From a virus: a stretch of 64,000 nt of DNA. Both the position numbers and the translations under genes were made by a program. Positions within the stretch are counted from its first letter, which is position 1, and each line of letters starts with the position of its first letter. Location: IMG/VR virus record IMGVR_UViG_3300019776_000919, positions 62,001-126,000 of that record, one strand, 5' to 3'. Of this stretch, positions 1 to 64,000 are shown piece after piece. The notes beneath the pieces were generated by a model that saw only the letters and a list, made by a program, of their open reading frames with translations, made no database searches and had not been told where the DNA came from.

Positions 1-2127
1 TCCGTTTCACCCCAAGAGATGCCAACATCGCCTTCACAACCAATGGGTAATTGGAGCCAAGGAAATGCTTTCATCGGGTATTCATCCATGGTCCGATAAG
101 TTAGGTTAATAACTTCTGCTGCTTTTTCTATGGGGCACTCAATTTCTATCGAATCGTAGCTTGATTCAAAAATATTTTCATATTTTTATGGACTATATCA
201 TAATGTGTTTAATACCCAAGTACCAAACACATTCCGTGCGCTCTAGAGGTTTTACCACCCGGTCAGGGCTCCATACCTTAGTCTCTGAACCTTCCACCTA
301 TTCCTAGGCGGCTTGGCTGCTGATTATCCAATCTTTCTCTTTTTCAAACTATCACGTTTACTATTACTAATTACGTTGTAGTAGAGAAAGCTCTCAGGGG
401 TTTCCAGCAATTCACACGGTTTTCAGTTATTCCTCACGAAATAACGCCGCCTACGTTAACGGTACATGTACAAATAGCACCGAAAGGTTTAACTACTCTA
501 TTTACTTCTGTAAAAGTAGCCAAGCCGATAGTACTAGTTGCGCTTTGAATGATTACGTTTTGACTGTTGCGCAAAGAACCGTTATAAGCGGCTGTAGGCT
601 TGAAGCAATTATAAGTCCCGAACTGACGCTTGCGTTGGCCAAGCGGAGTAATACTGAACTGATTGTATAGTGCAAATTTATGAGCTTTTTCAATGTATTC
701 CTTTACTTTAGGGAAAGTGTTAAAGTACATTGCAATGAGCGTTTCAGCTTCCGATTTTTCCAGGTTAAGCTGCATTGCAATGCCTGCGATTGAAGATCCG
801 TATAAGCAGATACTCTATATGTTTCCATATAGTCTAGACTATACCATCATCCTTTTATCTGTGAATCGATAAAGGATGCTCGCCGTGTTATGGATAAATC
901 CATCCTAGTATCATCTGTTCTAGATGACCTATGAGTCGTTGAACCATTTATAACCATCCCTGGTTATTCTGGCTGCTGATTGCCATACCTGATTTCAGGG
1001 TTAGGGTTCCAGCAATTGAGCGAGTTTGCATACTTATGTTACCACAAGTAGGTACCGTAATCAATACTAAAAGTCAAAGTCTTGCTCAGCTGGCGCAACT
1101 CTTTATATTCCCTATATTTAGGATGACTGCTGTCTGACAACACAGCAATAATCTCTTCATAAGGAATCTTTCTCATGGCACTTGCAGAGAATGAATGGAA
1201 GTCCAATCCCTCTGCAATAGCTTTCAGCATAGCTGGCTCTTTGGATATGTTTGCTAGAACCTTGACTTCAGCAGAGCTAAAGTCAAAGCTAATAAACACA
1301 TACCCCTCCCTTACAGTATAACAAGTTCTTACGTTGTATCCGTGCCTTGCTCTTGGGAGCTGGGTCAGGTTAGGATCTGAACCGGTTATACGGAATGAAG
1401 AGGTGCCAAATTGATTGTAACTGGGATGAATTCGTCCGTCTCTTTTTACCCAGTCTTTGACGTACGTTTTAATGAACGTATTATGAACCGAGGAAATATC
1501 ACGGCGAACAGCCATATCAGCTAGGAACTGAAGCTTTTCATCTTTAGTTACGTATTTACCACCTAAAGGATCTAATCCTGCAAGAGTCAATAAGGCAACT
1601 CCATCAGTAGCAGGTTCACCACCTTTCGTAGTAAACGGTACTTCAAACCCTAGTTCTTCATACAAAAAGCTAGCTACTGCAGGGCCAGAATTTAAATCAA
1701 TTTTCTTCCCAATTTGAGAGAATATCTTATCTTCTAATTGAGCTATTTGCTCAACCATCTTTCTATCAAGGAATTGATTGCGGGGGATGGAATAACCCAT
1801 ACCTGCAATTTCCAAGTCGATAAGAAATTCATGAGCTGGTATTTCTAATTCCAAAAAGCTTTGAATTATAGGCGGAGCTTTCGAGTCCACTCTATTGCCC
1901 CGATCATCAAAATCGATAATCGGAGTTTCCATTACTAAATCTGGAAAAGTCTTGGCTAAAAGTTCAGACGTAGCAATGCAATCTATGCCTGCATAAGTAT
2001 AGAGTTTTTCTTCATCGAAATCTTCATACGTAAGTTTTTCTGAGGCGCTTACTTCTGATTTCTCTTTAGACTCGCTGTTTTCAGAATCGTCAAATAGTTC
2101 GTCAATCCAAATCAGTTGTGAACTCAT
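1..2127 (-). CDS. DNA polymerase I-type polymerase subunit, three exons, 3' end outside window
   Basis: Family A DNA polymerase, the phage replicase catalytic part. Exon 1 (2127 to about 1056) opens at an ATG overlapping the upstream stop (ATGA). It begins with an exonuclease motif III (Y45 xxx D49), then carries polymerase motif A (SFDFSSAEVK) and the start of motif B (RQLSKTLTFSIDYG). Exon 2 (about 800 to 459) resumes with SSIAGIAMQLN, which aligns at exactly the E. coli spacing after YG, and ends at FGAICTCTV. Exon 3 (159 to 1 and beyond) gives YDSIEIEC, so motif C reads VYDS instead of the usual VHDE. The two gaps hold group I intron cores. Without splicing, in-frame stops truncate the protein within motif B. 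Exonuclease motifs I and II lie in a separate gene at 2671-3963. Confidence 0.88.
160..458 (-). ncRNA. Group I intron 2 in the polymerase gene (299 nt, no ORF)
   Basis: On the minus strand the segment contains the ordered group I core elements: P-like GAATTGCTGGAAACCC, Q-like AATCAGCAGCCAAGC, R-like GTTCAGAGACTAA and S-like GATATAGTCC. The P7 pairing GACTA/TAGTC is present. The best junction leaves a U at the end of the 5' exon and a G as last intron base, and restores ACC GTC TAC GAT (TVYD). It lies inside polymerase motif C. No endonuclease frame is present. Confidence 0.88.
798..1055 (-). ncRNA. Group I intron 1 in the polymerase gene (about 257 nt, no ORF)
   Basis: Minus-strand core elements in order: CAATTGCTGGAACCC, CAATCAGCAGCCAG, GTTCAACGACTCA and GGTATAGTCTAG. 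Both boundaries carry ACGG (1055-1058 and 798-801), so the exact junction is ambiguous by four bases. Any of these cuts restores the O-helix reading DYGSSIAGIAMQLN. The insertion is inside motif B. Confidence 0.84.
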
Positions 2128-2360
2128 TCACTCACCTTCCATTTGTTTATTAAGTTTGTCAAAAATTCATTTTCCTTTTCTAGTTGTCTAATCCTGTCCT
2201 TCAATGAAGGATTCTCATACTCATATTTTTGATTTAAATGATGCAAAGTACGACACTCTTCCGCTAGAAAAATAAGGTCTTTATTTTTACTTAGTAGTGC
2301 GTCATTTACTTGCTTATATGGAAATATGTAGATTTGAGCATTATATTGCTGATATGGCAT
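2124..2360 (-). CDS. Small protein of unknown function with C-terminal coiled coil
   Basis: 78 aa. The C-terminal half (about residues 48-75) is rich in K, E, L and N with heptad-like spacing (LKDRIRQLEKENEFLTNLI), so a short coiled coil is likely. Its stop overlaps the polymerase start by four bases (ATGA), which implies translational coupling. It is one of two small genes between the exonuclease and polymerase halves of the replicase. It could be a replication accessory or linker protein, but that is position-based inference. Confidence 0.6.
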   Translation of the reverse strand: MPYQQYNAQIYIFPYKQVNDALLSKNKDLIFLAEECRTLHHLNQKYEYENPSLKDRIRQLEKENEFLTNLINKWKVSE

Positions 2361-2365
2361 ATTTT

Positions 2366-2656
2366 CTATGAAGCTTTAGTTAATGCTATTACCGATACCG
2401 CCTTTACATGGCCAGTAAAATTATTCTCAATACAATATCCCTCTGAAATCAATCTAGAAGAGTATTTACCTATTACAGTACAAGTACCCCAATGAATACT
2501 CTCAACTACTTGATCCCCAATTTGGAATTCATCATTGGGATTTTTTATTTCCGCAGATAAATTCAAGGGCTTGCAAAAGGGACAAGTATCTGGCTCCCAT
2601 CCAGAAGTCTCGCTGACACTATCACAGCAATCCCATTCTTTACGATATGTTCCCAT
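2366..2656 (-). CDS. Hypothetical protein with Cys pairs
   Basis: 96 aa, family not recognised. The N-terminal 30 residues contain CC (about 10-11) and a CPFC knuckle (about 25-28), which could bind a metal. The rest is beta-rich (GDQVVESIHWGTCTVIGKY). It sits 14 bases downstream of the UDG-exonuclease gene and 5 bases upstream of the next small gene, in the same replication operon. Confidence 0.6.
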   Translation of the reverse strand: MGTYRKEWDCCDSVSETSGWEPDTCPFCKPLNLSAEIKNPNDEFQIGDQVVESIHWGTCTVIGKYSSRLISEGYCIENNFTGHVKAVSVIALTKAS

Positions 2657-2670
2657 TTGAAATTCCTTAT

Positions 2671-3963
2671 TTAATCGGCATATTCAGTGCCAACAGTTTC
2701 CAATTCAGCGTCAGCTTCTTTCGCTCTAAGCTTTGCTAGTTTCTTCAGATCACCTAGGCCATCTTCGTAACCAGCGTAACCTTCTTCGTACAGATAATCC
2801 CAGCAAGCTACCTTTAGGCCGTAACATCCTTGAGTACCAGATTCAATACTGTGCAATACTAGTAAAGTATCAAAAGTAACATTGACGACTCTAATGTTTT
2901 CTGCCCAATATAATACCAATATATCAAATTTTGCGTTGTGGCCTACTTTTGGTCGCTTACTTAAAAGAATCGGTTTAACTAAATCCCACGCTTCATCATG
3001 GTCATAAAATTTATTCTTACGATGCCGTAAAGGTATTACTCCAGCTACTACTTTACCCGTAACAGAGTCTCTCCATCCGAACTGAATAGTTAAGATTTTC
3101 AGATTTGGATCTAGCGGATCAAGAGAAGTTGTTTCTGTATCGAAAGATATTACTGCGTTTTCAGGAAGAGCTTCTATAGTATTTACTATAGATTTAACAT
3201 CTTCAATACTTCTTGCAATTTTGATTCTTTTGTTTAATGCAGTAAGAGCATTGAGATGAGTATCTGCGCCGAACTTCCAATCACCCCGGGCTATTTTTGC
3301 AGCTTTTTCAAAATCCCTCTGAATAACTTTCATATAGTCAGGCCCCCACATGCCGCCTTGACCACGGGCGTTTTGCCGAATATATGAAAGAATTCTGGGG
3401 TGTAGTGTAAGTACTACAGGACCGAAATCGGACATACATACTTCTCCCCGATTTCCAGAATTACTTTTATTTAACAGTCCTAAAGATTTTGTAGTAGCAG
3501 TTCCTAAAGATATAATTGCTTTAGGTTTTGTTCTCTTAATCTCTGCTAAAAGATACGGAGAACATTTCTGAAGAGTAGTTTGAGTAGGTGGTTTTCCTTG
3601 GGGGAAATCTGCATTACTGGCTTTACATTTAAGTAAGCTTACAACTCTGAAAGTAAGGCCTTCTAAACCAGATTGATTAGCTATGAAGTTTATGATACCG
3701 GCTTGGATATTGTCCTGTTGATCCGGTCTGCGATCATATTTACCAGGAGGGTTTTGATGATCTTGAATAATCAGAACATCCACTTCATGGTTTAAAAGAC
3801 TCACTACATTTGTAGTTTTACATTTTAGTTTACAGATTTTTTCACAATAAGTGTCATCTATTTTTGAGAAGTCAGTAAGTTTAATTATTGCAGCCTGAGT
3901 TGCTGCTGTTATTTTCGGCCTAGAGTAAAGTTCCTCTAGGCTAAGGTCTGTTAGTTTTGCCAT
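2671..3963 (-). CDS. Uracil-DNA glycosylase-like / DnaQ-type 3'-5' exonuclease fusion
   Basis: 430 aa from the ATG of MAKL. A longer frame begins at 3981 but overlaps the promoter. Residues about 35-200 resemble family 4 UDG: cysteines C40/C44/C48 and C113/C134 that could hold an Fe-S cluster, a VLIIQDHQNPP loop, and the terminal VLTLHPR strand. Residues about 265-430 are a DEDD exonuclease with motif I (SFDTET, D275/E277) and motif II (GHNAKFD, D347). Motif III is missing here and opens the separate polymerase gene. The two polypeptides probably act as one proofreading polymerase with a UDG-like module for uracil recognition. A TGGTATAAC box ends six bases before the ATG, so the mRNA may be leaderless. 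Confidence 0.8.
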   Translation of the reverse strand: MAKLTDLSLEELYSRPKITAATQAAIIKLTDFSKIDDTYCEKICKLKCKTTNVVSLLNHEVDVLIIQDHQNPPGKYDRRPDQQDNIQAGIINFIANQSGLEGLTFRVVSLLKCKASNADFPQGKPPTQTTLQKCSPYLLAEIKRTKPKAIISLGTATTKSLGLLNKSNSGNRGEVCMSDFGPVVLTLHPRILSYIRQNARGQGGMWGPDYMKVIQRDFEKAAKIARGDWKFGADTHLNALTALNKRIKIARSIEDVKSIVNTIEALPENAVISFDTETTSLDPLDPNLKILTIQFGWRDSVTGKVVAGVIPLRHRKNKFYDHDEAWDLVKPILLSKRPKVGHNAKFDILVLYWAENIRVVNVTFDTLLVLHSIESGTQGCYGLKVACWDYLYEEGYAGYEDGLGDLKKLAKLRAKEADAELETVGTEYAD

Positions 3964-3969
3964 ATTATT

Positions 3970-3978
3970 GTTATACCA
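3970..3978 (-). promoter_or_regulatory. Extended -10 promoter (TGGTATAAC), leaderless arrangement
   Basis: TGGTATAAC followed by six bases and then the ATG of the UDG-exonuclease gene. The expected transcription start falls on the A of the start codon. Confidence 0.6.
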
Positions 3979-3995
3979 CAAATACCTGTAAAACC

Positions 3996-4026
3996 TAAAA
4001 AAAAGAAAACCCCCAGTTACGGGGGC
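3996..4026 (-). terminator. Rho-independent terminator after the HU gene
   Basis: Minus-strand hairpin CCCCC/GGGGG with loop GTAACT, followed by TTTTCTTTTTTTT. Confidence 0.88.
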
Positions 4027-4050
4027 TTCTGAACAAGGAGATTTACTTTA

Positions 4051-4314
4051 TCAAATGCCGTCAGGGAAGGTGCGGAACTTCAAAACCTGTTTGGCGGGGA
4101 TTTGAATAGCCTCACCGGTCTTTGGATTATGCCCACGTCTAGGAGCACGGGTTACCAGCATCATTCTGCCGAGTCCGGGAAAAACAGCTTCTCCCTCTGC
4201 TTGAAGGTGCTTCTTTAGGGCCGCAGTAACGGCAACTAGAATTTGATCACCCTCAGCGTTTGACTTACCCAGTGACTCAGCAATAAGAGCTGCAAATTGT
4301 GAACGATTGCTCAT
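4051..4314 (-). CDS. HU/IHF family DNA-binding protein
   Basis: 87 aa, the usual HU length. The N-terminal helical dimerisation part (QFAALIAESLG...ILVAVTAALKKHL) is followed by the beta-arm signature GRMMLVTRAPRRGHNPKTGE and the closing IPAKQVLKFR. HU dimers bend and compact DNA. In phages they may help replication initiation or genome packaging. It is a single-gene unit with its own terminator downstream, between the UDG-exonuclease gene and a small unknown gene. Confidence 0.92.
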   Translation of the reverse strand: MSNRSQFAALIAESLGKSNAEGDQILVAVTAALKKHLQAEGEAVFPGLGRMMLVTRAPRRGHNPKTGEAIQIPAKQVLKFRTFPDGI

Positions 4315-4347
4315 GTGTATTTTCTTTCTTTTTAAGTTTTAATTGAT

Positions 4348-4638
4348 TTAGAGTTTTTTATTTGGACCCAAGAGTTTAATCTTAGGTTGAAATGTGCAAT
4401 TATACGGATTCAAAATTCCCTTGTCAAATCCGATACGTTCTGCCAAAAACTCATTATCAGCAGATACGATGCCTAGTAGGGGAGGTTTACCCCAGCTACC
4501 CTTCCAGTAATCTGGATAAAATGCGTAGCGGTTTTCACCTCTTCCAAAAAACTGCCTGTATTGAGCGGAAGCAAAAGCTGCTTGTTCTTTTTCGCTAACC
4601 GACTCAATTGCTATAGTACTAATTTCTGTGTTGCTCAC
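4348..4638 (-). CDS. Hypothetical protein
   Basis: 96 aa, not recognised. The middle is rich in aromatic residues (QYRQFFGRGENRYAFYPDYW), and the end is basic (KIKLLGPNKKL). No signal peptide or membrane segment. It lies between the primase-helicase and HU, so a role in replication is possible but unsupported. Confidence 0.55.
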   Translation of the reverse strand: MSNTEISTIAIESVSEKEQAAFASAQYRQFFGRGENRYAFYPDYWKGSWGKPPLLGIVSADNEFLAERIGFDKGILNPYNCTFQPKIKLLGPNKKL

Positions 4639-4719
4639 TTTGATTATTAAAGTTGTTGTGAAGATTCAGATTGTACACTACTTTTTTTATAACGCAAGTA
4701 TTTTTTCTAATTTTTCATA

Positions 4720-7700
4720 TTATTTATCATAACCCACTAAGCTCTGTACTTGGAAAGGTGCTTTGCTAAGGTCTAAAGTAAGAACAGTTCTCCTGTCTTG
4801 CAAAAGACCCATAGTCACCCGACGATCATCACTGACGAAATAAGGCTCTTCTCTAAAAGCTCTGAGAATAGCATGCTTAGAAAAACGCTGCCTTTCATCT
4901 CGAATGCTATCGTTTACCTCTTTAAATACCGCACTATACCAGATGTTGATAAGATTAGGGTCTTTTGCATCTCTGCTTATATGACCATCATCCAACACAC
5001 TATTAACTCTACCTTTTAACTGCTCCATATAGTCAATAAATCTGGCTAAGGTGTTGTCGTTTTTCTGAGCATTATGCTCACTAACACTGGTCTTAACTAA
5101 GTAACCAATAAAGTCATACTCCGGGAAATACTTGTCTGCTAATTGCTTAGCAAAATAAGCAGCCCCCGACCATACCTTACTAATTCTATTCGAACATCCG
5201 TGAGAGACTAGGACAGAGTCCAGCTTACGTATCTCAGCCATGACATCTCGGTGATCTGTCCGGCAAGAATCAATAATCCAATAGTAAGTGATATTGCTAA
5301 ATTTCTCGCTGAGATTTTCCATGTTGTCATAATTTTTCTGCAGCACCGGATCTTTAGTGTCATTGTTAGGTACTCGAATCATAATGCATCGTTCTTTAGT
5401 AGCAGGGTCTTCTGGGAGATCTTCCCCTGCTATCATCAACGTTGCATTGATTTTCTGATTTCGTATCTTTTTAGCATCATTTTTATCAGCAATAGTACGA
5501 CCCTCTCTATCGTACCACGACCGGATAGTCCCCAGGTGACGACTAGATTCTTCATCTGCTCTTAGCTCATCGAGAAATAGGGGTAACGAAGCATAGTACT
5601 CCGCTTTTCTCATGAAACCAATCCCGCTACGCAGTTGTTGCACCGATGTGCTAGCCATCTTATCTCGGAAACCAAAGAAGTTTTGAAGCCATCTGGCCAA
5701 AGTAGACTTACCTTTACCAGCAATACCCCAAAACATCAATGATCCCATGCCCCCATTAAACTTAAAAATGCTATTAGAGTATACGTTCGATTGTATCCAA
5801 CCCACAGCCATTAAAGCAGCGCCAGGATCTTTTAAGATCATAGCCATACCCTTAACAGCTTCTCCTAACAAGTTTTCAGTTTCTTCTCTAGATAAGCCAA
5901 CCTGCAATGAAGGTATACCATCATACCCTTCGGTTGAAGAGATACTTTCCGGTTTAATACCCATTGCTCCACTGGGCCAAAATACGCCGTTAGCGTCAGG
6001 CTCTACACAAACCCCGCTATCTGTAATCAGTAAGTTCTTAAAGATCCAGCATTTTTGCGGTTCGTATCTACCTACTTGGCTTGCAATCTTGATCGTAGAA
6101 CCTGTAAATTTGTTATATACAAGTCTCCATACCCCATCAAGATCTTGCTCTCTACCAGACCATTCACAATCTCCATATCTAGCCACCATAATCTTAAAAA
6201 GCTTAACGGTAACCTTAGTTTCAGAATTAACTAGAAACGGCTCACTCTGAAAACCGTCTTCTCGAATGAGTACCACTTCTCTCCATTGCTCCCGGTCATC
6301 ATCTAGATAGATGTTCAGTAATTTCATCGTGAAATCACTGATTCGAGTTTCAATGGTACGATCTTTTACTTCTCGTACTTTGGCGTAATGGGTTCTACGT
6401 TGAATGATATATCCATCATCCTTCATAACCCCCTCTTCTACAAAAGATTCTTCTTCTGCAGCAGATCCAAACTCCGTAGGCAACCTATGGGCCTGGGCTT
6501 GTTGAACAGTAGGTAATGCAGGACCTGTAACATGCATTCCTTCACTAATCATTCCTCCTGGACCAACTTGAAACGTATCTCCTACCGAGAGTCCGTTTTC
6601 TACTATGGTCCCATTTGGGATTAGATCGGGCTTTGGGACGATTTCTGACCACAGGACATCCTCTGCCTTGGTCGACAGTTTTTTTTCCTCTAAAACGACG
6701 TTTACGACGTTGGCCTTGATCAGGTCAGCAATAACTGCACCGGCTCTTACATGCTCGTCAATATCCTTGTCTTCAGGGGGTCGTACATGGACCAATCCCT
6801 TGAAGTTCTTCTTTACAGCTTCAAGTTTCTTTCTATACCCATCCCCGGCATCGTCCGGATCAAATATAGTAAGAATCTTTTTGTCTTTACAATGATTCTT
6901 TAACCATTCGATCTGGTCTGCAGAAATCTGACCTATGATTGCCGCCACTGAAGTTAATCCGGCCCGCAACAAAGACAATCTATCGTTCTCGCCTTCTACC
7001 AGGATAATAGTAGAGTCCGAGCTTAAAGCATCTTGACCATAAAACAAATACCCATTCAAACTGTATTTCTTGGGTAGTTGGTATTGGAGGCGTTTTAAAG
7101 GATCTTTGAAAGTAAAGTGACTGACTCTACCCTTTATGAAATGAGGGTAGATAAAGCAATTAGCAGGCAGGAAATCTTTTCCTGTCTTGAGATTTTTAAG
7201 ACCGCTTTTCTCAACGATTTCCTGATCTATACCAACCGATTCAAGATATTCCAACAGGCCGCCATCGGAGAAACCAATCTTGTTAGTACTCAAAATATCC
7301 TGAGTATGGCCTCTAATTTCGGTTTGATATCTAATTGGAGTAAGTCCGTTTAGAACCGGATAGGGCTTATCGCAAGTTTCAATCAGGCACTGGTGGTAAT
7401 AATCTGCTGCAAGATTAAATACTTGTTGAATTGGATTATACGAACTGGGTAATCTAATACCGTAGTCATTAGCCAACTCCTTGACAGCTTCACCTACAGA
7501 AATACCTTTCCGCTTTGCCCGCCAAGTTATTACGTCGCCTTTCTGTCCGCAAGAAAAGCACTTGTAAAAAGAGTTTTCTGGGGAAGTTTCCTCGTGTTTA
7601 AGAGAGAAGCAATCGTGGTGAGAGCAAAACGGGCAAGCCTCTAATTCTTTATCTTCTATTTTCCAATTCTTTTCCCCGGATTGTTTGAAAGTTACTCCGA

Positions 7701-7755
7701 GGTCTTTTTCTACTTCTTTTAATAAATTGACTTGCTGTTTTACGAGATCAAACAT
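4720..7755 (-). CDS. Primase-helicase (CHC2 zinc finger, Toprim, D5/SF3-like ATPase)
   Basis: 1011 aa. The N-terminal CHC2-type zinc site uses C41/C44/C66/C69. The Toprim domain has VEGEND (E254, D258) and DPDD (about 299-302). The C-terminal half carries Walker A GIAGKGKST (about 677-685) and Walker B LFLDE (726-730), and resembles D5/DUF927-type helicases rather than DnaB. This single chain would make primers and unwind the fork for the phage polymerase. It is the longest gene of the replication block. A linker of about 250 residues (350-600) is unassigned. Confidence 0.86.
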   Translation of the reverse strand: MFDLVKQQVNLLKEVEKDLGVTFKQSGEKNWKIEDKELEACPFCSHHDCFSLKHEETSPENSFYKCFSCGQKGDVITWRAKRKGISVGEAVKELANDYGIRLPSSYNPIQQVFNLAADYYHQCLIETCDKPYPVLNGLTPIRYQTEIRGHTQDILSTNKIGFSDGGLLEYLESVGIDQEIVEKSGLKNLKTGKDFLPANCFIYPHFIKGRVSHFTFKDPLKRLQYQLPKKYSLNGYLFYGQDALSSDSTIILVEGENDRLSLLRAGLTSVAAIIGQISADQIEWLKNHCKDKKILTIFDPDDAGDGYRKKLEAVKKNFKGLVHVRPPEDKDIDEHVRAGAVIADLIKANVVNVVLEEKKLSTKAEDVLWSEIVPKPDLIPNGTIVENGLSVGDTFQVGPGGMISEGMHVTGPALPTVQQAQAHRLPTEFGSAAEEESFVEEGVMKDDGYIIQRRTHYAKVREVKDRTIETRISDFTMKLLNIYLDDDREQWREVVLIREDGFQSEPFLVNSETKVTVKLFKIMVARYGDCEWSGREQDLDGVWRLVYNKFTGSTIKIASQVGRYEPQKCWIFKNLLITDSGVCVEPDANGVFWPSGAMGIKPESISSTEGYDGIPSLQVGLSREETENLLGEAVKGMAMILKDPGAALMAVGWIQSNVYSNSIFKFNGGMGSLMFWGIAGKGKSTLARWLQNFFGFRDKMASTSVQQLRSGIGFMRKAEYYASLPLFLDELRADEESSRHLGTIRSWYDREGRTIADKNDAKKIRNQKINATLMIAGEDLPEDPATKERCIMIRVPNNDTKDPVLQKNYDNMENLSEKFSNITYYWIIDSCRTDHRDVMAEIRKLDSVLVSHGCSNRISKVWSGAAYFAKQLADKYFPEYDFIGYLVKTSVSEHNAQKNDNTLARFIDYMEQLKGRVNSVLDDGHISRDAKDPNLINIWYSAVFKEVNDSIRDERQRFSKHAILRAFREEPYFVSDDRRVTMGLLQDRRTVLTLDLSKAPFQVQSLVGYDK

Positions 7756-7837
7756 GAATTCTTTTCTTCTTTTCTTTTCAAAGGGTTATGACTCAAGGGG
7801 TGAGATTATAAGCCATAGCCCTTTGATTAGACAAGGG

Positions 7838-8428
7838 CTAAAACAATTCTAATTGAGTACCTGGTTTTGGATCTTTATTTGGATAAGACGGATTATCCAC
7901 TCCAATTTCTATTTTTACAACCGAACTTGGCTCACTGACTTTAAATGCATACAACATAGACATTTTCAGATCATCATCATAGCTTCGGATACTTTCTTTT
8001 TGAAACCGATATTGTTCTGCTCTATTTAATAGATCTGCATACTCTCTTGCGGTTAAATTAAGTGAACCTATATTACTTTCTAACACATAAGCAGTTTTAT
8101 CAACAAAAGACCGTTGTGCCCAACTTTGACCGTACATTTTCCATCGATCAGGTTGAGTAATTCTAACTGTACTGACTGAAGTTATTGGTTTTGTGCGCTG
8201 ATTTACCGTATCAAGTATATCTGATTGATACGGTAAAGTAGTAGGAGAGTTAGTTGAAGTCGAAGCCGGGTGAATGCATCCATTGGTTAAAGTTACCGGC
8301 GTACCTTGAGTGTAATACGTTGAAGAGGTAACTGAATCTGGGTCGTAAAACTCCCAACTTCTCCCGGACTCACGGTGAGTTTTTTCTTTAATAAAATCAG
8401 CAATTAATTCTGAATTGAAAGTTGACAT
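7838..8428 (-). CDS. Hypothetical protein ending in a sliding-clamp-binding-like motif
   Basis: 196 aa, Ser/Thr-rich N-terminal half, no recognised fold. The last five residues are QLELF, matching the QLxLF form of bacterial beta-clamp-binding peptides. They follow a flexible Pro/Lys-rich tail (NKDPKPGT). It lies between the primase-helicase and the RecB-like nuclease, so it may connect phage replication to a clamp. No clamp gene is visible in this window, so the host clamp would be the partner. Confidence 0.6.
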   Translation of the reverse strand: MSTFNSELIADFIKEKTHRESGRSWEFYDPDSVTSSTYYTQGTPVTLTNGCIHPASTSTNSPTTLPYQSDILDTVNQRTKPITSVSTVRITQPDRWKMYGQSWAQRSFVDKTAYVLESNIGSLNLTAREYADLLNRAEQYRFQKESIRSYDDDLKMSMLYAFKVSEPSSVVKIEIGVDNPSYPNKDPKPGTQLELF

Positions 8429-9460
8429 TTATTTCCCTACTGCTATTTTTATCCATTTTTTAGTACTTAACTCTAATGGTTTAAATTCACCAGATTTACA
8501 TCCAATGTTGTCATATTCACACCATTTGCAATAAGGACCTCTAACATGCTTGAAATAACCCATTTCTTTTAGAAGATCTATTGCACCTTCCAGGCTCATT
8601 TCTAAGCCATTCTTAAGGTTATTTTCAATATCATCCGGATCAGAAAAATCAAGCATCTTAACTTCACCCTCCCCGATAAAATGCACGCCCGTCTGAGCAC
8701 CTTTTACTTTAGAGATAGAGAAGTGAAATAGGATCTTATACCAGTCTAATTGTTCTTTATAAACCTTAGGACTTCCTTGCCCGCCGCCAGTTTTATGATC
8801 CAGGATAACAATATCCATGCACTCTAGTAGTAAGACTAGGTCAATTACGCCTCGAACCCATACGTTCTTGCCAAAAAAATCAGCGGGTTTGAAATCTCTA
8901 GTGATACCCATTCGAAGTTCCGTAAACACCTTTTTAATAGGAGTACGTAACTTAAAGTTATCTATTCGATCCTTGAATTTATTTATGTTGAAACTTAGAA
9001 TAGTAACTCGTTCCTCCCAAACTTCAGGGGTCAACAGTTTTTTATCTAAGTAATCTTTCTTTACTTTAGCGAAAGACTTTTCAACATCTTCACCTAGTAA
9101 TACGTTCTCTAGGATTTCGTGCGCAGCTTTACCCACGTTGGCTGAAATAGGATCTGACTGTAGAAGTAAATTTTCTGGCAGTTTGAACTTAAGAATGTAC
9201 TTCAAATAGAATTGAAAAGGACATTTCTTTAGAGATTTATACTTTGAGTATGACCAGGGGCCCAATGACAAAATATCTAAAGGAACGTGTTTTAATTCTC
9301 GATCTAACTTTTCTATCTCAGTTAGAAATACGTTCTTAGGCTCGGCTAGTTCAGCAGGAACGGGGTTAGGAAGATCTTTCTCAGTTTCAGCTACTTCATT
9401 TTCCCAAGGAGGAGTAGATGCTACTTCCGATTTTTTAGTTTTAGTTTTTTCTTTTTTCAT
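8429..9460 (-). CDS. RecB/Cas4-like PD-(D/E)XK nuclease with C-terminal Cys cluster
   Basis: 343 aa. Visible family features: SYSKYKSLKKCPFQFYLKYI, AHEILE, GVIDLVLL (metal-binding D), ILDHKTG (catalytic D and K), and a C-terminal Cys set (CKWCEYDNIGC plus the upstream CPF cysteine) like the Fe-S site of Cas4/AddB-type nucleases. The N-terminal 60 residues are a charged, proline-rich tail. It probably processes DNA ends during recombination or replication. Its start overlaps the upstream gene's stop (TAATG). Confidence 0.84.
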   Translation of the reverse strand: MKKEKTKTKKSEVASTPPWENEVAETEKDLPNPVPAELAEPKNVFLTEIEKLDRELKHVPLDILSLGPWSYSKYKSLKKCPFQFYLKYILKFKLPENLLLQSDPISANVGKAAHEILENVLLGEDVEKSFAKVKKDYLDKKLLTPEVWEERVTILSFNINKFKDRIDNFKLRTPIKKVFTELRMGITRDFKPADFFGKNVWVRGVIDLVLLLECMDIVILDHKTGGGQGSPKVYKEQLDWYKILFHFSISKVKGAQTGVHFIGEGEVKMLDFSDPDDIENNLKNGLEMSLEGAIDLLKEMGYFKHVRGPYCKWCEYDNIGCKSGEFKPLELSTKKWIKIAVGK

Positions 9461-10050
9461 TAATGACGATATTTAGATTTGACTGATTTCACGAAAAAAA
9501 GGCTAGAATCTTCATCGTCAAAATCATTTAACTGATTCTCTTCAGTAGAAGTGTCGATTTTTTCACCGGAAGTACCCTTTATTTCATTAGTGTTTTTTAA
9601 CTGAGTCAGTAGGGCATCCACTTGATTTCTGCGTTCCTGGTTAAAAAACCCAGGGATACTGCTAAATCTATCCTTAGTCAGATTCAAGTAATGGTAGAAA
9701 ATCGTAGGGGTTGGTAGAGCCATTAAGTAACTACCAGTTTTGAACAGCTTAACCATAGCAGAAGGGGCTATGAATTCTGCAGTTACTACGCCAGTCTCTG
9801 TATTACTGACTAAACATGTTGGAAGTGCAACAATAAATCCGTCGTCAGTTTCTTGAAGTAGATATGCTACGATAGTCTTCCCGCCCCCCATGGAAAACAT
9901 TCGTACAGATACTGCCCCTTTCCTAATAATGACCCCTTTTTGATTAAGGGCGGCCATTTCACTAATAAAGGCTTTTTCTTCATTAGTCATTTCCGGTAAG
10001 GGGATTTTTTCTGTGCTTTCCGGATTAAAAGTTTTAATTTCTTCAGTCAC
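9460..10050 (-). CDS. Hypothetical replication-region protein, GTG start
   Basis: 196 aa starting at GTG. A Gly-rich MGGGKTIVAYLL stretch (about residues 53-64) looks superficially like a P-loop, but it lacks the GxxxxGK spacing and no Walker B follows, so ATP binding is not claimed. The acidic C-terminus ends in a basic tail (KSVKSKYRH). It overlaps the nuclease start, so the two are translationally coupled. Confidence 0.6.
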   Translation of the reverse strand: MTEEIKTFNPESTEKIPLPEMTNEEKAFISEMAALNQKGVIIRKGAVSVRMFSMGGGKTIVAYLLQETDDGFIVALPTCLVSNTETGVVTAEFIAPSAMVKLFKTGSYLMALPTPTIFYHYLNLTKDRFSSIPGFFNQERRNQVDALLTQLKNTNEIKGTSGEKIDTSTEENQLNDFDDEDSSLFFVKSVKSKYRH

Positions 10051-10122
10051 GCTAGCCTTTGATATTGTAATTTTTATTAACTAAAAAAAGGGAGGGAATA
10101 TACCCTCCGTTTTTATTGCCTA

Positions 10123-10980
10123 TTACAGGCTGTAATTTTTAGCTAGGTTGCTGACTTCAGAAGCTTTAACTTCGTCTACTACAACATTGCTTTCTAAAGC
10201 CGGGGTATCACTCTCAGTTGAATTGTTTGACAGGGCCAAACGATCCCGACGCTCAGTAGCATTCTTGTAGAAAATCTCAATAGTCTTCTTGCGATCTTCT
10301 GAGACTGCGCTAAACAGTTCCTTGAGGAATGGGAGAAGTTCTGCAGGGGTTTTGCGATCCTTTTCATCCAGAACTTGGACTTTGAAATTCTCAACATTCT
10401 TAGCCGTCGAACTAGTTGCGCTTGTCAACCCATAGATTCTCTGATAGGGCAGGACCCCAGCCCGTTTCATCAAACCTTCCAACTCATTACCAATCTTGAA
10501 ATTAGATTTCGAGAATTGGATCAAGAAGATAGATTTCAGATCGCTGGAGATAGCCAAGACAGACTTACTCTTGCCGCAGTCACTTCCAACGCCTTCAACC
10601 CATTTTGCATGTTCACAAGAGTAACATTCACGACCGATTTGACCCATCTTAGCGTCAGGGCTCCAGCACAGCATCTTGTTGTTGGTTTGGTCCGGGTCCC
10701 AGTATTGACGAGTATCCCAAATGCGGATAGGGATGAACTTCAGAGGCTGTTCAAGTTTAGTTTCACCAAGAACGAAATCACCGATAGAAGTCCCCTTAGG
10801 GAGAGAAGTTCTATCCGTGGTTCCTTGAACCAGACGCAGGAAACCGGGCTTCCATTGAGTAGGAGTATCGCCAATGCCTTCAATCGGTGTACCCATTTCT
10901 TCGATAAGTTTCAAGGCATTTTCTTTAATACCTTCGGGGAGGGCTTCGGCTGCAGAGGTCAGAGTTTCAAGATTATTCAT
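10123..10980 (-). CDS. Possible single-stranded DNA-binding or replication protein with zinc-like Cys cluster
   Basis: 285 aa. The core (about residues 60-190) is beta-rich and contains a CYSCEHAKWVEGVGSDC cluster that could hold a metal. The C-terminal third is charged and ends in an acidic, serine-rich tail, as many SSBs do. Position beside nuclease and primase genes fits an SSB, but no diagnostic motif confirms it. Confidence 0.5.
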   Translation of the reverse strand: MNNLETLTSAAEALPEGIKENALKLIEEMGTPIEGIGDTPTQWKPGFLRLVQGTTDRTSLPKGTSIGDFVLGETKLEQPLKFIPIRIWDTRQYWDPDQTNNKMLCWSPDAKMGQIGRECYSCEHAKWVEGVGSDCGKSKSVLAISSDLKSIFLIQFSKSNFKIGNELEGLMKRAGVLPYQRIYGLTSATSSTAKNVENFKVQVLDEKDRKTPAELLPFLKELFSAVSEDRKKTIEIFYKNATERRDRLALSNNSTESDTPALESNVVVDEVKASEVSNLAKNYSL

Positions 10981-11012
10981 AAATATAAAAGTTAGTTTTA
11001 GTTGTTAAAAAA

Positions 11013-11198
11013 TCAGAGCCCGGATTGAAGAACTGTAGGGTTCGCATCCGTGAGTTGAAATTGTTTGTTTTCAATTATAACAGACAAATCTGCCAAAGAC
11101 AATCCCCAATTTTGTTTAATTCTCTCGGGGATTACTCCAGTTTTAATTTGAAAGTACTCGTCTGAAGTTATCAGTAATGATCCAGTTTTTTCCATCAT
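11013..11198 (-). CDS. Small hypothetical protein with promoter touching the start codon
   Basis: 61 aa, not recognised. The box TGGTATAAG is followed by exactly six bases and the ATG, so the transcript is predicted to start on the start codon. No Shine-Dalgarno sequence can exist if that is correct. Confidence 0.55.
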   Translation of the reverse strand: MMEKTGSLLITSDEYFQIKTGVIPERIKQNWGLSLADLSVIIENKQFQLTDANPTVLQSGL

Positions 11199-11204
11199 AT
11201 TTTT

Positions 11205-11213
11205 CTTATACCA
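11205..11213 (-). promoter_or_regulatory. Extended -10 promoter (TGGTATAAG), leaderless arrangement
   Basis: TGGTATAAG, then AAAAAT, then ATG of the 61-aa gene. Confidence 0.65.
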
Positions 11214-11236
11214 GGAATTTCGATGTTCTTGAAGTA

Positions 11237-11449
11237 TTAATCTTCTTTCGGCTTAAAGATTTCTTCGGGCATGCCTGAGACGTGAATTATCAGCCTGTTT
11301 GACGAGGCAAATCCGCACTCGGTTTTATATCTACCGGAGAATGCCTCAGCAAGAAGATCTAGGTTAGGTAATTCTCCAGCGCCATTTCCCTCTATGGCAA
11401 CTGCAAAAATACCTCGTTCGGGGATGAGTTTAATTTCAGTTTTTAACAT
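11237..11449 (-). CDS. Small hypothetical protein
   Basis: 70 aa from ATG at 11449. A TTG three codons upstream is an alternative start. Alternating beta-type sequence (IKLIPERGIFAVAIEG) and a basic-acidic tail. Divergent from the sigma gene. Function unknown. Confidence 0.5.
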   Translation of the reverse strand: MLKTEIKLIPERGIFAVAIEGNGAGELPNLDLLAEAFSGRYKTECGFASSNRLIIHVSGMPEEIFKPKED

Positions 11450-11504
11450 ACTTGACAATTTAAAATTAGTGATTTAAAATACCGGCCATCAATACAGGTG
11501 ATTA

Positions 11505-12290
11505 ATGGATCTCGGCGCGTACTATGAAAGTATAACAAAAGAACCCTTGTTAAGCAAGGAAGAAGAGTATGATTTTTTCTTAGAGATGAACGATGCGTCT
11601 ATCTCAGAAAAACGTAAAAGAGAAATTCAAGATAAAGTTATACGAGCAAATCTTAGATTTGTATTTAAGGAAGCTAAGAGACGCAGTAAAGGAGATCCTT
11701 ATCTTTTTGAAGAACTTATTGCAGCAGGTAATGATGGTCTTATCGCTGGAATGAGTAAGTATGACCCTGACAGCGGATACAGATTTCTAACCTATGCCGG
11801 GTGGTGGGTTCTTCAAAGAATGCTTAACGTCATGGGTAAACAGCGAATAGTTGCATTACCTATATGGAGGCAGCAATTATCCTCCAGAATAGAGCGAGTG
11901 ATTGAAGCCAATGAAGATATTACATTCCCCGAGCTAAAAAAACACTTCCCAGAAGTACCAGATAAGGATCTTAAAGAACTATTTGAAACTCGCTTCTTAA
12001 CCTTCTATATAGAAGATATGGGAGAAGACAGTGAATTTCAAATAGACCCTATTGAAACAGTCGTCAACACAAAACTTGACAACGAGCGTATTCAAAGCAC
12101 TGTAGAGCAGTTACCTGATTTGCATAAGCAAGTTATACAAGCTTCGTTTGGATTGATAGACGGAGATGATAAAAGAAAACCTGCAGATATTGCTAAAGAA
12201 TTAGGGATCTCCAGGGATAGGTTTAATCAAATTAAACGTGAATCTCTGGAGATGTTGCGTTCAAAATTCGGGGGAGTCAACCCCTTTTAA
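11505..12290 (+). CDS. Sigma-70 family RNA polymerase sigma factor
   Basis: 261 aa. Region 1.2-like start (DLGAYYESITKEPLLSKEEE). Region 2 follows (VIRANLRFVFKEAKRR, FEELIAAGNDGLIAGMSKYD, FLTYAGWWVLQRML), where region 2.3/2.4 aromatics melt and read the -10 box. A short region 3 follows, and region 4 has a helix-turn-helix (ADIAKELGISRDRFNQIKRE). Its likely role is to direct the phage RNAP or host core to phage promoters, and the recurrent TGGTATAAG motif in this window is the obvious candidate target. It is the only plus-strand gene in the first 23 kb. Promoter-like TTAAAATAC lies about 30 bases upstream. Confidence 0.9.
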   Translation: MDLGAYYESITKEPLLSKEEEYDFFLEMNDASISEKRKREIQDKVIRANLRFVFKEAKRRSKGDPYLFEELIAAGNDGLIAGMSKYDPDSGYRFLTYAGWWVLQRMLNVMGKQRIVALPIWRQQLSSRIERVIEANEDITFPELKKHFPEVPDKDLKELFETRFLTFYIEDMGEDSEFQIDPIETVVNTKLDNERIQSTVEQLPDLHKQVIQASFGLIDGDDKRKPADIAKELGISRDRFNQIKRESLEMLRSKFGGVNPF

Positions 12291-12308
12291 TCGCCGCCGT
12301 CTACTTCG

Positions 12309-12419
12309 TTACTGTTTGGGAAGTGCAGATGGAGGATCATCCTCATCTTTATCCCTAGGCCATGCGCCCCAGTTCCATAGACCCAGTACTGCTTTATGGA
12401 TAAGTATGGCAGCGATCAT
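12309..12419 (-). CDS. Very small membrane protein candidate
   Basis: 36 aa. An N-terminal hydrophobic stretch (MIAAILIHKAVLGLW) is followed by an acidic tail. GAGAGG lies upstream, and the start is four bases past the stop of the 73-aa gene. Convergent with the sigma gene, with a short gap. Confidence 0.4.
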   Translation of the reverse strand: MIAAILIHKAVLGLWNWGAWPRDKDEDDPPSALPKQ

Positions 12420-12422
12420 TGT

Positions 12423-12644
12423 TTAGTAGCCTCTCAGTTCGAGGGGGCTACATAAACTGCTAAATTCTAAATCCCTTTCGTCCCCAAGTTGAGGTCGTGA
12501 ACAAGAGGTACCTAGGTACCAATTCAATTCTTCAGAAGATATCTTCTTACGTGGTGTTTCAAATGGATCATTCGAACTTTCTCCGCATTGAACTACTTGC
12601 GGACGACGTTGAACTATTCCGGCTATGTTTTGAATATGTGCCAT
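12423..12644 (-). CDS. Small hypothetical protein
   Basis: 73 aa, Arg/Ser/Glu-rich, family not recognised. Preceded by TGGTATAAG at 12686-12694, giving a leader of about 35 nt with AGGAGC upstream of the ATG. Confidence 0.5.
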   Translation of the reverse strand: MAHIQNIAGIVQRRPQVVQCGESSNDPFETPRKKISSEELNWYLGTSCSRPQLGDERDLEFSSLCSPLELRGY

Positions 12645-12685
12645 AGCAGGCTCCTAGCGGCGTGACAATGTTACCGCTTAATACT

Positions 12686-12694
12686 CTTATACCA
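12686..12694 (-). promoter_or_regulatory. Extended -10 promoter (TGGTATAAG)
   Basis: TTTTGGTATAAGAGTATTAAG upstream of the 73-aa gene, a copy of the recurrent motif without the TTGTAATAT part. Confidence 0.6.
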
Positions 12695-12715
12695 AAACTT
12701 AAGCTTGTAATTGAA

Positions 12716-14353
12716 TTACGATTTTCTAACTATAGCTTCTTTTACCCAGCCGGGTAAAACCTTGCTGTTTCTAGAAACGAATTTATTAAATCGTTCATCG
12801 AGTAAGAATGTTACTCCGTAATCCGAAGCAGATCTATTCACTCGACCTATTTGTTGACCAAAAATTATCAAGCTCTGATAGTTATACCATTGAAAATCGT
12901 TTTGTACTTTGTCGGATACAAAGGCAGAGCTTGTATTTAGGTAAGGTACTCTAAGTATGATCTGGAATCTAGCCCGATCTTCTTTGAAGTCTACTCCTTG
13001 TTGACACACCGGAGACAGCAACACCTTAGCCTCTTTGGCTGCAAAGAACCCCTGTAACTTCTCCTGAAAGTCCATCGAAGAATGGCTAATGAATCGATCA
13101 TTGTTTAATGCATTTCTAATTTGTTCCCCTGCTAAATAGCTGGGTACATGGATAAGGCCCTTTACATCATGGAATACTGTGCAAATATTCTTGATAATTT
13201 CAATCATCCCTGCAAAATTATCATTCCATTTTGCGTGAGATGTATCGATTTGATATTTAGGGATTGCGTATATGGGTCTGTTTTCTTTCGGGAAAGACGA
13301 CCCTATTCTTACAAAGTAAGCAGAACTAGGGTCAATGCCTATGTTTTTACAATACAACTCTTTGTTATAAATTGTACCCGACATTAGGAGAATTTTTTCT
13401 CCGAACGCCAAGAGCATGGCATTTACCGCACCACCTACGTTATGAGGTACGAACTCTAAGTTTGTCCCGTGAGGTAGGCTTGTTCCCGGCCTTACTTCAG
13501 GAATGACTTCTACTGAAAAACCTTTATCAAGATTGCCGTTCATATTTACGGCCAAAATTTGCATCAAGTATTTTTCTTTAAAAGACTTATATTCCTTGTC
13601 ATGCTGCCTCATTAATTCATCACGAGCAGTTTCTTTAGGGACCAGTTCATCAGACAACAGGAATGTTTCCCAATCTTTCCATGTTTTCAGTTCATCAAAA
13701 GTACCTGGGGGAAATACCTTGGGCAAATAGATCTTTTTAGTGACAAAAGATCTAATGGTACCTTCAATTTCATGCGCCTCATCTATGATGAGAACATCAC
13801 GTTTTTGAAAGCTGTTTCCAAAACTGGATTGAAAGATAAACGAGTGGAGGTTATGGACAACCATCGAGTGAGATTGGGCTATACCCATTGCCACGGTATA
13901 TGGACAAGCCCTGTCAGAAGTGCATAGATTATACACGTCTTTATCATCCCTACAAGGGGCATCTGAGCAATTAGGCTCACCTCTTTTTGGCTGGTCTATT
14001 TTTCCTTCCTGTATTAAAGATATGACTTTTCTATAGGAAGTTGACTTTAATTCGTGAGTGCACGGGTATGCCGCCCTACCCTTCATTAAGACTAAATGCT
14101 TATCGAAATCTTCAAAGTATTGATCTTGAAGACTTTTTCTAGGAGTAATAATGTGAGCGCCGGATTTACCGTAGAATTTAGCTATTGTAGCGGCAATAGC
14201 ACTTTTACCAGACCCCACTGGGGCCTCTAAGATAACAATCTTACTGCCGCTACTAAAAGCTTTATCTATTTCCCGAATCACCAGCTCTTGGCTTTTTCTA
14301 GGTGATTCTAAAGGAAAACACTCCATTATATCTGGAGTGGTTTCGTTACTCAT
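12716..14353 (-). CDS. DinG/XPD-like superfamily 2 DNA helicase
   Basis: 545 aa. Walker A EAPVGSGKSA (about residue 43), motif Ia HIITPRKSLQDQY, a Cys-rich insert (CSDAPC...CTSDRACPY) in the place of the XPD/DinG Fe-S cluster, DEAH box LIIDEAHE, and the C-terminal motif VI QQIGRVNRS. Expected 5'-3' helicase, used in replication or repair. Its start overlaps the preceding stop by four bases, so it is coupled to the 140-aa gene. Confidence 0.85.
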   Translation of the reverse strand: MSNETTPDIMECFPLESPRKSQELVIREIDKAFSSGSKIVILEAPVGSGKSAIAATIAKFYGKSGAHIITPRKSLQDQYFEDFDKHLVLMKGRAAYPCTHELKSTSYRKVISLIQEGKIDQPKRGEPNCSDAPCRDDKDVYNLCTSDRACPYTVAMGIAQSHSMVVHNLHSFIFQSSFGNSFQKRDVLIIDEAHEIEGTIRSFVTKKIYLPKVFPPGTFDELKTWKDWETFLLSDELVPKETARDELMRQHDKEYKSFKEKYLMQILAVNMNGNLDKGFSVEVIPEVRPGTSLPHGTNLEFVPHNVGGAVNAMLLAFGEKILLMSGTIYNKELYCKNIGIDPSSAYFVRIGSSFPKENRPIYAIPKYQIDTSHAKWNDNFAGMIEIIKNICTVFHDVKGLIHVPSYLAGEQIRNALNNDRFISHSSMDFQEKLQGFFAAKEAKVLLSPVCQQGVDFKEDRARFQIILRVPYLNTSSAFVSDKVQNDFQWYNYQSLIIFGQQIGRVNRSASDYGVTFLLDERFNKFVSRNSKVLPGWVKEAIVRKS

Positions 14354-14772
14354 GCGTATTTTGCGTTTGCCGGTTTGAGTTTAGTAAACAGAGTTTCCAC
14401 TTCACTCTGATCTAAACCTTTTTCAAAGTATAGGGCAGTTATCTCTTTTTCATAAGCAGCTATAACATTGTCAAAATACTTCTTTATCGCCTCAGTTTGT
14501 CCCGGATTTTTAGACGTGGATTTAGAAGAATCATTTTCGATTTCTTCTTCTGCATTGGCATTTATGTAAAATGCATTTTCAGGGGCTTTGTCAAAAATGT
14601 CTGCTAGGGGGACGTTTCCTGACACAACCCAATTCTCAATGTAAGCCCTGCGTTCCAGTTCAGACTTTGTAAAAGTACGATGATAAGCAGAAGGGGTCCA
14701 ACCGGAAGTGGTAGGAGAACTTATAGTATCCGGCATGGCGATAAAAAGATCGGGAGTAAAATTAGCAGTCAT
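14350..14772 (-). CDS. Hypothetical protein
   Basis: 140 aa, not recognised. The C-terminal half is helical and charged, and a Glu/Ser-rich acidic patch lies near residue 75. Overlaps both neighbours by four bases in the dUTPase-to-helicase operon. Confidence 0.6.
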   Translation of the reverse strand: MTANFTPDLFIAMPDTISSPTTSGWTPSAYHRTFTKSELERRAYIENWVVSGNVPLADIFDKAPENAFYINANAEEEIENDSSKSTSKNPGQTEAIKKYFDNVIAAYEKEITALYFEKGLDQSEVETLFTKLKPANAKYA

Positions 14773-15023
14773 AGTAATAATGGCCTTTCAAAAATATCCA
14801 GCTTATTTAGCTGCAGTAGAAACTCTTTAATTATCAAAGATTCAGAATTTACACCAGAATCCTCAATAGAAGAAACGGTGTCAAAAATTTTGAAATCTAA
14901 CTTTGAAAATATTTCAGTTGATAACTCTTGCAAAGATATGTCAGGTGCATACTTTAGGTTTTTTTGATTTTTACATAGAATCTCTTCTATGCCTTCTATC
15001 GAAATAGAGTCCAAGTTTATCAT
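14769..15023 (-). CDS. Small hypothetical protein
   Basis: 84 aa, Leu/Ile/Ser-rich helical protein, not recognised. Overlaps the dUTPase stop and the next start by four bases each. Confidence 0.55.
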   Translation of the reverse strand: MINLDSISIEGIEEILCKNQKNLKYAPDISLQELSTEIFSKLDFKIFDTVSSIEDSGVNSESLIIKEFLLQLNKLDIFERPLLL

Positions 15024-15481
15024 TGAACCCCCGTACTTCCAAAACCATTTTCACCCCGCTTTGTAGATGAAAGGGTTTCAGATTTTACAAAAACCACTTT
15101 AGGAACAGGAATAATAACTCCCTGTGCAATACGATCACCCTTCTTTATCTCCATGGATTGTTGCCATGAGCCTACATCCATAGATAATTTAATCATCAAT
15201 TCTCCTCGATAATCAGAATCAATGACTCCGACGCAGTTGGCCAATCGAGTATCTTTATTGAATCCATGCCCACTGCGGGAATAGATGAACATTGCATGTC
15301 CGGAAGGTATTTCGAACTTCAGATTAGTTTTTATTACGGCAGGAGATCCATACGTCAGAACAGCATCTTCTGATGCACTAATATCGAAAGCTCCTGAACC
15401 ATCTGTTGCATATTTAGGTTCATTAGTGGGGATTTCGATATTAACGCAAGAAAAGTTAACAGGTAGAGTTTGAATTGTCAT
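15020..15481 (-). CDS. dut: dUTP diphosphatase (dUTPase)
   Basis: 153 aa, the trimeric dUTPase size. All five motifs are visible: DGSGAFDISA, YSRSGHGF, GVIDSDYRGEL, GDRIAQGVIIP, and the C-terminal RGENGFGSTG that closes over the active site. Hydrolyses dUTP to dUMP and PPi, keeping uracil out of DNA. This fits with the UDG-like domain in the replicase. First gene of a four-gene overlapping operon. Confidence 0.95.
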   Translation of the reverse strand: MTIQTLPVNFSCVNIEIPTNEPKYATDGSGAFDISASEDAVLTYGSPAVIKTNLKFEIPSGHAMFIYSRSGHGFNKDTRLANCVGVIDSDYRGELMIKLSMDVGSWQQSMEIKKGDRIAQGVIIPVPKVVFVKSETLSSTKRGENGFGSTGVQ

Positions 15482-15492
15482 GTATATTTATT

Positions 15493-15521
15493 AAAAAAGA
15501 AAAGCCCTGTTTTGGCAGGGC
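15493..15521 (-). terminator. Rho-independent terminator
   Basis: Minus-strand hairpin GCCCTG/CAGGGC followed by TTTTCTTTT, between the 180-aa gene and the dUTPase gene. Confidence 0.82.
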
Positions 15522-15538
15522 GGGAATGTGACCTAAGA

Positions 15539-16081
15539 TCACGGTTTATCGATAAGTCTGGCGTTGTAAGCCAAATTACCAAAATCCAAAGACAAACGTT
15601 CACAAAGAATGTAAACGCATGTAATAATTGAAGTTATTTGAAATTCTTTATTATCGTCTTTAGGAGCATCAGGATCGGGTTCATTAACTTCATCCTCATC
15701 ATGCCAGACGTACAGGTCCTCGACAATGCTAGTGATAGCAGTGATGCCGCTGATACTGCAAAGGATCGCATCTTGATGATAAATAGGGTCGAATTCTTCC
15801 ATGCATGCATCAATCAGCTCTTCGTCAATCTCCATGTTGAGATTGAGCAGATTCACTAACCCTGCAGTGTAGAAAAGAACTCTTGAAAGTTCTCGACCTA
15901 CGTCCTCCATCTTAGCTTCAGTCAAAGGTTTATTTCGACAAGCCAAAATGATTTTGTTAACTTTACTAAAAGAATCAATACCTTTAACTAAACAGGTTGA
16001 AATCAAAGCGTCGGTATCAAAAGATTCCTCTTTAGATGAATCGAGCAGGAGATCACCTACTTTTTGAATAAGTACTTGCAT
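15539..16081 (-). CDS. Hypothetical protein, weakly MazG-like
   Basis: 180 aa, mostly helical. The stretch GRELSRVLFYTAGLVNLLNLNM followed by acidic residues recalls the GELADVLIYL helix of MazG-type NTP pyrophosphatases, but the full ExxE...ExxD pattern is not clear. Acidic linker DEDEVNEPDPDAPKDD near residue 125. Ends in a strong terminator. Confidence 0.45.
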   Translation of the reverse strand: MQVLIQKVGDLLLDSSKEESFDTDALISTCLVKGIDSFSKVNKIILACRNKPLTEAKMEDVGRELSRVLFYTAGLVNLLNLNMEIDEELIDACMEEFDPIYHQDAILCSISGITAITSIVEDLYVWHDEDEVNEPDPDAPKDDNKEFQITSIITCVYILCERLSLDFGNLAYNARLIDKP

Positions 16082-16116
16082 TTACTAAAAGAGCTGGTTA
16101 GGCTCTTGATGGTGCC

Positions 16117-16278
16117 TTATTTAGGCGGGTTTTTAGGGCCGGAAAAACCGGAGAAGAAAGCAACGATCATGTTGAGAATTAGGGTCAATGCCCATACACA
16201 GACTGAGTATATGGCAACTGCGGACAGTATCATTATGATTCCTGCCGCAAACAACCCAATGATTGCTTTAATGATCAT
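16117..16278 (-). CDS. Small two-helix membrane protein, holin candidate
   Basis: 53 aa. Two hydrophobic segments (IIGLFAAGIIMILSAVAIY and WALTLILNMIVAFF) and a short Gly/Pro/Lys tail. GAGGAA lies five bases before the ATG. It overlaps the end of another small membrane protein and follows the transglycosylase gene, an arrangement typical of lysis cassettes. Holin function is inferred from size, topology and context. Confidence 0.55.
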   Translation of the reverse strand: MIIKAIIGLFAAGIIMILSAVAIYSVCVWALTLILNMIVAFFSGFSGPKNPPK

Positions 16279-16381
16279 AGAGTTCCTCAATCATCTCTTT
16301 TGACTGTCGGTAAACAAACCTGCCTGCGTAGTACAGGCAAATTCCGACAATCAAGGTTTGAACTACCAGGGGAAGATTCAT
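16268..16381 (-). CDS. Small single-span membrane protein
   Basis: 37 aa. Hydrophobic N-terminus (LPLVVQTLIVGICLYYAG) followed by a basic then acidic tail. Overlaps the transglycosylase stop by four bases and the next membrane protein. Possible lysis partner. Confidence 0.5.
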   Translation of the reverse strand: MNLPLVVQTLIVGICLYYAGRFVYRQSKEMIEELYDH

Positions 16382-16911
16382 ACAAGCCTCAATATTCGAT
16401 CTTTTGCCTTTTCAACCTTTTTTGTATAGGCTGATTGGCAGGTTACAGGATTCTTCTTACAAAACTTGTCAGCGCCGGTTGGGCCGAGGTTGTATGCGAG
16501 AAGGGCTTGCCGATTAGTCTTCAATCGGTTTCGATACTGAGTCAATATCTCGACCCCGGTTCGAACGTTTGTTACTGATGAATGCTGGACTTCTTTACCG
16601 TGAACTTTTACGTTCACTTGCATCAAGCCTACGCTAGGTCCGATCTTGTGAATCGCCTGCGGCTTGAAGCTAGATTCTACTGCCATTACTGACAGTACGT
16701 CTACTGGGGTTGGGAATGTATCACCCCCGAATTTGTACGCTAAGCTAACTGCCAGTTGGGCATCAGATCGGGAGATGTTAAAACTTTCTGCCAATCTATC
16801 AGCCACCTTCATCTCAATATACTCCCGTCCAGGCAAGCATTGCGATGGTTGGATAGGGTTTAATGACAACAACCCCATAAACATTACTACTACTGAAAGT
16901 AGGTATTTCAT
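16378..16911 (-). CDS. Secreted lytic transglycosylase (SLT-like endolysin)
   Basis: 177 aa from ATG at 16911. An upstream in-frame extension only translates tRNA-Leu and is rejected. N-terminal signal peptide (KYLLSVVVMFMGLLSLNP). Goose-lysozyme/SLT-type core: catalytic Glu in AVESSFKPQAI, GLMQVNV, and LLAYNLGPTGA. Cleaves peptidoglycan glycan strands in the periplasm. Followed by two overlapping small membrane-protein genes, suggesting a lysis module with a Sec-exported endolysin. Confidence 0.82.
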   Translation of the reverse strand: MKYLLSVVVMFMGLLSLNPIQPSQCLPGREYIEMKVADRLAESFNISRSDAQLAVSLAYKFGGDTFPTPVDVLSVMAVESSFKPQAIHKIGPSVGLMQVNVKVHGKEVQHSSVTNVRTGVEILTQYRNRLKTNRQALLAYNLGPTGADKFCKKNPVTCQSAYTKKVEKAKDRILRLV

Positions 16912-16930
16912 GGATTTTCCTTTGGTAATA

Positions 16931-17015
16931 TGGTGCGGGTGAAGGGACTCGAACCCCCACGCCTTGCGGCATCTGGACCTAAACCAGGTGCGTCTACCGA
17001 TTTCGCCACACCCGC
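16931..17015 (-). tRNA. tRNA-Leu (TAG)
   Basis: Cloverleaf with 7-bp acceptor GCGGGTG/CACCCGC, anticodon TAG in loop TTTAGGT, long variable arm, TTCGAGT T-loop, and encoded CCA. Promoter TGGTATAAG at 17041. Confidence 0.95.
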
Positions 17016-17040
17016 ACAAAACATATATCTCCGTACTATC

Positions 17041-17049
17041 CTTATACCA
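17041..17049 (-). promoter_or_regulatory. Promoter of tRNA-Leu (TGGTATAAG)
   Basis: CTGGTATAAGGATAGTACGG, the recurrent motif, about 25 bases before the tRNA 5' end. Confidence 0.7.
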
Positions 17050-17075
17050 GAATATTGACGAATTATTGGTTAATT

Positions 17076-17768
17076 TTACACCAATATCTTACCTGCGTCA
17101 ATATCGTTTTTCAGTTCAACCAACTCATCTACGTTCAGACCCAATTCTTGTTTTAGTAGATGTTTTGCATTAGCTATTTTCTGAGCTTTAGCTATTTCAA
17201 CTCTTTTAAGAAGCTCTTCTTTTTCTTTCAAAGCGTATCTAATGGCTTTGGCAAAAACAAGGTATTCTTGATCGCTTTGATTCGTTAAACTTCTTTTGGA
17301 AAAAGCTGCCAACAAAAACCTTTGAGCATCGTTATTTAAAAGAGCAGGGGGTCTTTTGTAATGAGATGGATGAACGAAGACAGTTATATAATACAGTTGC
17401 GCTTTTAAACCTACAAAATTTGCTTTAAATTTTTGATGATTACTATCGATATAGGACTGGATGTCGGTAACCAGTTTACTATAATTAACCAATAATTCGT
17501 TAATCCCCATGTTGGCTATACAAATTGCTGAAGCTTCTGACCAAGAGTTTTCATCGGTAAGTATTTTATGAAATTCAGGATCCTCATCTCTTCTGACAAA
17601 AGCAAATTTCAAAATATCATGAGGGCTTTTAATGTTCAGATCAGAACCCAACCGGTCTTTAATAAAAGCAATTTTGGCCTGGTCTTGAATTTCTATTGGG
17701 AAATCTTCAAATTTTTCATCTTGACCAGATTTGGATTTATATGAACTCATTTTTTGAAATGACATCAC
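17076..17768 (-). CDS. Hypothetical protein, paralogue set member 1
   Basis: 230 aa. Shares with the next gene an N-terminal AKIAFI segment and a C-terminal charged helix ending in AKxxLxxELGL, so the two are probably duplicates. Mixed helical protein with a C-terminal coiled coil (about 180-215). The start overlaps the upstream stop. Function unknown. Confidence 0.6.
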   Translation of the reverse strand: MMSFQKMSSYKSKSGQDEKFEDFPIEIQDQAKIAFIKDRLGSDLNIKSPHDILKFAFVRRDEDPEFHKILTDENSWSEASAICIANMGINELLVNYSKLVTDIQSYIDSNHQKFKANFVGLKAQLYYITVFVHPSHYKRPPALLNNDAQRFLLAAFSKRSLTNQSDQEYLVFAKAIRYALKEKEELLKRVEIAKAQKIANAKHLLKQELGLNVDELVELKNDIDAGKILV

Positions 17769-18424
17769 AGTCTCAATCCCAATTCTTTAGCCAATACTTC
17801 TTTTGCCTCTTGAATTCTTTTCTGACGTTCTTTTTCTTTTTTCTCTGCTAAGTATTCTCTCCTTACTTTACTAGTCCAAGCATCTTTTAGGCAAGATTGA
17901 TAAAGTTTTTGTACGTAGTCAAGTCTGGCAAACTCACTATCGGAAGATAACAATAACCCTGAATATTCAGGTAAGCGGGAAAGACGATTTTGTTCAATGA
18001 TTGTTTTCTCGTCTATATTGAGGATATGAGATGTTTCTTCTATTGACTTTTGTTTGAATAAGATGAAAAAATCCTCATCGACCTCAATGTTTTCTATAGC
18101 ATGTAACTTCTCTGCTAAACCTAGTACCGTAGTCTTAACCCATAGATTTTTAGATTCAGCAAAAAGATAATTGACTAAAGTTCTTTTATCATAATCTAAA
18201 TTTGGACTTCTGTCCCGTGATATAAATATGTATTGTACCTCATCCGTCGGAATGAATTTTTGGTTCTTTTCTATTCCTAGGGCGTTGTAAACATTAATAC
18301 TCCAGTTTGTAAATACTTCCAATATAAATGCAATTTTTGCCTCCGTAAGGTCTTGAGGCGACAAGTCATTTACAGAAAAAACACGGGCAGGGGCTTTTGC
18401 TTTTACAGATTTAGAAATAGCCAT
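17765..18424 (-). CDS. Hypothetical protein, paralogue set member 2
   Basis: 219 aa. Basic N-terminus, AKIAFILEVF near residue 28, and a Lys/Glu-rich C-terminal coiled coil (REYLAEKKEKERQKRIQEAK) ending AKELGLRL, as in its neighbour. Overlaps the next gene by four bases. Confidence 0.6.
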   Translation of the reverse strand: MAISKSVKAKAPARVFSVNDLSPQDLTEAKIAFILEVFTNWSINVYNALGIEKNQKFIPTDEVQYIFISRDRSPNLDYDKRTLVNYLFAESKNLWVKTTVLGLAEKLHAIENIEVDEDFFILFKQKSIEETSHILNIDEKTIIEQNRLSRLPEYSGLLLSSDSEFARLDYVQKLYQSCLKDAWTSKVRREYLAEKKEKERQKRIQEAKEVLAKELGLRL

Positions 18425-18439
18425 GATTATTACAGTACG

Positions 18440-19147
18440 TTATGCGGGATAAGGGACGCCGTGAGATTTATACACAGCTTTGATACCCTCTTCGGAAAGA
18501 AAAGTACCTTCTGATTCAAGGTTACTTATGAATTTTTTAACTTTCAAAACCTTCTTCTCTTGTTCTCGGATGCGGGCTTTTTCTGCTCTTTTTTCCAATT
18601 CTTTTTGACGAATTTCCGCAGTCTTTCTATTTCTCCTATTAGAGTCCAGTGACTCTAGTACGGAGCTTAGGTAATGATAAAGGCCGGATTTACTAGAGTC
18701 AGCTACCGTCAATGCATTTTCAAGATCTTTTCCAGAAACTTTCTGAGGCTTAATAACCACCAGAAATCCCCTAGACGAAGCGTTGTACACTCTATTTAAG
18801 AAATCTTCCCGAGAGCTTGTTACCCACGCGTCTGATTCTACAAGACTAGAATCAAACATATACATCAGCTCATGTCCGTAATGAGATGGGATGGGGTACA
18901 CTTTTTCTTTATCAATAAATGAATACGTAAGTTCGCTGGGCATATTAGTATACCAATATGCAGGCAATTGATGGTTGTTTGCAACTGTAGTAGCGTTGAA
19001 AATTGTCCGGAGTTTTCGCCGGGATTCGTTAATCAATTCCGCTTCTGGGAATTCCTTTAAAGATTCTTTTACCTTAGTCAAATGAAGTTCAACCGAACGT
19101 TCATCTACGTAAGAAGGGAGTTTTTTAGGTTTGATTGGCGAGTTCAT
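18440..19147 (-). CDS. Hypothetical protein, distant paralogue set member 3
   Basis: 235 aa. Globular N-terminal 160 residues, then a charged coiled coil (RQKELEKRAEKARIREQEKK) as in the two downstream genes. The homology is weaker. Its start overlaps the HAD gene's stop. Confidence 0.55.
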   Translation of the reverse strand: MNSPIKPKKLPSYVDERSVELHLTKVKESLKEFPEAELINESRRKLRTIFNATTVANNHQLPAYWYTNMPSELTYSFIDKEKVYPIPSHYGHELMYMFDSSLVESDAWVTSSREDFLNRVYNASSRGFLVVIKPQKVSGKDLENALTVADSSKSGLYHYLSSVLESLDSNRRNRKTAEIRQKELEKRAEKARIREQEKKVLKVKKFISNLESEGTFLSEEGIKAVYKSHGVPYPA

Positions 19148-19644
19148 TTACTTATCAGTTCCAAACGTTTATCCAAAGCTTCAAAAGCTTCAGTGTGAGT
19201 TAACCCTTTTTTAGACTTACACCAGATATACCCCGGTAAGCCCATAGGGAATTCTGCGGCGGCGTCATCAATAATTGCGTATTTTGTCAATTTGAATTGA
19301 TGAATATATTCTTGGATGGCTTCCCATCTACGGGGCTCTGAAGGCCTAGTGGTACCGATTATGTACGGTCTAATTTCTTCTGGGAAAAATCCCACTAGGT
19401 CTTCATAGTTCCAACAATATCTCCAAGCCGAACTTATAACAATTTTGACTTTAGGATATTTTTGTAGTAACCCTAAAAGCAACGGGGCCCATCGAAACAA
19501 CCTATTTCCACAAGGGGTATTAAATGCGGAAATCTGCGCCGCATTGTCGGGGTGTAACACCCCATCAATATCTAGAAAAATTATAGGTATTTCAGGAGAA
19601 GGGGACCCCGTTATGTATATAAGAATAGGCTCGGAGATATTCAT
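19144..19644 (-). CDS. HAD-superfamily phosphatase-like protein
   Basis: 166 aa. HAD motif I FLDIDGVLHP (nucleophile D in DIDGV), motif II VISSAWR, and motif IV AIIDD. It resembles the small HAD domains found in nucleic-acid repair proteins. Substrate unknown; a 3'- or 5'-phosphate of nucleic acid or nucleotides is plausible. Confidence 0.75.
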   Translation of the reverse strand: MNISEPILIYITGSPSPEIPIIFLDIDGVLHPDNAAQISAFNTPCGNRLFRWAPLLLGLLQKYPKVKIVISSAWRYCWNYEDLVGFFPEEIRPYIIGTTRPSEPRRWEAIQEYIHQFKLTKYAIIDDAAAEFPMGLPGYIWCKSKKGLTHTEAFEALDKRLELISK

Positions 19645-19652
19645 AGATCTAG

Positions 19653-20054
19653 TTAAAACTCAGGGAAAATAGCATAAGAGGTGGAGTAACCCTCGTAATG
19701 CGCTTTGACGTTGTAAATGCGAGTGACATAATAATTACCGTCTTCATTTTCTTCTACCGTAAAACTGGCAGTAAAATGACAAAGACCTTCTGCTTGATGC
19801 TTTTTCAAATCACGTTTCATGAAACCCAATTGAGCACGCAAAAGCAGGTTAGCATTATTTTTGTGGAAAACTACAATACCACTGCTAAAAGGATTCTGCT
19901 CAAACTGGGACGGATCATTTTGAATAAGCGTCCCATCAATGTTTTGAATAAGCAAAGCAATCTTACCTGCGCCAATAGAATAATTGGTATTGATATCCAC
20001 AATGCGGAAAGAGTTTGCATTGCGAGTACCGGTCAGGTTAATTTTCTTAGGCAT
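19653..20054 (-). CDS. Hypothetical beta-rich protein
   Basis: 133 aa, beta-strand-rich throughout and ending in aromatic repeats (YEGYSTSYAIFPEF). No signal peptide. Function unknown. Confidence 0.6.
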   Translation of the reverse strand: MPKKINLTGTRNANSFRIVDINTNYSIGAGKIALLIQNIDGTLIQNDPSQFEQNPFSSGIVVFHKNNANLLLRAQLGFMKRDLKKHQAEGLCHFTASFTVEENEDGNYYVTRIYNVKAHYEGYSTSYAIFPEF

Positions 20055-20148
20055 AATATTTCCAATTCTTCAGTAACTAAAGTGATTAAAAGATTCAAAT
20101 TTTATTGGAATTATTATCATGCGAGTATAAGTCCGCCGACTTAAAACA

Positions 20149-20457
20149 TTACTTCAAAATCCCTTGATTCTTAAGGATTTTTTGCCAATCAGATTCCCAT
20201 TTTTCCGATTCGGGTTTTACACAATCAGGCTGATTGGTATTCTTATCGTACTCCATTGCCTTGCGTTTAAGAGCCTGATATTCTTCCCATTGCTCTTTAG
20301 TAATAATAACAGTTTTAAGAGGAAATGGCCAAACGCCGGGAGTAAATGGAGTGACTTTCTTATCGCTTTCGTAAGGATATACATCCCCCGGAGCAGGAAA
20401 CTTTGGTAAAGGCCACTTATCCTGATAGTGGTCTGTAATCATGGATACAACGCACAT
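20149..20457 (-). CDS. Small phage protein (MCVVSMITDHY type)
   Basis: 102 aa. Begins MCVVSMITDHY, followed by a Pro/Trp-rich stretch and a helical segment (TKEQWEEYQALKRKAMEYDK). Similar short proteins starting this way occur in many phages, but I know of no assigned function. Three bases from the phosphatase-like gene stop. Confidence 0.6.
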   Translation of the reverse strand: MCVVSMITDHYQDKWPLPKFPAPGDVYPYESDKKVTPFTPGVWPFPLKTVIITKEQWEEYQALKRKAMEYDKNTNQPDCVKPESEKWESDWQKILKNQGILK

Positions 20458-20459
20458 GC

Positions 20460-21413
20460 CTATTCCTTAAAATGTTTCTTGAATAACTTTTCAAAATCAA
20501 TCGCTTCAGCAGGTTTCTTAAGCTTATTAAGAATTTCTACTCTATTGGCCAATTCATCGTTCCGTTCGGTTTTTATGACCCTAACCCAGGAACCATCAGT
20601 CATAACCAATTTCCCATCCCAGATCTCTACTTGATCACTGGGGCTACCGGTGCCAGCAAATTCACTAACACACATATATTCTGGGATACTTGTTTTCCCC
20701 CAATCTACAATCTTGGCCGCAAGAAGATTTTTATCAGCCTCAACTTCTTCTTTCATTCTTTTTTTAAATTTAGAAAGGCGTTGCCAGTGATCCGAAGACC
20801 CGTCTTTATATTCAGGGGAGACGTAAAAGAGGGCATCGCTAAAATGAAATCCACCACCATAATAATTATGGCTAGCATCCTTATGTACGACACTCCCTAA
20901 TTCCAACATCAATACCCAAACTTCCTTTAAAAGCTGAATGTCTTCAGGGGTTCTTTCTTCTGTTTCGTTTTTTGCGGTCATTTTTAAATAAACGCTTTCG
21001 AGAGCCTTGTAAACCAAGGTATTAAACAGCTCATCAGAAGATCGATTAAACCCTCGTTCAAACTTCAAGTAATCAACGGCAAATTTGCAAATTGCACCAG
21101 ATCGATAAACCCCTGAGTAGCATTGAACAAGAACATTGTTTTCTAATGCTTTCGCTTCTAATAGGATTTTTACAATCTCGAAAGATTGTTGTTCAGTTAT
21201 ACAAAACTCCCCCATTTGAGACAAGAGGGACGTATGTTTTTCATCCAAGTCTAAAAACTCAAATTGATGTTCTTCTTTGAACTTGGAATTATGAGTTGCA
21301 AACCTGCTAGCAGGGTCTGATATTTGAATCAGAACGGTTTTCTCAGTATTAACCTGAGAAAAATCAATACCCAAGGGTAGATTATTCTTAGATGTCTTTA
21401 AGATTTTAGACAT
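20460..21413 (-). CDS. Protein tyrosine / dual-specificity phosphatase-like protein
   Basis: 317 aa. Residues about 95-115 carry VLVQCYSGVYRSG, a CX5R(S) phosphatase loop preceded by a beta strand, with Gln replacing the usual His before the Cys. An upstream Asp could serve as general acid. The C-terminal half is unassigned. Substrate unknown; protein or RNA 5'-phosphate are both possible. Downstream of the tRNA-Tyr/Pro pair. Confidence 0.6.
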   Translation of the reverse strand: MSKILKTSKNNLPLGIDFSQVNTEKTVLIQISDPASRFATHNSKFKEEHQFEFLDLDEKHTSLLSQMGEFCITEQQSFEIVKILLEAKALENNVLVQCYSGVYRSGAICKFAVDYLKFERGFNRSSDELFNTLVYKALESVYLKMTAKNETEERTPEDIQLLKEVWVLMLELGSVVHKDASHNYYGGGFHFSDALFYVSPEYKDGSSDHWQRLSKFKKRMKEEVEADKNLLAAKIVDWGKTSIPEYMCVSEFAGTGSPSDQVEIWDGKLVMTDGSWVRVIKTERNDELANRVEILNKLKKPAEAIDFEKLFKKHFKE

Positions 21414-21450
21414 GAATCCCTTAATGTATGTAAGGGTAAAAGTTAAGGTT

Positions 21451-21535
21451 TGGTGGAAGAGGTTGGATTCGAACCAACGTAGGCTGAGCCAGCGGATTTA
21501 CAGTCCACCCCCTTTAGCCACTCGGGCACTCTTCC
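21451..21535 (-). tRNA. tRNA-Tyr (GTA)
   Basis: Acceptor GGAAGAG/CTCTTCC, anticodon loop CTGTAAA, long variable arm, TTCGAAT T-loop, encoded CCA. Confidence 0.95.
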
Positions 21536-21545
21536 ACAATTAAGT

Positions 21546-21622
<77 letters not shown>

Positions 21623-21630
21623 GTTAAGGT

Positions 21631-21636
21631 ATTATA
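21631..21636 (-). promoter_or_regulatory. -10-like TATAAT before tRNA-Pro/Tyr
   Basis: AAGTTATAATACC nine bases before the tRNA. The same AGTTATAATAC string precedes tRNA-Val and tRNA-Ser(TGA). Confidence 0.6.
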
Positions 21637-21638
21637 AC

Positions 21639-21863
21639 TTAAGTTTTAAATCTTTTCAATAAATACAAAACACCACATATCAAAAACCAACTAAGCATCA
21701 AAATTACGCCCAAGGTGTTCAATACGGGGACGTAACAAATCCACGTTGGTATTTCATATTTATTAGTGATTTTATTATCTACTTCCATACTAAATTCTAG
21801 CGGGAGTGCCAACCAGCATACTACCACGGAAATTACATATATGAGATTTAAATTGTTAACCAT
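21639..21863 (-). CDS. Small membrane protein
   Basis: 74 aa with two hydrophobic segments (LIYVISVVVCWLALPLEF and LNTLGVILMLSWFLICGVLY) and a basic C-terminus. Organisation like the next gene, so probably duplicates. Its end overlaps the tRNA promoter. Confidence 0.55.
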   Translation of the reverse strand: MVNNLNLIYVISVVVCWLALPLEFSMEVDNKITNKYEIPTWICYVPVLNTLGVILMLSWFLICGVLYLLKRFKT

Positions 21864-21889
21864 AAAATACCCGTCGCAATTTGACCTGA

Positions 21890-22174
21890 TTATCCCGGGC
21901 TGTCAGTATTGATATTGAGTAACGCGTCAAATAGCCGCTGAAATACTATCGTAAGGACGACACATGCATACACCATTAAAACCAATAGTACACTAGTAAC
22001 AAATATTGAATTTATACCTGGTATGTATGCAATTCGAAATGGTAGGCGTACATCTTCTCCAAATCCCGGCACGTCCAGTTTTACTGGAAGTATTATTACA
22101 CAAATTAACCAGGAGAAAAAATAGAGAAGAAGAATTAAATTTAAAATGTTCATGTTACTTGTAATTTGGTCCAA
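21890..22174 (-). CDS. Small membrane protein, paralogue of the neighbour
   Basis: 94 aa. Two hydrophobic segments separated by a polar loop with IPGIN/VPVLN-type turns, shared with the 74-aa gene. Function unknown. Confidence 0.55.
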   Translation of the reverse strand: MDQITSNMNILNLILLLYFFSWLICVIILPVKLDVPGFGEDVRLPFRIAYIPGINSIFVTSVLLVLMVYACVVLTIVFQRLFDALLNINTDSPG

Positions 22175-22179
22175 TAAAA

Positions 22180-22217
22180 AAAACTAAGAGGAGAAGGAGA
22201 GAACCTCTTAGTTTATA
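22180..22217 (-). terminator. Rho-independent terminator after the repeat-rich protein gene
   Basis: Minus strand: AACTAAGAGG hairpin followed by a T7 tract. A second hairpin (ACCGACTA/TAGTCGGT) with a T-tract on the plus strand lies at 22224-22255. Confidence 0.8.
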
Positions 22218-22258
22218 AACCGACTAATCTCTAAAAGAGAATAGTCGGTTTTTTTACA

Positions 22259-23086
22259 TCACAGACCGTTTTGCAGGACCGGGATTCCGCCACGGGTAAC
22301 CGGGGCCAGAGCCTTCGGAGCCTTGTCGCTACCGAACAGGTCACCGTCACCCAGCAGGGCCATCATGACCATGGGGTTCATGCCGCCAGCACCAGCGCCG
22401 CCCAGGCCACCGGTCATCATCAGCAGGGGCAGCATGTCCTTCAGGTCACCACCCTTACCGCCCAGACCGCCGTCTTTCAGCAGCATCAGGGGCAGGATGG
22501 ATGCCATGGGATTGGCAGCGGGAGCGCCAGCAGCGCCGCCAGCAGCGCCAGCTTGAGAGGTCAGCAGCAGCAGGGGCAGCAGCTTTTCCAGCTTCGAGTC
22601 GCCGTCGTTACCACCCAGCATCAGCAGAGGCAGGAGGTTGCTAGCGAAACCAGCAGCACCATCGGCACCGCCAGTGAAGCTGAACAGATTGCGAACAACC
22701 AGGATACCTGACGAACCCAGGATTTGAACCTTCGGGGGGCTGTAGGTCTTGTTGTTGCCATTGTGATCCAGAACCTTCAGAGCAGCACCAGTCTTACCGG
22801 TAACCCAACCGATGATGCCAGCATCACCAACAACGATATCGCCTTCGTTGACTTCTTCAAAAGTCGACTGGGTAGCGAAAGCGGGGATTTTGACTCCCAG
22901 ACCTTCGATGGGGTTGACGTTAACGCCGTAGATCTTCGGATCTGACGGAGTAGCGCCATGGGCAATCGACAGGCTATAAACGCCGTTTGCAGTTTCCAGG
23001 CCGATGCCGCCAGTAGTGATGTCCCAAACCAGGCCGCTGATGCGACGGAACATACGATTCATGAACTTATTGGTAATATTTGACAT
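22259..23086 (-). CDS. Gly/Ala/Leu-rich repeat protein, function unknown
   Basis: 275 aa and much more GC-rich than its surroundings. The N-terminal 130 residues look like a folded beta domain (KVLDHNGNNKTYSPPKVQIL). The C-terminal half is four or more degenerate repeats of LLPLLxLxGG (LLPLLMLGG, LLPLLLLTS, ILPLMLLKD, MLPLLMMTGG, MMALLGDG). The hydrophobic blocks alternate with Gly-rich loops, so it could associate with membranes or self-assemble. It is a single-gene unit with a strong terminator, which suggests high expression. Confidence 0.65.
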   Translation of the reverse strand: MSNITNKFMNRMFRRISGLVWDITTGGIGLETANGVYSLSIAHGATPSDPKIYGVNVNPIEGLGVKIPAFATQSTFEEVNEGDIVVGDAGIIGWVTGKTGAALKVLDHNGNNKTYSPPKVQILGSSGILVVRNLFSFTGGADGAAGFASNLLPLLMLGGNDGDSKLEKLLPLLLLTSQAGAAGGAAGAPAANPMASILPLMLLKDGGLGGKGGDLKDMLPLLMMTGGLGGAGAGGMNPMVMMALLGDGDLFGSDKAPKALAPVTRGGIPVLQNGL

Positions 23087-23149
23087 ATTGTTACTTTCAA
23101 TTGAACTAAAGAATAAGAAAAAAGAACGCGTTGCTTTTTATAGTTTTAC

Positions 23150-23214
23150 CAAAAAAAGAAGCTTCTAATTTTCACAATCTGGTTGCCCAATCTGTTACTA
23201 ATCAGAAGCCTCTT
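23150..23214 (-). terminator. Terminator-like hairpin after tRNA-Ile
   Basis: Minus strand AGAGGCTTCTGATT ... AATTAGAAGCTTCT followed by TTTTTTT. Confidence 0.65.
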
Positions 23215-23221
23215 ATAAAAA

Positions 23222-23297
23222 TGGTAGCTCCGGCTGGAATCGAACCAGCGACCTTCACCTTATCAAGATGTTGCTCTACCGACTGAGCTACAAAGCT
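23222..23297 (-). tRNA. tRNA-Ile (GAT)
   Basis: Acceptor AGCTTTG/CGGAGCT (two G-U pairs), anticodon loop TTGATAA, TTCGATT T-loop, encoded CCA. Promoter at 23343. Confidence 0.92.
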
Positions 23298-23342
23298 AAG
23301 GAAACTAAGAAAACCTTAGACGTAAGTCTTGTTTACAATTTT

Positions 23343-23351
23343 CTTATACCA
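23343..23351 (-). promoter_or_regulatory. Promoter of tRNA-Ile (TGGTATAAG)
   Basis: AATTACGTGGTATAAGAAAATTG, the recurrent extended -10 motif. Confidence 0.7.
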
Positions 23352-23441
23352 CGTAATTTGAAAATATTGAAATACTATTATAAGTTATTAGGTTAGTGTT
23401 AAAGCTTAAAATAATAGCAACTTTCCTAAATATAAATCCAA

Positions 23442-24362
23442 ATGGCATTTACTTCTTTTACTAGATCATATGGCGTAGCTTACGCTAACTACAAGGTACA
23501 AATTACCGACGCCGCTAACGGGGCGTCCGCCATCGTATTAAATACCTCAGGGGCTGTGTTAAGTAACATTGGACTAGCTACCTTAGACTCCAGTGGAAAT
23601 TTATCTGTAATACTAGATGACTCTAGAACTTGGAATGTAAATGTAGTAGATGAAGTTCACGACGCTAATACTATCGGCATGGCTACTTCATCACCTAGTG
23701 GTCTTCTAGGGCCGGACAATAGGTTAGCTCCAGGTGCTCTAACTCCGGCGCAAGCCAATGCTCTAAAGAGTTCAGATGGTGCATGTGGATACTTAGGTAC
23801 TTTAGCTTGGGCAAGCAGGCCACTTACAGGATTAAGTGTAGGTAATACCGCTAGGTTTACTGGAATTGGTAGACAAGTGGAGTTATGGACTTGGGATGGC
23901 TCAAGATGGATGGCACCCGGCATTATAATCTTGGCACAATCAGCAGTAAGCGCACCTTTAACCGGAACAACTTCAGCCACTATACTTACAAATATTACAA
24001 TTCCAGGTGGATGTATGGGTCCTAACGGCAGTATTAGAATTACTTTCTACGGATCCATGACTAATAACGCTAATAATAAAACTTGGATTGTTAGATTCGG
24101 AACGTCTACTACTCAATATTATTTAGTAGGGCTTAGTAATGCTGCGGCAGTATGGTCTACTTTAACAATTTCAAACAGGGGTGCAGTCGGTGCTCAAATA
24201 GGCACTCCTACCGGATCTTCTGTAGCCCCGGGTCCCATTCCTGCGCTAGTAACGGGAAGTGATAACACTGATGTGGATCAAACACTGCAAATTATCGGTA
24301 TTCTAGGTACGGCGTCAGACACTATGGCCGTAGAAGCCTATAAGGTGGAACTATTGCAGTAA
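23442..24362 (+). CDS. Putative virion/tail-fibre-type protein
   Basis: 306 aa, rich in Thr, Ser, Gly, Asn and Ala with low Lys and Cys, as in phage tail-fibre proteins. The middle has TARFTGIGRQVELWTWDGSRW, a beta-type module. The C-terminal 130 residues look like a fibre-tip or carbohydrate-binding beta sandwich. Directly overlaps the glycosyl hydrolase start (TAATGA), so the two probably work together at the host surface. Isolated from other structural genes. Confidence 0.6.
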   Translation: MAFTSFTRSYGVAYANYKVQITDAANGASAIVLNTSGAVLSNIGLATLDSSGNLSVILDDSRTWNVNVVDEVHDANTIGMATSSPSGLLGPDNRLAPGALTPAQANALKSSDGACGYLGTLAWASRPLTGLSVGNTARFTGIGRQVELWTWDGSRWMAPGIIILAQSAVSAPLTGTTSATILTNITIPGGCMGPNGSIRITFYGSMTNNANNKTWIVRFGTSTTQYYLVGLSNAAAVWSTLTISNRGAVGAQIGTPTGSSVAPGPIPALVTGSDNTDVDQTLQIIGILGTASDTMAVEAYKVELLQ

Positions 24363-25363
24363 TGATAACATCCACAATTCCAGTTCTGCAAGGAAGCGTC
24401 ACTGTACCAAGCGATTTTTGTGGAAATCATTTCAACAACGTATCGCCTGTAGAAAACCAATATCGAAGCTGTGTTCTACATGATGCCGCTGGGTGTGATT
24501 GGGGGGAGATACATACTGCTCCAGGGGTATTTAATTGGTCTGCTTTAGATGCAAGAGTTGCTTCTATAGGTTCAAAATCTTGGACTTATGTTGTATCCAG
24601 AACTCCTACTTGGGCAAGTGCTAGACCCAATGAGCCTCACCCTTATGGGGCTGGGGCGGCGGCAGAACCCGCTGACATGTCTAATCTTTACAACTTTATC
24701 GTAGCTCTTTGTAATAGATACCCTACTCTATCCAAAATAGAAGTTTGGAATGAACCAGATATAGCTGCTCCGTTTGCCCCAATATGGTATACAGGTACTG
24801 TTGCTACTTTTGTAACGTTAACTCAAAGTATATATAACGCTGCTAAATCTGTCAGACCCCAAATAAAAATACTTGGGCCATCTTGTACGAACTACTTAAC
24901 CACTTGGTTTAAACAGTTTCTTCAAGCAGGAGGGGGTTCCTATATAGATGCTTGGGCAATTCACGGTTATTTCTTACAATGGAGTAGCCCCAACAACTCT
25001 ATGCTAGGGTTATTAAGAACAATCAATTGTTTATATGTATCTTGTAGTGATACAGGTATTACAAAATCGGAAATTTACTTGACTGAATTTGGTCAATTTG
25101 GAGCTAGGGCAGAATCTTCTGATTCAGAATACATACGTCAATTTAAACAAGGTATGATTCTTGCTGCGGCACTGAAGATAAAGCAGGCAAGTTGGTATGC
25201 ATACGATGATGCCGTGATGGGGTATTCTGGTCGCCCAGTAGTTGAAAACGCAATAGCTGATTTTATAAACAGTTTTTGTGGATCTACGTTATCTAATGTA
25301 ACAATAAACATGCCAGAATGTTCTATTACATGCTCTATTAACGGCGTTGTTCAAACAATCTAA
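24362..25363 (+). CDS. Clan GH-A glycoside hydrolase (GH39/GH5-like), possible depolymerase
   Basis: 333 aa. A TIM-barrel retaining hydrolase is indicated by the acid/base strand IEVWNEPDI (E131) and the nucleophile strand IYLTEFG (E242) at the usual spacing, plus HGYF and WASAR barrel segments. No signal peptide. The last 40 residues are a beta-type Cys-containing tail. It probably cuts capsule or exopolysaccharide as part of the adsorption apparatus. It is coupled to the fibre-type gene upstream. Confidence 0.8.
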   Translation: MITSTIPVLQGSVTVPSDFCGNHFNNVSPVENQYRSCVLHDAAGCDWGEIHTAPGVFNWSALDARVASIGSKSWTYVVSRTPTWASARPNEPHPYGAGAAAEPADMSNLYNFIVALCNRYPTLSKIEVWNEPDIAAPFAPIWYTGTVATFVTLTQSIYNAAKSVRPQIKILGPSCTNYLTTWFKQFLQAGGGSYIDAWAIHGYFLQWSSPNNSMLGLLRTINCLYVSCSDTGITKSEIYLTEFGQFGARAESSDSEYIRQFKQGMILAAALKIKQASWYAYDDAVMGYSGRPVVENAIADFINSFCGSTLSNVTINMPECSITCSINGVVQTI

Positions 25364-25370
25364 AAAATAA

Positions 25371-25396
25371 ACTAAAAGCTAGGGGGTCCTAGCTTA
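25371..25396. terminator. Bidirectional terminator between convergent genes
   Basis: AAGCTAGG/CCTAGCTT hairpin, with a T-rich tract on the minus strand side (TTTTAGTTTATTTTTT). Confidence 0.72.
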
Positions 25397-25402
25397 CCTG
25401 GT

Positions 25403-26332
25403 TTAACCCAGGCTCTTCAAGTGTTCATGCACTGCGTCATTGGTACCCAGCAGCACCATGACTTGTTTACCGCCCCGGCGACCAAGCACCTTCTCTTTGT
25501 GAGGCTTGCTCATAGCCCCTTCGAGCACGATCATGTGATCGTAACCCATGATGCCCCGGATATCCGGGTCAGTCGAGGTTTCAATTTTAAGATGCGGATG
25601 CTTGCTCTGGTAGTTCGGCTGCAGGGCGTGGTTCACACCAAAGATCAGCACAGACGGTTTGCGCTTCGGTTGATGCAACGGGGCCGCAGTCAACGGGAGT
25701 TCCATTGCTTGGCTTTGCCCTTCTGGCCGGGTCAGGACATCCATCATCCCCTCCACTTCTGCCCGCAACTGACTCAGTTGAGCCAATTGCTGATCCTGTT
25801 TGGAAACCAGCTCAGTGAACTGAGTCAGAATCTTCGAAGAGATGGCGTCAACCAACTCAGGCATCATGGCCCGCAACTTGTCCTCAATGATCTTGCTAGC
25901 GGGGATCTCCACCTTCTCCCGTACCATGGGGGATGGAATGATGGCCTTGAGCTTTTGGGTTTGCCCGTAAGGCTTATCCCGGCCAGTCAATGTTGGGACG
26001 TAGTGACCAACGGAGAAGTCCTCAACCTTGGGCGAAGCCTTTTGAGGAGACGTGGTTGCAACCAGCTCTTCAATCTTCACCTCCAGTTCCTTCGCTGCTT
26101 TCTCTTTCTGAGCAGCATAGATACTCAGGAAAGTGCGGCTGGTGTCGTACAAAGTCGAAGGGCTGGTGAAAGCACGGCGGCGGTGAATGGGGAGATCCAG
26201 TTGGACTTCAAGAAGAAGTTCACGAAGCTCCTTCATTGTCCGAGGCTTTTCCGCCTCGTTTCTTGGGCCAAACTTTGCAGCCATCAAAGCCAACTCGTCT
26301 GCGTCCCAAAAAATTCGAACACGTTTGATCAT
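25403..26332 (-). CDS. Hypothetical protein, GC-rich, coiled coil plus Rossmann-like C-terminus
   Basis: 309 aa. N-terminal 60 residues are basic (MIKRVRIFWDADELALMAAK). The middle (about 90-210) is a charged or coiled region (FTELVSKQDQQLAQLSQLRA). The C-terminal 80 residues look like alternating beta-alpha (VLIFGVNHAL, HMIVLEGAMS, QVMVLLGTND), recalling DUF2325-type domains. Leader and promoter are near-identical to those of the XRE gene at 27847. A possible early regulator. Confidence 0.6.
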   Translation of the reverse strand: MIKRVRIFWDADELALMAAKFGPRNEAEKPRTMKELRELLLEVQLDLPIHRRRAFTSPSTLYDTSRTFLSIYAAQKEKAAKELEVKIEELVATTSPQKASPKVEDFSVGHYVPTLTGRDKPYGQTQKLKAIIPSPMVREKVEIPASKIIEDKLRAMMPELVDAISSKILTQFTELVSKQDQQLAQLSQLRAEVEGMMDVLTRPEGQSQAMELPLTAAPLHQPKRKPSVLIFGVNHALQPNYQSKHPHLKIETSTDPDIRGIMGYDHMIVLEGAMSKPHKEKVLGRRGGKQVMVLLGTNDAVHEHLKSLG

Positions 26333-26379
26333 TGCATACCCTCATATGCGGTTTAGAAGGAATATCCCTTCATACTATT

Positions 26380-26388
26380 CTTATACCA
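26380..26388 (-). promoter_or_regulatory. Full-consensus phage promoter (TTGTAATAT + GGTATAAGAATAGTA)
   Basis: TTGTAATAT directly followed by GGTATAAGAATAGTATG. Promoter plus leader down to the ATG is an approximately 75-bp repeat of the one before 27847. Confidence 0.75.
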
Positions 26389-26420
26389 TATTACAATGTA
26401 AGAATTGACTAAATAATCTA

Positions 26421-26444
26421 AAAACAGGTATTTAAACCTGTTTT
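26421..26444 (-). terminator. Terminator after the 160-aa gene
   Basis: Minus strand AAAACAGGT/ACCTGTTTT hairpin with TTTTTAGATTATTT downstream. A second GGTCAA/TTGACC stem lies just before it. Confidence 0.72.
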
Positions 26445-26467
26445 GGTCAACTTCTTGACCGGAATTA

Positions 26468-26950
26468 CTACTTTGAGTAATTCATCATGCAAAGGAAGAG
26501 GTAGTCGTTGATTTCGTCTATTTCTACATTACAAGGCTCTTTGAGCAAATCAATCCCTTTGTTGAGACTCAACAGAGCATATATGAGAAACTCTATTGCA
26601 TCACCGATATTGGTGGCGTCAAGCGCCATCTTAAAATATCCCGCTGGACTGGCTGGGTGAAACCATTTAGCAAGGTATCCAGTTTCCATTCCCTCTACAA
26701 GGTCTCCGGAGACATTGTTCAGTTTATTCGAAACCTTAGTGACGAGGTCGTCCGACAGTAACTCCCAAAACTCTCTATGAGCTTCTCCGCCCATCAGTTC
26801 CAATTTTGAAAGATTCATCGGGAGAACTTTCAGCAAATCTTTTGCCGAAATATTCTCGTCAAGTTGACAAAGAACTTCTACGTCCTCTTTAATCTCGTAA
26901 AACTTAGCAAGGGCAACTAATTCTGCTTTTTTAAAATATAACATTTTCAA
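26468..26950 (-). CDS. Hypothetical helical protein
   Basis: 160 aa, mostly helical and acidic, with a CNVEIDEINDYLFLCM tail. Family not recognised. Full-consensus promoter at 26991 and terminator at 26421 make it a monocistron. Confidence 0.6.
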   Translation of the reverse strand: MKMLYFKKAELVALAKFYEIKEDVEVLCQLDENISAKDLLKVLPMNLSKLELMGGEAHREFWELLSDDLVTKVSNKLNNVSGDLVEGMETGYLAKWFHPASPAGYFKMALDATNIGDAIEFLIYALLSLNKGIDLLKEPCNVEIDEINDYLFLCMMNYSK

Positions 26951-26990
26951 CCTCCGTATATGTAAGGAAGAGATATTTCTTCGTACTATT

Positions 26991-26999
26991 CTTATACCA
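26991..26999 (-). promoter_or_regulatory. Full-consensus phage promoter
   Basis: TTGTAATATGGTATAAGAAT at the 160-aa gene, followed by a 40-nt leader with GGAGG before the ATG. Confidence 0.75.
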
Positions 27000-27045
27000 T
27001 ATTACAATATTAGAATTGACTAGGAATTATCGTTTTCTTAACTAA

Positions 27046-27066
27046 AGAAATGGGGTTGCCATTTCT
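27046..27066 (-). terminator. Terminator after the XRE pair
   Basis: AGAAATGG/CCATTTCT hairpin on the minus strand followed by TTTAG. Confidence 0.55.
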
Positions 27067-27072
27067 AACTCC

Positions 27073-27456
27073 TTATTGGAGTTTTATCGGATTTATCTCC
27101 GGGTTGTTGAACACCCAAAGGTCCAACGCTTTTCTCAAAGTGTCACCTTGAATGCGAGTCAGGGACTTGTCCTTGAGAGGGATCAGTTCCAGTGCAATGC
27201 CATAGCTATCAAGGACATGACCGACCTTGATGATCGTCTTGAAGAATTGGTCCAGGCCAACTCCCAGGTCGACGCACAGCATCATTGCCTGGTTGAAGTC
27301 AAGGGTCAATTCTCCCCGCTCGTAACGAGAGTAATGCTTTTCGCTTACTTTCAGCGATCCGCACACCTCGGCTCTGGTGGCTTTGCGAAGCTCACGGTAT
27401 TTCCGAAGCACCAGCCCGACAATTTCGGGAAAAATGACGTAGAGATTGTTGCTCAT
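27073..27456 (-). CDS. XRE-family helix-turn-helix regulator 1
   Basis: 127 aa from the ATG of MSNNLY, which has an AGGTTG Shine-Dalgarno. A longer frame starts six codons earlier. HTH at about residues 20-70 (LRKYRELRKATRAEVCGSLKVSEKHYSRYERGE, the SRYERGE signature). C-terminal 55 residues may dimerise or bind a ligand. Downstream partner of a second XRE gene. Probably a repressor or control protein for the strong nearby promoters. Confidence 0.8.
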   Translation of the reverse strand: MSNNLYVIFPEIVGLVLRKYRELRKATRAEVCGSLKVSEKHYSRYERGELTLDFNQAMMLCVDLGVGLDQFFKTIIKVGHVLDSYGIALELIPLKDKSLTRIQGDTLRKALDLWVFNNPEINPIKLQ

Positions 27457-27457
27457 T

Positions 27458-27847
27458 TCAACCTCCGAAAGCAATGGCTGTGTGTTCGTTATCCAATTGG
27501 ATAACTTTGTCCTTGATAAGATCTTTCAAGGCTTTACCACGGAGTTGGATTCCGGAAAGTTCCTCTTTCTCCACTTCAACTTCAATCCCCTTGTCGAAAA
27601 GGAAACACTCGACGCCGGACGTAATTTGAAAGAAGTCTTCCATCTGAACGTCCAGATGGGTGAGCGTCAGGTAGAGATTGGTGACGCTCATCGGTACTTC
27701 ACCAGTTTCGTAGCGGGAGTAAGTAGAGACCGAAACCTTCGTTTCGGCGGCTACTCCGGTCTGAAGGAGATTTCTCCGTTTGCGGAGCTGCTCGATAATA
27801 GTGCCGACGAGAACGTCGTACGTACAGAAAACTTCGGTCATTTGCAT
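27458..27847 (-). CDS. XRE-family helix-turn-helix regulator 2
   Basis: 129 aa. HTH at about residues 14-55 (IIEQLRKRRNLLQTGVAAETKVSVSTYSRYETGE, signature SRYETGE). A different C-terminal half rich in Glu and Lys. It shares fold, size and position with the next gene, so the pair is likely an old duplication. Transcribed from a full-consensus promoter with a leader nearly identical to that before 26332. Confidence 0.8.
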   Translation of the reverse strand: MQMTEVFCTYDVLVGTIIEQLRKRRNLLQTGVAAETKVSVSTYSRYETGEVPMSVTNLYLTLTHLDVQMEDFFQITSGVECFLFDKGIEVEVEKEELSGIQLRGKALKDLIKDKVIQLDNEHTAIAFGG

Positions 27848-27889
27848 ACCCTCATATGCGGTTTAGAAGGAATATCCCTTCATACTATT

Positions 27890-27898
27890 CTTATACCA
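27890..27898 (-). promoter_or_regulatory. Full-consensus phage promoter for the XRE pair
   Basis: TTGCAATATGGTATAAGAAT. From about 27843 to 27922 it is almost identical to 26334-26411, including the leader. Confidence 0.75.
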
Positions 27899-27933
27899 TA
27901 TTGCAATGTAAGAATTGACTAAAGTAAGCTAAA

Positions 27934-27955
27934 AACAAGGGGTTTAGCCTTGTTT
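27934..27955 (-). terminator. Terminator at the end of the 28-kb structured RNA region
   Basis: Minus strand AAACAAGG/CCTTGTTT hairpin followed by TTAGC, immediately after the 23-bp repeat arm. Confidence 0.6.
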
Positions 27956-28446
27956 GCTGCCGTTAGGCAGATCGTGAAGAACCCTTGCAACCCTAGGGAT
28001 GGTTAGTCTTAAGTCGAAAAGTCGGAACGCAGGTAGTCGGTAAATCGGATAATCGAAACGTCTGAATTCGGAAATTCGGAGTACCGATAATCCACCCAGT
28101 TATAGCCAGGCGGATGTGTTGTTTCCAATAAATAAGGTTTGCTTTACCGATGCAAATTTGGCACCTAACGATGGTGCCCCGACAATGTAGCTGCGCAACT
28201 ACTCGTGATAGGCTCACGGTGGCCTTCCTAGTCGCATTGCAAAGGTTCTTTTTATTAAGTATTACACGTATATATAGAATGTACAGCCAATAAGGCGAAC
28301 TTCTTAGCGCTACCTAAGTTTCATGCTTCTTATTATAACTAATACATTCCTCAACTAGATGGAGTCCCTACGCAGGCTCTGTCCTTTTCAGGGAGCGTAA
28401 GTATCCATTACGTGAATACTTAATTCACGATCTGCCTAACGGCAGC
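27956..28446 (-). ncRNA. Candidate large structured RNA bounded by a 23-bp inverted repeat
   Basis: The 491-nt segment between the 229-aa gene and a terminator has no convincing gene. It is enclosed by perfect 23-bp inverted repeats (27956-27978 and 28424-28446). Each arm holds its own CTGCC-GTTA-GGCAG hairpin. Inside, TTCCGA/TCGG-type short repeats cluster at 28015-28095, and AATACTTA is repeated. Minus strand is favoured because the upstream gene reads into it and a terminator follows. Function unknown. Confidence 0.45.
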
Positions 28447-28456
28447 TGTTTCAAGG

Positions 28457-29146
28457 TTAGTTGAAACGAACGGTCAGCGGGATTGCTGCATACTCCGGCT
28501 GGATCGGAATGTAGATCGTATTGACCTGTTCCAGATTCAGGTTGAGTTCAATGGCCCAGTTTGCCTGTTGGATTGCAGCGTCCGCTTCACGCAGGCAGTC
28601 CGAAGCAAAGCGCAAGGCCTTGACGGCACCGATCACGTCGAACGGCGTGTAGGTGAAATTCCAAACGTCTTCTGAACCACCCTCCTCTCCGGGTCGGGTA
28701 ATCCGGCCGGATTGAGGGACACGGCTGATGCCAACCACCTGCTCACCGCTGTTGGGACGGGAGGTCATTTCCGTCAACAGACGGACCTTGATCTGCAGCT
28801 TCTTGCGCAAGAGCAGCAGCTGACCCAGGGTGATCGAAACCTTGTTCTGATTCGGAGTTTCAGGGTAGCTGTTCGAAAGCAGGTATTCGGGGACCTGCAG
28901 GGTCGTCGAGGCGTTGGCCGTTTGGATGGCCAGATCCAGGGCCGTGATTGCGTTCAAGATGTAGTCTTGAGAACGCAGGGCGCTTTCAACGGTCTCGACG
29001 TGAACTCGCTGAAAAACTTCAGCGGTAACGTTTGCCCCGAGGGCGGTGCTGATCCTCTGCGGCTTCGGCGTCAGGTGAGCCGTGCTCAGCATCGTGACCT
29101 TCACGTTCATTTCCTTGCGTATGGTCAAAGCTTCAGCGAGTTTCAT
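28457..29146 (-). CDS. DIP1984-like protein with two tandem repeats of the domain
   Basis: 229 aa. Starts MKLAEALTIRKEM, as in the DIP1984/septicolysin-like family, and the same pattern recurs at about residue 107 (ITLGQLLLLRKKLQIKVRLL). Each half then has a helix pair ending in AIxxAN (LDLAIQTAN; DAAIQQAN). So the protein looks like an internal duplication of the family domain. GC-rich codons. Function of the family is unclear. Confidence 0.55.
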   Translation of the reverse strand: MKLAEALTIRKEMNVKVTMLSTAHLTPKPQRISTALGANVTAEVFQRVHVETVESALRSQDYILNAITALDLAIQTANASTTLQVPEYLLSNSYPETPNQNKVSITLGQLLLLRKKLQIKVRLLTEMTSRPNSGEQVVGISRVPQSGRITRPGEEGGSEDVWNFTYTPFDVIGAVKALRFASDCLREADAAIQQANWAIELNLNLEQVNTIYIPIQPEYAAIPLTVRFN

Positions 29147-29192
29147 TTCAGTTCTTTCAGTCGGGTTGAAATAGTCGGATTGGATTTGCAGT

Positions 29193-29699
29193 TTACGACC
29201 GCAGGCGTTTCATGCATCGATCAAGTGCTTCTCCATCGATAACCCCTATGGAGAAGAAATCCTTGGGGTCAAGGGTTAGTGACCACCGATCTTGGCAATC
29301 CATTGTGGTTGCCGTGAAAGGGACGGTATTGATCACCACCACGAAAGGGTAACTTCCTTTTGAACCACGGATCATTTCACCACCAAATTTCTTGACGATG
29401 TCACCGACCTTCAAGGTGACTCCCGTCCTGACCGTCTCTTTACGGACTTCAGGGGTGGGCGAAGTCATTCGAGGTATCAACGGCTCCGCAATCAGCGGTT
29501 GAAAACCCAACCCAACTTGCAGGGTAGGGATTTCTTGCGTTGCCGATTTTTTGGTTTCCACCTGAATCAACTTGGGACCCGAATCTTGTTTCGGCAATTG
29601 ATTCGGCATCCGGAAAGGAGGAGCTGATTTTTCAATCGGCAAATTTCCAATCCCCGTTACCAACGAAGGAGGAGTGGTTTGAATCTGGAAATCAGACAT
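29193..29699 (-). CDS. Hypothetical protein with Pro-rich N-terminus
   Basis: 168 aa from the MSDF start. Residues 1-90 are proline/threonine-rich and probably disordered. The C-terminal 75 residues look like a small beta domain (GDIVKKFGGEMIRGSKGSYPFVVV, SLTLDPKDFFSIG). Directly downstream of the intron-containing tRNA-Met. Function unknown. Confidence 0.55.
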   Translation of the reverse strand: MSDFQIQTTPPSLVTGIGNLPIEKSAPPFRMPNQLPKQDSGPKLIQVETKKSATQEIPTLQVGLGFQPLIAEPLIPRMTSPTPEVRKETVRTGVTLKVGDIVKKFGGEMIRGSKGSYPFVVVINTVPFTATTMDCQDRWSLTLDPKDFFSIGVIDGEALDRCMKRLRS

Positions 29700-29731
29700 A
29701 GCGTGTAACACCTATTTGTTCAAGTTGGTAA

Positions 29732-30280
29732 TGGTAGGCCGTGTTGGATTCGAACCAACGACCAAAGGATTCGTACCACTTCGACTTTCGCCGCCGTCTT
29801 TCGACGTTCGTGGTCTGGACTATGTCTTGACCATACTACCGTCGCAGGTTAGGTCCGTGCTGTTTAGTCTCTACACCTTTCGCCTTAGGGGAGGCGACTT
29901 GGCTCGGCATTAGCTTGGAATTGTATGAACACGTCAGGAGTTCAGGAAAGGGCGCACCACAATCCTTCAGTCCATGATCACTATTCATGCCCTTCTTTAG
30001 CTTTCGCCGAATTTAACACGATTCATCCCAAATCTCACAGTAGTTCGCATTGCATCGGATTAACCTATCCTCTGAGGGGAGGATGATTGAATTATGCCTT
30101 GTGAGCATATCAATTTATTTGCAATGTTACTATACCGGCTTTTGATTTAGTTTATACGCCTTTCGGTTGAGTCGTTACGCCATCCGGGCTGATGACTACC
30201 GCTCATTTTTCGTAGATGCACAATACTGAAAATGAGATTTACTATGAGTCCTCTGCTCTAACCATCTGAGCTAACGGCCC
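29732..30280 (-). tRNA. tRNA-Met/Ile2 (CAT) interrupted by a group I intron
   Basis: Exon 1 (30280-30244) is GGGCCGT acceptor, D arm, anticodon stem GAGGA and CTCAT. Exon 2 (29771-29732) continues AATCCTT, T arm with TTCGAAT, ACGGCCT, A, and encoded CCA. The join restores a normal 7-base loop CTCATAA. The intron lies right after anticodon base 36. Acceptor pair 1-72 is G-U, so it is not a normal initiator. CAT could be Met or lysidine-modified Ile2. Confidence 0.9.
29772..30243 (-). ncRNA. Group I intron in tRNA-CAT (472 nt, no ORF)
   Basis: Minus-strand core: P-like AAATTCGGCGAAAGCTAA, Q-like AATGCCGAGCCAAGTCGCC, R-like GTGTAGAGACTAAACAG and S-like AAGACATAGTCC. P3 (CGGC/GCCG) and P7 (GACTA/TAGTC) pair. 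The 5' exon ends in U and the intron ends in G. The core wording resembles cyanobacterial tRNA-Leu (IC3-type) introns more than the two polymerase introns. Confidence 0.88.
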
Positions 30281-30331
30281 ACTGCCAACTTTTTAAAGCA
30301 TAAAGCAATGTACAGATTTCTCTGTACTATT

Positions 30332-30340
30332 CTTATACCA
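30332..30340 (-). promoter_or_regulatory. Full-consensus promoter of tRNA-CAT
   Basis: ATTACAACATGGTATAAGAATAGTA motif region about 50 bases before the tRNA. Confidence 0.7.
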
Positions 30341-30364
30341 TGTTGTAATACGATTATTGAATTA

Positions 30365-30526
30365 CTAAAGAGATCTCAGTTTGTATTTGTCATTCCTTCG
30401 GTATACAGTCTCTAACCACACCCAATGCACAACGTCTTCATTGTATTGATTTTGAGTAGTGACTAAAACCGGATACCAAGCAAACCAATTCTTCCATCCG
30501 TGGTCAGGTATGATTCTGATTCTCAT
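30365..30526 (-). CDS. Small hypothetical protein
   Basis: 53 aa, beginning MRIRIIPDHGWKNWFAW. Trp-rich with alternating beta pattern, basic C-terminus. The start overlaps the PEP-CTERM-like gene's stop by four bases. Confidence 0.6.
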   Translation of the reverse strand: MRIRIIPDHGWKNWFAWYPVLVTTQNQYNEDVVHWVWLETVYRRNDKYKLRSL

Positions 30527-31050
30527 CGTTTAAATTTTGCCCGTGTGAAGATTAAAGCCGCCAAAGCAATGCCGAGTAAGAACATGGATCCGGGTTCAGG
30601 GACCTTGTTAGTTAATACTAGAATTTCTTTTTCCTGACTACGTTCCTCAGGGATGGGGTCCGGGATTTTGAACTCAGTTCGTTGATGTCTGTCAATTAAA
30701 GAAATGTTGTTGCAAACAGTAGGGATTATTACACACACTTTCGGGGTGCAATAAACCAGGCCTCGTTCAACCCTGGCAGGCTCCCAGTTCATTTTGACAT
30801 TTCGACAAATCTTATTTCTACCAAAAGCCATGTAGCGAAGATTGTCATATTTGTAGTAAAAGCCCTCAATACCCTTTTGAGTAATGGTTGCCATCTCTAC
30901 ATAGTCTTTTTTTTCAACTAGAGTGGTTAGCTTTCGCTTATCCTCTATGTCAATGGGTAAACGATAAATTGCATCACCTAAATTTCCGCCGCCGTTCCGA
31001 AACGAATCCAATCCTGGATTTGTCCAATCGCAATTGTCCAGAAATATCAC
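30523..31050 (-). CDS. Protein with PEP-CTERM-like sorting signal
   Basis: 175 aa. The C-terminus from about V150 is VPEPGS, a hydrophobic membrane segment of about 14 residues, and a basic tail RAKFKR: the tripartite PEP-CTERM signal read by exosortase in some Gram-negative bacteria. The remainder is soluble with several Cys. No N-terminal signal peptide is visible, although family proteins normally have one. Overlaps neighbours by four bases on both sides. Confidence 0.65.
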   Translation of the reverse strand: MIFLDNCDWTNPGLDSFRNGGGNLGDAIYRLPIDIEDKRKLTTLVEKKDYVEMATITQKGIEGFYYKYDNLRYMAFGRNKICRNVKMNWEPARVERGLVYCTPKVCVIIPTVCNNISLIDRHQRTEFKIPDPIPEERSQEKEILVLTNKVPEPGSMFLLGIALAALIFTRAKFKR

Positions 31051-31442
31051 TTCTTGACTCCATCAGTTTTAAAGTCATCTTTCTTGATGTTGTATTTTTC
31101 TAATTCTGTGTCAAGAATAATATTTGCTTTCTTTCTAAGCAAACTAATGATTTTCTCTACTTCAGGAGACTCTGCAGCTTTAAGAGCATAATGAGCACCG
31201 ACCAAGTATGCAGTTTGTGTTTTATCAGGTAGGGCTACATTGGCAATAATGAAAAATAAAGAAAGAAGCGGCATTAACCTATTACCTTTCATAAAAGGGA
31301 ACTTGGTGCCAGTGTCGTTTACAGGGTCTAAAGTGAAAATAGTGATTATCAAAGCCACTATACCAGTGGCAATTGCTGCTACGGCTAAGAAGCTTCTGAA
31401 AGCATCCAGTTTTAACCAAAGATAAAGAATGAAAAGTTCCAT
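31047..31442 (-). CDS. Membrane protein of unknown function
   Basis: 131 aa. Two to three transmembrane segments (FLAVAAIATGIVALIITIF; LMPLLSLFFIIANVAL), then a charged cytoplasmic helix (EKIISLLRKKANIILDTELEKY). Overlaps the PEP-CTERM-like gene start by four bases. Confidence 0.65.
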   Translation of the reverse strand: MELFILYLWLKLDAFRSFLAVAAIATGIVALIITIFTLDPVNDTGTKFPFMKGNRLMPLLSLFFIIANVALPDKTQTAYLVGAHYALKAAESPEVEKIISLLRKKANIILDTELEKYNIKKDDFKTDGVKK

Positions 31443-31477
31443 GATTTGTTTCTTAAAGTTAGGTTAAAGTTCAAAAT

Positions 31478-31708
31478 TTAAACTGGTCTATCGTAATTGT
31501 AAAGATCATAATCCCAATACCTATTTTTATTATAGGGATCATCCTGATGCATTTTTAAACATTCCGGATGCATTTTATTTGTCCCTGCATCCCCTTCGTA
31601 ATAACTACGCCAACGTTTATATTCGTGATTAATCTGAATTTGTTGGCCACAGCTATGGCAAATGTGTATTTTCCTAGCTTTATGAGTTTCTATTTCTGTA
31701 CAATGCAT
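31478..31708 (-). CDS. Small zinc-ribbon-like protein
   Basis: 76 aa. CHSCGQQI and HPECLKMH provide a likely CxxC...HxxC metal site, followed by a Tyr/Asp-rich tail. This type recurs in phage genomes without assigned function. Confidence 0.6.
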   Translation of the reverse strand: MHCTEIETHKARKIHICHSCGQQIQINHEYKRWRSYYEGDAGTNKMHPECLKMHQDDPYNKNRYWDYDLYNYDRPV

Positions 31709-31917
31709 GCGTCGGATTTTTTAACGTTTAACTTATCTGCAGGGTAACCCTGAAGTATATCAATACACACCCAACCCACAATACATATATACGCAATTAG
31801 CTGAAACCAATTAAAAAAATTCAGTTTAGGATTCTTGTATGAGAAAGCCTTTAATAGATTGTATTGCAAATTTCCTAGCAAAATGCCTACGATAAAGTAA
31901 GAAAATGAAAATGACAT
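31690..31917 (-). CDS. Small membrane protein
   Basis: 75 aa with two hydrophobic segments (FSYFIVGILLGNLQYNLL; WFQLIAYICIVGWVCIDIL). Overlaps the zinc-ribbon gene by 19 bases. Confidence 0.55.
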   Translation of the reverse strand: MSFSFSYFIVGILLGNLQYNLLKAFSYKNPKLNFFNWFQLIAYICIVGWVCIDILQGYPADKLNVKKSDACIVQK

Positions 31918-31940
31918 GAATCTTCCTTTAAGGGGTTAAA

Positions 31941-31978
31941 TCGAAAAATAAAACTAAGTAAAGCTAAAGTCTACTTAG
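31941..31978 (-). terminator. Terminator after tRNA-Thr
   Basis: Minus strand CTAAGTA/TACTTAG hairpin followed by TTTTATTTTT. Confidence 0.75.
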
Positions 31979-32001
31979 GATTTAGAGATGGGGGCGGATG
32001 G

Positions 32002-32078
32002 TGGTGCCGACTATCCGAATCGAACGGATGACCTACCGCTTACAAGGCGGTTGCTCTACCGGGCTGAGCTAAGTCGGC
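32002..32078 (-). tRNA. tRNA-Thr (TGT)
   Basis: Acceptor GCCGACT/AGTCGGC, anticodon loop TTGTAAG, TTCGATT T-loop, encoded CCA. Confidence 0.95.
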
Positions 32079-32126
32079 GTGTTCCGTATTTTAAATTGAT
32101 ACTGCTTTAAAGTCAACAACATCAAT

Positions 32127-32513
32127 TTAAATTCGTTTAACTGGGAAGGTATATATTACGTACGGTTTTTTGTTGGAAAAAGTGGCAAGTATCGAATCAA
32201 CTTCGTCTTTGGCGTATCCTAGAGCCCCGTACGTCTTTCTAGCCGTAGGCATAGAGGTGGGGTCATAAAGACGCTTTAAAACGTTGTTAAGTCTAGATAT
32301 CGGAGTAATCCTTGTATGTATGCGGCGCTTTTCAAACCGCATAGAAGCAATCTTTTTATGATAACGCTTCGATTCCAAATTTTCTTTGCGAATATAGCTC
32401 TTAATGGAGGGGGTTATTCCATCAAGCGTCCATTCGTACGGATGACTTCTACTTCCGTTATTCACAACTCTGATCAAAAACCCCCTGTGGCGGAAAAGCA
32501 AAATGGGTTTCAT
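32127..32513 (-). CDS. Hypothetical basic protein
   Basis: 128 aa, strongly basic (KRYHKKIASMRFEKRRIHTRI), suggesting nucleic-acid or ribosome contact. Not recognised. Two bases from the J-domain gene upstream. Confidence 0.55.
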   Translation of the reverse strand: MKPILLFRHRGFLIRVVNNGSRSHPYEWTLDGITPSIKSYIRKENLESKRYHKKIASMRFEKRRIHTRITPISRLNNVLKRLYDPTSMPTARKTYGALGYAKDEVDSILATFSNKKPYVIYTFPVKRI

Positions 32514-32514
32514 T

Positions 32515-32829
32515 TCAATCCCTGATTGTCAAGAGTTTTTTTGTCATATCCTCCGCCATTTTCTTACCCCCGTGTTTATCAGGGTGGCAAAGCATAATCA
32601 ACCTCTTTATATCTTCTTGAGAGAAGGGATTCTTAGTATTCGTTCTTTTTTGCAGTTCCGAAATGATAAATTTCATTTCTCTTATCAAATCCTCTTGGTG
32701 ATCAAGTTTGTGATGTTGTTGATGGACAAGTTCTGACAGAGATGTGGATTTATGCATAGATGCCCACAATAAAACAACTAATACTATTACCACTGCAATC
32801 AACAGGGTAATTGCCAATTGGGCGGTCAT
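32515..32829 (-). CDS. Membrane-anchored J-domain-like protein
   Basis: 104 aa. N-terminal transmembrane helix (LAITLLIAVVIVLVVLLWAS), coiled-coil linker (about 30-62), then a short C-terminal J-domain-like part with the HPD triad (LIMLCHPDKHGGKKMAEDMTKKLL). The J-domain HPD stimulates DnaK/Hsp70. It could recruit host DnaK to the membrane. The domain is shorter than a full J domain at its end. Confidence 0.7.
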   Translation of the reverse strand: MTAQLAITLLIAVVIVLVVLLWASMHKSTSLSELVHQQHHKLDHQEDLIREMKFIISELQKRTNTKNPFSQEDIKRLIMLCHPDKHGGKKMAEDMTKKLLTIRD

Positions 32830-32854
32830 ATTTGTATATCCATTTAATCAAGTC

Positions 32855-32886
32855 AAAAAAATAAAGCCTAGAATTAACGTAGGCTT
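32855..32886 (-). terminator. Rho-independent terminator
   Basis: Minus strand AAGCCTA/TAGGCTT hairpin followed by TATTTTTTT, after the 85-aa gene. Confidence 0.82.
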
Positions 32887-33144
32887 TTATGAGAAGGATT
32901 GATTCTCAGATTTACTGAGTATTGCAGATGGTGAAAATTTGTAAGAAAAAGCCATCTCTGGTGGATTTTCGTATTTCTTTACAAATTTCTCCGCAAGCTC
33001 TTGATTGGGAAAATACCTAATCAAGACTTCAGCGTTTTGATAATCCCACCCTCCGGGTATATACCAATAACTGACAGCGTGGGTTGTTTCTACGGAGGGT
33101 TCCAGAGTGCCGCCAAAACTGAATATTTCAATATGGTTTGACAA
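32887..33144 (-). CDS. Small hypothetical protein
   Basis: 85 aa. Contains a ferredoxin-like alternating pattern (VETTHAVSYWYIPGGW, NQELAEKFVKKYENPP). Function unknown. Lies between tRNA-Val and a terminator. Confidence 0.55.
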   Translation of the reverse strand: MSNHIEIFSFGGTLEPSVETTHAVSYWYIPGGWDYQNAEVLIRYFPNQELAEKFVKKYENPPEMAFSYKFSPSAILSKSENQSFS

Positions 33145-33178
33145 TTACCACACCCTTAAAGATAACTGACGGTGTATT

Positions 33179-33254
33179 TGGTGGATCCTGACGGGCTCGA
33201 ACCGCCGACCTATGCCTTGTAAGGGCACCGCTCTACCAACTGAGCTAAGGATCC
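33179..33254 (-). tRNA. tRNA-Val (TAC)
   Basis: Acceptor GGATCCT/AGGATCC, anticodon loop CTTACAA, TTCGAGC T-loop, encoded CCA. GTTATAATACG promoter at 33263. Confidence 0.95.
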
Positions 33255-33262
33255 ATATTCGT

Positions 33263-33268
33263 ATTATA
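33263..33268 (-). promoter_or_regulatory. -10-like TATAAT before tRNA-Val
   Basis: GTAGTTATAATACG, same string type as before tRNA-Pro and tRNA-Ser(TGA). Confidence 0.6.
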
Positions 33269-33269
33269 A

Positions 33270-33518
33270 CTACAATTCTTCTCGATTGGAATACTTGTAG
33301 TTTTTCCGCAACAGTTTGCAGATTGTTTCAAAGGCTTGTTTTGCCCAGACCATGTTCAGGACTGGGGTGATGCTGATCACGATAACTGCAATCGTTGCAA
33401 AAATGATTTGGCCATCCGAGAGGTAGTATCCCTCTTTCGTCGGGACAATCAATTTCAGCCCCAATAGGCAAAGGCACAGGATCACTGCGCCTTCATATGC
33501 GATTTTCAAAATCTCCAT
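33270..33518 (-). CDS. Small membrane protein, GC-richer codons
   Basis: 82 aa. Two transmembrane segments (YEGAVILCLCLLGLKLIV; IIFATIAVIVISITPVL), then a basic tail. Confidence 0.6.
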   Translation of the reverse strand: MEILKIAYEGAVILCLCLLGLKLIVPTKEGYYLSDGQIIFATIAVIVISITPVLNMVWAKQAFETICKLLRKNYKYSNREEL

Positions 33519-33530
33519 GATCCCCTCGTT

Positions 33531-33743
33531 TCAGTTGAGTTTCTTGAGATGACCTTCCGCAATGCCCAGGTCCAGCCGAGTCAACGGCTTACCCCGAGAG
33601 CGAATTTCCAGGCTTTTGACATCCTTGGAATTGTCCAAAGTTTCAAGAAGCAGGACCAGATTTTCAAGTCTGGATGGAGTATACAACTCCACCGAAGTGG
33701 GGCCGATGCAACCCTCATAGAGAGTGATTTTGATAGCAAGCAT
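33531..33743 (-). CDS. Small hypothetical protein
   Basis: 70 aa, alternating beta/alpha, not recognised. GAGGGAAT precedes the ATG with an AAAGG closer. Full-consensus promoter at 33779. Confidence 0.6.
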   Translation of the reverse strand: MLAIKITLYEGCIGPTSVELYTPSRLENLVLLLETLDNSKDVKSLEIRSRGKPLTRLDLGIAEGHLKKLN

Positions 33744-33778
33744 TCCTTTATTCCCTCAATAAAGTTCTTCCTACTATA

Positions 33779-33787
33779 CTTATACCA
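33779..33787 (-). promoter_or_regulatory. Full-consensus phage promoter
   Basis: TTGTAATATGGTATAAGTAT followed by AGTAGGAAG. Confidence 0.75.
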
Positions 33788-33789
33788 TA

Positions 33790-33990
33790 TTACAACTTAA
33801 AGTTGAATAACTTAGCCAGTAAACCTCGTCGCTCCGTGCTAGACTTTTGGCGAAATTCTTTAAGAGTCTTGGCTAAAAACTTGAACTCTTCATCGGAAGG
33901 TCCGAGTTTCAAAAACTCATACATGGCAAGAGTTATTTGTATCTCTTCACCGGGTTTAGGATTACTGTTTTCGCTCATTGATTTATTCAC
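33790..33990 (-). CDS. Small hypothetical protein
   Basis: 66 aa (62 if the internal MSEN start is used). Helical and basic at the C-terminus (FRQKSSTERRGLLAKLFNFKL). Its end overlaps the next promoter. Confidence 0.5.
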   Translation of the reverse strand: MNKSMSENSNPKPGEEIQITLAMYEFLKLGPSDEEFKFLAKTLKEFRQKSSTERRGLLAKLFNFKL

Positions 33991-34228
33991 TTTCAGGTTG
34001 AGTCAAGAATGCGCTAGAGAAGCCCGACTATTATCATCCCCCTACCGTTTTACCCAAACAGGGGTTATCCACTAAGTCTCTCTACTAGAGTGTTATTAAT
34101 AGAGTGACATAGGATATTTCACTTTCTCTTACTGGTGATGCTGTGGATGGTAAGAGAAGCCATGATAATAGGTCAATCCGGTGGGCTAGCCCGGATGAGG
34201 AGGTGTTTGGAACCAGTCGATATTCAGA

Positions 34229-35011
34229 TCAAGTCAAAGTGTTCCGCATCGCAGAAGAAAAGTGCTTGTGGATCAAATTGTTGAACATTGAAGCCAGGGC
34301 GTTGGTGATGTGCTTGAACATGTCCCGGAAAACCAAGCGCAAAACATCGCTGACCAAGAAAATCGGCCAAGCAAGCGTTTTGTCTGCCAAATTCCAAGCA
34401 GTCAAAGACTTGTTTAAGGAAAAGACGAACGGGTCCTTGATTTCATTCAGGCAGGATTTGTTTGCCACGTATGAATATTGAATACTAACCATGTCAAACC
34501 GAATGAGGGTTTGATCAGACAGTCGACCGGTAAATTTGCGCACGATTTCATACACCTCCAAAACTTCTTTATGAACTCCGGGAGACCAATCTTCATTCGT
34601 TTTTTTAAGCAGGTTTTGATAGGTATCAAAAAGTTGATAACTGATCAAAGTCTGCTTCCATGTGTTAGCCAAAAACCCCTTGGTCAAAATAACTTCATGG
34701 AGCGTAGCTGCAATGGCATAAATGATGCCTATTGCAAAGTACGCAAAGATGTACCCCGTTGAATTCCAAATTGAAAGACCGAGGTCCCGAACACTTTCAG
34801 GATACGATTTCGGAGATACCGTCGCACATATAAATTCATATGCAACAAACCCGAGCGCAATCCAGTAGTACGAGGAGTATTGATCCGGGGTGTTCAAAAA
34901 ATCTTGAAGCCTGTAATACTTTCGATCCACCGCTCGGATGCATTCGAAGAGAATCCAAAACCCCAAGACCCAAGTCAAAAGGAACGGAGTGAGAAATTCA
35001 AAAACGATCAT
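34229..35011 (-). CDS. Multi-span membrane protein of unknown function
   Basis: 260 aa. Hydrophobic segments near residues 5-25, 48-68, 85-110 and a long C-terminal amphipathic region (WPIFLVSDVLRLVFRDMFKHI). GC-richer codon use than the replication genes. The non-coding 34000-34228 before it contains only an 8-bp TCTCTTAC/GTAAGAGA hairpin (34127-34159). Confidence 0.6.
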   Translation of the reverse strand: MIVFEFLTPFLLTWVLGFWILFECIRAVDRKYYRLQDFLNTPDQYSSYYWIALGFVAYEFICATVSPKSYPESVRDLGLSIWNSTGYIFAYFAIGIIYAIAATLHEVILTKGFLANTWKQTLISYQLFDTYQNLLKKTNEDWSPGVHKEVLEVYEIVRKFTGRLSDQTLIRFDMVSIQYSYVANKSCLNEIKDPFVFSLNKSLTAWNLADKTLAWPIFLVSDVLRLVFRDMFKHITNALASMFNNLIHKHFSSAMRNTLT

Positions 35012-35100
35012 AAACCACCATTATGAATAGGGGTTGAAATTTAAAGCCAAACTTTGCTATTATTTTTTAGTTTTTGTATCTAGGTCAGTTGACGTTTGAT

Positions 35101-35538
35101 TTAAACCACGTAGCCCCGGTCGACTTGCATCAGCTTACGGATCTCCAGAAGATCCATATGATTGACTTGAAGCGATCCTTGATGATAGTGAGTGGCCCGA
35201 TATCCAATTTTTATAAATACCTCGTGGGCAACATCGCCAGGAACAATGTTGATAATCCCGTTGGGCCGACTTTGAGCTTCAACCATCAATCGATCCAACG
35301 TCTCTTGGATTTGAATCGTGGGACCATCCGCCTTAATGCTTGACATGGATTGAGAGATTTTGCACACGGCGAGGATGTACAAAGGCAGGCTCAAAACAAA
35401 CACCTTTTCTGCTGGAGTTGATTGGCTTGTGCAATACAAACCCCAGACCATCGGAATGCAACAAGACAGCACAATTATTGCAATATTCAGGAGTTTTCGA
35501 TTGTGCGGGGCGGGCAGGGGTTGAAGATTCGATTTCAT
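35101..35538 (-). CDS. Membrane protein of unknown function
   Basis: 145 aa. Two N-terminal transmembrane segments (LLNIAIIVLSCCIPMVWGLY; VFVLSLPLYILAVCKI), then a soluble domain of about 75 residues. Promoter at 35600. Confidence 0.6.
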   Translation of the reverse strand: MKSNLQPLPAPHNRKLLNIAIIVLSCCIPMVWGLYCTSQSTPAEKVFVLSLPLYILAVCKISQSMSSIKADGPTIQIQETLDRLMVEAQSRPNGIINIVPGDVAHEVFIKIGYRATHYHQGSLQVNHMDLLEIRKLMQVDRGYVV

Positions 35539-35599
35539 AGCGCCTCTGATGATTGAAGTATTAGCTAAATTTTCAGGAGACGTATATGTCTCTATACTT

Positions 35600-35608
35600 C
35601 TTATACCA
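35600..35608 (-). promoter_or_regulatory. Recurrent promoter motif (TGGTATAAG)
   Basis: TATTCTGGTATAAGAAGTATAGAG upstream of the 145-aa membrane protein gene. Confidence 0.7.
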
Positions 35609-35637
35609 GAATAAGCACTTGTAATTGAATGTAGAAT

Positions 35638-35880
35638 TTAATCCGAATATACTAATTCACCGTCAGACAATTTGATGATGTTGGTATACCCTCCCGGTTC
35701 CCTGCTTATGTAACAATCAGTTTCTGTTCTGACCCAAGGAAGGATATCCCCAATTCTGTATTGGGAATACCACATGCGGTGGTCTGAGAAACCAACAATT
35801 TTAATACCTATTGGATTTTTTCTGGCAACAGGAGTTAAAGAGGGGTCGATTATGTTTGTATTTGGCTGAGATTCTTGCAT
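35638..35880 (-). CDS. Small hypothetical protein
   Basis: 80 aa, beta-rich with VGFSDHRMWYSQYRIGDILPW. Overlaps the upstream gene by 31 bases. Confidence 0.55.
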   Translation of the reverse strand: MQESQPNTNIIDPSLTPVARKNPIGIKIVGFSDHRMWYSQYRIGDILPWVRTETDCYISREPGGYTNIIKLSDGELVYSD

Positions 35881-36236
35881 GAACGCAATTCTACCTCGTA
35901 TTTAAGCTGAGGTCTATACCAAATTCTTCCGGATATAGGATTTGGCTCTTGCCGATGCCTAGACCAGTCTGCATATTTACTCATGCCACCTAATTTGTCG
36001 TGCCATCTAAGCATAATTCTGCAAATAGAACCAACGTCTTTTCTTTGGCTGCACGCCATTTCATCAAGGATTTCTCCGGTCGGAGAAAATAGCCTAGCGT
36101 GCCACCTATCATTGATCTTTGTCACTTTAATGTAAATATCGGGATGATTATAAATAACCGGCGGCATCATCTTTTCTTTTTTACATTGTAATTTTTGCCT
36201 ACGTTCTAATTTTTGTTTACGCTTTGACTTTTTCAT
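35850..36236 (-). CDS. Hypothetical protein with very basic N-terminus
   Basis: 128 aa. The first 23 residues are nearly all Lys, Arg and Gln (KKSKRKQKLERRQKLQCKKE), then a mixed domain (WHARLFSPTGEILDEMACSQ). It may bind RNA or DNA. Confidence 0.55.
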   Translation of the reverse strand: MKKSKRKQKLERRQKLQCKKEKMMPPVIYNHPDIYIKVTKINDRWHARLFSPTGEILDEMACSQRKDVGSICRIMLRWHDKLGGMSKYADWSRHRQEPNPISGRIWYRPQLKYEVELRSCKNLSQIQT

Positions 36237-36307
36237 AGTATATAGAATGTGTAGGTAAGCTAAAAACTAAAGAAAATGAGTGAATTCAAACTTGAAATAA
36301 GGTAGGG

Positions 36308-36348
36308 GGCTACCATAACCTAGGTGTACAGCCTAAGTTACGGTAGCC
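36308..36348. ncRNA. Long near-perfect hairpin in a non-coding gap
   Basis: GGCTACC ... GGTAGCC with an inner TAAC-CTAGG / CCTAA-GTTA stem gives about 18 paired bases around a 7-base loop. No T-tract follows on either side, so it is not an obvious terminator. The rest of 36237-36517 shows no gene; a CGGCAC/GTGCCG pair (36358/36508) may close a further fold. Confidence 0.45.
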
Positions 36349-36517
36349 ATTAGGGTTCGGCACGAAGGCACAGGGGAACTCTACGCAGGCCAGATTGCTC
36401 GGGAAGATATTAACCCTTGGTTTAGTGTATACGGCAAAGAGTTTATTCTCTACCGTTTCGTCCACTGCTTATAGTCCCGGACTGATCACTACACGGACTG
36501 TTGGCTGCTGTGCCGTA

Positions 36518-36919
36518 TTACATGTAGGCACGGGCTTCGCTGAGGACCTTGGCTTCGCCTTCCATGGCGTCGCTAACGGCTTTGTTGAACTGGATGTGGT
36601 CGAAATCCTGCTGCGCCAGAGCTGCTTTCAACTTGGTCAACTCGATCAAGGAATGTTTGATGGCCTTCTCAGCGGCACGCAGCTTGCGAATGGATTTCAC
36701 CCGCTTTTTCAGGTGGGCATCCAGGTCGGAGATCTGGCCGACCTTCACTTGAATGAGATCGTTTTGACGATCTTCGTTCAGTTGTGCCTGGGCTTTCGCA
36801 AAGGCCTCGCTTGAGGCGATGCCGGGGGCCTGCTCGAATTCGGCCAAGTCGTCTGCCGAGACGCTTGCCGCCGGATTTCCGGGGAGCTTCACGTTGTTCT
36901 TCAACTTGTCTTTGCTCAT
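36518..36919 (-). CDS. Coiled-coil protein, GC-rich
   Basis: 133 aa. After a 35-residue disordered start, almost entirely heptad-like helix (DAHLKKRVKSIRKLRAAEKA, HSLIELTKLKAALAQQDF). GC-rich codons. Could be a scaffold or small structural protein, but no family is recognised. Located just downstream of tRNA-Lys. Confidence 0.6.
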   Translation of the reverse strand: MSKDKLKNNVKLPGNPAASVSADDLAEFEQAPGIASSEAFAKAQAQLNEDRQNDLIQVKVGQISDLDAHLKKRVKSIRKLRAAEKAIKHSLIELTKLKAALAQQDFDHIQFNKAVSDAMEGEAKVLSEARAYM

Positions 36920-36999
36920 GTTCTGCCTTTCGTGCAGTTGAGTGGTGGTGAAGGAAGATGGTAGGACGTACTGGATTCGAACCAGTGACCATCGGATTA

Positions 37000-37656
37000 C
37001 TTACTACTCCAGTTTTCACTGGCTGATTTTCATCATTGTAGTCTGGACTATATCATCACCTTCTGTCTTCACAGTTAAGGTGTCTTGCTCGTAGTCTCTG
37101 AGGACTCTCATAACGTCTAGGTAATCTGATAGCAAGTTTACCTTGCTATTCTGCCCGTTCTTAGGAGGATCGGCTCTCAGTGTCAAATGTGAACCTGTTG
37201 TTTTCAACAGCTCATCGTTTCTAATCCAAGCAATCTTGTCATCATCAACGCAGTAAACTGCATATATTTGACAATCTTTCATGTTGTATTGAAACCTATA
37301 ATTTGGCCCTGATTTCCAACCGCATACTGAATAAACCCCGTTTGTTTTAGTTACGGTTTTTACCTGTATGCCTATCAGCTTTGACTTTACTTCAAGCACT
37401 AAGTCTATTCTTGAGATATCACCGAGTTCGATGAATACTGAATATCCTAAGGCCAAAAGCTCAGTCGCTACTTTCATTTCTCCTAAATTACCTAATCGCT
37501 TAGTGTGCATAATCTTTTGGATTATACATCACAAGTTGCCTGCTGATTGACCAATCCTTTAGATTTTTACGACTGGGGTCGTACTAAAGGCTCTAAGGTT
37601 ATTCCAGCATATCGCAAGATTTTCATTCACATATTTCTATGTGACGCTTCCAATCA
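37000..37656 (-). ncRNA. Group I intron in tRNA-Lys (657 nt)
   Basis: Minus-strand P-like ATATGCTGGAATAACC and Q-like CAATCAGCAGGCAAC lie upstream of the ORF. R-like TCAGAGACTACGAG and S-like GATGATATAGTCCAG lie inside the end of the ORF. P7 pairs GACTA/TAGTC. The last intron base is G. Confidence 0.9.
37016..37510 (-). CDS. Intron-encoded PD-(D/E)XK homing endonuclease, I-Ssp6803I-like
   Basis: 164 aa inside the tRNA-Lys intron. Nuclease core: E11 (GNLGEMKVA), D36 (SRIDLVLE), Q49 and K51 (GIQVKT). This is the PD-(D/E)XK layout of I-Ssp6803I, the homing endonuclease of a cyanobacterial tRNA-fMet intron; the residue numbers appear to coincide with what I recall for it. It would cut intronless tRNA-Lys genes and promote intron homing. 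The C-terminal 45 residues are encoded by sequence that also forms the P7 part of the ribozyme, and the stop is 16 bases before the intron end. Confidence 0.85.
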   Translation of the reverse strand: MHTKRLGNLGEMKVATELLALGYSVFIELGDISRIDLVLEVKSKLIGIQVKTVTKTNGVYSVCGWKSGPNYRFQYNMKDCQIYAVYCVDDDKIAWIRNDELLKTTGSHLTLRADPPKNGQNSKVNLLSDYLDVMRVLRDYEQDTLTVKTEGDDIVQTTMMKISQ

Positions 37657-37737
37657 AAAGTCCGGTGCTCTACCAACTGAGCTAACGTCCCAAATTTGCA
37701 ACCTAGTATTTTACACTAGATTCTAATCGAAATCAAA

Positions 37738-38142
37738 TCAATTCGGCCCAAAGAAATAGATCCAATCACCCATCGTCAGTGCCAGCGACTGAGGGACCGT
37801 GCTGCTGAAAAGGTTTACCCACGCTGCGTACTCCGTCATGGCTGCAGTGTGTTCTTGAATTTTTGCATGGGCTTCAGCGAACGATTTCTGAAGATCAGTA
37901 TTCAAAACCACCTTTGGAGCAGCCCCGGTGTTGGACACCAGATTATGAGACTCGCTTTGGGTAATGGTTACCCCCTTGGTGCGGAGTTCTGCTTCAAGCT
38001 CGTCTTTCCGTTTTACCCAGTATTCAGCCCTGGATTTGCGAAATTCCAACTTCTTCTGTGCCGCTTTCAAAAGAATCGGCTGGTCAAAGTTGAACAACCA
38101 ATTTTCACGATGAGATTCGAAATGCTTAGGGTCAAGTAACAT
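37738..38142 (-). CDS. Hypothetical helical protein
   Basis: 134 aa from MLLDPKHFESH, which has GAAAGG upstream. A longer frame to 38184 lacks support. Charged helices (KAAQKKLEFRKSRAEYWVKRKDELEAEL) form a likely coiled coil. Ends LTMGDWIYFFGPN. GC-richer codons. Confidence 0.6.
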   Translation of the reverse strand: MLLDPKHFESHRENWLFNFDQPILLKAAQKKLEFRKSRAEYWVKRKDELEAELRTKGVTITQSESHNLVSNTGAAPKVVLNTDLQKSFAEAHAKIQEHTAAMTEYAAWVNLFSSTVPQSLALTMGDWIYFFGPN

Positions 38143-38162
38143 GACAGCCTTTCTATGGGGGT

Positions 38163-38377
38163 GCCCGACCCTCAAGATGAACAAACTCGTCTTACCACCA
38201 CAGCAGTCGGAGAACGAGGGTCGGGCGAAACTGAAAAATTATGAATCTGAGAGGTTGATAAGGGTGCTGGCTTCAACGCCACGGTCAATAGAGGAGGGTA
38301 TATTGAACGTGATTGGCCCAGAGGGTAGGCCTTTTATGAAACCAGCACTCCTATCAATCTCTACGGGACTTGATAGG
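38163..38377. ncRNA. Candidate multi-stem structured RNA
   Basis: No convincing gene in 38143-38493. Three perfect stems: GCCCGACCCTC/GAGGGTCGGGC (38163/38216), GTGCTGG/CCAGCAC (38264/38342) and CCTATCAA/TTGATAGG (38350/38370). It lies just upstream of a hypothetical gene and downstream of tRNA-Gly. Confidence 0.45.
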
Positions 38378-38493
38378 GGAATAGTGGTCGCCATTCCGCT
38401 TTTAAATTAGTGCTGTTCCTCAAGTATGCTTTTTATTGCATCGGTGCGGACCTCCTTGGCCGCTCGATTAATGAAGGCATGGTTTCAGGCAAA

Positions 38494-38567
38494 TGGAGCG
38501 GGGTACGAGACTCGAACTCGTTTAGGTAGCTTGGAAGGCTACAGCACAACCCATATGCCAACCCCGC
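38494..38567 (-). tRNA. tRNA-Gly (TCC)
   Basis: Acceptor GCGGGG(T)/(A)CCCCGC, anticodon loop CTTCCAA, T-loop TTCGAGT, encoded CCA. Confidence 0.93.
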
Positions 38568-38576
38568 AAAAGGCAG

Positions 38577-38678
38577 AAGTAGAGAAAGACCGGACGTTGC
38601 TCACATGAATGAGCTGGTTAATTCCTCCGGCATAGACCTGGGGCTAAACACCCCCTGCTTGCCACACATTCTCTACTT
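38577..38678 (-). ncRNA. Candidate structured RNA closed by a 10-bp stem
   Basis: AAGTAGAGAA/TTCTCTACTT closes 102 nt between tRNA-Gly and tRNA-Asn. Inside are GCTCA/TGAGC, CCGGA/TCCGG and GGGG/CCCC stems. It is cloverleaf-like in size but lacks a T-loop. Strand assumed from the flanking tRNAs. Confidence 0.45.
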
Positions 38679-38774
38679 TGCCAAAACTGAATAACGTCAC
38701 CCTTTACATCTTGTCTGTGGGGTGTTCACAATCGGCTTATCCAACAAGTCTCACCAATCGTTACGTCATATTTA

Positions 38775-38850
38775 TGGCTCCCCGACCTGGGCTCGAACCA
38801 GGGACCTACGGATTAACAGTCCGGCGCTCTACCAACTGAGCTATCAGGGA
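38775..38850 (-). tRNA. tRNA-Asn (GTT)
   Basis: Acceptor TCCCTGA/TCGGGGA (wobble pairs), anticodon loop CTGTTAA, T-loop TTCGAGC, encoded CCA. TGGTATAAT promoter at 38872. Confidence 0.95.
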
Positions 38851-38871
38851 ATTGTGAAAGTGGTATTTCAT

Positions 38872-38880
38872 ATTATACCA
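38872..38880 (-). promoter_or_regulatory. Promoter of tRNA-Asn (TGGTATAAT)
   Basis: TTGTGGTATAATATGAAATACC 22 bases before the tRNA. Confidence 0.7.
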
Positions 38881-39027
38881 CAATCAATGAACAGAAGCGG
38901 CAATCTAGTATGCCTATTACTAATCATTATTAGTACTGTACCCTACCTGAACGTTTAGTCGTGCTCCCAATGCTTCACATGGAAATATGCACGGATCAGG
39001 GTGTTACATGTTTACCGGGTCATTGAT

Positions 39028-39128
39028 TGGAGGAGAGACTGGGATTCGAACCCAGGTTTCAATGCCAATTCCTACCTTCGGTTGCTCCCGTGTAGTCCTT
39101 GCGTCCTAAGCCTCTAGACGATCTCTCT
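39028..39128 (-). tRNA. tRNA-like RNA A: Glu-type body with 32-nt anticodon loop
   Basis: Acceptor (A)GAGAGA/TCTCTC(C), with an A1-C72 mismatch. D arm GTCTAGAGGCTTAGGAC as in tRNA-Glu, T arm CTGGG-TTCGAAT-CCCAG, variable loop AAAC, and encoded CCA are all present. The anticodon stem CAAGG/CATTG (one mismatch) closes a 32-nt loop instead of 7. The loop contains its own hairpin CTAC-A-CGG...CCG-AAG-GTAG, so no anticodon can be assigned. Too short for a group I intron. Confidence 0.6.
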
Positions 39129-39136
39129 TTTTAAAA

Positions 39137-39250
39137 CCTCGTCAAGGTGGAATCAAACCACCATTATGGAGTTGGCATTGCCGTTACGAACAATCGTCGT
39201 GTTTGGCACGTCCTAGTGCTCCATTGTAATGCCATTATACTATCGACGAG
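39137..39250 (-). tRNA. tRNA-like RNA B: Gly-type body with 47-nt anticodon loop
   Basis: Perfect acceptor CTCGTCG/TGACGAG, Gly-like D arm (AGTATAATGGCATTACA), T arm GTGG-TTTGATT-CCAC, and discriminator G with no encoded CCA. Anticodon stem ATGGAG/CTCCAT is perfect, but it closes 47 nt with three small hairpins in a row: CGTG/CACG, ACGA/TCGT and GGC/GCC. No 7-base loop or anticodon can be defined. Confidence 0.6.
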
Positions 39251-39276
39251 TAACATCCGGTCAGCTACTCCGGAGG

Positions 39277-39366
39277 TTGAAATAGTTAGAAGCTTATTCC
39301 ACGAGCCGTTTATGGTCACGGTGCAAGAATGAACTTCGCTCTGAATACAGCTTCTAACTATTTCAA
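39277..39366. ncRNA. Candidate structured RNA closed by an 18-bp perfect stem
   Basis: TTGAAATAGTTAGAAGCT/AGCTTCTAACTATTTCAA. After one bulged base it continues as TATTC/GAATA, giving a 23-pair rod, with GAGC/GCTC and CCGT/ACGG pairs inside. Immediately follows tRNA-like B. Confidence 0.5.
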
Positions 39367-39369
39367 TTG

Positions 39370-40170
39370 GCAAAGCTCACATACCGTTACCAACAAAGTA
39401 GAACCAAAGGTCCGTGTCATGGTTTTTGCAAATGTCTGCGTGGAGCATGGCCCAGTCCAAGTTCAGACGTGATTGTGGTGATGCGTAGACGTTCAAAAGG
39501 GAAAGCATGTGAACTCCTAACTGTATGAAAGACAAGTCAAGCAATACCTTATCCAAGTGGCCTTATTGAGACTTTTCCAGTAAGAGGGACTCTCCTGGTA
39601 CGGTAGTCAAAAGGGGACTCAAACAAGTGCCGAAGGATTTACCCTGGGAGCCAAAATCACTTTCTTCACTCAAGTTTACCGCGAATAGACTTGATCTATT
39701 AGAACAAAGACTTGTCTTTAATACAGTCAAGGTGGATTGGAAATTACGCAAAAGGTGGTGAACCTCAGTCATCAATTTATAGTTGCGACCTATTGTTGCG
39801 TCTGGGATTAATAACCCGCTGTGTTTCGTGGCCACAAAGAGCACAGTTGAGAGTTACATGATCAGGTTCAGCCAACATTGAATTCTTCAGGTTCACCACC
39901 TTTTGCGCAAATTTAAGGTGCCCCTCCTTTGAGGCACGGTACTCTTACAAAGCAAGGCTCCTTGCGAACAAGGATCTTGGGAGGGGCATCTGAACTAGAA
40001 GGAAACTCCTAGTTCAGAACTTCGGTTCAGGCTGCGAGAGCCTGGACATAGCTGCTGTCATTGGCAGTTACTTGTTTACCTACATGTTTAACGAGCATAC
40101 AGGCTGGCTCGTGTTGTAGTCTAAGATACTAATCTGTCAATCGAATGCCTAGTCACCCCCATTGAACAGC
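39370..40170. ncRNA. Candidate large non-coding RNA within the tRNA array (about 0.8 kb)
   Basis: The longest gene-free stretch in the island. It has a 19-bp stem at 39747-39765/39889-39907, TGCCCCTCC/GGAGGGGCA (39919/39980), TGAACTAG/CTAGTTCA (39991/40009), a GAAC-TTCG-GTTC tetraloop hairpin (40018-40029), CAGGCT/AGCCTG and ACGAGC/GCTCGT. Size, density of stems and position among phage tRNAs recall GOLLD/ROOL-type RNAs, but identity is not shown. Confidence 0.5.
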
Positions 40171-40174
40171 TTAA

Positions 40175-40313
40175 TGGTGGAGGTGCCCGGAATCGAACCG
40201 GGGTCTTGCCAGTTGTTCTCTCTTTCTTTCAGATGAGCGAACTCATCACACAACAATTCTTTTAAAGGTCCAACTTCTACCTTTTTACTACTACATAACC
40301 GCAGGTGATACCT
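40175..40313 (-). tRNA. tRNA-like RNA C: T arm and acceptor with expanded body
   Basis: The 3' part is canonical: CCCGG-TTCGATT-CCGGG, CACCTCC, A, encoded CCA. The best 5' partner is GAGGGTG (one A-C mismatch and one G-U). Instead of normal arms there are AGGT/ACCT, AAAGGT/ACCTTT and a GTTGT/ACAAC stem enclosing a GATGAG-TTCG-CTCATC hairpin. The 3' end resembles tmRNA, but the segment is far too short and no tag frame is seen. Confidence 0.45.
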
Positions 40314-40335
40314 CTAACACCCTCGCTATGTTTAG

Positions 40336-40623
40336 TTAACCCTTCAGATTTTCATCTTTGGGCTTGATCCATTCCAATCTGAGAAAATTGGTGTAATCAC
40401 TGGGATCGTAACGGTCGTAGTACAAACACTGAGTGTGAATCCAGTGAGCTGTAATACGTACGTCTTCCGGCTTAGCATCAGGCCAACGTTCTTTAGCTTT
40501 AGCCAAAAGGCCTGCTAAGTCAAGCTGCTCGACATAATAGCCGGTTTCGATCCAAAATTCAGTCTCAGTGTCATCAGGCCAGAAGTCGACAATTTCTGTA
40601 CCCTTGCGAGTTGTTTTGCCCAT
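40336..40623 (-). CDS. Hypothetical protein
   Basis: 95 aa from MGKTTRKG, whose ATG overlaps the upstream stop (TAATG). The track-length frame to 40653 is longer but overlaps the neighbour. Acidic, Trp- and Tyr-rich. Function unknown. Confidence 0.6.
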   Translation of the reverse strand: MGKTTRKGTEIVDFWPDDTETEFWIETGYYVEQLDLAGLLAKAKERWPDAKPEDVRITAHWIHTQCLYYDRYDPSDYTNFLRLEWIKPKDENLKG

Positions 40624-41093
40624 TATGAAAACTCGTGGGCCACAAGATCCCAAGTACCTTTACCGTAGCCCACTGCCCCATGACCAAGGACACCTTCACC
40701 GTTGAGTCTGAGTCGAAGTAATCCTTTCGGACCCTTGATTGCGTTGTTCACGGAAAAGTAATGCTCTTCACTGGAGTACCATGCCCAAGGGCCGACCCAG
40801 GGTAGCGGATCTCGCTCCCAGGGAGGTATTTTGTTTTCTCGAACCATGATGATGTTCATCATTTGTTCAAAAGTTAAATCCGGCCAGGGATGACCTTCGG
40901 TATGGATACTACCCGTCTTCAACAATTTAACCCAGTCATCCAAGTCATTAATACCCTTGTCAGGGTACACTCGGAGTTTGAAGGTCCAACCAGCTGAAGA
41001 CTTTCCAATGTGAAGTGTTTGCGGCGGGTCGAATCGACCGCAACATTCACAAGGTTTACCAGCTTTTGTTGCAAGATAGAAATTGGTTCCCAT
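40623..41093 (-). CDS. Phage protein with N-terminal Cys knuckle
   Basis: 156 aa. Starts MGTNFYLATKAGKPCECCGR, then LHIGKSSAGWTFKL. Similar MGTNYYxxxxxxCxxCGR...HIGKSSAGW proteins recur in phages, without known function. The Cys cluster may bind zinc. Long polar C-terminal half. Confidence 0.65.
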   Translation of the reverse strand: MGTNFYLATKAGKPCECCGRFDPPQTLHIGKSSAGWTFKLRVYPDKGINDLDDWVKLLKTGSIHTEGHPWPDLTFEQMMNIIMVRENKIPPWERDPLPWVGPWAWYSSEEHYFSVNNAIKGPKGLLRLRLNGEGVLGHGAVGYGKGTWDLVAHEFS

Positions 41094-41122
41094 TACGCCC
41101 TCCGTAATAGAAGTTATTCGGG

Positions 41123-41275
41123 TGGTTAAGCAGGGATTCGAACCCCGGTACAGTCACAAGCAAATGTGTTAGCCGAACTTGTACGCCTCATGGAGGAGGA
41201 CCGTCATAGTTTGGTTACTGGCCAAAGAGGCTACTTTGCTGTTGTCTGTGTTTTGCCGTATTAAACTACTTAACC
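41123..41275 (-). tRNA. tRNA-like RNA D: tRNA body with insertion of about 90 nt
   Basis: Perfect acceptor GGTTAAG/CTTAACC, D arm GTTT-AATACGGCA-AAAC, T arm CGGGG-TTCGAAT-CCCTG, discriminator A, tail CCC rather than CCA. A short stem ACAG/CTGT takes the place of the anticodon stem and closes about 90 nt with CAAAG/CTTTG, CCTC/GAGG and ACAAG/CTTGT hairpins. No anticodon can be read. Confidence 0.58.
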
Positions 41276-41288
41276 GAAACTTTTTGCA

Positions 41289-41405
41289 CCCATAGATCAA
41301 GGCTTGATTACTCCGCATAGGCTGCGGTTTTCTTAGTCATTCACTGTCGGTGTCACCCATCCCAGGGCCAATTCCGGGATTGATAATCTAGCCTTGATCT
41401 ATGGG
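41289..41405. ncRNA. Candidate structured RNA closed by a 16-bp perfect stem
   Basis: CCCATAGATCAAGGCT/AGCCTTGATCTATGGG encloses 85 nt with CCGCA/TGCGG and ATCCC/GGGAT stems, a three-way-junction shape. It sits 13 bases from tRNA-like D and 11 bases before the next gene's end. Confidence 0.5.
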
Positions 41406-41416
41406 CACGTTTGAAA

Positions 41417-41605
41417 TTAACCTTGTTGTTCCAAGGCTTTTGCCCAAGTCCATGCAGTCAAGAAAAGCGCAAATATTCCCAGCACTGCTACTACTAACAC
41501 AAGGATGGCAAGCCCTATGCCGGTAGGTTTGGTGGTCAAACTCATCGTAACGACAAGAGTGGCAGTACAAATTATCCACGCAAGCCAGACATTTTTCAGA
41601 GTCAT
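41417..41605 (-). CDS. Small membrane protein
   Basis: 62 aa. Two transmembrane segments (VWLAWIICTATLVVTMSL; IGLAILVLVVAVLGIFALF). AGAGGTG lies upstream of the ATG. Preferred over an overlapping Cys-rich frame. Confidence 0.55.
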   Translation of the reverse strand: MTLKNVWLAWIICTATLVVTMSLTTKPTGIGLAILVLVVAVLGIFALFLTAWTWAKALEQQG

Positions 41606-41659
41606 TATTAAACACCTCTGGTCAGAATTGAGATGAAGACTGAGAATCGAATTTAAGAT

Positions 41660-41751
41660 TGGCGGGTAAGGTGAGATTCGAACTCACGGAGCATCTTTCA
41701 ACACCCGACGACTTAGCAAGCCGCTGCCTTAGACCACTCGGCCACCTACCC
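41660..41751 (-). tRNA. tRNA-Ser (GCT)
   Basis: Acceptor GGGTAGG/CTTACCC, anticodon loop TTGCTAA, long variable arm, TTCGAAT T-loop, encoded CCA. Confidence 0.93.
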
Positions 41752-41776
41752 TGCGCATAACTCAATCCTACAAACT

Positions 41777-41867
41777 TGGCGGAGGCGGTGAGATTCGAAC
41801 TCACGGGCCGGGGTTACCGACCGACGGTTTTCAAGACCGTTGCATTAAACCACTCTGCCACATCTCC
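41777..41867 (-). tRNA. tRNA-Ser (TGA)
   Basis: Acceptor GGAGATG/CGCCTCC (with mismatch/wobble pairs), anticodon loop CTTGAAA, long variable arm, T-loop TTCGAAT, encoded CCA. First RNA gene of the minus-strand island, behind two promoters. Confidence 0.93.
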
Positions 41868-41891
41868 AATTTTATTTACTAAGCAAGTTGT

Positions 41892-41922
41892 ATTATAACT
41901 TGGTTACATCATTCTTATACCA
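41892..41922 (-). promoter_or_regulatory. Two stacked promoters for the tRNA-Ser pair
   Basis: Upstream copy at 41914-41922 (TTGTAATATACATGGTATAAG, full type) and AAGTTATAATAC at 41892-41897. Confidence 0.65.
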
Positions 41923-41950
41923 TGTATATTACAACTTATTGAAAAAAGTA

Positions 41951-42310
41951 TTATATCATACTTTGTTCTTCAGCAAGCAACGCACAAAACTTCAGCCACG
42001 CATAGCGTGTAGGTTGACGAGTCTTTGTAGAAGGAAACTCCTCGAAGGCAAGTGTAGTAGAAGGGTTTAGTCCTAGTTCTATAAGACCCCGGCGAATTAC
42101 TTTTCCTATTTTGTATGCCGTTTGAATATTCCCGCCCTTATCTCTAACCGTGGCATAAACTGCTTTAGTAATCGCAAGGCAGCTATATAATTCTTTATTT
42201 GTATTATGAGGTTTTATAAAAGAATTAGCAAGAAACTCATCAGCAGCACGATGGAGTATTTCTGCAATGATTTCAGAGGTGATCATTGCGTAGTCGATCT
42301 TTTTACTCAT
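41951..42310 (-). CDS. Tandem paralogue family, copy 4
   Basis: 119 aa. Pattern shared with three upstream genes: an N-terminal helix with RAADEFLAN, and a C-terminal FEEFPxxxTRQxxRYAWLKFCALLAEE. Overlaps the previous copy by four bases. Family function unknown. Copies keep the terminal motif while the middle diverges. Confidence 0.65.
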   Translation of the reverse strand: MSKKIDYAMITSEIIAEILHRAADEFLANSFIKPHNTNKELYSCLAITKAVYATVRDKGGNIQTAYKIGKVIRRGLIELGLNPSTTLAFEEFPSTKTRQPTRYAWLKFCALLAEEQSMI

Positions 42311-42624
42311 ATCACACCTTCTTCAACAAGTAATGCACAAAACTTCAGCCAGGCATACCGAACTGATTGGCGAACTTCACCTTCGGGGAATTCATTGAAT
42401 TGATCAGTACAATTAATGTTTAACCCTAATTCTTCCAGGGTAGATTCAATTAGGAAACCTATGAAATCTTCATCCTCGTAAATTACTGATTTCTCATGTG
42501 CCAAATTAAATAAAGCATCCACAATCGCATGGCAACTGTAATCACGATAATCTAAGTATTCATCAGCAGCAAGGTGAAATACTTCTGCGAAGTTGATCAG
42601 TGTATGGTTTATTTTTTCACTCAT
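42307..42624 (-). CDS. Tandem paralogue family, copy 3
   Basis: 105 aa from MSEKINH, whose start overlaps the upstream stop. Shows LAADEYLD and FNEFPEGEVRQSVRYAWLKFCALL. Last residues EEGVI. Confidence 0.65.
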   Translation of the reverse strand: MSEKINHTLINFAEVFHLAADEYLDYRDYSCHAIVDALFNLAHEKSVIYEDEDFIGFLIESTLEELGLNINCTDQFNEFPEGEVRQSVRYAWLKFCALLVEEGVI

Positions 42625-43016
42625 ATTGCACCTTCTTCCGCAAGCAAAGCACAAAACTTCAACCAGGCATATCGGACTGATTGACGAGTTTCACCTTCAG
42701 GGAACTCGTCAAAGGATCTGATCCCAATTACATTTAATCCGGCTTTTTTCAAAAAAGTGAAAACAGTGTCTACCGAGTACTCAAGTGGAATTTTTACTGG
42801 AACGTTAATTTTTCCGGAATTAGAGGAGTATCGTAAGTACTGTGTTGCAAGTGAAACAGCATCACACGAAAAACCATATTGACGAACAGAGTCTTTTTCA
42901 GAGGGAATATTTGTATGGCTAGTATTAGATAAGCAATGGTCCGCCGCAAAATGGAAAATACTAGCCAGTATTTGATTTTCAAAAGCTTTAATTTCTTCTT
43001 TAGTTTTTTTACTCAT
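42621..43016 (-). CDS. Tandem paralogue family, copy 2
   Basis: 131 aa with AADHCLSN and FDEFPEGETRQSVRYAWLKF, longest middle segment of the four. Overlaps neighbours by four bases on both sides. Confidence 0.65.
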   Translation of the reverse strand: MSKKTKEEIKAFENQILASIFHFAADHCLSNTSHTNIPSEKDSVRQYGFSCDAVSLATQYLRYSSNSGKINVPVKIPLEYSVDTVFTFLKKAGLNVIGIRSFDEFPEGETRQSVRYAWLKFCALLAEEGAI

Positions 43017-43345
43017 ATTGCACCCTCTTCAAGAAGTAATGCGCAAAATTTCAACCAAGTGTACCGGACTGATTGACGCGTTTCACCTTCAGGGAATTCA
43101 TCGAAGTTGGAAATATTTGAAATATCCACCCCCAATTCTTTGTATTTACCAAAGAAATCCTTAATTTGTTTAGGGATAGGGTAGACGGGGGAGTTTCGAT
43201 TAGATAATGTCAAAAAAGCTTGCCAAATTGCAAAACAAGTACTTAAATAATTATCCCCGATATCCCTATTGACAATTAAATACCTGTCAGCAGCAAGATG
43301 CAAAACTTCTGACATAGATACTTCTTTTGGTTTAACGTATGTCAT
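43013..43345 (-). CDS. Tandem paralogue family, copy 1
   Basis: 110 aa from MTYVKPKE. The longer frame to 43402 reads through a terminator. Contains LAADRYLIVN and FDEFPEGETRQSVRYTWLKF. First of four coupled copies. Confidence 0.65.
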   Translation of the reverse strand: MTYVKPKEVSMSEVLHLAADRYLIVNRDIGDNYLSTCFAIWQAFLTLSNRNSPVYPIPKQIKDFFGKYKELGVDISNISNFDEFPEGETRQSVRYTWLKFCALLLEEGAI

Positions 43346-43359
43346 ATTTAATCTTATTG

Positions 43360-43388
43360 AAAAAGGAAAGCCGAGGACTAGTCGGCTT
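43360..43388 (-). terminator. Rho-independent terminator
   Basis: Minus strand AAGCCGA/TCGGCTT hairpin followed by TCCTTTTT, after the 138-aa gene. Confidence 0.8.
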
Positions 43389-43405
43389 TGCTTCTTCAAC
43401 AAAAC

Positions 43406-43822
43406 TTACATACTCCGTTGCAAGTGTTGATTGAAAACTTGACGAGGTACGGGCGGGAAGGGTTGATTTGGATAGAGAAGGTTTTGAATCTGCTCTTCCG
43501 TCAATTCCACCGTTTTGTCTTGACGAATGACGTTTTCATACCGATAAGGTATTTTGCTCAGGTCAACCTCCTGCAATCCGGTTGCAAAAAGAGCTGCATA
43601 TCCGGGGTCACTACGCAAGTGATGATTACCCAGGCGATATGCAACGCCGGATTGAGTGATCACGCAGTCACCGGCTTTACCAATGACATTGGAAGTCGTG
43701 ACGTTATCACCGTCTTGGAAAATCGGATGATTGGAAACAACGCCGCCCAGGTAAGTGAGCCCGTTTTTGTCAGTTTCCAGTCTCCAATAACGCAGAATCA
43801 CAGGGTTTTTCAAACGTTTCAT
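43406..43822 (-). CDS. Hypothetical beta-rich protein, GC-richer
   Basis: 138 aa. Basic N-terminus, beta-type core (NVIGKAGDCVITQSGVAYRL), helical C-terminus with EEQIQNLL. Function unknown. Confidence 0.6.
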   Translation of the reverse strand: MKRLKNPVILRYWRLETDKNGLTYLGGVVSNHPIFQDGDNVTTSNVIGKAGDCVITQSGVAYRLGNHHLRSDPGYAALFATGLQEVDLSKIPYRYENVIRQDKTVELTEEQIQNLLYPNQPFPPVPRQVFNQHLQRSM

Positions 43823-43862
43823 GGATACCTTTCAAGTAGGTCAGGAGTTGACCAAAAGTTGA

Positions 43863-44069
43863 TTAAAGATTGTCCAAAAACTTCTTGAACTCCAGGGAAA
43901 ATTGTCCAGTAAAACGATCAGAGACAGGGGCAGGGAGTTTTTTCTCCTGAGCCCGAAATTCTTCCTGCTGAACCTTATTCCAACCAAAGGGATTGGGGAT
44001 CTCCGATGTGTGGTGGAATTGGCTGATCTGGTTCGGGGTCGTTTCCACCGTCTGTTGAAGTGATCTCAT
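43863..44069 (-). CDS. Small hypothetical protein overlapping the phosphoesterase end
   Basis: 68 aa. The first 32 codons lie in a second frame over the 3' end of the metallophosphoesterase gene (95-base overlap). The unique part ends FSLEFKKFLDNL. Start choice uncertain. Confidence 0.45.
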   Translation of the reverse strand: MRSLQQTVETTPNQISQFHHTSEIPNPFGWNKVQQEEFRAQEKKLPAPVSDRFTGQFSLEFKKFLDNL

Positions 44070-44925
44070 TTATAGGTATGAACAGGAAAGGGTTGAAATC
44101 CAAAACACCTTCTTTAGGATACCCTTTTGCATTGGATATCAAAGTCAAATGTTCTATTTGTGATGTTTGGCAGAAATGAGAGTGGCCGTAGATCCACAAG
44201 TCTGCGTATGGGAATAGAACATCTGCGTTGGCGTAGAAGATGTTATCTTTAATACTTCGAAGAATATATGGGTGGAGCAAACTGGCCGAAGGGACGTAAT
44301 GAGTAACCACTACGGTTGAGTTACTGGGGCTATGGATATTTGCCTGTCGAATAGAAGACTGAAGGGCTCCAATTTCTCGTTTACAAAACGAGTTCATATC
44401 CTCAGGGGTAAATGGGATGTTCCCATTCTTAGATTCGTTTTCCGACAAGAAAATCCTACAGAAATCCGGGGCACCCTTTAACTGAAAGGATTCCAAAGGG
44501 TGTTCAGCTCCAACCGCCCAGAGAGTTGACCCAAACAAGTTCACAGTTCGATTTTTGGATTTGAACTGTAATTGAACAGGGTTCTCCAACGTTGCTACAA
44601 AAACTTTACCTGGGTAAATTTGCTCCAGGGATTTGAATTTTTGAGAAGCGGTGTTGAAGTAACTACCCCAATAATCGTGATTCCCAGGCACAAGAATGAT
44701 CAAAGGAAATCTTTGAGCAAGAACAGAAATGACCTGGTCTATGATATACGCGTTGCAAATATCCCCCGCCAAAATCAAAGCTGAATGTTGGTCTTGGTCA
44801 TGTGAAGGAATAATGGCGTTGAGCGTTTTTTCAAACTTATCAATTGGATAAGAACTTTGCAGATAAGATTCTAAATGCAAGTCCGACATTGGTCGAAGGT
44901 AATCAATGTTTTCGATTTTAAACAT
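43975..44925 (-). CDS. Calcineurin-like metallophosphoesterase
   Basis: 316 aa. Motifs in order: MSDLHLE (DxH), ILAGDICN (GDxx), LVPGNHDYW (GNHD), VVTHYVPS (H) and IYGHSHFC (GHxH), which together bind two metals. Hydrolyses phosphomonoesters or diesters, possibly nucleic acid or cyclic nucleotides. Substrate not determinable here. Confidence 0.88.
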   Translation of the reverse strand: MFKIENIDYLRPMSDLHLESYLQSSYPIDKFEKTLNAIIPSHDQDQHSALILAGDICNAYIIDQVISVLAQRFPLIILVPGNHDYWGSYFNTASQKFKSLEQIYPGKVFVATLENPVQLQFKSKNRTVNLFGSTLWAVGAEHPLESFQLKGAPDFCRIFLSENESKNGNIPFTPEDMNSFCKREIGALQSSIRQANIHSPSNSTVVVTHYVPSASLLHPYILRSIKDNIFYANADVLFPYADLWIYGHSHFCQTSQIEHLTLISNAKGYPKEGVLDFNPFLFIPINEITSTDGGNDPEPDQPIPPHIGDPQSLWLE

Positions 44926-44984
44926 AACTGTAATTCTCGTTTTAATTCTAATGTTATTGTTTAAAGAATAAAGTTAGTCTTGAC

Positions 44985-45013
44985 TTTTAGGCAAGGGGAT
45001 TAACCCCTCGCCA
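44985..45013 (-). terminator. Terminator-like hairpin
   Basis: Minus strand GGCGAGGGG/CCCCTTGCC with a weak TAAAAG tail, after the 151-aa gene. Confidence 0.5.
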
Positions 45014-45023
45014 ATTTCAAGAA

Positions 45024-45479
45024 TTAACCTTGATTCTTCTTACCCTTAAGGGTAATTTTCTTGCGTCCGGATTTTCCGGTCTTGCCACGAGCCTCCTCGT
45101 CATCAAGCACGGGTTGAGTCGAGTCAACCGTCAGCTTCAAGGGGGCGTCGGACTTCGCCGTGGTTTCTTCAGCAGTATTGGCGGACTTCTCAGACTTACC
45201 CGCTTTTTCAGCTTTCAGTGACTTTTCCAGCTTGTTCTTGGAATTGTCGATGAATGATATTATCGGCAACAGAACGTTGTCGAAGTTGTGGTCCTCGGGA
45301 CGGACTCCCAAGCGATGCTTGAGTTGGTCTACTCCAAGGTCCTTGACTGATAGGAGCTTCGCAATCTGAGCTTTGCGAGTCTCCGGCGTACCCCGGTTAA
45401 CGCCATTGAACCGATCCAGGAAGTTCTTCACATTCCGGGCTGATGCTGAGGCGTAACGTGCTTGGGATTGTACGGTCAT
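45024..45479 (-). CDS. Hypothetical protein with Lys-rich disordered tail
   Basis: 151 aa from MTVQSQARY, preceded by GAGGAATCC. Residues 1-85 form a helical domain (KNFLDRFNGVNRGTPETRKAQ). The last 65 residues are Lys/Ser/Ala-rich and end KKITLKGKKNQG. GC-rich and possibly nucleic-acid binding. Full-consensus promoter at 45848, with a 350-nt leader in between. Confidence 0.6.
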   Translation of the reverse strand: MTVQSQARYASASARNVKNFLDRFNGVNRGTPETRKAQIAKLLSVKDLGVDQLKHRLGVRPEDHNFDNVLLPIISFIDNSKNKLEKSLKAEKAGKSEKSANTAEETTAKSDAPLKLTVDSTQPVLDDEEARGKTGKSGRKKITLKGKKNQG

Positions 45480-45512
45480 GGATTCCTCTTCATTGTATAA
45501 GTAATACTTCAA

Positions 45513-45840
45513 AGAAACATACTGCTAGTTCTAGTTATTGTTTTATTGACGAGTCAGTTTGAGCTACCTAAAACAGTTACGACCCACAACGGGGCCGAAG
45601 CGGAAGAAAAGTTTCTCAAACGTAATTGGGTGTGTTAAAAGCGATTTCGCTCTTGATGTGCTACGACTGACATGAAATCCCCTCTCTTACTTCAAAGTCA
45701 GGCCCTCTAAGTAGCCAATGCTTACTGGATTTATACAACAATACAGCAGTCCAGTAAGTCTCCTCTTTTCAAGGCAAAATAAGGCCACGGGAGATTTTCC
45801 TCTATGACCTAAAGCAATGTTTTTGGCATTACTTCTTTCG
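45513..45840 (-). ncRNA. Long structured 5' leader or RNA (about 330 nt)
   Basis: No gene between the promoter at 45848 and the 45479 start. Contains the perfect CTTACTGGA/TCCAGTAAG stem (45721/45750), an AGCGA-TT-TCGCT palindrome and GTTTGAG/CTCAAAC. Either a long regulated leader or a separate small RNA. Confidence 0.4.
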
Positions 45841-45847
45841 CACTATT

Positions 45848-45856
45848 CTTATACCA
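45848..45856 (-). promoter_or_regulatory. Full-consensus phage promoter
   Basis: TTGTAATTTGGTATAAGAAT followed by AGTGCGAAAG. Confidence 0.75.
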
Positions 45857-45869
45857 AATTACAATTGCG

Positions 45870-47684
45870 TTATTGAATTTGTTCAGATTCGTTAATTTCT
45901 GACAATATGCTATTAGCTACGTCAATTAACATTTCTTTTCTGATATTCATCTTTTCAGATAAGGCTTTCCGAATCTTATCTTCTAAAGGGTTATTTGCAA
46001 AGATTCTGTAATAAGCACAGTCATGAGTTTGACCTAATCTATGGACTCGATCTTCTTGCTGCGATTGAATCTCTAAGCTAAAGTTCAAGCTATAGAAAAT
46101 TTCAGTGTGCACTGATGGGTCTAAGTCCGGTGGGTAGTATAAACCCTCGTCTTCTAAGTCCTTAGTTTTAGACCCTAGCACTGTAACGCCATAGTTTACA
46201 GATTTAGCTTGGCATACTAAGTAGGGTATGTTTGGGGATTTATTAAACTTACGTACCTTCTCTCCAATTTCATTATCCCCGCCTTGAATGGATAAGAAAG
46301 AAATATCGAGGTCGGAAAGAAGTTTAGAGATCAACTCAAATTCAGCTGAAAGATTAAACCAAATAATAGCACGTTTGGTTGGAATGGTTTCCGTTATGAG
46401 TTTTCTAAGGGCTCCTATCTTAGGTTGATCCTCAAAGAACAAGGTTTCTCTAGGATTTTTATTCTTTGACGTGGATTTTTTACCCTTAGAGGCAGAAGGC
46501 TTACTGTCGGAATTATCCGAGGCTATGTCATATAAATGTAGTAAGTCATCATCTTCTTTTTCCGAGTAATAGAGAAACCCTTGAGAAATTTGATATAGCT
46601 TACTTAACATGACAAGCGGATTGTCTACGTTGAAATCCCTACCTTGAAAGGAAAGATAATAATTCCTAGCCAGTTGATAGTAAGCGTCCTTCTGAGAGGG
46701 GCTCATCTGAACAAACACGTCGTGAAATGTTTTATTAGGAAGTTTTAACCACTTTTCTTTAGTCATGACTATGCAACAACTCTCTAAAATAGTACGCATT
46801 TCTACGACATTTCTTGCTGCAACAGGTCTCTTAACTACTTTACCGTCAGATTGTTTAGTGTCAACCATGACTGAGTATTTAATCATGAAATTGGTATAGT
46901 TAGAACCAACTAGTGAGGGCTGTAAATATCTAACTGGAGAGTAAAGATCTAAAGGGGAATTATTGATTAAAGTACCTGAGCCTCCGCAACGATAAGGTAT
47001 CCCTTTAGATATTTCTATAACTGATTGAGTTCTACTGGTAGTAGGATCTTTAATCAGGAATTCATCTAAGTGAATGAAATCAATTTTCGTTTCTTTGATT
47101 CTATGCTTAAGGATTACTACCTTAGAGTAATTAATGATAATTACAGAGTTAGGGGGCAGAGCTTTAATAGCTTTTAATTCTTCGTCCCAGTCAGTGCTTT
47201 TGACCGTATGAAAATTAAGTTCTGGTCTATGTTTAGCAATCTCATCTTCCCATACAAACAGTAGAGGTTTTGGACAAACCACCATGCTTAAAGGGAAATC
47301 CATCAATTTAATGTAATCAAGAATAACCTTAGATTTACCCATGCCTGGGTCAAGTAAAATGCCACCGCCACCGACAGTATATGCAAATCTAAGTGCTATT
47401 TCTTGAAAATCTTTAGGGGTAGTATGAAAGGAAAAAGATGGAGGTAAAGGTTTAAGTTTAAAAGGAGAGTTTAACCATTCTTGAACATCTAATGAAATGG
47501 ATAATTTTTTAGCGTGACTGGCAAGCCTATTTACCAAGTTAAAAGATATTGGTAGGATTGCTGGACAACCATCTTGCATCCCTACTTTCATAAGGCCAGG
47601 AAAAGTCCTTAATGCTATTCTATCTTGATCTGTTTGAGGGGTAAAAATTACGTAAGACTTAGAACTATTAAAAGAAACTAGCAT
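45870..47684 (-). CDS. SNF2-family superfamily 2 helicase/ATPase
   Basis: 604 aa. Motif I LDPGMGKSKV, Ia MVVCPKPLLFVWEDE, II IHLDEFL (DE box), III GSGTLINN, and C-terminal motifs V (YLVCQAKSVNYG) and VI (QQEDRVHRLGQTHDCAYYR). DNA-dependent ATPase or translocase, often found in large phages. A Lys-rich linker KGKKSTSKNKN occurs near residue 410. Confidence 0.9.
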   Translation of the reverse strand: MLVSFNSSKSYVIFTPQTDQDRIALRTFPGLMKVGMQDGCPAILPISFNLVNRLASHAKKLSISLDVQEWLNSPFKLKPLPPSFSFHTTPKDFQEIALRFAYTVGGGGILLDPGMGKSKVILDYIKLMDFPLSMVVCPKPLLFVWEDEIAKHRPELNFHTVKSTDWDEELKAIKALPPNSVIIINYSKVVILKHRIKETKIDFIHLDEFLIKDPTTSRTQSVIEISKGIPYRCGGSGTLINNSPLDLYSPVRYLQPSLVGSNYTNFMIKYSVMVDTKQSDGKVVKRPVAARNVVEMRTILESCCIVMTKEKWLKLPNKTFHDVFVQMSPSQKDAYYQLARNYYLSFQGRDFNVDNPLVMLSKLYQISQGFLYYSEKEDDDLLHLYDIASDNSDSKPSASKGKKSTSKNKNPRETLFFEDQPKIGALRKLITETIPTKRAIIWFNLSAEFELISKLLSDLDISFLSIQGGDNEIGEKVRKFNKSPNIPYLVCQAKSVNYGVTVLGSKTKDLEDEGLYYPPDLDPSVHTEIFYSLNFSLEIQSQQEDRVHRLGQTHDCAYYRIFANNPLEDKIRKALSEKMNIRKEMLIDVANSILSEINESEQIQ

Positions 47685-47693
47685 TAATGCAAA

Positions 47694-47990
47694 TTATGTA
47701 GGGTTACTGAACAAACTTTGCTTTTTAGATTTTTGTTCTAATAAGAAAGCGTCTAAGTCAAAACCTATTTGTGAACATACCATTCGTACCGGTTCAGATT
47801 TCAACTCCATTCTTTTAAAGGATTCTAGCATTCTTCTAACAGAGTCGATGTTTTGAGAATCTACTTTCCAAACCGTATGAATGAAATGAGAGTTTCTACT
47901 GAAAAAACCAGGGTCCTCAGTGTCGATAAACTCCGCAGACCTAACGTTTAATTGAAAGTCATTATCTAGGTAAATATAGTAGTTAATCAA
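47694..47990 (-). CDS. Hypothetical protein
   Basis: 98 aa, alternating beta/alpha (YYIYLDNDFQLNVRSAEFID). Just before the SNF2 gene. Not recognised. Confidence 0.6.
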   Translation of the reverse strand: MINYYIYLDNDFQLNVRSAEFIDTEDPGFFSRNSHFIHTVWKVDSQNIDSVRRMLESFKRMELKSEPVRMVCSQIGFDLDAFLLEQKSKKQSLFSNPT

Positions 47991-47994
47991 GATA

Positions 47995-48480
47995 TCATCC
48001 TATATTGTTTACAATCCCTACGCCGTGGTCAACTATCATCGTTGATGACATTGATGATGGTACTACTGATTTAAGTTTTTGAGCTTGGCGAATTGAATTA
48101 CAAGGAATGTATATAACGTCTTGTTGGAAAACAGAAGGATCTATATTAGGTAAACGTTCAATAATTCGTTTGAGCTGAGATAAATCATAATTGTAGATTA
48201 CAAATACGACCCCTTTACCGTATTCTGCTACTGCTACTTGCAGAATAAGAGATTCTAATGTACGACCACAAACCCCATTTCTTTTAGATTTAAGAACTTC
48301 TAATAAGGCATCTTTTTTACCTAATTCCGCCCAATAATCAGCGAGGCTGGAAGTTCGAATGTTATAAGTAACACTGAAGTAACAAGGTTCTTTTTCAGAG
48401 TAGGGTTTGAATAAATTAAAAAGCCATTGCACAGGGGAGAAGATTAATACATCTCCAGATTTCTTCATATGTAATTTCAT
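47995..48480 (-). CDS. Hypothetical protein
   Basis: 161 aa. A central YNYDLSQLKRIIERLPNID and ILQVAVAEYGKGVVFVIYN suggest an alpha/beta fold. Four bases from the next gene. Unknown function. Confidence 0.6.
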   Translation of the reverse strand: MKLHMKKSGDVLIFSPVQWLFNLFKPYSEKEPCYFSVTYNIRTSSLADYWAELGKKDALLEVLKSKRNGVCGRTLESLILQVAVAEYGKGVVFVIYNYDLSQLKRIIERLPNIDPSVFQQDVIYIPCNSIRQAQKLKSVVPSSMSSTMIVDHGVGIVNNIG

Positions 48481-48507
48481 GGCTATATTACAAATCTAAG
48501 TTAAAAA

Positions 48508-48852
48508 TTAAAGTTCAATTATCCGTTTAGATGTACGATAAACATCCCGTAATACCGATAATACTCTAGGTGCAGTATCAATGTTTATGTTTGGAACCAA
48601 CTCTAGTAATTCATTAGTAGCTCTAATCATTCTTTTACCTAGAACCTTTCTACCGTCGTCTAAGTCTTTATCTTTCGATTCTTGTATTGCAAGATCTGCT
48701 TGAGCAACCATTTTCTCTATTTGAGAAACAAAGTTGTTCTGGATAAAGTGGGTATGAACGTAGATCAATTCCCCTGTAGGTACGTAATCAGAAGTACCTT
48801 CTAAATATCCATGGATCAAAGGGTTTGATAGAGTAAAGTCAGTAATAGCCAT
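48508..48852 (-). CDS. Hypothetical helical protein, predicted leaderless mRNA
   Basis: 114 aa. Helical with KDKDLDDGRKVLGKRMIRATN. TATAAT at 48859-48864 is followed by exactly six bases and ATG, predicting transcription from the start codon. Confidence 0.6.
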   Translation of the reverse strand: MAITDFTLSNPLIHGYLEGTSDYVPTGELIYVHTHFIQNNFVSQIEKMVAQADLAIQESKDKDLDDGRKVLGKRMIRATNELLELVPNINIDTAPRVLSVLRDVYRTSKRIIEL

Positions 48853-48858
48853 TGAGGT

Positions 48859-48864
48859 ATTATA
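48859..48864 (-). promoter_or_regulatory. -10 TATAAT with leaderless spacing
   Basis: AGTATAATACCTCAATG: -10 hexamer, six bases, start codon. Confidence 0.6.
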
Positions 48865-48910
48865 CTACTATTTACCAAAATAGCTATTACTAATTTAAAT
48901 CATTGAAGAT

Positions 48911-49186
48911 TTAGTTTTTTCTATAAGTATGGCTTTGAATCGATTCTTGCTGAGTACAGTTTTTACCGCATGATTGAGTAGACAACGTTTCTGATGTGCC
49001 AGTATTGCACTTAGTATAGTAGTGAAAGTGTCCACTATCTGTGAACCGATAAACAGTGCAGCCTTCATGAGTAAACAAAGTATCTACAAGTACTTCTGGG
49101 TTATTGGTTCCGGTTCTATTAACAGGGGTTTTCTCGCAGCCGGTGAGGAGCAAAGCGACGGCAATTAATGATAAAAGAACATTCAT
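48911..49186 (-). CDS. Small lipoprotein
   Basis: 91 aa. Signal peptide MNVLLSLIAVALLLTGC with lipobox LLTGC (Cys17). The mature part has EGCTVYRFTDSGHFHYYTKC, a conserved-looking pattern of small phage or prophage lipoproteins with further Cys. Probably outer-membrane attached. Possible role in superinfection exclusion, by analogy. Confidence 0.7.
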   Translation of the reverse strand: MNVLLSLIAVALLLTGCEKTPVNRTGTNNPEVLVDTLFTHEGCTVYRFTDSGHFHYYTKCNTGTSETLSTQSCGKNCTQQESIQSHTYRKN

Positions 49187-49216
49187 AATATAAAGTTGAG
49201 GTCTAATTAACTAAAG

Positions 49217-49234
49217 AAGACGGTTAAGTCTTCT
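49217..49234 (-). terminator. Hairpin after the 106-aa gene
   Basis: GAAGAC/GTCTTC stem followed by TTTAG on the minus strand. Confidence 0.45.
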
Positions 49235-49251
49235 GGGGGGGATTGGGTTTA

Positions 49252-49572
49252 TTACCAACCAGCGGGCAATGGGTAACCCGCTTTTTTTGCTGCGTTGCGG
49301 GCCTTTTGAAGAGCCGCATCTTTCAAGGGGGAACCTTGAGGATAGTTGCGAGTCATCATCAACTCCCAAATCGCCGTCATCAGTTCGTCAGAAGCAGAGA
49401 ACAGCTTGGCAGTTGCGTGCAACTGGTCAAGGTTTTCAAACACTCGGCTGGGAGTTTCCACCTTGCACTTGAACTTGGGGCAGGGGCGGTCAAAACCGTC
49501 CTTACCCATTGCGTAAACAGTGACCCCAGAAACCTCGAAAGGTTCCTGAACATGTTTCTTTTTAAGATTCAT
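49252..49572 (-). CDS. Hypothetical protein, GC-rich
   Basis: 106 aa. N-terminal strand pattern (EPFEVSGVTVYAMGKDGFDR), C-terminal helices with KAGYPLPAGW. Not recognised. Confidence 0.6.
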   Translation of the reverse strand: MNLKKKHVQEPFEVSGVTVYAMGKDGFDRPCPKFKCKVETPSRVFENLDQLHATAKLFSASDELMTAIWELMMTRNYPQGSPLKDAALQKARNAAKKAGYPLPAGW

Positions 49573-49594
49573 GAGTAGACTTCCGGGTTAAGGA

Positions 49595-49894
49595 TTAGGG
49601 CTTACTGTAAGTGTCGTGTTGCAAACCCTTGTATGCGCCGATGGCCATGATGCAGCCAGCGATGACTGCAAAGCCTGCAGTCACGTAGCTTTGTATCTCT
49701 GCAGCACGTTCACGTTTGCGGGTCTGATCCATCAAGGTCAGGGTGCGGTCAAAGATGAGGTCTTCACCTTTTTCAGGAACGGAGAGGTCAATCTCCAAGA
49801 GACCAGCTTTGATGTTGACGCGCTCACGCCGTACGGGTGCTCGGCGGTCAGGTTGAACTTGACCACTGGCATCAGTGAAAGTCTTGGGTTTCAT
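49595..49894 (-). CDS. Small membrane-anchored protein
   Basis: 99 aa from MKPKTF, which has GTGAGGAAAG upstream. Acidic/basic soluble part, then one C-terminal transmembrane helix (SYVTAGFAVIAGCIMAIGAY). GC-rich. Confidence 0.6.
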   Translation of the reverse strand: MKPKTFTDASGQVQPDRRAPVRRERVNIKAGLLEIDLSVPEKGEDLIFDRTLTLMDQTRKRERAAEIQSYVTAGFAVIAGCIMAIGAYKGLQHDTYSKP

Positions 49895-49956
49895 GTCTTT
49901 CCTCACGTTGTATGTTACGGGAGAAGGGGGTTTCGCAAAAGGAATCATGAATCACC

Positions 49957-49994
49957 TTAAAAAAAACCTGAGCAACCGGGTAGGCGCTCAGGTT
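49957..49994 (-). terminator. Rho-independent terminator
   Basis: AACCTGAGC/GCTCAGGTT hairpin then T8 on the minus strand, after the 109-aa gene. Confidence 0.85.
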
Positions 49995-50012
49995 CTTTCA
50001 GGCCGGGGAGGT

Positions 50013-50342
50013 TCAGGCGGTCAGCGGGTCACCGGCGACTTCAGCAGCCGCTTGGTTCATGGCTTCGGTCAGCTTGCGCTGGCCAACCTTGTTGCCCGCG
50101 TAGTAACCCAGCCCGCCAGCAATGGCAGCAATGCCGACGCCCGTGGCTGCGGCAAAGTAGCCCTTCTGCCACCAGCGCTTTTCAAGGGAGGCGGCCGGGA
50201 CCACGCTCTGATGGCCTTGGCTGTCCACCATCAGGATCTCGCCGGGGCCGGGCAGGCTGGCGGTGTTGGCACGGGTCTCGTTGGCCTCAGCGGTGTTGGT
50301 GGTGGCTTCGGCGTTGGCGGTGTTGGCGTTCTTGTTCGACAT
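50013..50342 (-). CDS. Small membrane protein with Asn/Ala/Thr-rich start
   Basis: 109 aa. Residues 1-28 are low complexity (NANTANAEATTNTAEAN). One membrane helix (GYFAAATGVGIAAIAGGLGYYAG). The next gene upstream has the same layout and near-identical start, so they are paralogues. GC-rich. Confidence 0.6.
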   Translation of the reverse strand: MSNKNANTANAEATTNTAEANETRANTASLPGPGEILMVDSQGHQSVVPAASLEKRWWQKGYFAAATGVGIAAIAGGLGYYAGNKVGQRKLTEAMNQAAAEVAGDPLTA

Positions 50343-50416
50343 GAGATTTCTCCTAGAAGAGGTTGGGGTTGGCCCGAGTTACGGGCCGAGGTGCTGGATG
50401 GGTTGAAAAGCCTGGA

Positions 50417-50680
50417 TTACAGGCTGGCGGCGTTGTTGTTGACCGTGTCCTGGCCGAGGTAGTCTTGGCCGAAAGCCTTGTGGGCCGCAGCACGACCGGC
50501 AGCGGCACCGAAACATGCCAAGAACACAATGCCGACATAGCCGAGTGCGGCCATGGCAAAGACCTTGGTGGCGCTGGGCTCCTTGGCGCCTTCCTGCTTG
50601 ATGAAGATGATGCGTTCGGTGCGGGTGTTGCCAACGTCAGTTTCGTTGTTGGCAGTGTTGGTGTTGGTTTCGTTCGACAT
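50417..50680 (-). CDS. Small membrane protein, paralogue of the neighbour
   Basis: 87 aa. Low-complexity N-terminus (MSNETNTNTANNETDVGN), then a membrane helix (VFAMAALGYVGIVFLACFGA). Good GAGAACCTC before the ATG. Promoter at 50740. Confidence 0.6.
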   Translation of the reverse strand: MSNETNTNTANNETDVGNTRTERIIFIKQEGAKEPSATKVFAMAALGYVGIVFLACFGAAAGRAAAHKAFGQDYLGQDTVNNNAASL

Positions 50681-50739
50681 GAGGTTCTCCGAGAAGTGGT
50701 GGGTTTGTTGCGAGGAAAGCTATTTTTCTCCGCACTATA

Positions 50740-50748
50740 CTTATACCA
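50740..50748 (-). promoter_or_regulatory. Full-type phage promoter
   Basis: ATTACAAGATGGTATAAGTATAG, upstream of the 87-aa gene. Confidence 0.72.
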
Positions 50749-50809
50749 TCTTGTAATTTGAATATTGAAAAATTTGAGCTGTTTTTACATAAAAAGATCG
50801 AAAAAAGAC

Positions 50810-50844
50810 TGAAAATAACTAAAAATACCCGTTTTACGAGTATT
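50810..50844 (-). terminator. Terminator after the 159-aa gene
   Basis: AATAC(T)CG/CG(G)GTATT hairpin followed by TTTAGTTATTTT on the minus strand. Confidence 0.7.
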
Positions 50845-50861
50845 TAGGACCGTTGAACGGG

Positions 50862-51341
50862 TTAGTTCAACAGTTTTTGTTCTTGCGGCTCATCTTCGCT
50901 AGCGAGGGCTATACCCACGATAGTTGAGAAGAGTAACAAGGTTGCCATCCCGATGGTAGGTAGGATGCCATCCAAAAAGCTAGATGATTGCTTTTCGGTT
51001 TTTTCAGGAGTACCGATAAGAACAAACTTATCAGCTAACAATTCCTTGCGGCTGAAAGAAAGCACGGGTGCGGAAGAAGATTTCAGCAAGGATTGAAACC
51101 GTTCTTCAGAATCGTACTTTCGATCAGAGATACCGATCTGCACGGGACAGTCGTTATCAGTGACGTGGATGTTGCGGGTATTGTCCGGATTAACCGAAGC
51201 AATTACTGCTGCCAAATCATGAGTAAAGATACTCGCAGACTTGGTGTCAGGGAATCGAACAATCAGATCCCCTGTTTGCGTGTCATCAGGGACAATAAAT
51301 ACTATCCCCATGTCTATGTCATCAGAAAACTCCTCTTTCAT
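50862..51341 (-). CDS. Tail-anchored membrane protein
   Basis: 159 aa. Soluble beta-rich domain of about 115 residues and a C-terminal membrane helix (ILPTIGMATLLLFSTIVGIAL), ending EDEPQEQKLLN. Last minus-strand gene before the palindromic divergence region. Promoter at 51387. Confidence 0.6.
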   Translation of the reverse strand: MKEEFSDDIDMGIVFIVPDDTQTGDLIVRFPDTKSASIFTHDLAAVIASVNPDNTRNIHVTDNDCPVQIGISDRKYDSEERFQSLLKSSSAPVLSFSRKELLADKFVLIGTPEKTEKQSSSFLDGILPTIGMATLLLFSTIVGIALASEDEPQEQKLLN

Positions 51342-51386
51342 AGTACCCCTTGCTAAGAATGAAACGTACGATCTCCCTACTTAGTT

Positions 51387-51395
51387 CTTATACCA
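51387..51395 (-). promoter_or_regulatory. Recurrent promoter motif (TGGTATAAG)
   Basis: AAAGTGGTATAAGAACTAAGTAGG before the tail-anchored gene, directed away from the palindrome. Confidence 0.7.
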
Positions 51396-51594
51396 CTTTC
51401 CGTATCGAAAATTGGAATATCGATTTAAACGACTTTAAAGCGATTTTTTTAACGTAAGGTAGGCATGGGTATAGGGTTGCTATTGAAAATTCAACCAAGG
51501 GTCGATTAAGGGCCCTGCTGAAGGTTTCTAGGATAAATTCCTATGTGAGTTATTTCAGATCGAATTAAAGCGAGGTTCCAATCGTTGAAAAAGG

Positions 51595-52171
51595 TCAAAA
51601 GCCAGTTTTTTTCTAGGCTGTTGTAATTTGTCCGGAATTTGTGGCAGAAATTGTTCCAGTAAAATCAGGGAAGAGCCACTTTTTATTTTTTCATTTTTCA
51701 AAAAGTGGCTTCAGGAGTTCCAGTCTTTATTGGTAAAATAGGGTCAAAAGCCAGTTTTCCACTTTTTTTGGAAAAAATATACATACTCTATGAGAGAGAA
51801 AAAAATTTCTGGAAAAATGGAATTCAATATTGTAATATTAAAGTGCCAGTAAAACATACACTTATATATATATATATATATTACTTCTCCTGAGATCTAT
51901 ATTATATATATATATAAGGGACATATTTGTGGCTTTAATGTGTTGATATTTTTTTCCAGAAATTTTCTCTCACACAGAGTATGTATATTTTTTCCAAAAA
52001 AAAGTGGAAAACTGGCTTTTGACCCTCTTTCCCCTGTGGATACTAGAACTCTTGAAGCCACTTTTTGAAAAAACGAAAAATAAAAACTGGCTCTTCCCTG
52101 ATTTTACTGGGACAATTTCTGCCAAAATTTTCGGACAAAACTGGCAAGCAAAAATAAAAACTGGCTTTTGA
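51595..52171. repeat. 577-bp imperfect palindrome at the divergence of minus and plus genes
   Basis: Left arm 51595-51880 and right arm 51886-52171 are inverted copies with a TA-repeat centre. Matching blocks include TCAAAAGCCAGTTTT at the outer ends, CCAGTAAAATCAGGGAAGAG, GTCAAAAGCCAGTTTTCCAC and GGAAAAAATATACATACTCT. GTCAAAAGCCAGTTTT occurs twice as a direct repeat in each arm. Each arm has its own small hairpin (51675-51709; 52057-52091). No gene is seen in 51342-52301. Candidate replication origin, packaging or regulatory site. Confidence 0.85.
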
Positions 52172-52253
52172 TGTTATTGCACCAATTTAGTGCCGATACG
52201 AATTAAGAGGTTTGGTTAAATTTCACATATACAAGAGTCGAATATAAGTCAAC

Positions 52254-52280
52254 TTGTCTTTCAGTTAAAATTCCTATACA
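52254..52280 (+). promoter_or_regulatory. Possible promoter for the portal-RNAP operon
   Basis: TTGTCT, 15 bases, TATACA, about 20 bases before the ATG. Sigma-70-like with sub-optimal spacing. Confidence 0.4.
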
Positions 52281-52301
52281 ATCTAAGTTCCTAACTCAAA
52301 C

Positions 52302-54116
52302 ATGTCTTCTTTAAATCAACCCCCATTAACCCCAGGTTTTGGTAATTACAGCGGCCTAGCAGGGGGCAGTCACGCACAGACAAAAAATCCCTTCTATTCA
52401 GTAGGTAATCAATTCCTACCTAGAAATCTTCACGATGTTATTAAGTGGGTTAGATTTATTACTGTTCAAAGCCCGGTAACTACCGAGGTTTTACGTAAGC
52501 TATCTACTTATCCAATCACTAAGTTCACTTACGACATCAAGGACCCTGCTTTAAAAGACAAGTATGAAAACATAGCTAAAAGCTTTAAGCTCAAGTCTGT
52601 GCTTCATGATATTGGTTTTCAATATCACACACTTGGAAATGTCTTCATCAGTGTTAATTTCCCTATTCAACGTTTTTATGCTTGCCCTACTGAAGGGTGT
52701 GGAGCTTCTTTCTCCGCTTCAAAGGCGTCGTTCTTGACTTTTAAGAACTACTCTATGAAAGGGGTTTGTCCTAAATGCACAAACGACAATATCTTCAGGA
52801 GAGTTGATACTAAGAGTACCAATATTGATGACATGAACGTCATTGTGTGGGACCCTGTAAATATCTCTGTTAACAATAATCCTATTACTGGGAAGAGTGA
52901 GTACTATTACACTATCCCGAATGAAATAAAAAGAAAAATCCAAGAAGGCGACAGATTCCTTCTAGATTCTATACCTTGGGAATTCGTAGAAGCTGTTAAA
53001 GAGAAAAAACAATTTAAATTTGAAAGCAATAGAATATTTCACCTGAAGAATCTGGACATGGGTTTTTCAGTGAACGGAATCTCTGTCCCCCCTCTCGTTA
53101 GTCATTTCAGTTTGGTTTTCTATCAAGCCACGTTGCGTAAAGCGAATGAGAGCATTGCTACTGACTTCATGGCTCCACTTAGAGTAATTTATCCTCAACC
53201 TCAAACTGCCAATTCTGACCCCGTTGTAAGCTTATCAATGAGAAACTTCTCCAATAGGATGGAAGAAGCTATGATTAAACATAAGCAAGACAATAACCAC
53301 GTTCTTATTGCCCCGGTACCTATCGGGTATCAAGCAGTTAGCGGGGAAGGTAAGACTTTGTTGGTTAATCAAGAAATTGCTCAAGCTGAGGAATCTTTGC
53401 TATTGAGCATGGGTGTAAGTAGAGAATTGCTTAGTGGCACGACTAATTGGACCAGCTCTACTGTTGGTTTAAGAATGTTGAAGAATACATTGGATAGTTA
53501 TGTTAATCAAATCCTTGAGCTATTGGACTGGATTTTTTCAACTAGCGCTACTTATTTAAATTTGCCTGTACGTAAGGTTGGACTTACTCCATTCCAACTT
53601 ACGGATGATGATGCACTGAAAAGCATTCTGATTCAATTAACCCAGTCGGGTAATGTATCCATGACTACGATCTATGAATCGATGGGTAGGTCATATGAAG
53701 AAGAACTTGATCGTATTCGTGAAGAAGCTAAATTAAAGGCCCGTAATGACGTTCGTCAACAATTCGAAGTTGAACAAGCTCAGTACCTAGAAGGTTTAGA
53801 GATCAATAAGGAAAACAAGAAAGACGATGGATACATGGATGTACTTAAAATGTGTCAAGACATGGCTTCTCAACTTATCAATGCAGATGAGGGTACTACT
53901 CGTCAGGTCTTGAATGAATTGAAAGTAACGGACTACGCTAAATACTTGATGGTATCCAAGTTAATAGAAGAAGGTAGAAAAACTCAAACCTTGCAAACTG
54001 ATCAAGAGCTAGCGGCTCAAGCGCAGGATCCTAATTCCCCGAATGCCCCTAAGGGTGCGGATCCCGCGTCAAATCAAAGCACCGGGGGTCAACCTCAAGG
54101 TGACGCACCTGTTTAA
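52302..54116 (+). CDS. Portal-like virion protein with zinc knuckle
   Basis: 604 aa. Organisation of a portal vertex protein: disordered start, wing/stem with a long helical stretch (TNWTSSTVGLRMLKNTLDSYV), and a charged C-terminal helical region ending in a Gln/Pro-rich disordered tail. A Cys4 knuckle C128/C133...C156/C159 is unusual for a portal. First gene of the plus-strand operon. Portal identity rests on size, composition and location, not on a catalytic motif. Confidence 0.6.
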   Translation: MSSLNQPPLTPGFGNYSGLAGGSHAQTKNPFYSVGNQFLPRNLHDVIKWVRFITVQSPVTTEVLRKLSTYPITKFTYDIKDPALKDKYENIAKSFKLKSVLHDIGFQYHTLGNVFISVNFPIQRFYACPTEGCGASFSASKASFLTFKNYSMKGVCPKCTNDNIFRRVDTKSTNIDDMNVIVWDPVNISVNNNPITGKSEYYYTIPNEIKRKIQEGDRFLLDSIPWEFVEAVKEKKQFKFESNRIFHLKNLDMGFSVNGISVPPLVSHFSLVFYQATLRKANESIATDFMAPLRVIYPQPQTANSDPVVSLSMRNFSNRMEEAMIKHKQDNNHVLIAPVPIGYQAVSGEGKTLLVNQEIAQAEESLLLSMGVSRELLSGTTNWTSSTVGLRMLKNTLDSYVNQILELLDWIFSTSATYLNLPVRKVGLTPFQLTDDDALKSILIQLTQSGNVSMTTIYESMGRSYEEELDRIREEAKLKARNDVRQQFEVEQAQYLEGLEINKENKKDDGYMDVLKMCQDMASQLINADEGTTRQVLNELKVTDYAKYLMVSKLIEEGRKTQTLQTDQELAAQAQDPNSPNAPKGADPASNQSTGGQPQGDAPV

Positions 54117-54129
54117 TACGTAATTTATA

Positions 54130-54417
54130 ATGGAATCACTTCAAAATCTAGACATAAAAACCAAGGGGAGTGCTACTCCTCTTTCAGCGTCTGCCGTACC
54201 TGGTTTTTTACCTTCGAATAAAAACGGAAATCTAAATAAGTTCAGGGTCCGATATCAGAAACTGAATATGGATGAACTCCCTGATATTGCCGAATTGGAA
54301 AAGATTGAAACTAGAGCAATCCATAATGAAGGTTGCTATATTCTTTCCAAGAAAGAGTTCCTGTTTATGGATAAGGTACTTATCCTAGTTCAATACTTAG
54401 AAGAAATTAAAGAATAA
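54130..54417 (+). CDS. Small hypothetical protein
   Basis: 95 aa. Disordered N-terminal 35 residues, then a helical acidic part (DELPDIAELEKIETRAIHN). Lies between the portal-like gene and RNAP beta, two bases before the latter. Confidence 0.6.
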   Translation: MESLQNLDIKTKGSATPLSASAVPGFLPSNKNGNLNKFRVRYQKLNMDELPDIAELEKIETRAIHNEGCYILSKKEFLFMDKVLILVQYLEEIKE

Positions 54418-54419
54418 AC

Positions 54420-57400
54420 ATGACTGATAAAATCAATGCCGTAACTGGAGATAAGTTAACTTATATCTTCTCGTCACCTAAGGAGATTAATGACAAGGTT
54501 GATAAAGTTCTAGTTAAAGGTTTGTCCACTCAGTTCCCAGTGGAAGGTAAGCACTTTCGTTTGGAAGTAGATAACATCCGTGCTGAAAGAAAGAACTATT
54601 CTCACGACGATGAAAAAACAGCTATCCTTCAGAGTAAGAGTCTGACGTACCCTATTAAAGCTAGGCTTAAACTTATTCGTAAAGACACCGGAGAGGTCGT
54701 AGATCAGAATCCTGACTTTACGCTTATGGATGGTTTCCATATGACTGAGAAGCATACTCTGCTCTATAAAGGTAATAACTACGGCGTTGCTAATCAATTA
54801 CAATTGCTGCCCGGGGTTTATACCCGTATCGATAACGTGGGTGGGTTAGAGAGTCACTTTAACACTGGCTCAGGTAGAAGCTTTAAGGTTGAACTAGACC
54901 CCCAAACCGAACTTTTTACCATCACTCCTGATGGAACTAGTTCTAAGATTCCTGTTACTCCTCTACTTACTAAAGTATTCGGAGTAGGCCCTTTAGTAGC
55001 CAGCAAATACTTCTCTCCTGAAATCTGGGACAATAACGTTGCTGCTACTGCAGGTAAGGATGACCGCTTTGTAGCAGATCTCTATAGAAAACTAGTTTCT
55101 ACTTCTAAACAAGATCCTCATGCTTCTGTCCCTAAGATGGCTGAACAGCTGAGAGAATCTTTGGCTTCGTCTAAGCTTCACGCTAAGACTACTTTGGCTA
55201 CGTTAGGGAAGTCGTTTGAAGGTATCAACGAAGAGACTATTCTTTTGGCGATGAAGAATCTAGCTGATACCGCTAGTAATAAGCGTAAAGAAGATAACCG
55301 TGACTCCCTGCAATTTAAACGCGTTCAGAATCTTCCGGATTTCCTTAATACTCGTTTCTCTAAAGAGCACCAAGTTGTTAAGTTAATCAAGAGTAGAATG
55401 GCCCGGGAACTGGATCGTATTAATCCTGAAAAACCCACGCTAAAAAATAGCTTAGTACCTAAGCCTTTCAACAAGTTCCTGTCCGGTTACCTCATGGATA
55501 GTAACCTAGTTGCTACCCCGCAAGAAACCAATCCTTTGGAGAGCATTGAAAACGTTGCTAAGGTAACTGTGTTAGGTGCTGGTGAAGGTGGTATCTCCTC
55601 TGATAGAGGCGTACCTATCAGTGCCCGAGACATTGACCCATCCCATTTAGGTATCATTGACCCTAGCCGTACACCTGAAAGTGGACACGCTGGTATTGAC
55701 CAGCGGTTTACCATTACTGCAAGACGTGACGATGACGGTAATCTTTACGCTAGAGTAAAGGATAATAATGGCAAGATCAAATTCTTAAGTACTCAAGATA
55801 TGATGTCTAGTACTATCGGATTCCCCCATCAAGAACACAAGGGTAAGGTACAGGCTCAGATCAAAGGCGAATTGGGAGCTTGCGATGCTTCTGAAGTGGA
55901 TTATTGGTTAGGTGACACCACTGACATGTACACAGTTACTACTAACTTAGTTCCATTCTTGAATAGCAACAGTCCGGGTAGACTTACTATGGCTGGTAAA
56001 GCTATTCCTCAAGCGCTGAGTCTGGTCAATAGAGAGGAGCCACTTGTTCAAACTACTAATGAGCATGGATTACCTTTTGTTAAATTACTAGCTAAGCTGG
56101 GAACTACTGTTGCCCCTCATGCGGGTACGGTCATGAAGGTTGATGGTAACTCAGTAGTTATCAAATCCCCTGAGGGAAAACTCACTTCTGTAAAAGCAGT
56201 TAAGAATCTTCCTTTTAATATGAAGGGTTTCCATGACGATGAAACTCCTTTGGTTAAAGTCGGAGATACTGTTCAGGAGCATGATCAACTATACGAGAGT
56301 AACTACACTAAGAATGGAACTCTTGCCTTGGGTAAGAACTTAGAAGTAGCATATATTCCCTGGAAGGGTTATAACCACGAAGACGGATTGGTAATTAGCC
56401 AGTCTATAGCTGACGGTTTATCTAGCCATCATGCTTATAAAGTTGACTATGAAATCAGCAACGAGTCTGTTCCTAAGAAAGCTTTGTTGGCCCGTTACTT
56501 CCCTGGTAAGTTGACCAAAGAGCAACTAGACAAGCTCGATGATCGAGGTTTTGCTAAACCCGGCGTTACTCTTGAGCATGGAGACCCTGTATTTGCCGTT
56601 CTGGAGCATCGTGAGCCTACGCCTAGTGATAAGATGCTGGGTCGCTTACATAAGAGCTTAGTGACACCATACAAGCTCATTACTGAAGTATGGAATCATG
56701 ATGAAGTCGGTAAGGTTGTTGATGCCCATACTGCAAGTAAGCAGGTTAGATTCATTATCCGTTCTGTAAAGAGTTTAGAAATTGGAGATAAGCTGACTGG
56801 ACTACATGGCAATAAGGGTATCGTATCTTTGATACTCCCTGACTCAAAGATGCCTTACAATAAGAACACTGGTAAGCCGGTTGACATTCTTTTGAACCCT
56901 GCTTCCGTTACTTCACGGGTTAACTTGGGGCAGCTCATGGAAACTGCAGCGGCTAAGATTGCTAAAGCTACTGGTAAGCCATATATGATCCATAACTTTA
57001 GTAAAGGTTCTAACGTAGCCGAGCTTCAAGAAGAGCTAAAAAAACACGGGTTGTCTGATGCTGAGGATATTGTAGATCCGGAAACGAATCGTACATTGGG
57101 TAACATCCTTACCGGCCCCCAGTACTTTATTAAACTTTATAAAACGTCTGATCAAAACTGGTCGGCTAGAAATACTGGTGGGTATGATGCTAACAATCAA
57201 CCTACTAAGGGTGGTGAAGAAGGGTCTAAGAGCGTAGGCTACATGGAAATGCTCGGTTTAATGGGTTCTAATGCTAGAAAGAATCTGAAAGAAATCGCTA
57301 CCATTAAGAGTGAAAACAACCAGGAGTATTGGGATAAGTTTTTACAAGGTCAACCTCTACCTAAACCCAAAACTACGTTTGTATCTAAGAAGTTCTTAGA

Positions 57401-57812
57401 TTATCTAACTGCATCAGGCATCAAGACCACTATTCGTGATGGCGTTATTAAAGCTACCCCTTTGACAGACAAAGACATCCTTGCTATGTCAAATGGAGCT
57501 ATTAAGAATTCATCGATGATCAATGCTAAAACCTTAGGTCCTGACAAGGGTGGATTGTTTGACCCTGCGGTTACTGGTGGATTGGATGGAGAGAAATGGG
57601 CTCATTATAAGCTCGTTGAACCTATTCCTAATCCGTTGATGGAAAGACCCATTAAATCTGTTTTGGGTTTATCAACAAAGGATTTCGAAGACATTACCTT
57701 AGGTAAGATCGGAGTACATCGGGAGGGTGATGTGTTTCATTTACACGATATAGATACTGGCAACAGAATTAAATCTGTTAAAATATCTGCTCTAAATACT
57801 GCAGCAGAATAA
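54420..57812 (+). CDS. DNA-directed RNA polymerase beta subunit-like protein
   Basis: 1130 aa, close to the bacterial core of RpoB. Diagnostic segments: EDGLVISQSI, GDKLTGLHGNKGIVS (catalytic-site Lys region), GKPVDILLNPASVTSRVNLGQ, the RNTGGYDANNQPTKGG loop, and GYMEMLGLMGSNARKNL matching the beta C-terminal GEMEVWAL region. N-terminal lobe regions are diverged. Forms the active centre with beta-prime. Only a central beta-prime fragment follows in this window; the rest should be encoded elsewhere. Confidence 0.88.
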   Translation: MTDKINAVTGDKLTYIFSSPKEINDKVDKVLVKGLSTQFPVEGKHFRLEVDNIRAERKNYSHDDEKTAILQSKSLTYPIKARLKLIRKDTGEVVDQNPDFTLMDGFHMTEKHTLLYKGNNYGVANQLQLLPGVYTRIDNVGGLESHFNTGSGRSFKVELDPQTELFTITPDGTSSKIPVTPLLTKVFGVGPLVASKYFSPEIWDNNVAATAGKDDRFVADLYRKLVSTSKQDPHASVPKMAEQLRESLASSKLHAKTTLATLGKSFEGINEETILLAMKNLADTASNKRKEDNRDSLQFKRVQNLPDFLNTRFSKEHQVVKLIKSRMARELDRINPEKPTLKNSLVPKPFNKFLSGYLMDSNLVATPQETNPLESIENVAKVTVLGAGEGGISSDRGVPISARDIDPSHLGIIDPSRTPESGHAGIDQRFTITARRDDDGNLYARVKDNNGKIKFLSTQDMMSSTIGFPHQEHKGKVQAQIKGELGACDASEVDYWLGDTTDMYTVTTNLVPFLNSNSPGRLTMAGKAIPQALSLVNREEPLVQTTNEHGLPFVKLLAKLGTTVAPHAGTVMKVDGNSVVIKSPEGKLTSVKAVKNLPFNMKGFHDDETPLVKVGDTVQEHDQLYESNYTKNGTLALGKNLEVAYIPWKGYNHEDGLVISQSIADGLSSHHAYKVDYEISNESVPKKALLARYFPGKLTKEQLDKLDDRGFAKPGVTLEHGDPVFAVLEHREPTPSDKMLGRLHKSLVTPYKLITEVWNHDEVGKVVDAHTASKQVRFIIRSVKSLEIGDKLTGLHGNKGIVSLILPDSKMPYNKNTGKPVDILLNPASVTSRVNLGQLMETAAAKIAKATGKPYMIHNFSKGSNVAELQEELKKHGLSDAEDIVDPETNRTLGNILTGPQYFIKLYKTSDQNWSARNTGGYDANNQPTKGGEEGSKSVGYMEMLGLMGSNARKNLKEIATIKSENNQEYWDKFLQGQPLPKPKTTFVSKKFLDYLTASGIKTTIRDGVIKATPLTDKDILAMSNGAIKNSSMINAKTLGPDKGGLFDPAVTGGLDGEKWAHYKLVEPIPNPLMERPIKSVLGLSTKDFEDITLGKIGVHREGDVFHLHDIDTGNRIKSVKISALNTAAE

Positions 57813-57814
57813 TC

Positions 57815-57842
57815 TAAAAAAAGGAGGGTACGCCCTCCTTAT
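57815..57842. terminator. Bidirectional terminator
   Basis: AAGGAGGG/CCCTCCTT hairpin with T7 on the minus strand side, between RNAP beta and the antisense 71-aa gene. Confidence 0.8.
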
Positions 57843-57850
57843 TCACATGC

Positions 57851-58066
57851 TTACTCTATATATCTATCTTCATTTGCAATTTCAATATCAATTGCATCTT
57901 CACGAAGCATGTCGTCCACCTGAGAGAGCCTCAACTTATTTATCTGTCTATTATCAGAACACAACTTGCAATTTCCATGGTTCCTACAACTTCTATCAAA
58001 TCTTTTAGATCCCCGATACTCTTCTCTATCTTCTTTCCCGTATTTGATTGATTTATTTAGAGTCAT
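57851..58066 (-). CDS. Small protein with Cys cluster inserted antisense between RNAP genes
   Basis: 71 aa. SCRNHGNCKLCSDNR is a CxHxxCxxC-type metal-binding pattern. Basic N-terminus, acidic tail. Encoded opposite to the flanking RNAP genes, with its own terminator. Phages often carry similar small NHGxCxxCxxNR proteins. Confidence 0.6.
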   Translation of the reverse strand: MTLNKSIKYGKEDREEYRGSKRFDRSCRNHGNCKLCSDNRQINKLRLSQVDDMLREDAIDIEIANEDRYIE

Positions 58067-58109
58067 ATTATTTGTTCAAAATGAGGTAAAATTGTAAGGG
58101 ATAATTCAA

Positions 58110-59264
58110 ATGAATACAATAGATACCGATAGCTTAGTTACCGGCGGAGCAGCAATCAGAGATATGCTTTCTGCTATAGATGTCAAGTCTCAATTAGAAA
58201 CTCTAAAAAAAGATGTTTTGACTATTAAATCAACGTCTAAAAAAGACGCTATGATTAGGAAGATTAAATATCTTCACAGTCTGGATCAAATGGATAAAAA
58301 GCCTGATGACGCTTACATCCTGAACTACATGCCTGTCATCCCTCCTGTCAACCGTAGAACTTTATTCAAGGCTGGAAATCGTGCTGAACATGCAGATGTT
58401 ACAACTTTGTATAAGGACCACATGCTAGTTAATAGCAAACTTGGTGAAATTAAGGACGACGTTGAAGGTTCGGAATTAAAAGATCAAAGAGCTGATTTGT
58501 ACAACGGCGCTAAAGCCGTGATGGGATTAGGAGATGCTATCACTGGATCCAGTAGAGGAAAAACCCTTAAAGGTTTCTTGAAGCAGATTGCAGGAGAAAC
58601 TGGTCCTAAGACAGGTTTTTTCCAAGCCAAAATTTTAAGTAAGAAGCAAGACTTTTCGGGTAGAGCTACTATTTACGCTGAACCCAATCTTGGCTTTAAT
58701 GAAATCGCTTGCCCCGAAGATATGATCTGGGCTATGTATGAGTTTCACATCATTCGAGATTTAGTTAAGAACGGATATACTTATCCGGATGCTAAAAAAG
58801 CGGTTGAAAGTAGAAATGCGTCGGCACAATCTACTTTCAACAAGCTTATTAAGCAGATACCCATTATTGCTAACAGAGCACCTACTCTAATGCAAAGCAA
58901 CATCACTGCTCATTTCCCTGTGCCTATTAAAGGTAAAACATTGGGTATCAATCCGATACACTTACCAATGTACGCAGGGGACTTTGACGGCGATGCTTTA
59001 ACGGTACACGTACCGATTACTCCAGAGGCAATTGACGAGGCTAGAAGGAAGTTGCTTCCTGAGCATCACATGTACGACTTCCGTACAGGTTTGGGAAAAT
59101 CTCTTATCGCCCCTGGTCACGAAGCCATTTTAGGATCACACTACTTGACTGATCCAGATATGACTCAGAACGTCAGAGAATTTGATTCTGAAGCGGATGT
59201 GTTAAAAGCCCTTGAAAAAGGTGAGATTCAAAAGAATACACCCATCAAGTTACGTGGCTCTTAA
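58110..59264 (+). CDS. RNA polymerase beta-prime subunit, central catalytic fragment
   Basis: 384 aa. Colinear with the bacterial RpoC middle: VIPPVNRRTLF, LSKKQDFSGRATIYAEPNLG, IPIIANRAPTLMQSNI, and the Mg-binding GDFDGD (D291, D293, D295; host NADFDGD) followed by ALTVHVPI. It lacks the N-terminal zinc clamp and everything after about 75 residues past the catalytic loop (no bridge helix or trigger loop). Thus beta-prime is split, as in jumbo-phage RNAPs. Its stop overlaps the stop of the convergent gene. Confidence 0.9.
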   Translation: MNTIDTDSLVTGGAAIRDMLSAIDVKSQLETLKKDVLTIKSTSKKDAMIRKIKYLHSLDQMDKKPDDAYILNYMPVIPPVNRRTLFKAGNRAEHADVTTLYKDHMLVNSKLGEIKDDVEGSELKDQRADLYNGAKAVMGLGDAITGSSRGKTLKGFLKQIAGETGPKTGFFQAKILSKKQDFSGRATIYAEPNLGFNEIACPEDMIWAMYEFHIIRDLVKNGYTYPDAKKAVESRNASAQSTFNKLIKQIPIIANRAPTLMQSNITAHFPVPIKGKTLGINPIHLPMYAGDFDGDALTVHVPITPEAIDEARRKLLPEHHMYDFRTGLGKSLIAPGHEAILGSHYLTDPDMTQNVREFDSEADVLKALEKGEIQKNTPIKLRGS

Positions 59265-59509
59265 TTACCGAATCCAGTAGAGCTTTGTTGATTATCCGAT
59301 CCAGTACCAAACCCTGATTGCACGTTACGTACAGAAGGGTTTGATCTAGGTTTAGGAACAGTGATAGCAAGCCGACTGGCCTTTGCTGCTATCGTTCCCC
59401 TGGATTTAGGAATAACCTTTACTGCGTCTTGCAAACCGTTTCCGTTTTGGTACGCGTTTTTCAAAGCTTCAATCTCTGACTGTGTCCAGAAATAAGAAGA
59501 GTTTCCCAT
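59261..59509 (-). CDS. Small Myb/SANT- or GcrA-like helix-turn-helix protein
   Basis: 82 aa. Residues 6-50 (FWTQSEIEALKNAYQNG ... SRGTIAAKASRLAI) follow the WTxxExxxLxxxY...I..KA..L pattern of Myb-like DNA-binding helices. The C-terminal 30 residues are disordered, ending GFGN. Overlaps the end of the RNAP fragment gene on the other strand. Confidence 0.65.
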   Translation of the reverse strand: MGNSSYFWTQSEIEALKNAYQNGNGLQDAVKVIPKSRGTIAAKASRLAITVPKPRSNPSVRNVQSGFGTGSDNQQSSTGFGN

Positions 59510-59512
59510 GTG

Positions 59513-60871
59513 TTACACCGCCGACAGATAAGAGGTGTAATCGACAGTACGTTCAGCCACCTTAGTCAGGACAAGAACTACATTATCTTTTGTCTTGTAC
59601 ACAAACTCACCCGTATCTGCATTGATGGAGTGAACGTCTTTCTGGGTAAACGTGAAAATATCAGATTCTAAAATATCTGACAGAGCGACACTGAGAGTCG
59701 GTTTACCATTGATAAATACGTTGTTAAAACTAAACTCCGGGTACTTATCACTAACTGCATTTTCTTGTTCATAGGAAGTCTTGGTTTCGGGGTTTTTCCG
59801 AACTTCCTCGTAATAAGATGATAGTTCCCGAAACAGTTTTGCATTAAATGCCCCCTCATTGATTCCACCTAATTCAGAATTCAACACTGAAATATTCAGC
59901 GGCACCCTGATTTCAAAATGACAGTGGAAATTGATAGGGTTGATATTTAAAGTCGAATTACTAAGTAGATGGCTAGTAATCGGTTTTTGAAAAGCGGGGT
60001 GAATAATTACAGGTTCAAACCGGGTAACTGCATCTGATTCAGGCTTGGTATTAAGCATTGCAATTGCTTTACCTGCAGGCTCGTTATATAGATTCATTTC
60101 CCAGATCAGAGCACTGAGAGAATCAAAGTTCAAAGACGAGAACAAGCTGCATACTGAAATCAGATCATTCATATGATCTTTATTCTTCAGATTGTCTTCG
60201 GCATATTCTTTGACGAACTGATGCGACAAACCTTTGAAATTCAGATGGTAGTGAATCCGGCCCGGACGATTGCGAAGGTGTTGGTTGATCTTCGACAGAT
60301 CATTGCTGGTAAGCAGGAACAGCTTCTTCGAGGGAAAAGTACCGTCTAGAACAGTGAGCAATGATTGCTGCTGTTCATCGTTAAATACTTTTTCAAATTC
60401 ATCAAACAGAATAATGCATTCTTGTTGAATAGAATACAGAAACTGAAAGAATTGCTCACCAACAACGGCTTCATTGATGACAAGAGTGGGGATGCCTGCG
60501 TTGGCACCTTGAATAGAAATCAAACGAGCCAACAGGGTTTTACCACTGCCCTTGAGCCCATCCAGCAGCACACCCAAGTTACCTTTCTTTGATTGATAGG
60601 TATTCAGGATGCGACTTGCTAAGGCCGGAGTCTCGCCATAAATCCTACCCATCTCCGGAAACGGAGAAGTCATCTCTAAAAAGAAACCCGTCTTGAGAGA
60701 AAACTTAACTAGATAATTTCCAGCGGGAAGTTTATCGTGGATCGGAGGAGTAGATCCTTTGGTATGAGTGAAGAAATTCATACCTTGTTGGATAAAAGAA
60801 ACTTGAGTCAAATCCCGGATAGTTTCTTTTGAAATTTGAACTTGAATAGAAGTATTTTCGATATTGGACAT
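59513..60871 (-). CDS. AAA+ ATPase
   Basis: 452 aa. Walker A LDGLKGSGKT (about 100-109), Walker B CIILFDEFEK, sensor 1 LLTSND, arginine-finger region LRNRPGRIHYH. The C-terminal 200 residues are a specific domain. Resembles single-copy AAA proteins of large phages used as remodelers in replication or assembly. Just upstream of the Myb-like gene. Confidence 0.85.
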   Translation of the reverse strand: MSNIENTSIQVQISKETIRDLTQVSFIQQGMNFFTHTKGSTPPIHDKLPAGNYLVKFSLKTGFFLEMTSPFPEMGRIYGETPALASRILNTYQSKKGNLGVLLDGLKGSGKTLLARLISIQGANAGIPTLVINEAVVGEQFFQFLYSIQQECIILFDEFEKVFNDEQQQSLLTVLDGTFPSKKLFLLTSNDLSKINQHLRNRPGRIHYHLNFKGLSHQFVKEYAEDNLKNKDHMNDLISVCSLFSSLNFDSLSALIWEMNLYNEPAGKAIAMLNTKPESDAVTRFEPVIIHPAFQKPITSHLLSNSTLNINPINFHCHFEIRVPLNISVLNSELGGINEGAFNAKLFRELSSYYEEVRKNPETKTSYEQENAVSDKYPEFSFNNVFINGKPTLSVALSDILESDIFTFTQKDVHSINADTGEFVYKTKDNVVLVLTKVAERTVDYTSYLSAV

Positions 60872-60892
60872 GTACTATTACCTACAAAAAAA

Positions 60893-61267
60893 TTAAACAG
60901 CTTCAGGGGCGGGGTTAACCTTGCACAGGTCACCCATCAATTCAATAGTTTTAGAAAGAGCAATCCTGCGAGCTTTTAGGATACGATCAGGAATCGGTTC
61001 TGCGGTATGAATACCCAGATTGGAGAATTCAGTTTTTCCAAATACAGGCTTACTGTATTCTGTAATGTCACCAAACACTTTACGGTACTGGTGGAGATGT
61101 TCCCACTTCCAGTTAAAAGTAACAGGGTCAAAATCCCCGGGTTTGGCGATTTCAGGGTGAAGTTTTTCGACTGAACTTAGAATCGCTAAGTCCGGTTCAT
61201 TGCCCAGCAAAACCATTTTTGCTGCAAGTTTATATACTTCAGGATCAGGTTGATTTGTGTTTGTCAT
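60893..61267 (-). CDS. Hypothetical protein
   Basis: 124 aa, helical, with DFDPVTFNWKWEHLHQYRKV and a basic C-terminal helix (DRILKARRIALSKTIELMG). Promoter at 61319. Unknown. Confidence 0.6.
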   Translation of the reverse strand: MTNTNQPDPEVYKLAAKMVLLGNEPDLAILSSVEKLHPEIAKPGDFDPVTFNWKWEHLHQYRKVFGDITEYSKPVFGKTEFSNLGIHTAEPIPDRILKARRIALSKTIELMGDLCKVNPAPEAV

Positions 61268-61318
61268 ATTACGCGCGTATAGTAGACTAAAGAAACAAAC
61301 TAAGTTGTTTACAATTGT

Positions 61319-61327
61319 CTTATACCA
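61319..61327 (-). promoter_or_regulatory. Recurrent promoter motif (TGGTATAAG)
   Basis: AATTACGTGGTATAAGACAATTG, nearly identical to the tRNA-Ile promoter. Confidence 0.72.
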
Positions 61328-61353
61328 CGTAATTACAAATTATGTAATTTGAT

Positions 61354-62238
61354 TTATTCGACGGTGTCAATATCACCATCAGCATCGCCGTTATAAATCG
61401 GCATGCGAAGCATTTTATGAGCAAGACCCATGGTTTCTACTTGGATAAGTCTACCTATCCAATCCTTGGGATTGTTCCAAGCGTCTATACGTTCATTCCT
61501 AGAGAACCCCGATCCGACCTTAGCGACTTGCCTGCCAGAAGCATCACAGACTACTACAGCACCCATAGATTGTTTAGGATTCCCATCCTTGTCTATTTCT
61601 TGAATGATGTCAGTTATTTTTAAATTGTAATGTTCTTTGTGCTTTACTTTATATCGAACATTAACATCTTCTGGCTCTGTCAAAGAAGTAATAATAACCC
61701 CTTCTTGACCACCGGCTTTAGTAGAACGTATCAGAGAGTGTATGTCTGAAGGGTTAGAGTATGTTTTTGCAGCGTAGATAAGATCAGGTTTACCGACAAT
61801 GGATTCTACTCTTTTCAAATGATCCATTTTATCTTTATAAGTAGGGAAGTCAGGGTTTATTACGTTGTGTAAAACCGCACGGACTGGACCTATTTTGTTT
61901 TGTGTATCTATTGATCTGGCAGGTAAGGAATTTAGAATACCAGAAACTATCCTATGAGACTCGACATTGGCTTTATTAAAACCCGTATGTATTAATTCTA
62001 CGTTATATACGTGACCCGCAAGTTCCGGATATTTCTTATCTGTTAATTGAGGAAGTTGAAGGGTTCGGTCAGGATAGCCTCCTTTAACAGAAGGACGACG
62101 TGATATAAAAGATAAACTTCCGTCACTAGACACAGGCATAAAGAAATTAGCCCCGTCATATTTGATTGTAGCAACGGGGTTTCTAATTGACATCCAAGAT
62201 GTCTCATCTATATCCTTGTATTTAGAACGGGAGTACAT
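61354..62238 (-). CDS. ATP-dependent DNA (or RNA) ligase
   Basis: 294 aa. Nucleotidyltransferase motif I IKYDGAN with the predicted adenylated Lys26, motif III-like NVELIHTG, motif IV QEGVIIT, motif V YKVKHKEHYNLKI, then an OB-like domain (GAVVVCDASGRQVAKVG...IGRLIQVE). A compact ligase of a size seen in phages. DNA versus RNA substrate cannot be settled from motifs alone. Confidence 0.84.
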   Translation of the reverse strand: MYSRSKYKDIDETSWMSIRNPVATIKYDGANFFMPVSSDGSLSFISRRPSVKGGYPDRTLQLPQLTDKKYPELAGHVYNVELIHTGFNKANVESHRIVSGILNSLPARSIDTQNKIGPVRAVLHNVINPDFPTYKDKMDHLKRVESIVGKPDLIYAAKTYSNPSDIHSLIRSTKAGGQEGVIITSLTEPEDVNVRYKVKHKEHYNLKITDIIQEIDKDGNPKQSMGAVVVCDASGRQVAKVGSGFSRNERIDAWNNPKDWIGRLIQVETMGLAHKMLRMPIYNGDADGDIDTVE

Positions 62239-62249
62239 TGCTTATACTA

Positions 62250-62498
62250 TTATTCTGCTCTAGGCTTATCTATTAACAAATGAATACCTTTAGCCATCCC
62301 GTATCCAACCGCCCCGCCAATAAGACCTTCTTTCGGTATTCTGGATATTTTCTGTAATAAGCTTTGATTCTTATAGAAAGGGTGGGTAGCTCCTACTACT
62401 GCTCCCGTAAGACCTAGCGCGGTCGGGTTTAAAAAGCTTCTATCTGAAATCGGTCTACTAGGTTGATTCTCAGATATTTTAACCAGGTACTTATTCAT
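62250..62498 (-). CDS. Small MNKYL-tagged membrane-associated protein
   Basis: 82 aa. Starts MNKYLVKI, like the next gene. Two Gly-rich hydrophobic segments (LGLTGAVVGATHPF; GGAVGYGMAKGIHLLI). Possible virion or scaffold-associated protein. Confidence 0.6.
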   Translation of the reverse strand: MNKYLVKISENQPSRPISDRSFLNPTALGLTGAVVGATHPFYKNQSLLQKISRIPKEGLIGGAVGYGMAKGIHLLIDKPRAE

Positions 62499-62525
62499 AA
62501 GTAATCTTTGATAAAAAAATGAAAA

Positions 62526-62924
62526 TCAATACTTAGCATGATAATGATCCCCTAATAATTTTGTATATTTATTAGTGAAATCTTTATATGCATATTCATG
62601 GCTTGCCACAGGATTGCCTAATTTAGCCATATCGCTGGCATATACATCATGTAAAGCTTTGTGATCTTTTTTCAATTCCGGACCATGGACTTTAGAAGTA
62701 ATAGCGTCAAAATACGCTTGACCACTTATAGACTTACTTTTAGATTTCAATGAAAGTTGTTTTTTTACATTATCGTTATGTCTATTGAAATGCTCTACGT
62801 ATAAATTGTGTGAGTCATTCATAAATCTGTTGACTCTATCTTTAACTAAAGCATAATCGACCTTAGGTTCTTCTTTTTTATTGGAAAACGTAATTCCTGC
62901 AATTTTTTCTAAATATTTATTCAT
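62526..62924 (-). CDS. MNKYL-tagged helical protein
   Basis: 132 aa. Starts MNKYLEKIAG, then a long charged helical region rich in His, Asn and Lys. Shares only the N-terminal octapeptide with the downstream gene. Overlaps the helicase stop by four bases. Confidence 0.6.
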   Translation of the reverse strand: MNKYLEKIAGITFSNKKEEPKVDYALVKDRVNRFMNDSHNLYVEHFNRHNDNVKKQLSLKSKSKSISGQAYFDAITSKVHGPELKKDHKALHDVYASDMAKLGNPVASHEYAYKDFTNKYTKLLGDHYHAKY

Positions 62925-64000
62925 GATTGATCTTTCATAACTTGTTTAATTTGGTCAAAAACAACTTGCTTATCATCGCTCATACCTGATAAGTATTTGT
63001 CTATTGATACCGGGGCTTTACCAAACATAGGCTTAGGATGAACACTTAGATAATGTTCAATGTCCATATGTCTTTCCTCTTTTGGCAAGTGTTCATGAGA
63101 TTCATATCTAGCCCCTCGTCCAACTACTTGCTTTATCTTGCTAGGGTTAAAGTGGGGTTCGAGTACTTGAGTTAGTTTAGTACCTTTAAGATCAAGCCCC
63201 TCTGCACCGGAGCTGGATACTAAAAGAACCTTAACTTTACCTGAATTGTAATTCTTTACCGCCTCATCTTTCTCCGCTTGACTTAGCTTGCCAGAAAACA
63301 CTACGTGAGGAATATCCTCTTCACTTAGTTTTTTAGCATATTCATGTACACCGGCATCTAAATAATTGCTATAGACAAGACCTTTAAAATTCTTATCCGA
63401 ACCCATTTTTGTTTTAAGATTTTCAACAGCCTTCTTTATCTTGGGAGTGTACTCGACATTTTCTGTGTCTTGATGCAGGTGACGATGAGAGTTAGAGACT
63501 TGACGAACTCCCGTTGAGAACGAATTTAACTGGGCTTTTTCTTGTTTATCTAAAGGGAGGTTATTTCTAATTTTCATTCTAAGCCAGAAAGGTATTTGAC
63601 CTTCCATAAACTTATACATTCTTCCTTGTTCAGGAGACATGTCTACTTCTATTGTTTTAGAAGAAGTAGTTGGAAATTTAGACTTAGATTCTGGATCGTC
63701 TTTTACATCGTAATAAGAAACGTGATCCTTAAACAGAGACCCTAATGCTTTCTTATTTCTAAGTACATCCACTTCTTTGGCGGGATGACGTAACAATACT
63801 TCCGCCAGACTTCTAGGTACTTTTTCTTTACCTAAAAAATGCTTTTCAAATTCTTTTCTATTCTCAGGTAAAACCTTGCCGCCATAAGCCATATTCATGA
63901 TAGGCGCAATATCAGCAGCATGGTTGTAGTTAGCAGTAGCAGTAGCTAACACTCTTTTGTCAGCGTCTTGAAATATTTCAGATAAAGCTTGAGTTCTTTT
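62921..64000 (-). CDS. SNF2-type helicase, C-terminal part (5' end outside window)
   Basis: Open to the window edge. Codons upstream of the GTG at 63952 remain in frame. VLATATANYN matches helicase motif III. The C-terminal lobe shows GLVYSNYLDAG, VVFSGKLSQAEKDEAV, LLVSSSGAEGLDLKG (motif V) and QVVGRGARYESH (motif VI). Distinct from the SNF2 gene at 45.9 kb. It sits with ligase and small MNKYL proteins. Confidence 0.82.
   Translation of the reverse strand, partial: KRTQALSEIFQDADKRVLATATANYNHAADIAPIMNMAYGGKVLPENRKEFEKHFLGKEKVPRSLAEVLLRHPAKEVDVLRNKKALGSLFKDHVSYYDVKDDPESKSKFPTTSSKTIEVDMSPEQGRMYKFMEGQIPFWLRMKIRNNLPLDKQEKAQLNSFSTGVRQVSNSHRHLHQDTENVEYTPKIKKAVENLKTKMGSDKNFKGLVYSNYLDAGVHEYAKKLSEEDIPHVVFSGKLSQAEKDEAVKNYNSGKVKVLLVSSSGAEGLDLKGTKLTQVLEPHFNPSKIKQVVGRGARYESHEHLPKEERHMDIEHYLSVHPKPMFGKAPVSIDKYLSGMSDDKQVVFDQIKQVMKDQS

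Follow-up and report, generated by a model that had tools for sequence, protein, structure and literature searches.

The window, a stretch of 64,000 nucleotides (positions 62,001 to 126,000) from a 169,713-base IMG/VR virus record whose genes match DNA polymerase, primase, helicase, portal-like and RNA polymerase beta-like families in PHROGs, carries on its minus strand a tRNA-Lys(UUU) gene split within the anticodon. The features of the locus, 5′ to 3′ on that strand and followed by a second interrupted tRNA gene of the same phage, are:

37657..37691, minus: tRNA-Lys(UUU) 5′ exon, up to U35 (joined exons fold as a complete tRNA-Lys)
37000..37656, minus: group I intron, 657 nt, between U35 and U36, final base G (exon joining; partial RF00028 matches)
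37647..37655, minus: internal guide GAUUGGAAG (P1 and P10), intron nt 2-10 (9/9 pairs with the joined exons CUUU/UAAUC)
37627..37644, minus: P2 hairpin with GAAA loop (fold)
37614..37619, minus: P3 5′ strand, partner 37083-37088 (paired, with letters changed, in 4/4 Lys-type introns)
37605..37609, minus: P4 5′ strand, partner 37541-37545 (Lys-type intron comparison)
37556..37590, minus: P5a/P5b extension (Lys-type comparison and fold)
37499..37535, minus: P6/P6a hairpin (fold -12.8 kcal/mol, z -4.0)
37016..37510, minus: PD-(D/E)XK homing endonuclease ORF, 164 codons (PF11645; 2ost profile; Foldseek)
37092..37096, minus: P7 5′ strand GACUA, codons 139-140 (paired in 24/24 introns)
37083..37088, minus: P3 3′ strand (Lys-type intron comparison)
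37057..37082, minus: P8 hairpin, within the ORF frame (fold and alignment of introns)
37046..37050, minus: P7 3′ strand UAGUC, within the ORF frame (intron alignment)
37003..37042, minus: P9 with P9.1 (37024-37035) and P9.2 (37009-37022) (fold)
36959..36999, minus: tRNA-Lys(UUU) 3′ exon, from U36, CCA encoded (joined-exon fold)
29732..30280, minus: tRNA(CAU), second interrupted tRNA of the window phage (RF00028 46.2 bits, E 8.8e-12)

When the segment 37656..37000 was removed, the joined exons gave a complete 76-nt tRNA-Lys(UUU), CCA included, with its stems paired, and the interval 37000-37656 given by the original prediction proved to be exact. The predicted tRNA-Lys identity stood as well, both by the joined exons and by comparison with other phages: 15 phage records had a DNA match to the tRNA-Lys/intron stretch, 4 of them to the 5′ half of the intron and 11 to the 5′ exon, the latter at 89–97% identity and comprising 10 genes annotated as tRNA-Lys and 1 without annotation. 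Other phages carry intronless tRNA-Lys genes with 5′ halves near-identical to the window 5′ exon; no intronless close relative of the window phage was found, and the insertion event itself is not visible here. ARAGORN, run without introns, made no tRNA call at the interrupted site.

The assignment of the insertion to the group I introns was borne out by the guide, the terminal G and the core helices P2–P9, all of which were found. Membership is indicated by the core helices P3–P9, with the guanosine-site helix P7 among them, and the hallmark of the group is present too, as the guide pairs with the 5′ exon via a U.G at the splice site and the intron ends in a G after GUAA. The guide GAUUGGAAG forms a G.U on both sides of the exon junction, and a 9/9 complement (G.U allowed), present in the first 14 nt of the intron, occurred in 23 of 20,000 random 14-mers from the window; the pairing of the guide with the joined exons exceeds chance. 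The helices present in the window intron are P2, P3, P4, P5, P5a/b, P6, P7, P8, P9, P9.1 and P9.2, and the 3′ half of the intron had a folding z of -4.2. In the four Lys-type introns (the window, L154, the tRNA-Lys(CUU) intron of L091, and L073), every pair of P3, P4, P5, P5a, P7, P8 and P9 forms in 4/4, a count that is confirmatory because the helices were found by eye first and counted after, and for which three of the motif positions reported are first occurrences elsewhere. Pairs with changed letters across the four were seen in P3, P4, P5, P5a and P7; P3, for example, reads UCUUGC/GCAAGA in the window, UCGAGC/GCUUGA in L154, UUUGGC/GCCAAA in L091 and CUGUAC/GUACAG in L073. All five pairs of P7 are formed in 24/24 aligned tRNA introns, the last pair being A-U in 22 and U-A in 2. 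This global alignment, from which L122 was left out as a likely chance tRNA, misplaces P3–P5 between subtypes, hence many unpaired cells in those helices.

The endonuclease ORF begins in P6, where its AUG (37510-37508) is paired within the 3′ strand of the P6 hairpin, crosses P7, P3′, P8 and P9, and ends in P9.2, which contains its stop codon UGA (37018-37016). Both P7 strands lie inside the ORF, in agreement with the original prediction that the frame runs through this helix. The proposed I-Ssp6803I type of PD-(D/E)XK endonuclease was recovered at the level of family, profile and fold. PF11645 matched residues 1-130 (E 2.9e-21, cut-off passed), and a profile of eight relatives compared with solved structures matched 2ost (I-Ssp6803I) with E 1.9e-20, the next match having E 0.21, while the single window protein gave E 0.0083 against 2ost. 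An AlphaFold2 model built from ten sequences (mean pLDDT 83, pTM 0.77) had 2ost_A as its best Foldseek match (TM 0.73, E 1.5e-10), and 2ost was the sole solved homologue of the window protein found. The four residues pointed out beforehand, E11, D36, Q49 and K51, are present with codons starting at 37480, 37405, 37366 and 37360; in I-Ssp6803I numbering, we take E11, D36 and the Q-x-K to be active-site residues. D36, Q49 and K51 are invariant in 10/10 aligned members, and E11 is kept in the window protein, L091 and L231 and replaced by F in L154 and by Y in L156. The loss of nuclease residues in relatives, named at the outset as an argument against the prediction, was therefore seen for E11 in L154 and L156 but not for D36, Q49 and K51, which hold in 5/5 members of the phage clade.

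A search for related loci with the single protein returned 4 stretches and no confirmed viral relative, and a profile search (alignment A2) returned 14 viral loci. The ORF lies in a tRNA-Lys group I intron in two of them (L154, and L155, which is L091), in short inserts in two (L157, which is EFP01, and L161), directly before a tRNA-Lys in one (L156) and in neither an intron nor an insert in the remaining nine. A pattern for the Lys-type P5/P4 region matched 15 stretches, several of which are not tRNA introns, and gave a further ORF-bearing tRNA-Lys intron, L231, whose tRNA-Lys was confirmed by exon joining, as well as the ORF-less tRNA-Lys introns L073, L229 and L230. Three viral contigs, L154, L091 and L231, have the same arrangement as the window, namely a tRNA-Lys group I intron whose P6 holds a PF11645-type ORF, with 40–45% protein identity. 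Apart from the missing E11, L154 differs from the window in its insertion between positions 34 and 35, whereas L091 differs in its tRNA-Lys(CUU) and in an ORF that stops in P7. At L091 3464-4625, two adjoining tRNA-Lys genes each have a group I intron, one ORF-less and one with the endonuclease.

Bacterial and archaeal relatives of the endonuclease amounted to 22 loci, with the ORF in interrupted tRNA-fMet-like genes in 4 (L177, L181, L182, L185) and in short inserts in 2 (L169, L170). None of the 22 lies in a tRNA-Lys, the bacterial gene in which the original prediction had proposed to look for the same insertion. In the bacterial introns L177, L181 and L182 the ORF stands at the intron 5′ end, ahead of the ribozyme core, unlike that of the window, which is located in P6 and extends into the 3′ half. 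In a tree of 46 proteins, from which L185 (59 aa) fell out and which preceded the finding of L231, the window protein grouped with L091, L154 and L156 (support 98/85); a separate clade (100/98), made up of the bacterial proteins and an I-Ssp6803I fragment, excludes it. The window intron thus stands outside the bacterial tRNA-fMet/I-Ssp6803I lineage both by clade and by having its ORF in P6 and not before the core. Given the separate clades and the different position of the ORF, the pairing looks independent, and the endonuclease family likely joined tRNA group I introns twice, separately, with the deep branches left open.

The identity of the gene and its state of preservation can each be read differently. 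In its intron mode, applied to the whole window, ARAGORN called the gene tRNA-Gln(UUG) and gave it an intron of 655 nt. We rejected this boundary, since the intron would end in T and not in G and the guide pairing would be lost; together with the phage matches to the 5′ exon, of which all but the unannotated eleventh are annotated as tRNA-Lys, this makes a tRNA-Gln extremely improbable. A decayed intron, with an inactive ribozyme or nuclease lodged in a dead tRNA copy, would fit the RF00028 result, one match in each half of the intron (23.4 and 20.1 bits, E 0.0012 and 0.012) below the gathering score of 50, and the fact that E11 is already gone in two relatives. We attribute the weak score to the ORF, which splits the core: in L073 and L091, introns that have no ORF reach 67.9 and 73.5, both above the gathering score. 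Both tRNA halves, the core helices, the four catalytic residues and the open frame are all intact, and we consider decay very unlikely. As judged from its sequence, the locus is very probably a phage tRNA-Lys(UUU) gene whose anticodon is occupied by a mobile group I intron with a homing endonuclease.

The further claim, that selection acts on the same sequence as protein and as ribozyme, was not supported in that form, as the two overlap only past the nuclease domain and introns lacking the ORF specify the same amino acids there. The match to PF11645 stops at residue 130 and P7 starts at residue 138-139; a helix at 133-146 is confidently modelled at least to residue 140, and the model has pLDDT < 50 at residues 148-164. 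The tail frame of the ORF-less L073 reads VLRDYTYST, then a stop, that of the ORF-less L229 is open for 25 codons, with a tail resembling that of L154, and the ORF of L091 ends at a UAA overlapping P7. The tail stays open for 24 codons or more in 3/4 ORF-bearing versus 5/23 ORF-less introns (one-sided Fisher 0.065, the rows being related; L122 is again left out, and L230 is absent, having no AGAGAC motif). Because ORF-less introns share the tail frame and residues, ribozyme selection alone accounts for the conserved tail, protein selection being neither shown nor excluded. True dual coding, in which tail residues 139-164 (from P7–P9) would themselves be selected as protein, perhaps as an arm that binds RNA or DNA, is favoured by a frame open to P9.2 in three of the four ORF-bearing introns, as compared with 24 or more open codons in 5/23 ORF-less ones, and by the confident part of the helix. 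The conserved residues of the tail are, however, those that the ribozyme fixes, and the similar open tail of L229, the stop within P7 in L091 and the low pLDDT from residue 148 also speak against dual coding, which we regard as unlikely.

For the mobile intron, the following course can be proposed. The intron RNA would fold and a guanosine would attack after U35; U35 would then attack after the terminal G, giving mature tRNA-Lys. Unspliced RNA would allow translation of the ORF into the I-Ssp6803I-type PD-(D/E)XK endonuclease, which would cut intronless tRNA-Lys genes of co-infecting phages, with repair copying the intron in. I-Ssp6803I itself cuts the intronless tRNA gene and works as a tetramer. 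Translation across P7–P9 and ribozyme folding should be mutually exclusive on one molecule, and the AUG paired in the P6 hairpin would keep ribosomes from the folded ribozyme. As for its origin, the endonuclease gene was probably inserted into a tRNA-Lys intron that had no ORF, at its P6 loop, in favour of which count the tRNA-Lys introns without an ORF (L073, L229, L230); the last ~25 codons would be ribozyme sequence, and protein only by chance of frame.

The second interrupted tRNA of the window phage, tRNA(CAU), has an ORF-less group I intron of 472 nt (30243-29772) between U36 and A37. A generic group I pattern matched at least 120 stretches in viral contigs, the viral status being IMG/VR's own classing, and 122 places among the matches listed lay beside an intact tRNA (79), inside a predicted interrupted tRNA (25) or in neither position (18). 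Group I introns are predicted in at least 25 places (L016-L135), in tRNA-Asn, Gln, Met, Arg, Leu, Thr and Lys and mostly short and ORF-less, with the reservation that the ARAGORN intron mode makes identity errors and that chance calls may be included. With a narrower pattern, 21 stretches were obtained, of which ARAGORN called 17 as tRNA-Asn, and Rfam applied to ten predicted interrupted-tRNA loci reached the RF00028 cut-off in two (L073, L091). The window itself also contains group I introns at 169-467 and 815-1073 (minus; 78.5 bits each), beside DNA polymerase fragments, and a permuted tmRNA at 40027-40231 (minus; RF04321, 81.5 bits) with the predicted tag ANDSSYVQALAA. A tRNA-Gly(GCC)-like gene at 39137-39250 (minus) can be folded only if a 40-nt insert following C32 is allowed; Rfam gave no tRNA match for it and BLAST no match in phages, and it may therefore be degenerate or a chance occurrence.

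Related endonuclease genes also occur in anticodon-loop inserts of ~454-490 nt in intact phage tRNAs (L004/L199, which is Enterococcus phage EFP01, L192, L193, L194, L196, L197, L213, L161) and perhaps, in the same kind of insert, at L169, L170, L195, L204, L222 and L223. The clearest inserts have about 29-35 nt before the ORF and 8-14 nt after it, a length that leaves no room for a group I ribozyme; none of five such loci reached the Rfam RF00028 cut-off, a result of little weight as 8/10 interrupted-tRNA loci were likewise below it. For EFP01, an intact tRNA-Asn with identical exons stands at the insert site in 4/4 fetched relatives, and the insert is therefore 463 nt long and placed between U36 and A37. 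The tRNA-Asp(GUC) called as its host by ARAGORN was rejected, since the empty site shows tRNA-Asn(GUU), and six like inserts were by analogy read as also lying in tRNA-Asn. In 7/7 distinct tRNA-Asn-type inserts the 5′ end pairs best with its own 3′ end when compared with all others, and in the same seven the two ends come together in a long covarying hairpin, by which the anticodon stem would be extended. The hairpins, that of L213 included, share an internal loop of UGAC opposite CUGAU or UUGAU.

Free-standing members of the family were observed beside tRNA genes (L005, L006, L007, L008, L009, L010, L156), some overlapping the first bases of the next tRNA. The function of phrog_5018 is listed as unknown, and the copy of FKP10 is annotated as a methyltransferase. 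GOLLD and ROOL RNAs (L008 556-924 and L004 2430-3016) were found in the same phage tRNA regions as endonuclease genes. A tentative view, possible rather than probable, is that the PF11645/phrog_5018 endonucleases parasitise the anticodon loops of phage tRNA genes and come in three formats (within P6 of a group I intron, free beside tRNA genes, and in ribozyme-less inserts) and that the inserts are a new class of non-group-I tRNA intron in bacterial viruses.

ORF-less group I introns exist in bacterial tRNA genes, for example in tRNA-Leu(UAA); like the window intron they place a group I core in the anticodon loop, but they have no ORF and another insertion site. Other phage group I introns, which carry HNH or GIY-YIG endonucleases, are mobile like that of the window, but lie in protein genes (td, DNA polymerase, terminase). 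The I-Ssp6803I system (PDB 2ost), for which a table in PMC1995217 gives a 655-nt intron in the tRNA-fMet of Synechocystis PCC 6803 and an endonuclease of 150 aa, resembles the window in its PD-(D/E)XK enzyme of similar length and in a tRNA group I intron of near-equal size, and differs in that the window host is a phage, the gene is tRNA-Lys and the protein belongs to another clade. In its available text, a 2014 review describes all phage introns then seen as lying in protein genes (PMC3984707), and a phage tRNA-Stop interrupted by 2.5 kb is termed possibly an artefact in the part accessible of PMC5746245. The available portions of PMC11878797 and PMC7886860 describe phage introns without mention of tRNA introns, and those of PMC13096335, PMC3943268, PMC9610469 and PMC3706429 contain nothing on phage tRNA introns. 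No publication dealing with a group I intron in a tRNA gene of a phage was recognisable among titles and abstract openings, in a body of literature outside which most subscription papers and all preprints lie.

In phages, group I introns of tRNA genes seem to be common, yet almost unreported in the searchable literature, and a tRNA intron with its own endonuclease, known from bacteria, has apparently hardly been noticed in phages. Against the position, as it stands in the available text of PMC3984707, that phage introns avoid tRNA genes, the window phage has two, and at least 25 further ones are predicted. Set against the ORF-bearing introns, their ORF-less siblings provide a clean case of a homing gene entering a ribozyme. 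Phage tRNAs can substitute host tRNAs cut by defence nucleases. A nuclease gene in the anticodon loop breaks, and through splicing would restore, the very spot that defence nucleases attack.

What the first reader, a model, noticed from the sequence alone, without database searches (positions are those of the whole stretch)
39028..41275. A cluster of four tRNA-like genes whose anticodon loop is replaced by structured RNA
Seen directly: four minus-strand RNAs (A 39028, B 39137, C 40175, D 41123) have tRNA T arms and acceptor stems. A, B and D also have D arms. In A and B, and less certainly C and D, a stem in the anticodon-stem position encloses 32 to about 90 nt with internal hairpins instead of a 7-nt loop. 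The inserts are too small for group I introns and show no P/Q/R/S core. They sit among normal phage tRNAs. Inference: either a new class of small tRNA intron, or tRNA mimics with no decoding role, for example decoys for host anticodon nucleases or aminoacylation-dependent RNAs.
Basis: partly seen in the sequence, partly recalled or inferred. Interest (0 to 1): 0.88.

Follow-up and report, generated by a model that had tools for sequence, protein, structure and literature searches.

The report
Phage tRNA genes with interrupted anticodon loops
A large phage carries three tRNA-like genes whose anticodon loop is interrupted by 40-100 extra bases (the fourth reported one is an ordinary permuted tmRNA); related phages carry tRNA genes with small inserts that, if cut out, restore the right anticodon, which hints at a kind of tRNA splicing I found no description of in phages.

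Summary
Checked: A (39028-39128), B (39138-39249) and D (41121-41275), all minus strand, are genuine tRNA-like genes with acceptor, D and T arms and a 47-102-nt stretch where about 22 nt is normal. Nothing similar appeared in 60 shuffles. C is not one of them: it is the acceptor/T-arm piece of a permuted tmRNA (Rfam RF04321, 81.5 bits). The inserts are not group I introns, and B's and D's are not more structured than shuffled sequence.

The context is the news. Related and unrelated tRNA-rich phages carry tRNA-Asn, -Lys, -Met and -Leu genes with 21-75-nt inserts between anticodon bases 34 and 35. Five hairpin inserts share one architecture with compensatory changes. Carriers usually encode tRNA-repair enzymes; this phage has Pnkp-Hen1. 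No archaeal-type splicing endonuclease was found.

Best reading: interrupted pre-tRNAs matured by protein cut-and-seal splicing. For the window this fits B (excision gives a Gly GCC loop), but not A or D, which no single excision restores; those look more like tRNA-scaffolded RNAs, as in T4 species 1 RNA. Splicing itself is inferred. The new small introns lie in relatives, not in the window.

The parts
39028..39128 (-). Element A: tRNA-like gene; acceptor AGAGAGA/UCUCUCC (6/7), D arm GUCU(AGAGGCUUA)GGAC, T arm CUGGG(UUCGAAU)CCCAG, encoded UCCA end
   Evidence: (34.5 bits, RF00005)
39056..39102 (-). Element A: 47-nt stretch between D and T arms in place of the anticodon arm; no single excision gives a canonical loop
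   Evidence: insert fold z -2.06
39138..39249 (-). Element B: tRNA-like gene; acceptor UCGUCGA/UUGACGA (7/7), D arm GUA(UAAUGGCAU)UAC, T arm GGUGG(UUUGAUU)CCACC, no encoded CCA
   Evidence: ARAGORN with introns allowed: Gly(gcc) i(34,40)
39178..39217 (-). Element B: candidate 40-nt intron (between 32 and 33); excision leaves CU-GCC-AA on a perfect 5-bp stem UGGAG/CUCCA
   Evidence: shuffles restorable 7.7%
39936..40267 (-). Permuted tmRNA gene (the finding's 'C' is its T arm/acceptor); tag ANDSSYVQALAA
   Evidence: RF04321, 81.5 bits, 40027-40231
41121..41275 (-). Element D: tRNA-like gene; acceptor GGUUAAG/CUUAACC (7/7), D arm GUUU(AAUACGGCA)AAAC, T arm CGGGG(UUCGAAU)CCCUG, no encoded CCA
41148..41249 (-). 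Element D: 102-nt stretch between D and T arms; not restorable to a canonical loop; insert fold z -0.49

Best explanation
A, B and D belong to a recurrent set of interrupted tRNA genes in tRNA-rich large phages. In the clearest members (relatives, not this window) a short hairpin, a multi-hairpin or a whole tRNA-like cassette sits between anticodon bases 34 and 35. I propose that these are introns: the precursor folds with the insert extending the anticodon stem, an endonuclease cuts at both borders, and phage tRNA-repair enzymes (Pnkp-Hen1 in this phage; Rnl1, Rnl2-like ligases and Thg1 in others) heal and seal the exons into a decoding tRNA. Shown: the genes, the insert position, restoration of an isotype-matching anticodon, the shared fold with compensatory changes, and the repair genes. 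Inferred: cutting, joining and use in translation. Unknown: the endonuclease. In the window the scheme fits B (Gly GCC). For A and D it works only with an unrecognised junction; otherwise they are tRNA-scaffolded RNAs that never decode.
For: Three strong tRNA-like genes against 0 in 60 shuffles. In G009, G022 and G023 tRNA-Asn holds CUG|32-33 nt|UUAA; in G024 and G026 tRNA-Lys holds CUU|30-31 nt|UUAA. The first pattern fixed only CU and AA of the loop, yet all five hits have UU before AA and the right base 34. G026 Met (CUC|73 nt|AUAA) and Leu (CUC|57 nt|AAAA) were found without a pattern and match the isotype of their bodies. G025 holds two tRNA-Lys copies differing by one base outside a 21-nt hairpin insert at CUU|UUAA, an empty and a filled site. 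Five hairpin inserts: outer 8 bp, 40 of 40 standard pairs, 7 of 8 positions with changes on both sides; fold z -3.4 to -4.9. Tooling: Pnkp + Hen1 in this phage; Rnl1 4/4 vs 2/18; Thg1 7/9 vs 2/16. A similar Asn/Lys pattern in 257 Gb of bacterial and archaeal genomes gave only duplication artefacts and one archaeal chance hit.
Against: No RNA data. A and D cannot be restored, B only at odds near chance (7.7% of shuffles), and B's junction would be 32/33, not 34/35. B's and D's inserts are not more structured than shuffles. About ten insert-bearing genes elsewhere are not restorable either. No homologues of A, B or D were found, so no conservation test was possible. RNA ligases also occur in phages without such inserts (G015, G018); G037, which has an insert, has neither PF09414 nor Thg1. 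Repair genes and inserts may both simply track tRNA richness, the controls were not all surveyed for inserts, and later patterns imposed part of the anticodon. No splicing endonuclease was found (PF01974 absent in 14 records).
Confidence: 0.45

Rival explanations
1. A and D (and perhaps B) are tRNA-scaffolded non-coding RNAs or decoys. RNase P and 3' processing give them tRNA-like ends and stability, while the former anticodon arm carries a different domain, for example bait for anticodon nucleases or a binder of a synthetase or EF-Tu. They never decode.
For: Acceptor, D and T arms are well paired while no anticodon can be restored in A or D. T4 rnaC (species 1 RNA, a small stable RNA in its tRNA cluster) has a T arm and a 7/7 acceptor-like pairing in its 3' part. 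Similar non-restorable genes occur in G022, G026, G009 and isolate XacN1. The phage has a tRNA-repair operon, so anticodon nucleases are a plausible pressure.
Against: B and D inserts show no structure beyond shuffles. B and D lack an encoded CCA. It does not explain isotype-matched restoration in the relatives' 34/35 genes.
Confidence: 0.33
2. A, B and D are decaying tRNA genes: insertions destroyed the anticodon arm and they are on the way to loss.
For: Weak insert structure, A1-C72 mismatch in A, U56 in B's T loop, missing CCA in B and D; A and D cannot be restored.
Against: All acceptor, D and T stems of B and D pair fully; three such genes stand within 2.3 kb; the relatives' Asn/Lys inserts show compensatory changes.
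Confidence: 0.17
3. The inserts are shrunken group I introns or another self-splicing element.
For: In this window tRNA-Met and tRNA-Lys carry group I introns (29792-30061, 46.2 bits; weak matches at 37021-37667 around a PD-(D/E)XK homing endonuclease).
Against: No Rfam group I match in 38000-42000 at E<=5. 21-57 nt cannot hold a group I core (established knowledge). The group I sites appear to be 35/36 and 36/37 after a U, while the small inserts follow G, U or C at 34/35.
Confidence: 0.03

Closest known systems
Archaeal/eukaryotic protein-spliced tRNA introns (bulge-helix-bulge, EndA/TSEN)
   Same: Short structured insert in the anticodon loop of a tRNA; removal restores the anticodon; would need endonuclease plus ligase
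   Different: Phage genomes; insert at 34/35 rather than the canonical 37/38; predicted fold is a 4-bp helix with a mismatch and a small asymmetric internal loop, not a bulge-helix-bulge; no PF01974 endonuclease found
Group I introns of bacterial tRNA genes (Leu UAA, fMet, Arg, Ile)
   Same: tRNA anticodon-loop insertion; two such introns occur in this window (Met, Lys)
   Different: 21-75 nt, no catalytic core, no U requirement before the 5' junction. A 2014 review (PMC3984707) states that phage introns known then were all in protein genes
Phage T4 species 1 RNA (rnaC) in the T4 tRNA cluster
   Same: Small RNA of unknown function beside tRNAs, with T arm and acceptor-like pairing
   Different: rnaC is 139 nt with a long 5' domain; A, B and D keep a D arm and an insert at the anticodon position
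Phage tRNA-repair systems (T4 Pnkp/Rnl1; bacterial Pnkp-Hen1; Thg1)
   Same: Carried by this phage (Pnkp-Hen1) and the insert-bearing phages; jumbo-phage review PMC7824862 and XacN1 paper PMC5852040 describe them as repair or tRNA maturation
   Different: Known role is mending nuclease-cut tRNAs; splicing of interrupted genes is my inference
Permuted tmRNA (RF04321)
   Same: Element C is one
   Different: Not an interrupted tRNA; A, B and D have D arms, no tag reading frame and are not permuted

Membership tests
Permuted tmRNA (element C) | Covariance-model match with permuted order and a tag reading frame | tested here: met
   RF04321 81.5 bits vs cut-off 47; ARAGORN tmRNA*, tag ANDSSYVQALAA
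tRNA (A, B, D) | Acceptor, D and T arms in register | tested here: met
   0 of 60 shuffles
tRNA (A, B, D) | 7-nt anticodon loop with U33, as transcribed | tested here: not met
   47, 63 and 102 nt between D and T arms; not called by ARAGORN without introns
Interrupted tRNA gene with a removable intron | Single excision restores a canonical loop on a 5-bp stem | tested here: inconclusive
   B yes (Gly GCC; 7.7% of shuffles also pass); A and D no
Interrupted tRNA gene with a removable intron | Spliced RNA product | not testable with these tools
   no RNA data available
Group I intron | Conserved catalytic core | tested here: not met
   no match at E<=5 in 38000-42000
Archaeal/eukaryotic BHB intron | 3-nt bulge, 4-bp helix, 3-nt bulge at the junctions | tested here: not met
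   folds of the relatives' inserts; A, B, D folds
Archaeal/eukaryotic BHB intron | tRNA splicing endonuclease (PF01974) in the genome | tested here: not met
   0 of 14 insert-bearing records; 4 archaeal controls ring. Records may be incomplete and a host enzyme is not excluded
T4 species-1-like tRNA-like stable RNA | Stable transcript without decoding role | not testable with these tools
   sequence anatomy only

The most novel reading that the evidence does not exclude
Large phages possess a protein-dependent tRNA splicing pathway: 21-75-nt introns, some of them whole tRNA-like cassettes, interrupt the anticodon between bases 34 and 35 in Asn, Lys, Met and Leu tRNA genes and are removed by cutting and by the phage's own RNA-repair ligases, with window elements A, B and D as further, more divergent substrates.
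Probability: 0.4. Interest if true: 0.93.

Novelty: new variant of a known kind. Interest (0 to 1): 0.74.

Why it matters
To my knowledge bacteria and their viruses are known to splice tRNAs only with self-splicing introns. If these small inserts are removed, phages use RNA-repair enzymes as a splicing machine, which would give ligases and Thg1 in phages a second job and could explain why an intron sits at a bond inside the anticodon that some anticodon nucleases cut. It would also mean that tRNA counts for large phages miss genes, since default ARAGORN does not report the interrupted ones. If they are instead decoys, they are a candidate counter-defence against tRNA-cutting immunity. Both can be tested in a cultivable phage (XacN1) or with synthetic genes in E. 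coli.

Tried and rejected
Element C as an interrupted tRNA: rejected, permuted tmRNA. Group I remnant: no Rfam match. Homologues of A, B and D: blastn of the whole region gave only ordinary tRNA matches among the best rows, blastn of D gave none, blastn of A+B in 21 related records gave only short fragments. Conservation tests on A, B and D were therefore impossible. Body divergence as evidence against decoding: rejected, ordinary phage tRNAs are as divergent. RNA ligase presence as a discriminator: rejected, also in G015 and G018. RtcB: only in G018 and G021. Candidates in bacterial genomes were tandem duplications of tRNA pieces and one unrelated archaeal hit. Isolates: blastn with the inserted Asn and Lys genes found no record covering the insert (neighbourhoods looked at in 67-70). 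A wider-gap scan was mostly neighbouring tRNA pairs, with three real new inserts (L348=L355, L349, L351). ARAGORN intron calls of Leu(caa) in G003 (L084/L085) appear to lie in coding sequence and were discarded.

Full report
The window is bases 62001-126000 of a 169,713-base IMG/VR virus record, here G000.

Observation. ARAGORN finds ten ordinary tRNAs and a permuted tmRNA. The tmRNA, 39936-40267 on the minus strand, is confirmed by Rfam RF04321 at 81.5 bits and accounts for the finding's element C. A narrow Rfam scan gives A 34.5 bits as tRNA with an insertion in the anticodon arm. A descriptor scan for acceptor, D arm and T arm finds A, B and D, and 60 dinucleotide shuffles of the window give none. 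B and D pair 7/7 in the acceptor. Between D and T arms lie 47, 63 and 102 nt. The insert folds are not convincing: z = -2.06, -1.06 and -0.49. No group I match exists in 38000-42000 at E<=5.

Can an anticodon be recovered? I enumerated every single excision that leaves a 5-bp stem (at least 4 pairs), U33 and a purine at 37. B yields CU-GCC-AA with 40 nt removed between 32 and 33; 7.7% of shuffled middles are restorable, so this alone proves little. A and D yield nothing.

Relatives. RNA polymerase beta and helicase searches gave related phage records. Scanning 1.5 Mb of them showed a tRNA-Asn in G009 with a 32-nt insert, CUG|...|UUAA, plus tRNA-like genes in G009 and G011. A single pattern scan of IMG/VR, fixing only CU and AA of the loop, returned five contigs, all with inserts at 34/35: Asn in G009, G022 and G023, Lys in G024 and G025. 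A second pattern added Lys in G026. Nearest-body comparison supports Asn and Lys, with L264 (G026 Lys) truncated and less clear in that test. G025 also has an insert-free tRNA-Lys that differs by one base outside the 21-nt insert.

Architecture. In the five 30-33-nt hairpin inserts the anticodon stem continues through a C32-A38 mismatch, a 4-bp helix (U33-A37, 34-36 as G-U or U-U, i1-U35, i2 with the last intron base as U-A or C-G), a small internal loop and an 8-11 bp hairpin. The outer eight hairpin pairs are standard in 40 of 40 cells, with double-sided changes at seven of eight positions (hand-aligned). Fold z-scores are -3.4 to -4.9. The sequences are few and partly related, so this is support, not proof.

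More cases. The 340-350-kb phages G022 and G026 hold several interrupted genes. Two were typed without any pattern: G026 Met, CUC|73 nt|AUAA, nearest body Met; and G026 Leu, CUC|57 nt|AAAA, nearest body Leu. A wider-gap scan added Lys with a 50-nt insert containing a T-arm-like hairpin (L348=L355) and two nested tRNA-like cassettes ending in ACCA: 75 nt in an Asn gene (L349) and 69 nt in a Lys gene (L351). A Met scan added L360 and L361=L363. For these last cases the pattern imposed part of the anticodon and the bodies were not typed. About ten other interrupted genes, like A and D, are not restorable. A similar Asn/Lys pattern in 84,980 bacterial and archaeal genomes gave only artefacts and one chance hit. 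The isolate XacN1 holds two unannotated tRNA-like genes with long middles (30282-30386 and 45297-45440) and an unannotated permuted tmRNA.

Tooling. This phage encodes Pnkp (865 aa: kinase, metallophosphatase, ligase) and Hen1 (433 aa) side by side at about 49.5-53.4 kb of G000. G024 has the same pair plus Rnl1 and Thg1; G009, G022 and G026 have Rnl1, Rnl2-like ligases and Thg1; G011 has Thg1. Rnl1 is in 4 of 4 insert records of at least 97 kb found by the Asn/Lys scans vs 2 of 18 others; Thg1 in 7 of 9 insert records vs 2 of 16 others; Fisher p about 0.002 each. The choice of groups was made after seeing the data, and genome size and tRNA number are confounders. No PF01974 splicing endonuclease occurs in 14 records. 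Jumbo-phage literature treats these enzymes as repair of nuclease-cut tRNAs (PMC7824862; PMC5852040). Searches of the paper library found no report of such inserts, but the library is partial.

Conclusion. The set of 34/35 inserts is best explained as introns removed by cut-and-seal splicing; this is inferred from restoration and structure, without RNA evidence. The window's B may be a divergent member. A and D are real tRNA-like genes of unsettled role, closest in kind to T4 species 1 RNA, whose 3' part carries T-arm and acceptor-like pairings. The finding's own coordinates thus hold one ordinary tmRNA and three unusual genes, and the strongest novelty lies in relatives that the finding led to.

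Noticed in passing
window 29733-30280 (minus): tRNA-Met (CAU) interrupted by a group I intron (Rfam 29792-30061, 46.2 bits, just under the cut-off of 50); 5' exon starts at 30280. L361 has a very similar Met body with a 37-nt insert instead.
   Followed up: partly
window 36958-37691 (minus): tRNA-Lys (UUU) whose exons are separated by a weakly matching group I intron that carries a PD-(D/E)XK homing endonuclease ORF (37016-37510, PF11645).
   Followed up: partly
window 169-467 and 815-1073 (minus): Two group I introns (78.5 bits each) beside the pieces of a family A DNA polymerase gene, which is split over ORFs 1039-2127 and 2671-3981.
   Followed up: no
G000:49481-53376 (L280), outside the window: Phage-encoded Pnkp-Hen1 RNA-repair pair, homologous to the pair in G024; such a pair is also reported in XacN1.
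   Followed up: partly
window 39278-39367, 39748-39910, 41290-41405: Three long inverted repeats with near-perfect stems in the non-coding stretches between the tRNA-like genes and the tmRNA; possible further structured RNAs (seen by eye, not tested).
   Followed up: no
L364 (XacN1 1-50000): 30563, 39053, 42569, 45202, 45979: tRNAs annotated Lys, Gly, Thr, Cys and Asn with long class-II-type variable arms (86-91 nt), unusual for these isotypes; G009 tRNA-Gly at L073 9164-9253 is similarly long.
   Followed up: no
L364 37201-37621 (XacN1): Unannotated permuted tmRNA, tag ANANTFDYALAA; permuted tmRNAs also occur in G009, G022 and G026.
   Followed up: no
L349 3929-4079 and L351 2838-2982: tRNA-like cassettes ending in ACCA nested inside the anticodon of another tRNA gene, at bond 34/35.
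   Followed up: partly

What the first reader, a model, noticed from the sequence alone, without database searches (positions are those of the whole stretch)
39137..39250. tRNA-like B: perfect acceptor and anticodon stems around three tandem hairpins
Seven of seven acceptor pairs, six of six anticodon-stem pairs (ATGGAG/CTCCAT) and a good T arm argue for selection, not decay. The 47-nt loop consists of CGTG/CACG, ACGA/TCGT and GGC/GCC hairpins. No CCA is encoded, unlike the ordinary tRNAs here.
Basis: seen in the sequence. Interest (0 to 1): 0.75.

Follow-up and report, generated by a model that had tools for sequence, protein, structure and literature searches.

The report
Phage tRNA gene with interrupted loop
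A large bacterial virus carries a transfer-RNA gene whose anticodon loop is interrupted by a 40-base insert; this copy has no known relatives, but following it up exposed a widespread and apparently undescribed family of small structured inserts in phage tRNA genes, some of them filed as 'pseudo-tRNAs'.

Summary
The structure is real and not chance: minus strand 39250-39137, a cloverleaf with an 8-bp acceptor stem, 6-bp anticodon stem, 5-bp T stem and a 47-nt anticodon loop. It is best read as a tRNA gene interrupted by 40 nt: removing them between positions 32 and 33 leaves a canonical loop C-U-GCC-A-A (anticodon GCC). The three mini-hairpins are possible but not favoured over another loop fold (-15.1 against -15.5 kcal/mol). 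No homologue was found, so covariation cannot be tested and selection is unproven. Glycine identity bases, C56 and CCA are missing.

The follow-up is stronger than the finding. KVP40-, Aeromonas- and Rak2-like phages and metagenomic phages carry tRNAs with roughly 35-55-nt inserts in the anticodon arm, sharing a covarying hairpin (7/7 pairs with compensatory changes, 37 sequences) followed by an invariant C-N-G-C-A. KVP40's 'tRNA-Pseudo-3/4/5' are members; I found no published description. Tested by covariance model, B is NOT a member. A relative of the window phage has a tRNA-Asn with a ~32-nt loop insert.

The window phage encodes a Pnkp kinase-phosphatase-ligase that could reseal a cut tRNA. 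Rivals: processing element beside a large structured RNA, or a decaying tRNA.

The parts
39137..39250 (-). tRNA-like B, whole gene (interrupted tRNA, anticodon GCC if the insert is removed)
   Evidence: ARAGORN intron mode; fold; descriptor
39243..39250 (-). acceptor stem 5' strand CTCGTCGA, 8 bp
39138..39145 (-). acceptor stem 3' strand TTGACGAG, followed by G and no CCA
39226..39240 (-). D arm GTATAATGGCATTAC
39219..39224 (-). anticodon stem 5' strand ATGGAG
39178..39217 (-). 40-nt insert between tRNA positions 32 and 33
   Evidence: alternative boundary one base earlier
39198..39210 (-). possible mini-hairpin CGTG/CACG
   Evidence: present in sequence; not preferred by folding
39186..39197 (-). 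possible mini-hairpin ACGA/TCGT
   Evidence: present; in both folds compared
39174..39182 (-). possible mini-hairpin GGC/GCC, pairing insert with the anticodon
   Evidence: present in sequence; not in the lowest-energy fold
39174..39176 (-). anticodon GCC of the restored loop CTGCCAA
39166..39171 (-). anticodon stem 3' strand CTCCAT
39146..39162 (-). T arm GGTGG-TTTGATT-CCACC
39031..39128 (-). tRNA-like A, second tRNA with a swollen anticodon arm, encodes TCCA
   Evidence: RF00005 34.5 bits; no canonical restored arm
39168..39180 (-). CAATGCCAACTCC in B, complementary 12/13 to A
   Evidence: (I9)
39060..39072 (-). GGAATTGGCATTG in A, complementary 12/13 to B
   Evidence: (I9)

Best explanation
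B is a phage tRNA gene, anticodon GCC, interrupted by a 40-nt intron-like insert in the anticodon loop between positions 32 and 33. Proposed working: the B-A-Asn-Gly array is transcribed as a precursor, and RNase P and tRNase Z trim B through its intact acceptor and T arms. The insert is cut out at the loop by an activity not yet identified (endonuclease or ribozyme). The phage's own Pnkp (kinase, phosphatase, ligase) heals and seals the ends, and the host adds CCA. Shown: the anatomy, the non-chance cloverleaf, the canonical loop on removal, the Pnkp gene, and comparable interrupted tRNAs in other phages, one of them a relative. Inferred: transcription, cutting, sealing and use in translation.
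For: Cloverleaf not reached in 40 shuffles of the window. Removing 40 nt gives TGGAG-CTGCCAA-CTCCA, a perfect 5-bp stem with U33 and A37; shuffled arms do so in 1.1%. ARAGORN reads the joined form as an ordinary tRNA-Gly. A relative by polymerase (G018) has a tRNA-Asn with CCA, RF00005 55 bits and a loop insert of about 32 nt. Covarying anticodon-arm inserts occur in tRNAs of many other phages. The phage encodes an 868-aa Pnkp with kinase, phosphatase and PNKP_ligase domains; Pnkp-type enzymes seal tRNAs cut in the anticodon loop (PMC3400036).
Against: No homologue, so no covariation or conservation. RF00005 does not match B. U56, discriminator G and lack of G1:C72, C2:G71 and U73 argue against charging with glycine by a bacterial GlyRS (established identity rules, not tested). 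No CCA although all ten ordinary tRNAs in the window have it. No cutting enzyme identified; no archaeal-type endonuclease. G018 has no PNKP_ligase hit, so Pnkp is not strictly tied to such tRNAs.
Confidence: 0.4

Rival explanations
1. B is a decaying tRNA relic: a former tRNA that took up an insert in a gene-poor region and no longer decodes; the stems persist because decay is recent.
For: No homologue; no RF00005 match; missing CCA, C56 and glycine identity bases; neighbour A is also swollen, has an A1.C72 mismatch, and no canonical arm can be restored from it.
Against: 8/8 acceptor, 6/6 anticodon and 5/5 T pairs are intact, unlikely for a drifting relic; the loop is canonical on removal of the insert.
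Confidence: 0.3
2. B is a tRNA-like processing element, not a decoding tRNA: its acceptor and T arms recruit RNase P and tRNase Z, so that cleavage at B's 5' end makes the 3' end of the large structured RNA just upstream (39930-39260), as mascRNA does for MALAT1. The anticodon arm is then free to vary.
For: B starts 10 nt after a 671-nt stretch folding at z -6.8. The best-kept parts of B are the acceptor and T arms, which are what RNase P needs (established knowledge). The missing decoding features fit.
Against: It does not explain the perfect 6-bp anticodon stem or the canonical restored loop; the structured RNA has no known function or relatives.
Confidence: 0.18
3. B acts unspliced together with A: their swollen anticodon arms pair with each other, or serve as a decoy for an anticodon nuclease.
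For: 12/13 complementarity between B's loop and 3' stem and A's insert, reached by 4 of 4000 shuffles, other tRNA pairs at most 11. The joint fold of B and A uses this helix.
Against: One pair of genes, no homologue, post hoc search. The joint fold is only about 3 kcal/mol better than two separate cloverleaves. No nuclease tested.
Confidence: 0.12

Closest known systems
Covarying anticodon-arm inserts of KVP40-, Aeromonas- and Rak2-like phage tRNAs (defined here as model R1; annotated tRNA-Pseudo or tRNA-OTHER in KVP40, CBB, Kaldavass)
   Same: Phage tRNA interrupted in the anticodon arm by some tens of bases; hairpin followed by a C-N-G-C-A string; canonical arm restored in many members.
   Different: B lacks the U-GNNA-A hairpin and the 3' tail; the model gives no match.
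'Enigmatic' tRNA introns of Lak megaphages (Devoto et al. 2019, PMC6784885)
   Same: Small non-group-I inserts in phage tRNA genes, mechanism unknown.
   Different: Different sequences; R1 does not match Lak-A1 either; two Lak-A1 long tRNAs read here share no obvious core with B.
Group I introns in bacterial tRNA anticodon loops
   Same: Insert in the anticodon loop; two group I introns occur elsewhere in the window.
   Different: 40 nt is far too short for the group I core; no RF00028 match at B.
Archaeal/eukaryal protein-spliced (BHB) tRNA introns
   Same: Short insert in the anticodon loop; insert GGC can pair with the anticodon GCC.
   Different: Position 32/33, not 37/38; no splicing endonuclease family PF01974 in the phage.
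mascRNA-type tRNA-like processing elements
   Same: Intact acceptor/T arms next to a large structured RNA.
   Different: Function of the upstream RNA unknown; B keeps a full anticodon stem.

Membership tests
R1 phage tRNA insert family (defined here) | Covariance-model match | tested here: not met
   Held-out members 33.6-59.4 bits; nothing at B, best local score 4 bits elsewhere in the stretch; none in the whole phage record
R1 phage tRNA insert family (defined here) | Hairpin with UGNNAA-type loop before the core | tested here: not met
   B hairpin is ACGA-UUGU-UCGU
R1 phage tRNA insert family (defined here) | Invariant C-N-G-C-A after the hairpin | tested here: met
   B has CGGCA two bases after its hairpin, but so short a string is weak evidence
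R1 phage tRNA insert family (defined here) | Insert in the anticodon arm of a tRNA | tested here: met
Ordinary tRNA | Match to RF00005 | tested here: not met
   No match at E<10 for the unspliced gene; the joined form is read as tRNA-Gly by ARAGORN
Bacterial tRNA-Gly | U73, G1:C72, C2:G71 identity bases | tested here: not met
   B has G after an 8-bp acceptor starting CUCG (sequence); the window's tRNA-Gly(TCC) has U73
Group I intron | RF00028 core | tested here: not met
   Hits only at 169-467 and 815-1073; none at B
Archaeal/eukaryal BHB tRNA intron | Splicing endonuclease PF01974 in the genome | tested here: not met
   (the record may be incomplete, and a host enzyme is not excluded)
Archaeal/eukaryal BHB tRNA intron | Canonical position 37/38 | tested here: not met
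   Insert at 32/33
Spliced phage tRNA (any mechanism) | Joined exons seen in RNA | not testable with these tools
   needs RNA from infected cells

The most novel reading that the evidence does not exclude
Large phages use at least two unrelated kinds of tiny tRNA introns, one with a conserved covarying core and one (B-like, 40 nt in the loop) without it. They splice them with their own RNA-repair enzymes (Rnl1/kinase or Pnkp), an intron and splicing pathway outside group I, group II and BHB splicing.
Probability: 0.25. Interest if true: 0.9.

Novelty: new variant of a known kind. Interest (0 to 1): 0.6.

Why it matters
Small non-group-I introns in phage tRNAs are almost unreported (the one description found is of Lak phages, mechanism unknown). 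The search started from B uncovered a family with strong covariation in cultivable phages (KVP40, nt-1, Aeh1, GAP32, CBB), where splicing can be tested directly. If spliced, phage RNA repair enzymes would have a second job beyond repairing anticodon-nuclease damage, and 'pseudo-tRNAs' in phage annotations would be functional genes.

Tried and rejected
Exact and gapped DNA patterns for B in viral contigs gave nothing or two chance hits that look protein-coding. BLAST of B, and of B with the insert removed, gave no match. BLAST of A gave only weak partial matches under ordinary-looking tRNAs. Membership of B in the R1 family was hoped for because of the shared ACGGCA after a hairpin, and was rejected by the model. 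Bacterial genome scan for the R1 core: three chance hits, none a tRNA. Group I and BHB readings rejected. RtcB: absent from the window phage, present in Arash. Restoring a canonical arm in A failed. ARAGORN intron mode also joins neighbouring tRNAs into false 'introns'; these were ignored. G021 (L150:3660) gave a candidate with no valid restored arm and was set aside.

Full report
Setting. The window is positions 62001-126000 of a 169.7-kb IMG/VR phage record. Its RNA polymerase beta and helicase are related to those of Salmonella phage Arash and Vibrio phages D69/D148/D181. The finding lies in a gene-poor stretch on the minus strand. The order on that strand is permuted tmRNA (40267-39936), a structured stretch, B, tRNA-like A, tRNA-Asn, tRNA-Gly.

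Observation. B folds as a cloverleaf with an 8-bp acceptor, 3-bp D stem, 6-bp anticodon stem and 5-bp T stem. A descriptor using acceptor, D and T arms found no equally good hit in 40 dinucleotide shuffles of the window. The loop is 47 nt. The three proposed mini-hairpins (-15.1 kcal/mol) and another fold (-15.5) are equivalent. The Rfam tRNA model does not match B.

Anatomy. ARAGORN in intron mode calls B tRNA-Gly(GCC) with a 40-nt insert between C32 and U33. Removing it gives TGGAG-CTGCCAA-CTCCA. Only 1.1% of shuffled arms allow any such solution. Features that speak against decoding: U56, discriminator G, no CCA (all ten ordinary tRNAs in the window have CCA), and missing glycine identity bases (established rules, read from the sequence).

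Homologues of B. None was found in annotated phages, in 26 IMG/VR records related by the polymerase gene, or with the patterns tried in viral contigs. The metagenome collection could not be scanned. Covariation in B is therefore untestable here.

A family found on the way. A gapped tRNA pattern hit Cronobacter phage GAP32, whose tRNA-Glu carries an insert of about 42 nt that recurs in Rak2-like phages. The Vibrio phage D479 match led to several long tRNAs, and a core pattern led to KVP40 and phiAS5. Retrieval of relatives and a viral scan gave dozens of members. In 37 aligned arms the insert has a hairpin in which 7 of 7 pairs show compensatory changes, a covariation score of 0.590 against 0.158 in shuffles and at most 0.132 when slid, and an invariant C-N-G-C-A. 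In many members removal of the insert restores a 5-bp stem and 7-nt loop, often with the insert between positions 28 and 29; for a good part my strict search (T33, purine 37) found no solution, so exact boundaries are not settled. KVP40's annotated tRNA-Pseudo-3, -4 and -5 are members. Papers on KVP40-like phages list some such tRNAs as pseudo-forms (PMC3468402; PMC5107563). No bacterial genome hit was a tRNA. Rfam reports only tRNA families in these loci.

Is B a member? No. A model of the family scores held-out members at 33.6-59.4 bits and gives nothing at B, nor anywhere in the window phage, Arash, D69 or Lak-A1. B resembles the family in being an interrupted phage tRNA and in one short string, not in the defining hairpin. 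A phage with a related polymerase (G018, 61% identity) has an interrupted tRNA-Asn of its own kind, with CCA and 55 bits to RF00005.

Enzymes. The window phage encodes an 868-aa protein with kinase, metallophosphatase and PNKP_ligase domains, outside the window at record position 49484-52087. KVP40, D479, GAP32 and phiAS5 encode RNA ligase 1 and a kinase of the AAA_33 family. D69 has both without a detected interrupted tRNA, and G018 has no PNKP_ligase hit, so this is circumstantial. T4 Pnkp and Rnl1 are known to repair tRNA cut in the anticodon loop (PMC3400036). No archaeal-type splicing endonuclease was found.

Alternatives. B could be a processing signal for the 671-nt structured RNA just upstream, since acceptor and T arm are what RNase P needs. 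It could be a relic, which its missing identity bases and the imperfect neighbour A favour. Or it could act unspliced: B and A share a 12/13 complementarity reached by 4 of 4000 shuffles, but one case with no homologue proves little.

Verdict. The 'three hairpins under selection' reading is not established. B is most simply an interrupted tRNA gene of uncertain function. The lasting result is the covarying insert family in cultivable phages. The prior art found is the enigmatic introns of Lak phages (PMC6784885), which the model does not match (one genome, Lak-A1, tested). The interest score covers both: B alone would deserve about 0.35.

Noticed in passing
39260-39930 (minus strand): A ~670-nt stretch between tmRNA and B folds at -212 kcal/mol, z -6.8 against 20 shuffles, with three long near-perfect helices and no Rfam match: candidate large structured RNA.
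   Followed up: partly
39936-40267 (minus strand): Phage-encoded permuted (two-piece) tmRNA, tag ANDSSYVQALAA.
   Followed up: no
39060-39072 and 39168-39180: A's insert is complementary (12/13) to B's anticodon loop and 3' stem; 4 of 4000 shuffles reach this.
   Followed up: partly
L033:8687-8799, 8810-8933, 10484-10599 (KVP40); L021:5845-7277 (D479); L016:9930-10042 (GAP32): Covarying insert family in phage tRNAs, annotated as tRNA-Pseudo or tRNA-OTHER in some records.
   Followed up: yes
L145:1140-1247 (minus): tRNA-Asn with CCA and a ~32-nt loop insert in a polymerase relative of the window phage.
   Followed up: partly
L103:9484-12087 (minus), record position 49484-52087: 868-aa Pnkp with kinase, phosphatase and ligase domains in the window's phage; Arash has RtcB instead.
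   Followed up: yes
169-467 and 815-1073 (minus strand): Two group I introns, 78.5 bits each.
   Followed up: no
L026:1912-2028 (minus); also L037:4016-4131, L038:4016-4132: Aeromonas phages carry a tRNA-like stretch in which a second T-arm-like hairpin precedes the last one.
   Followed up: no
L033:12376-12459 (KVP40): KVP40 'tRNA-Pseudo-2' matches the tRNA-Sec family just over its cut-off (49.2 bits).
   Followed up: no
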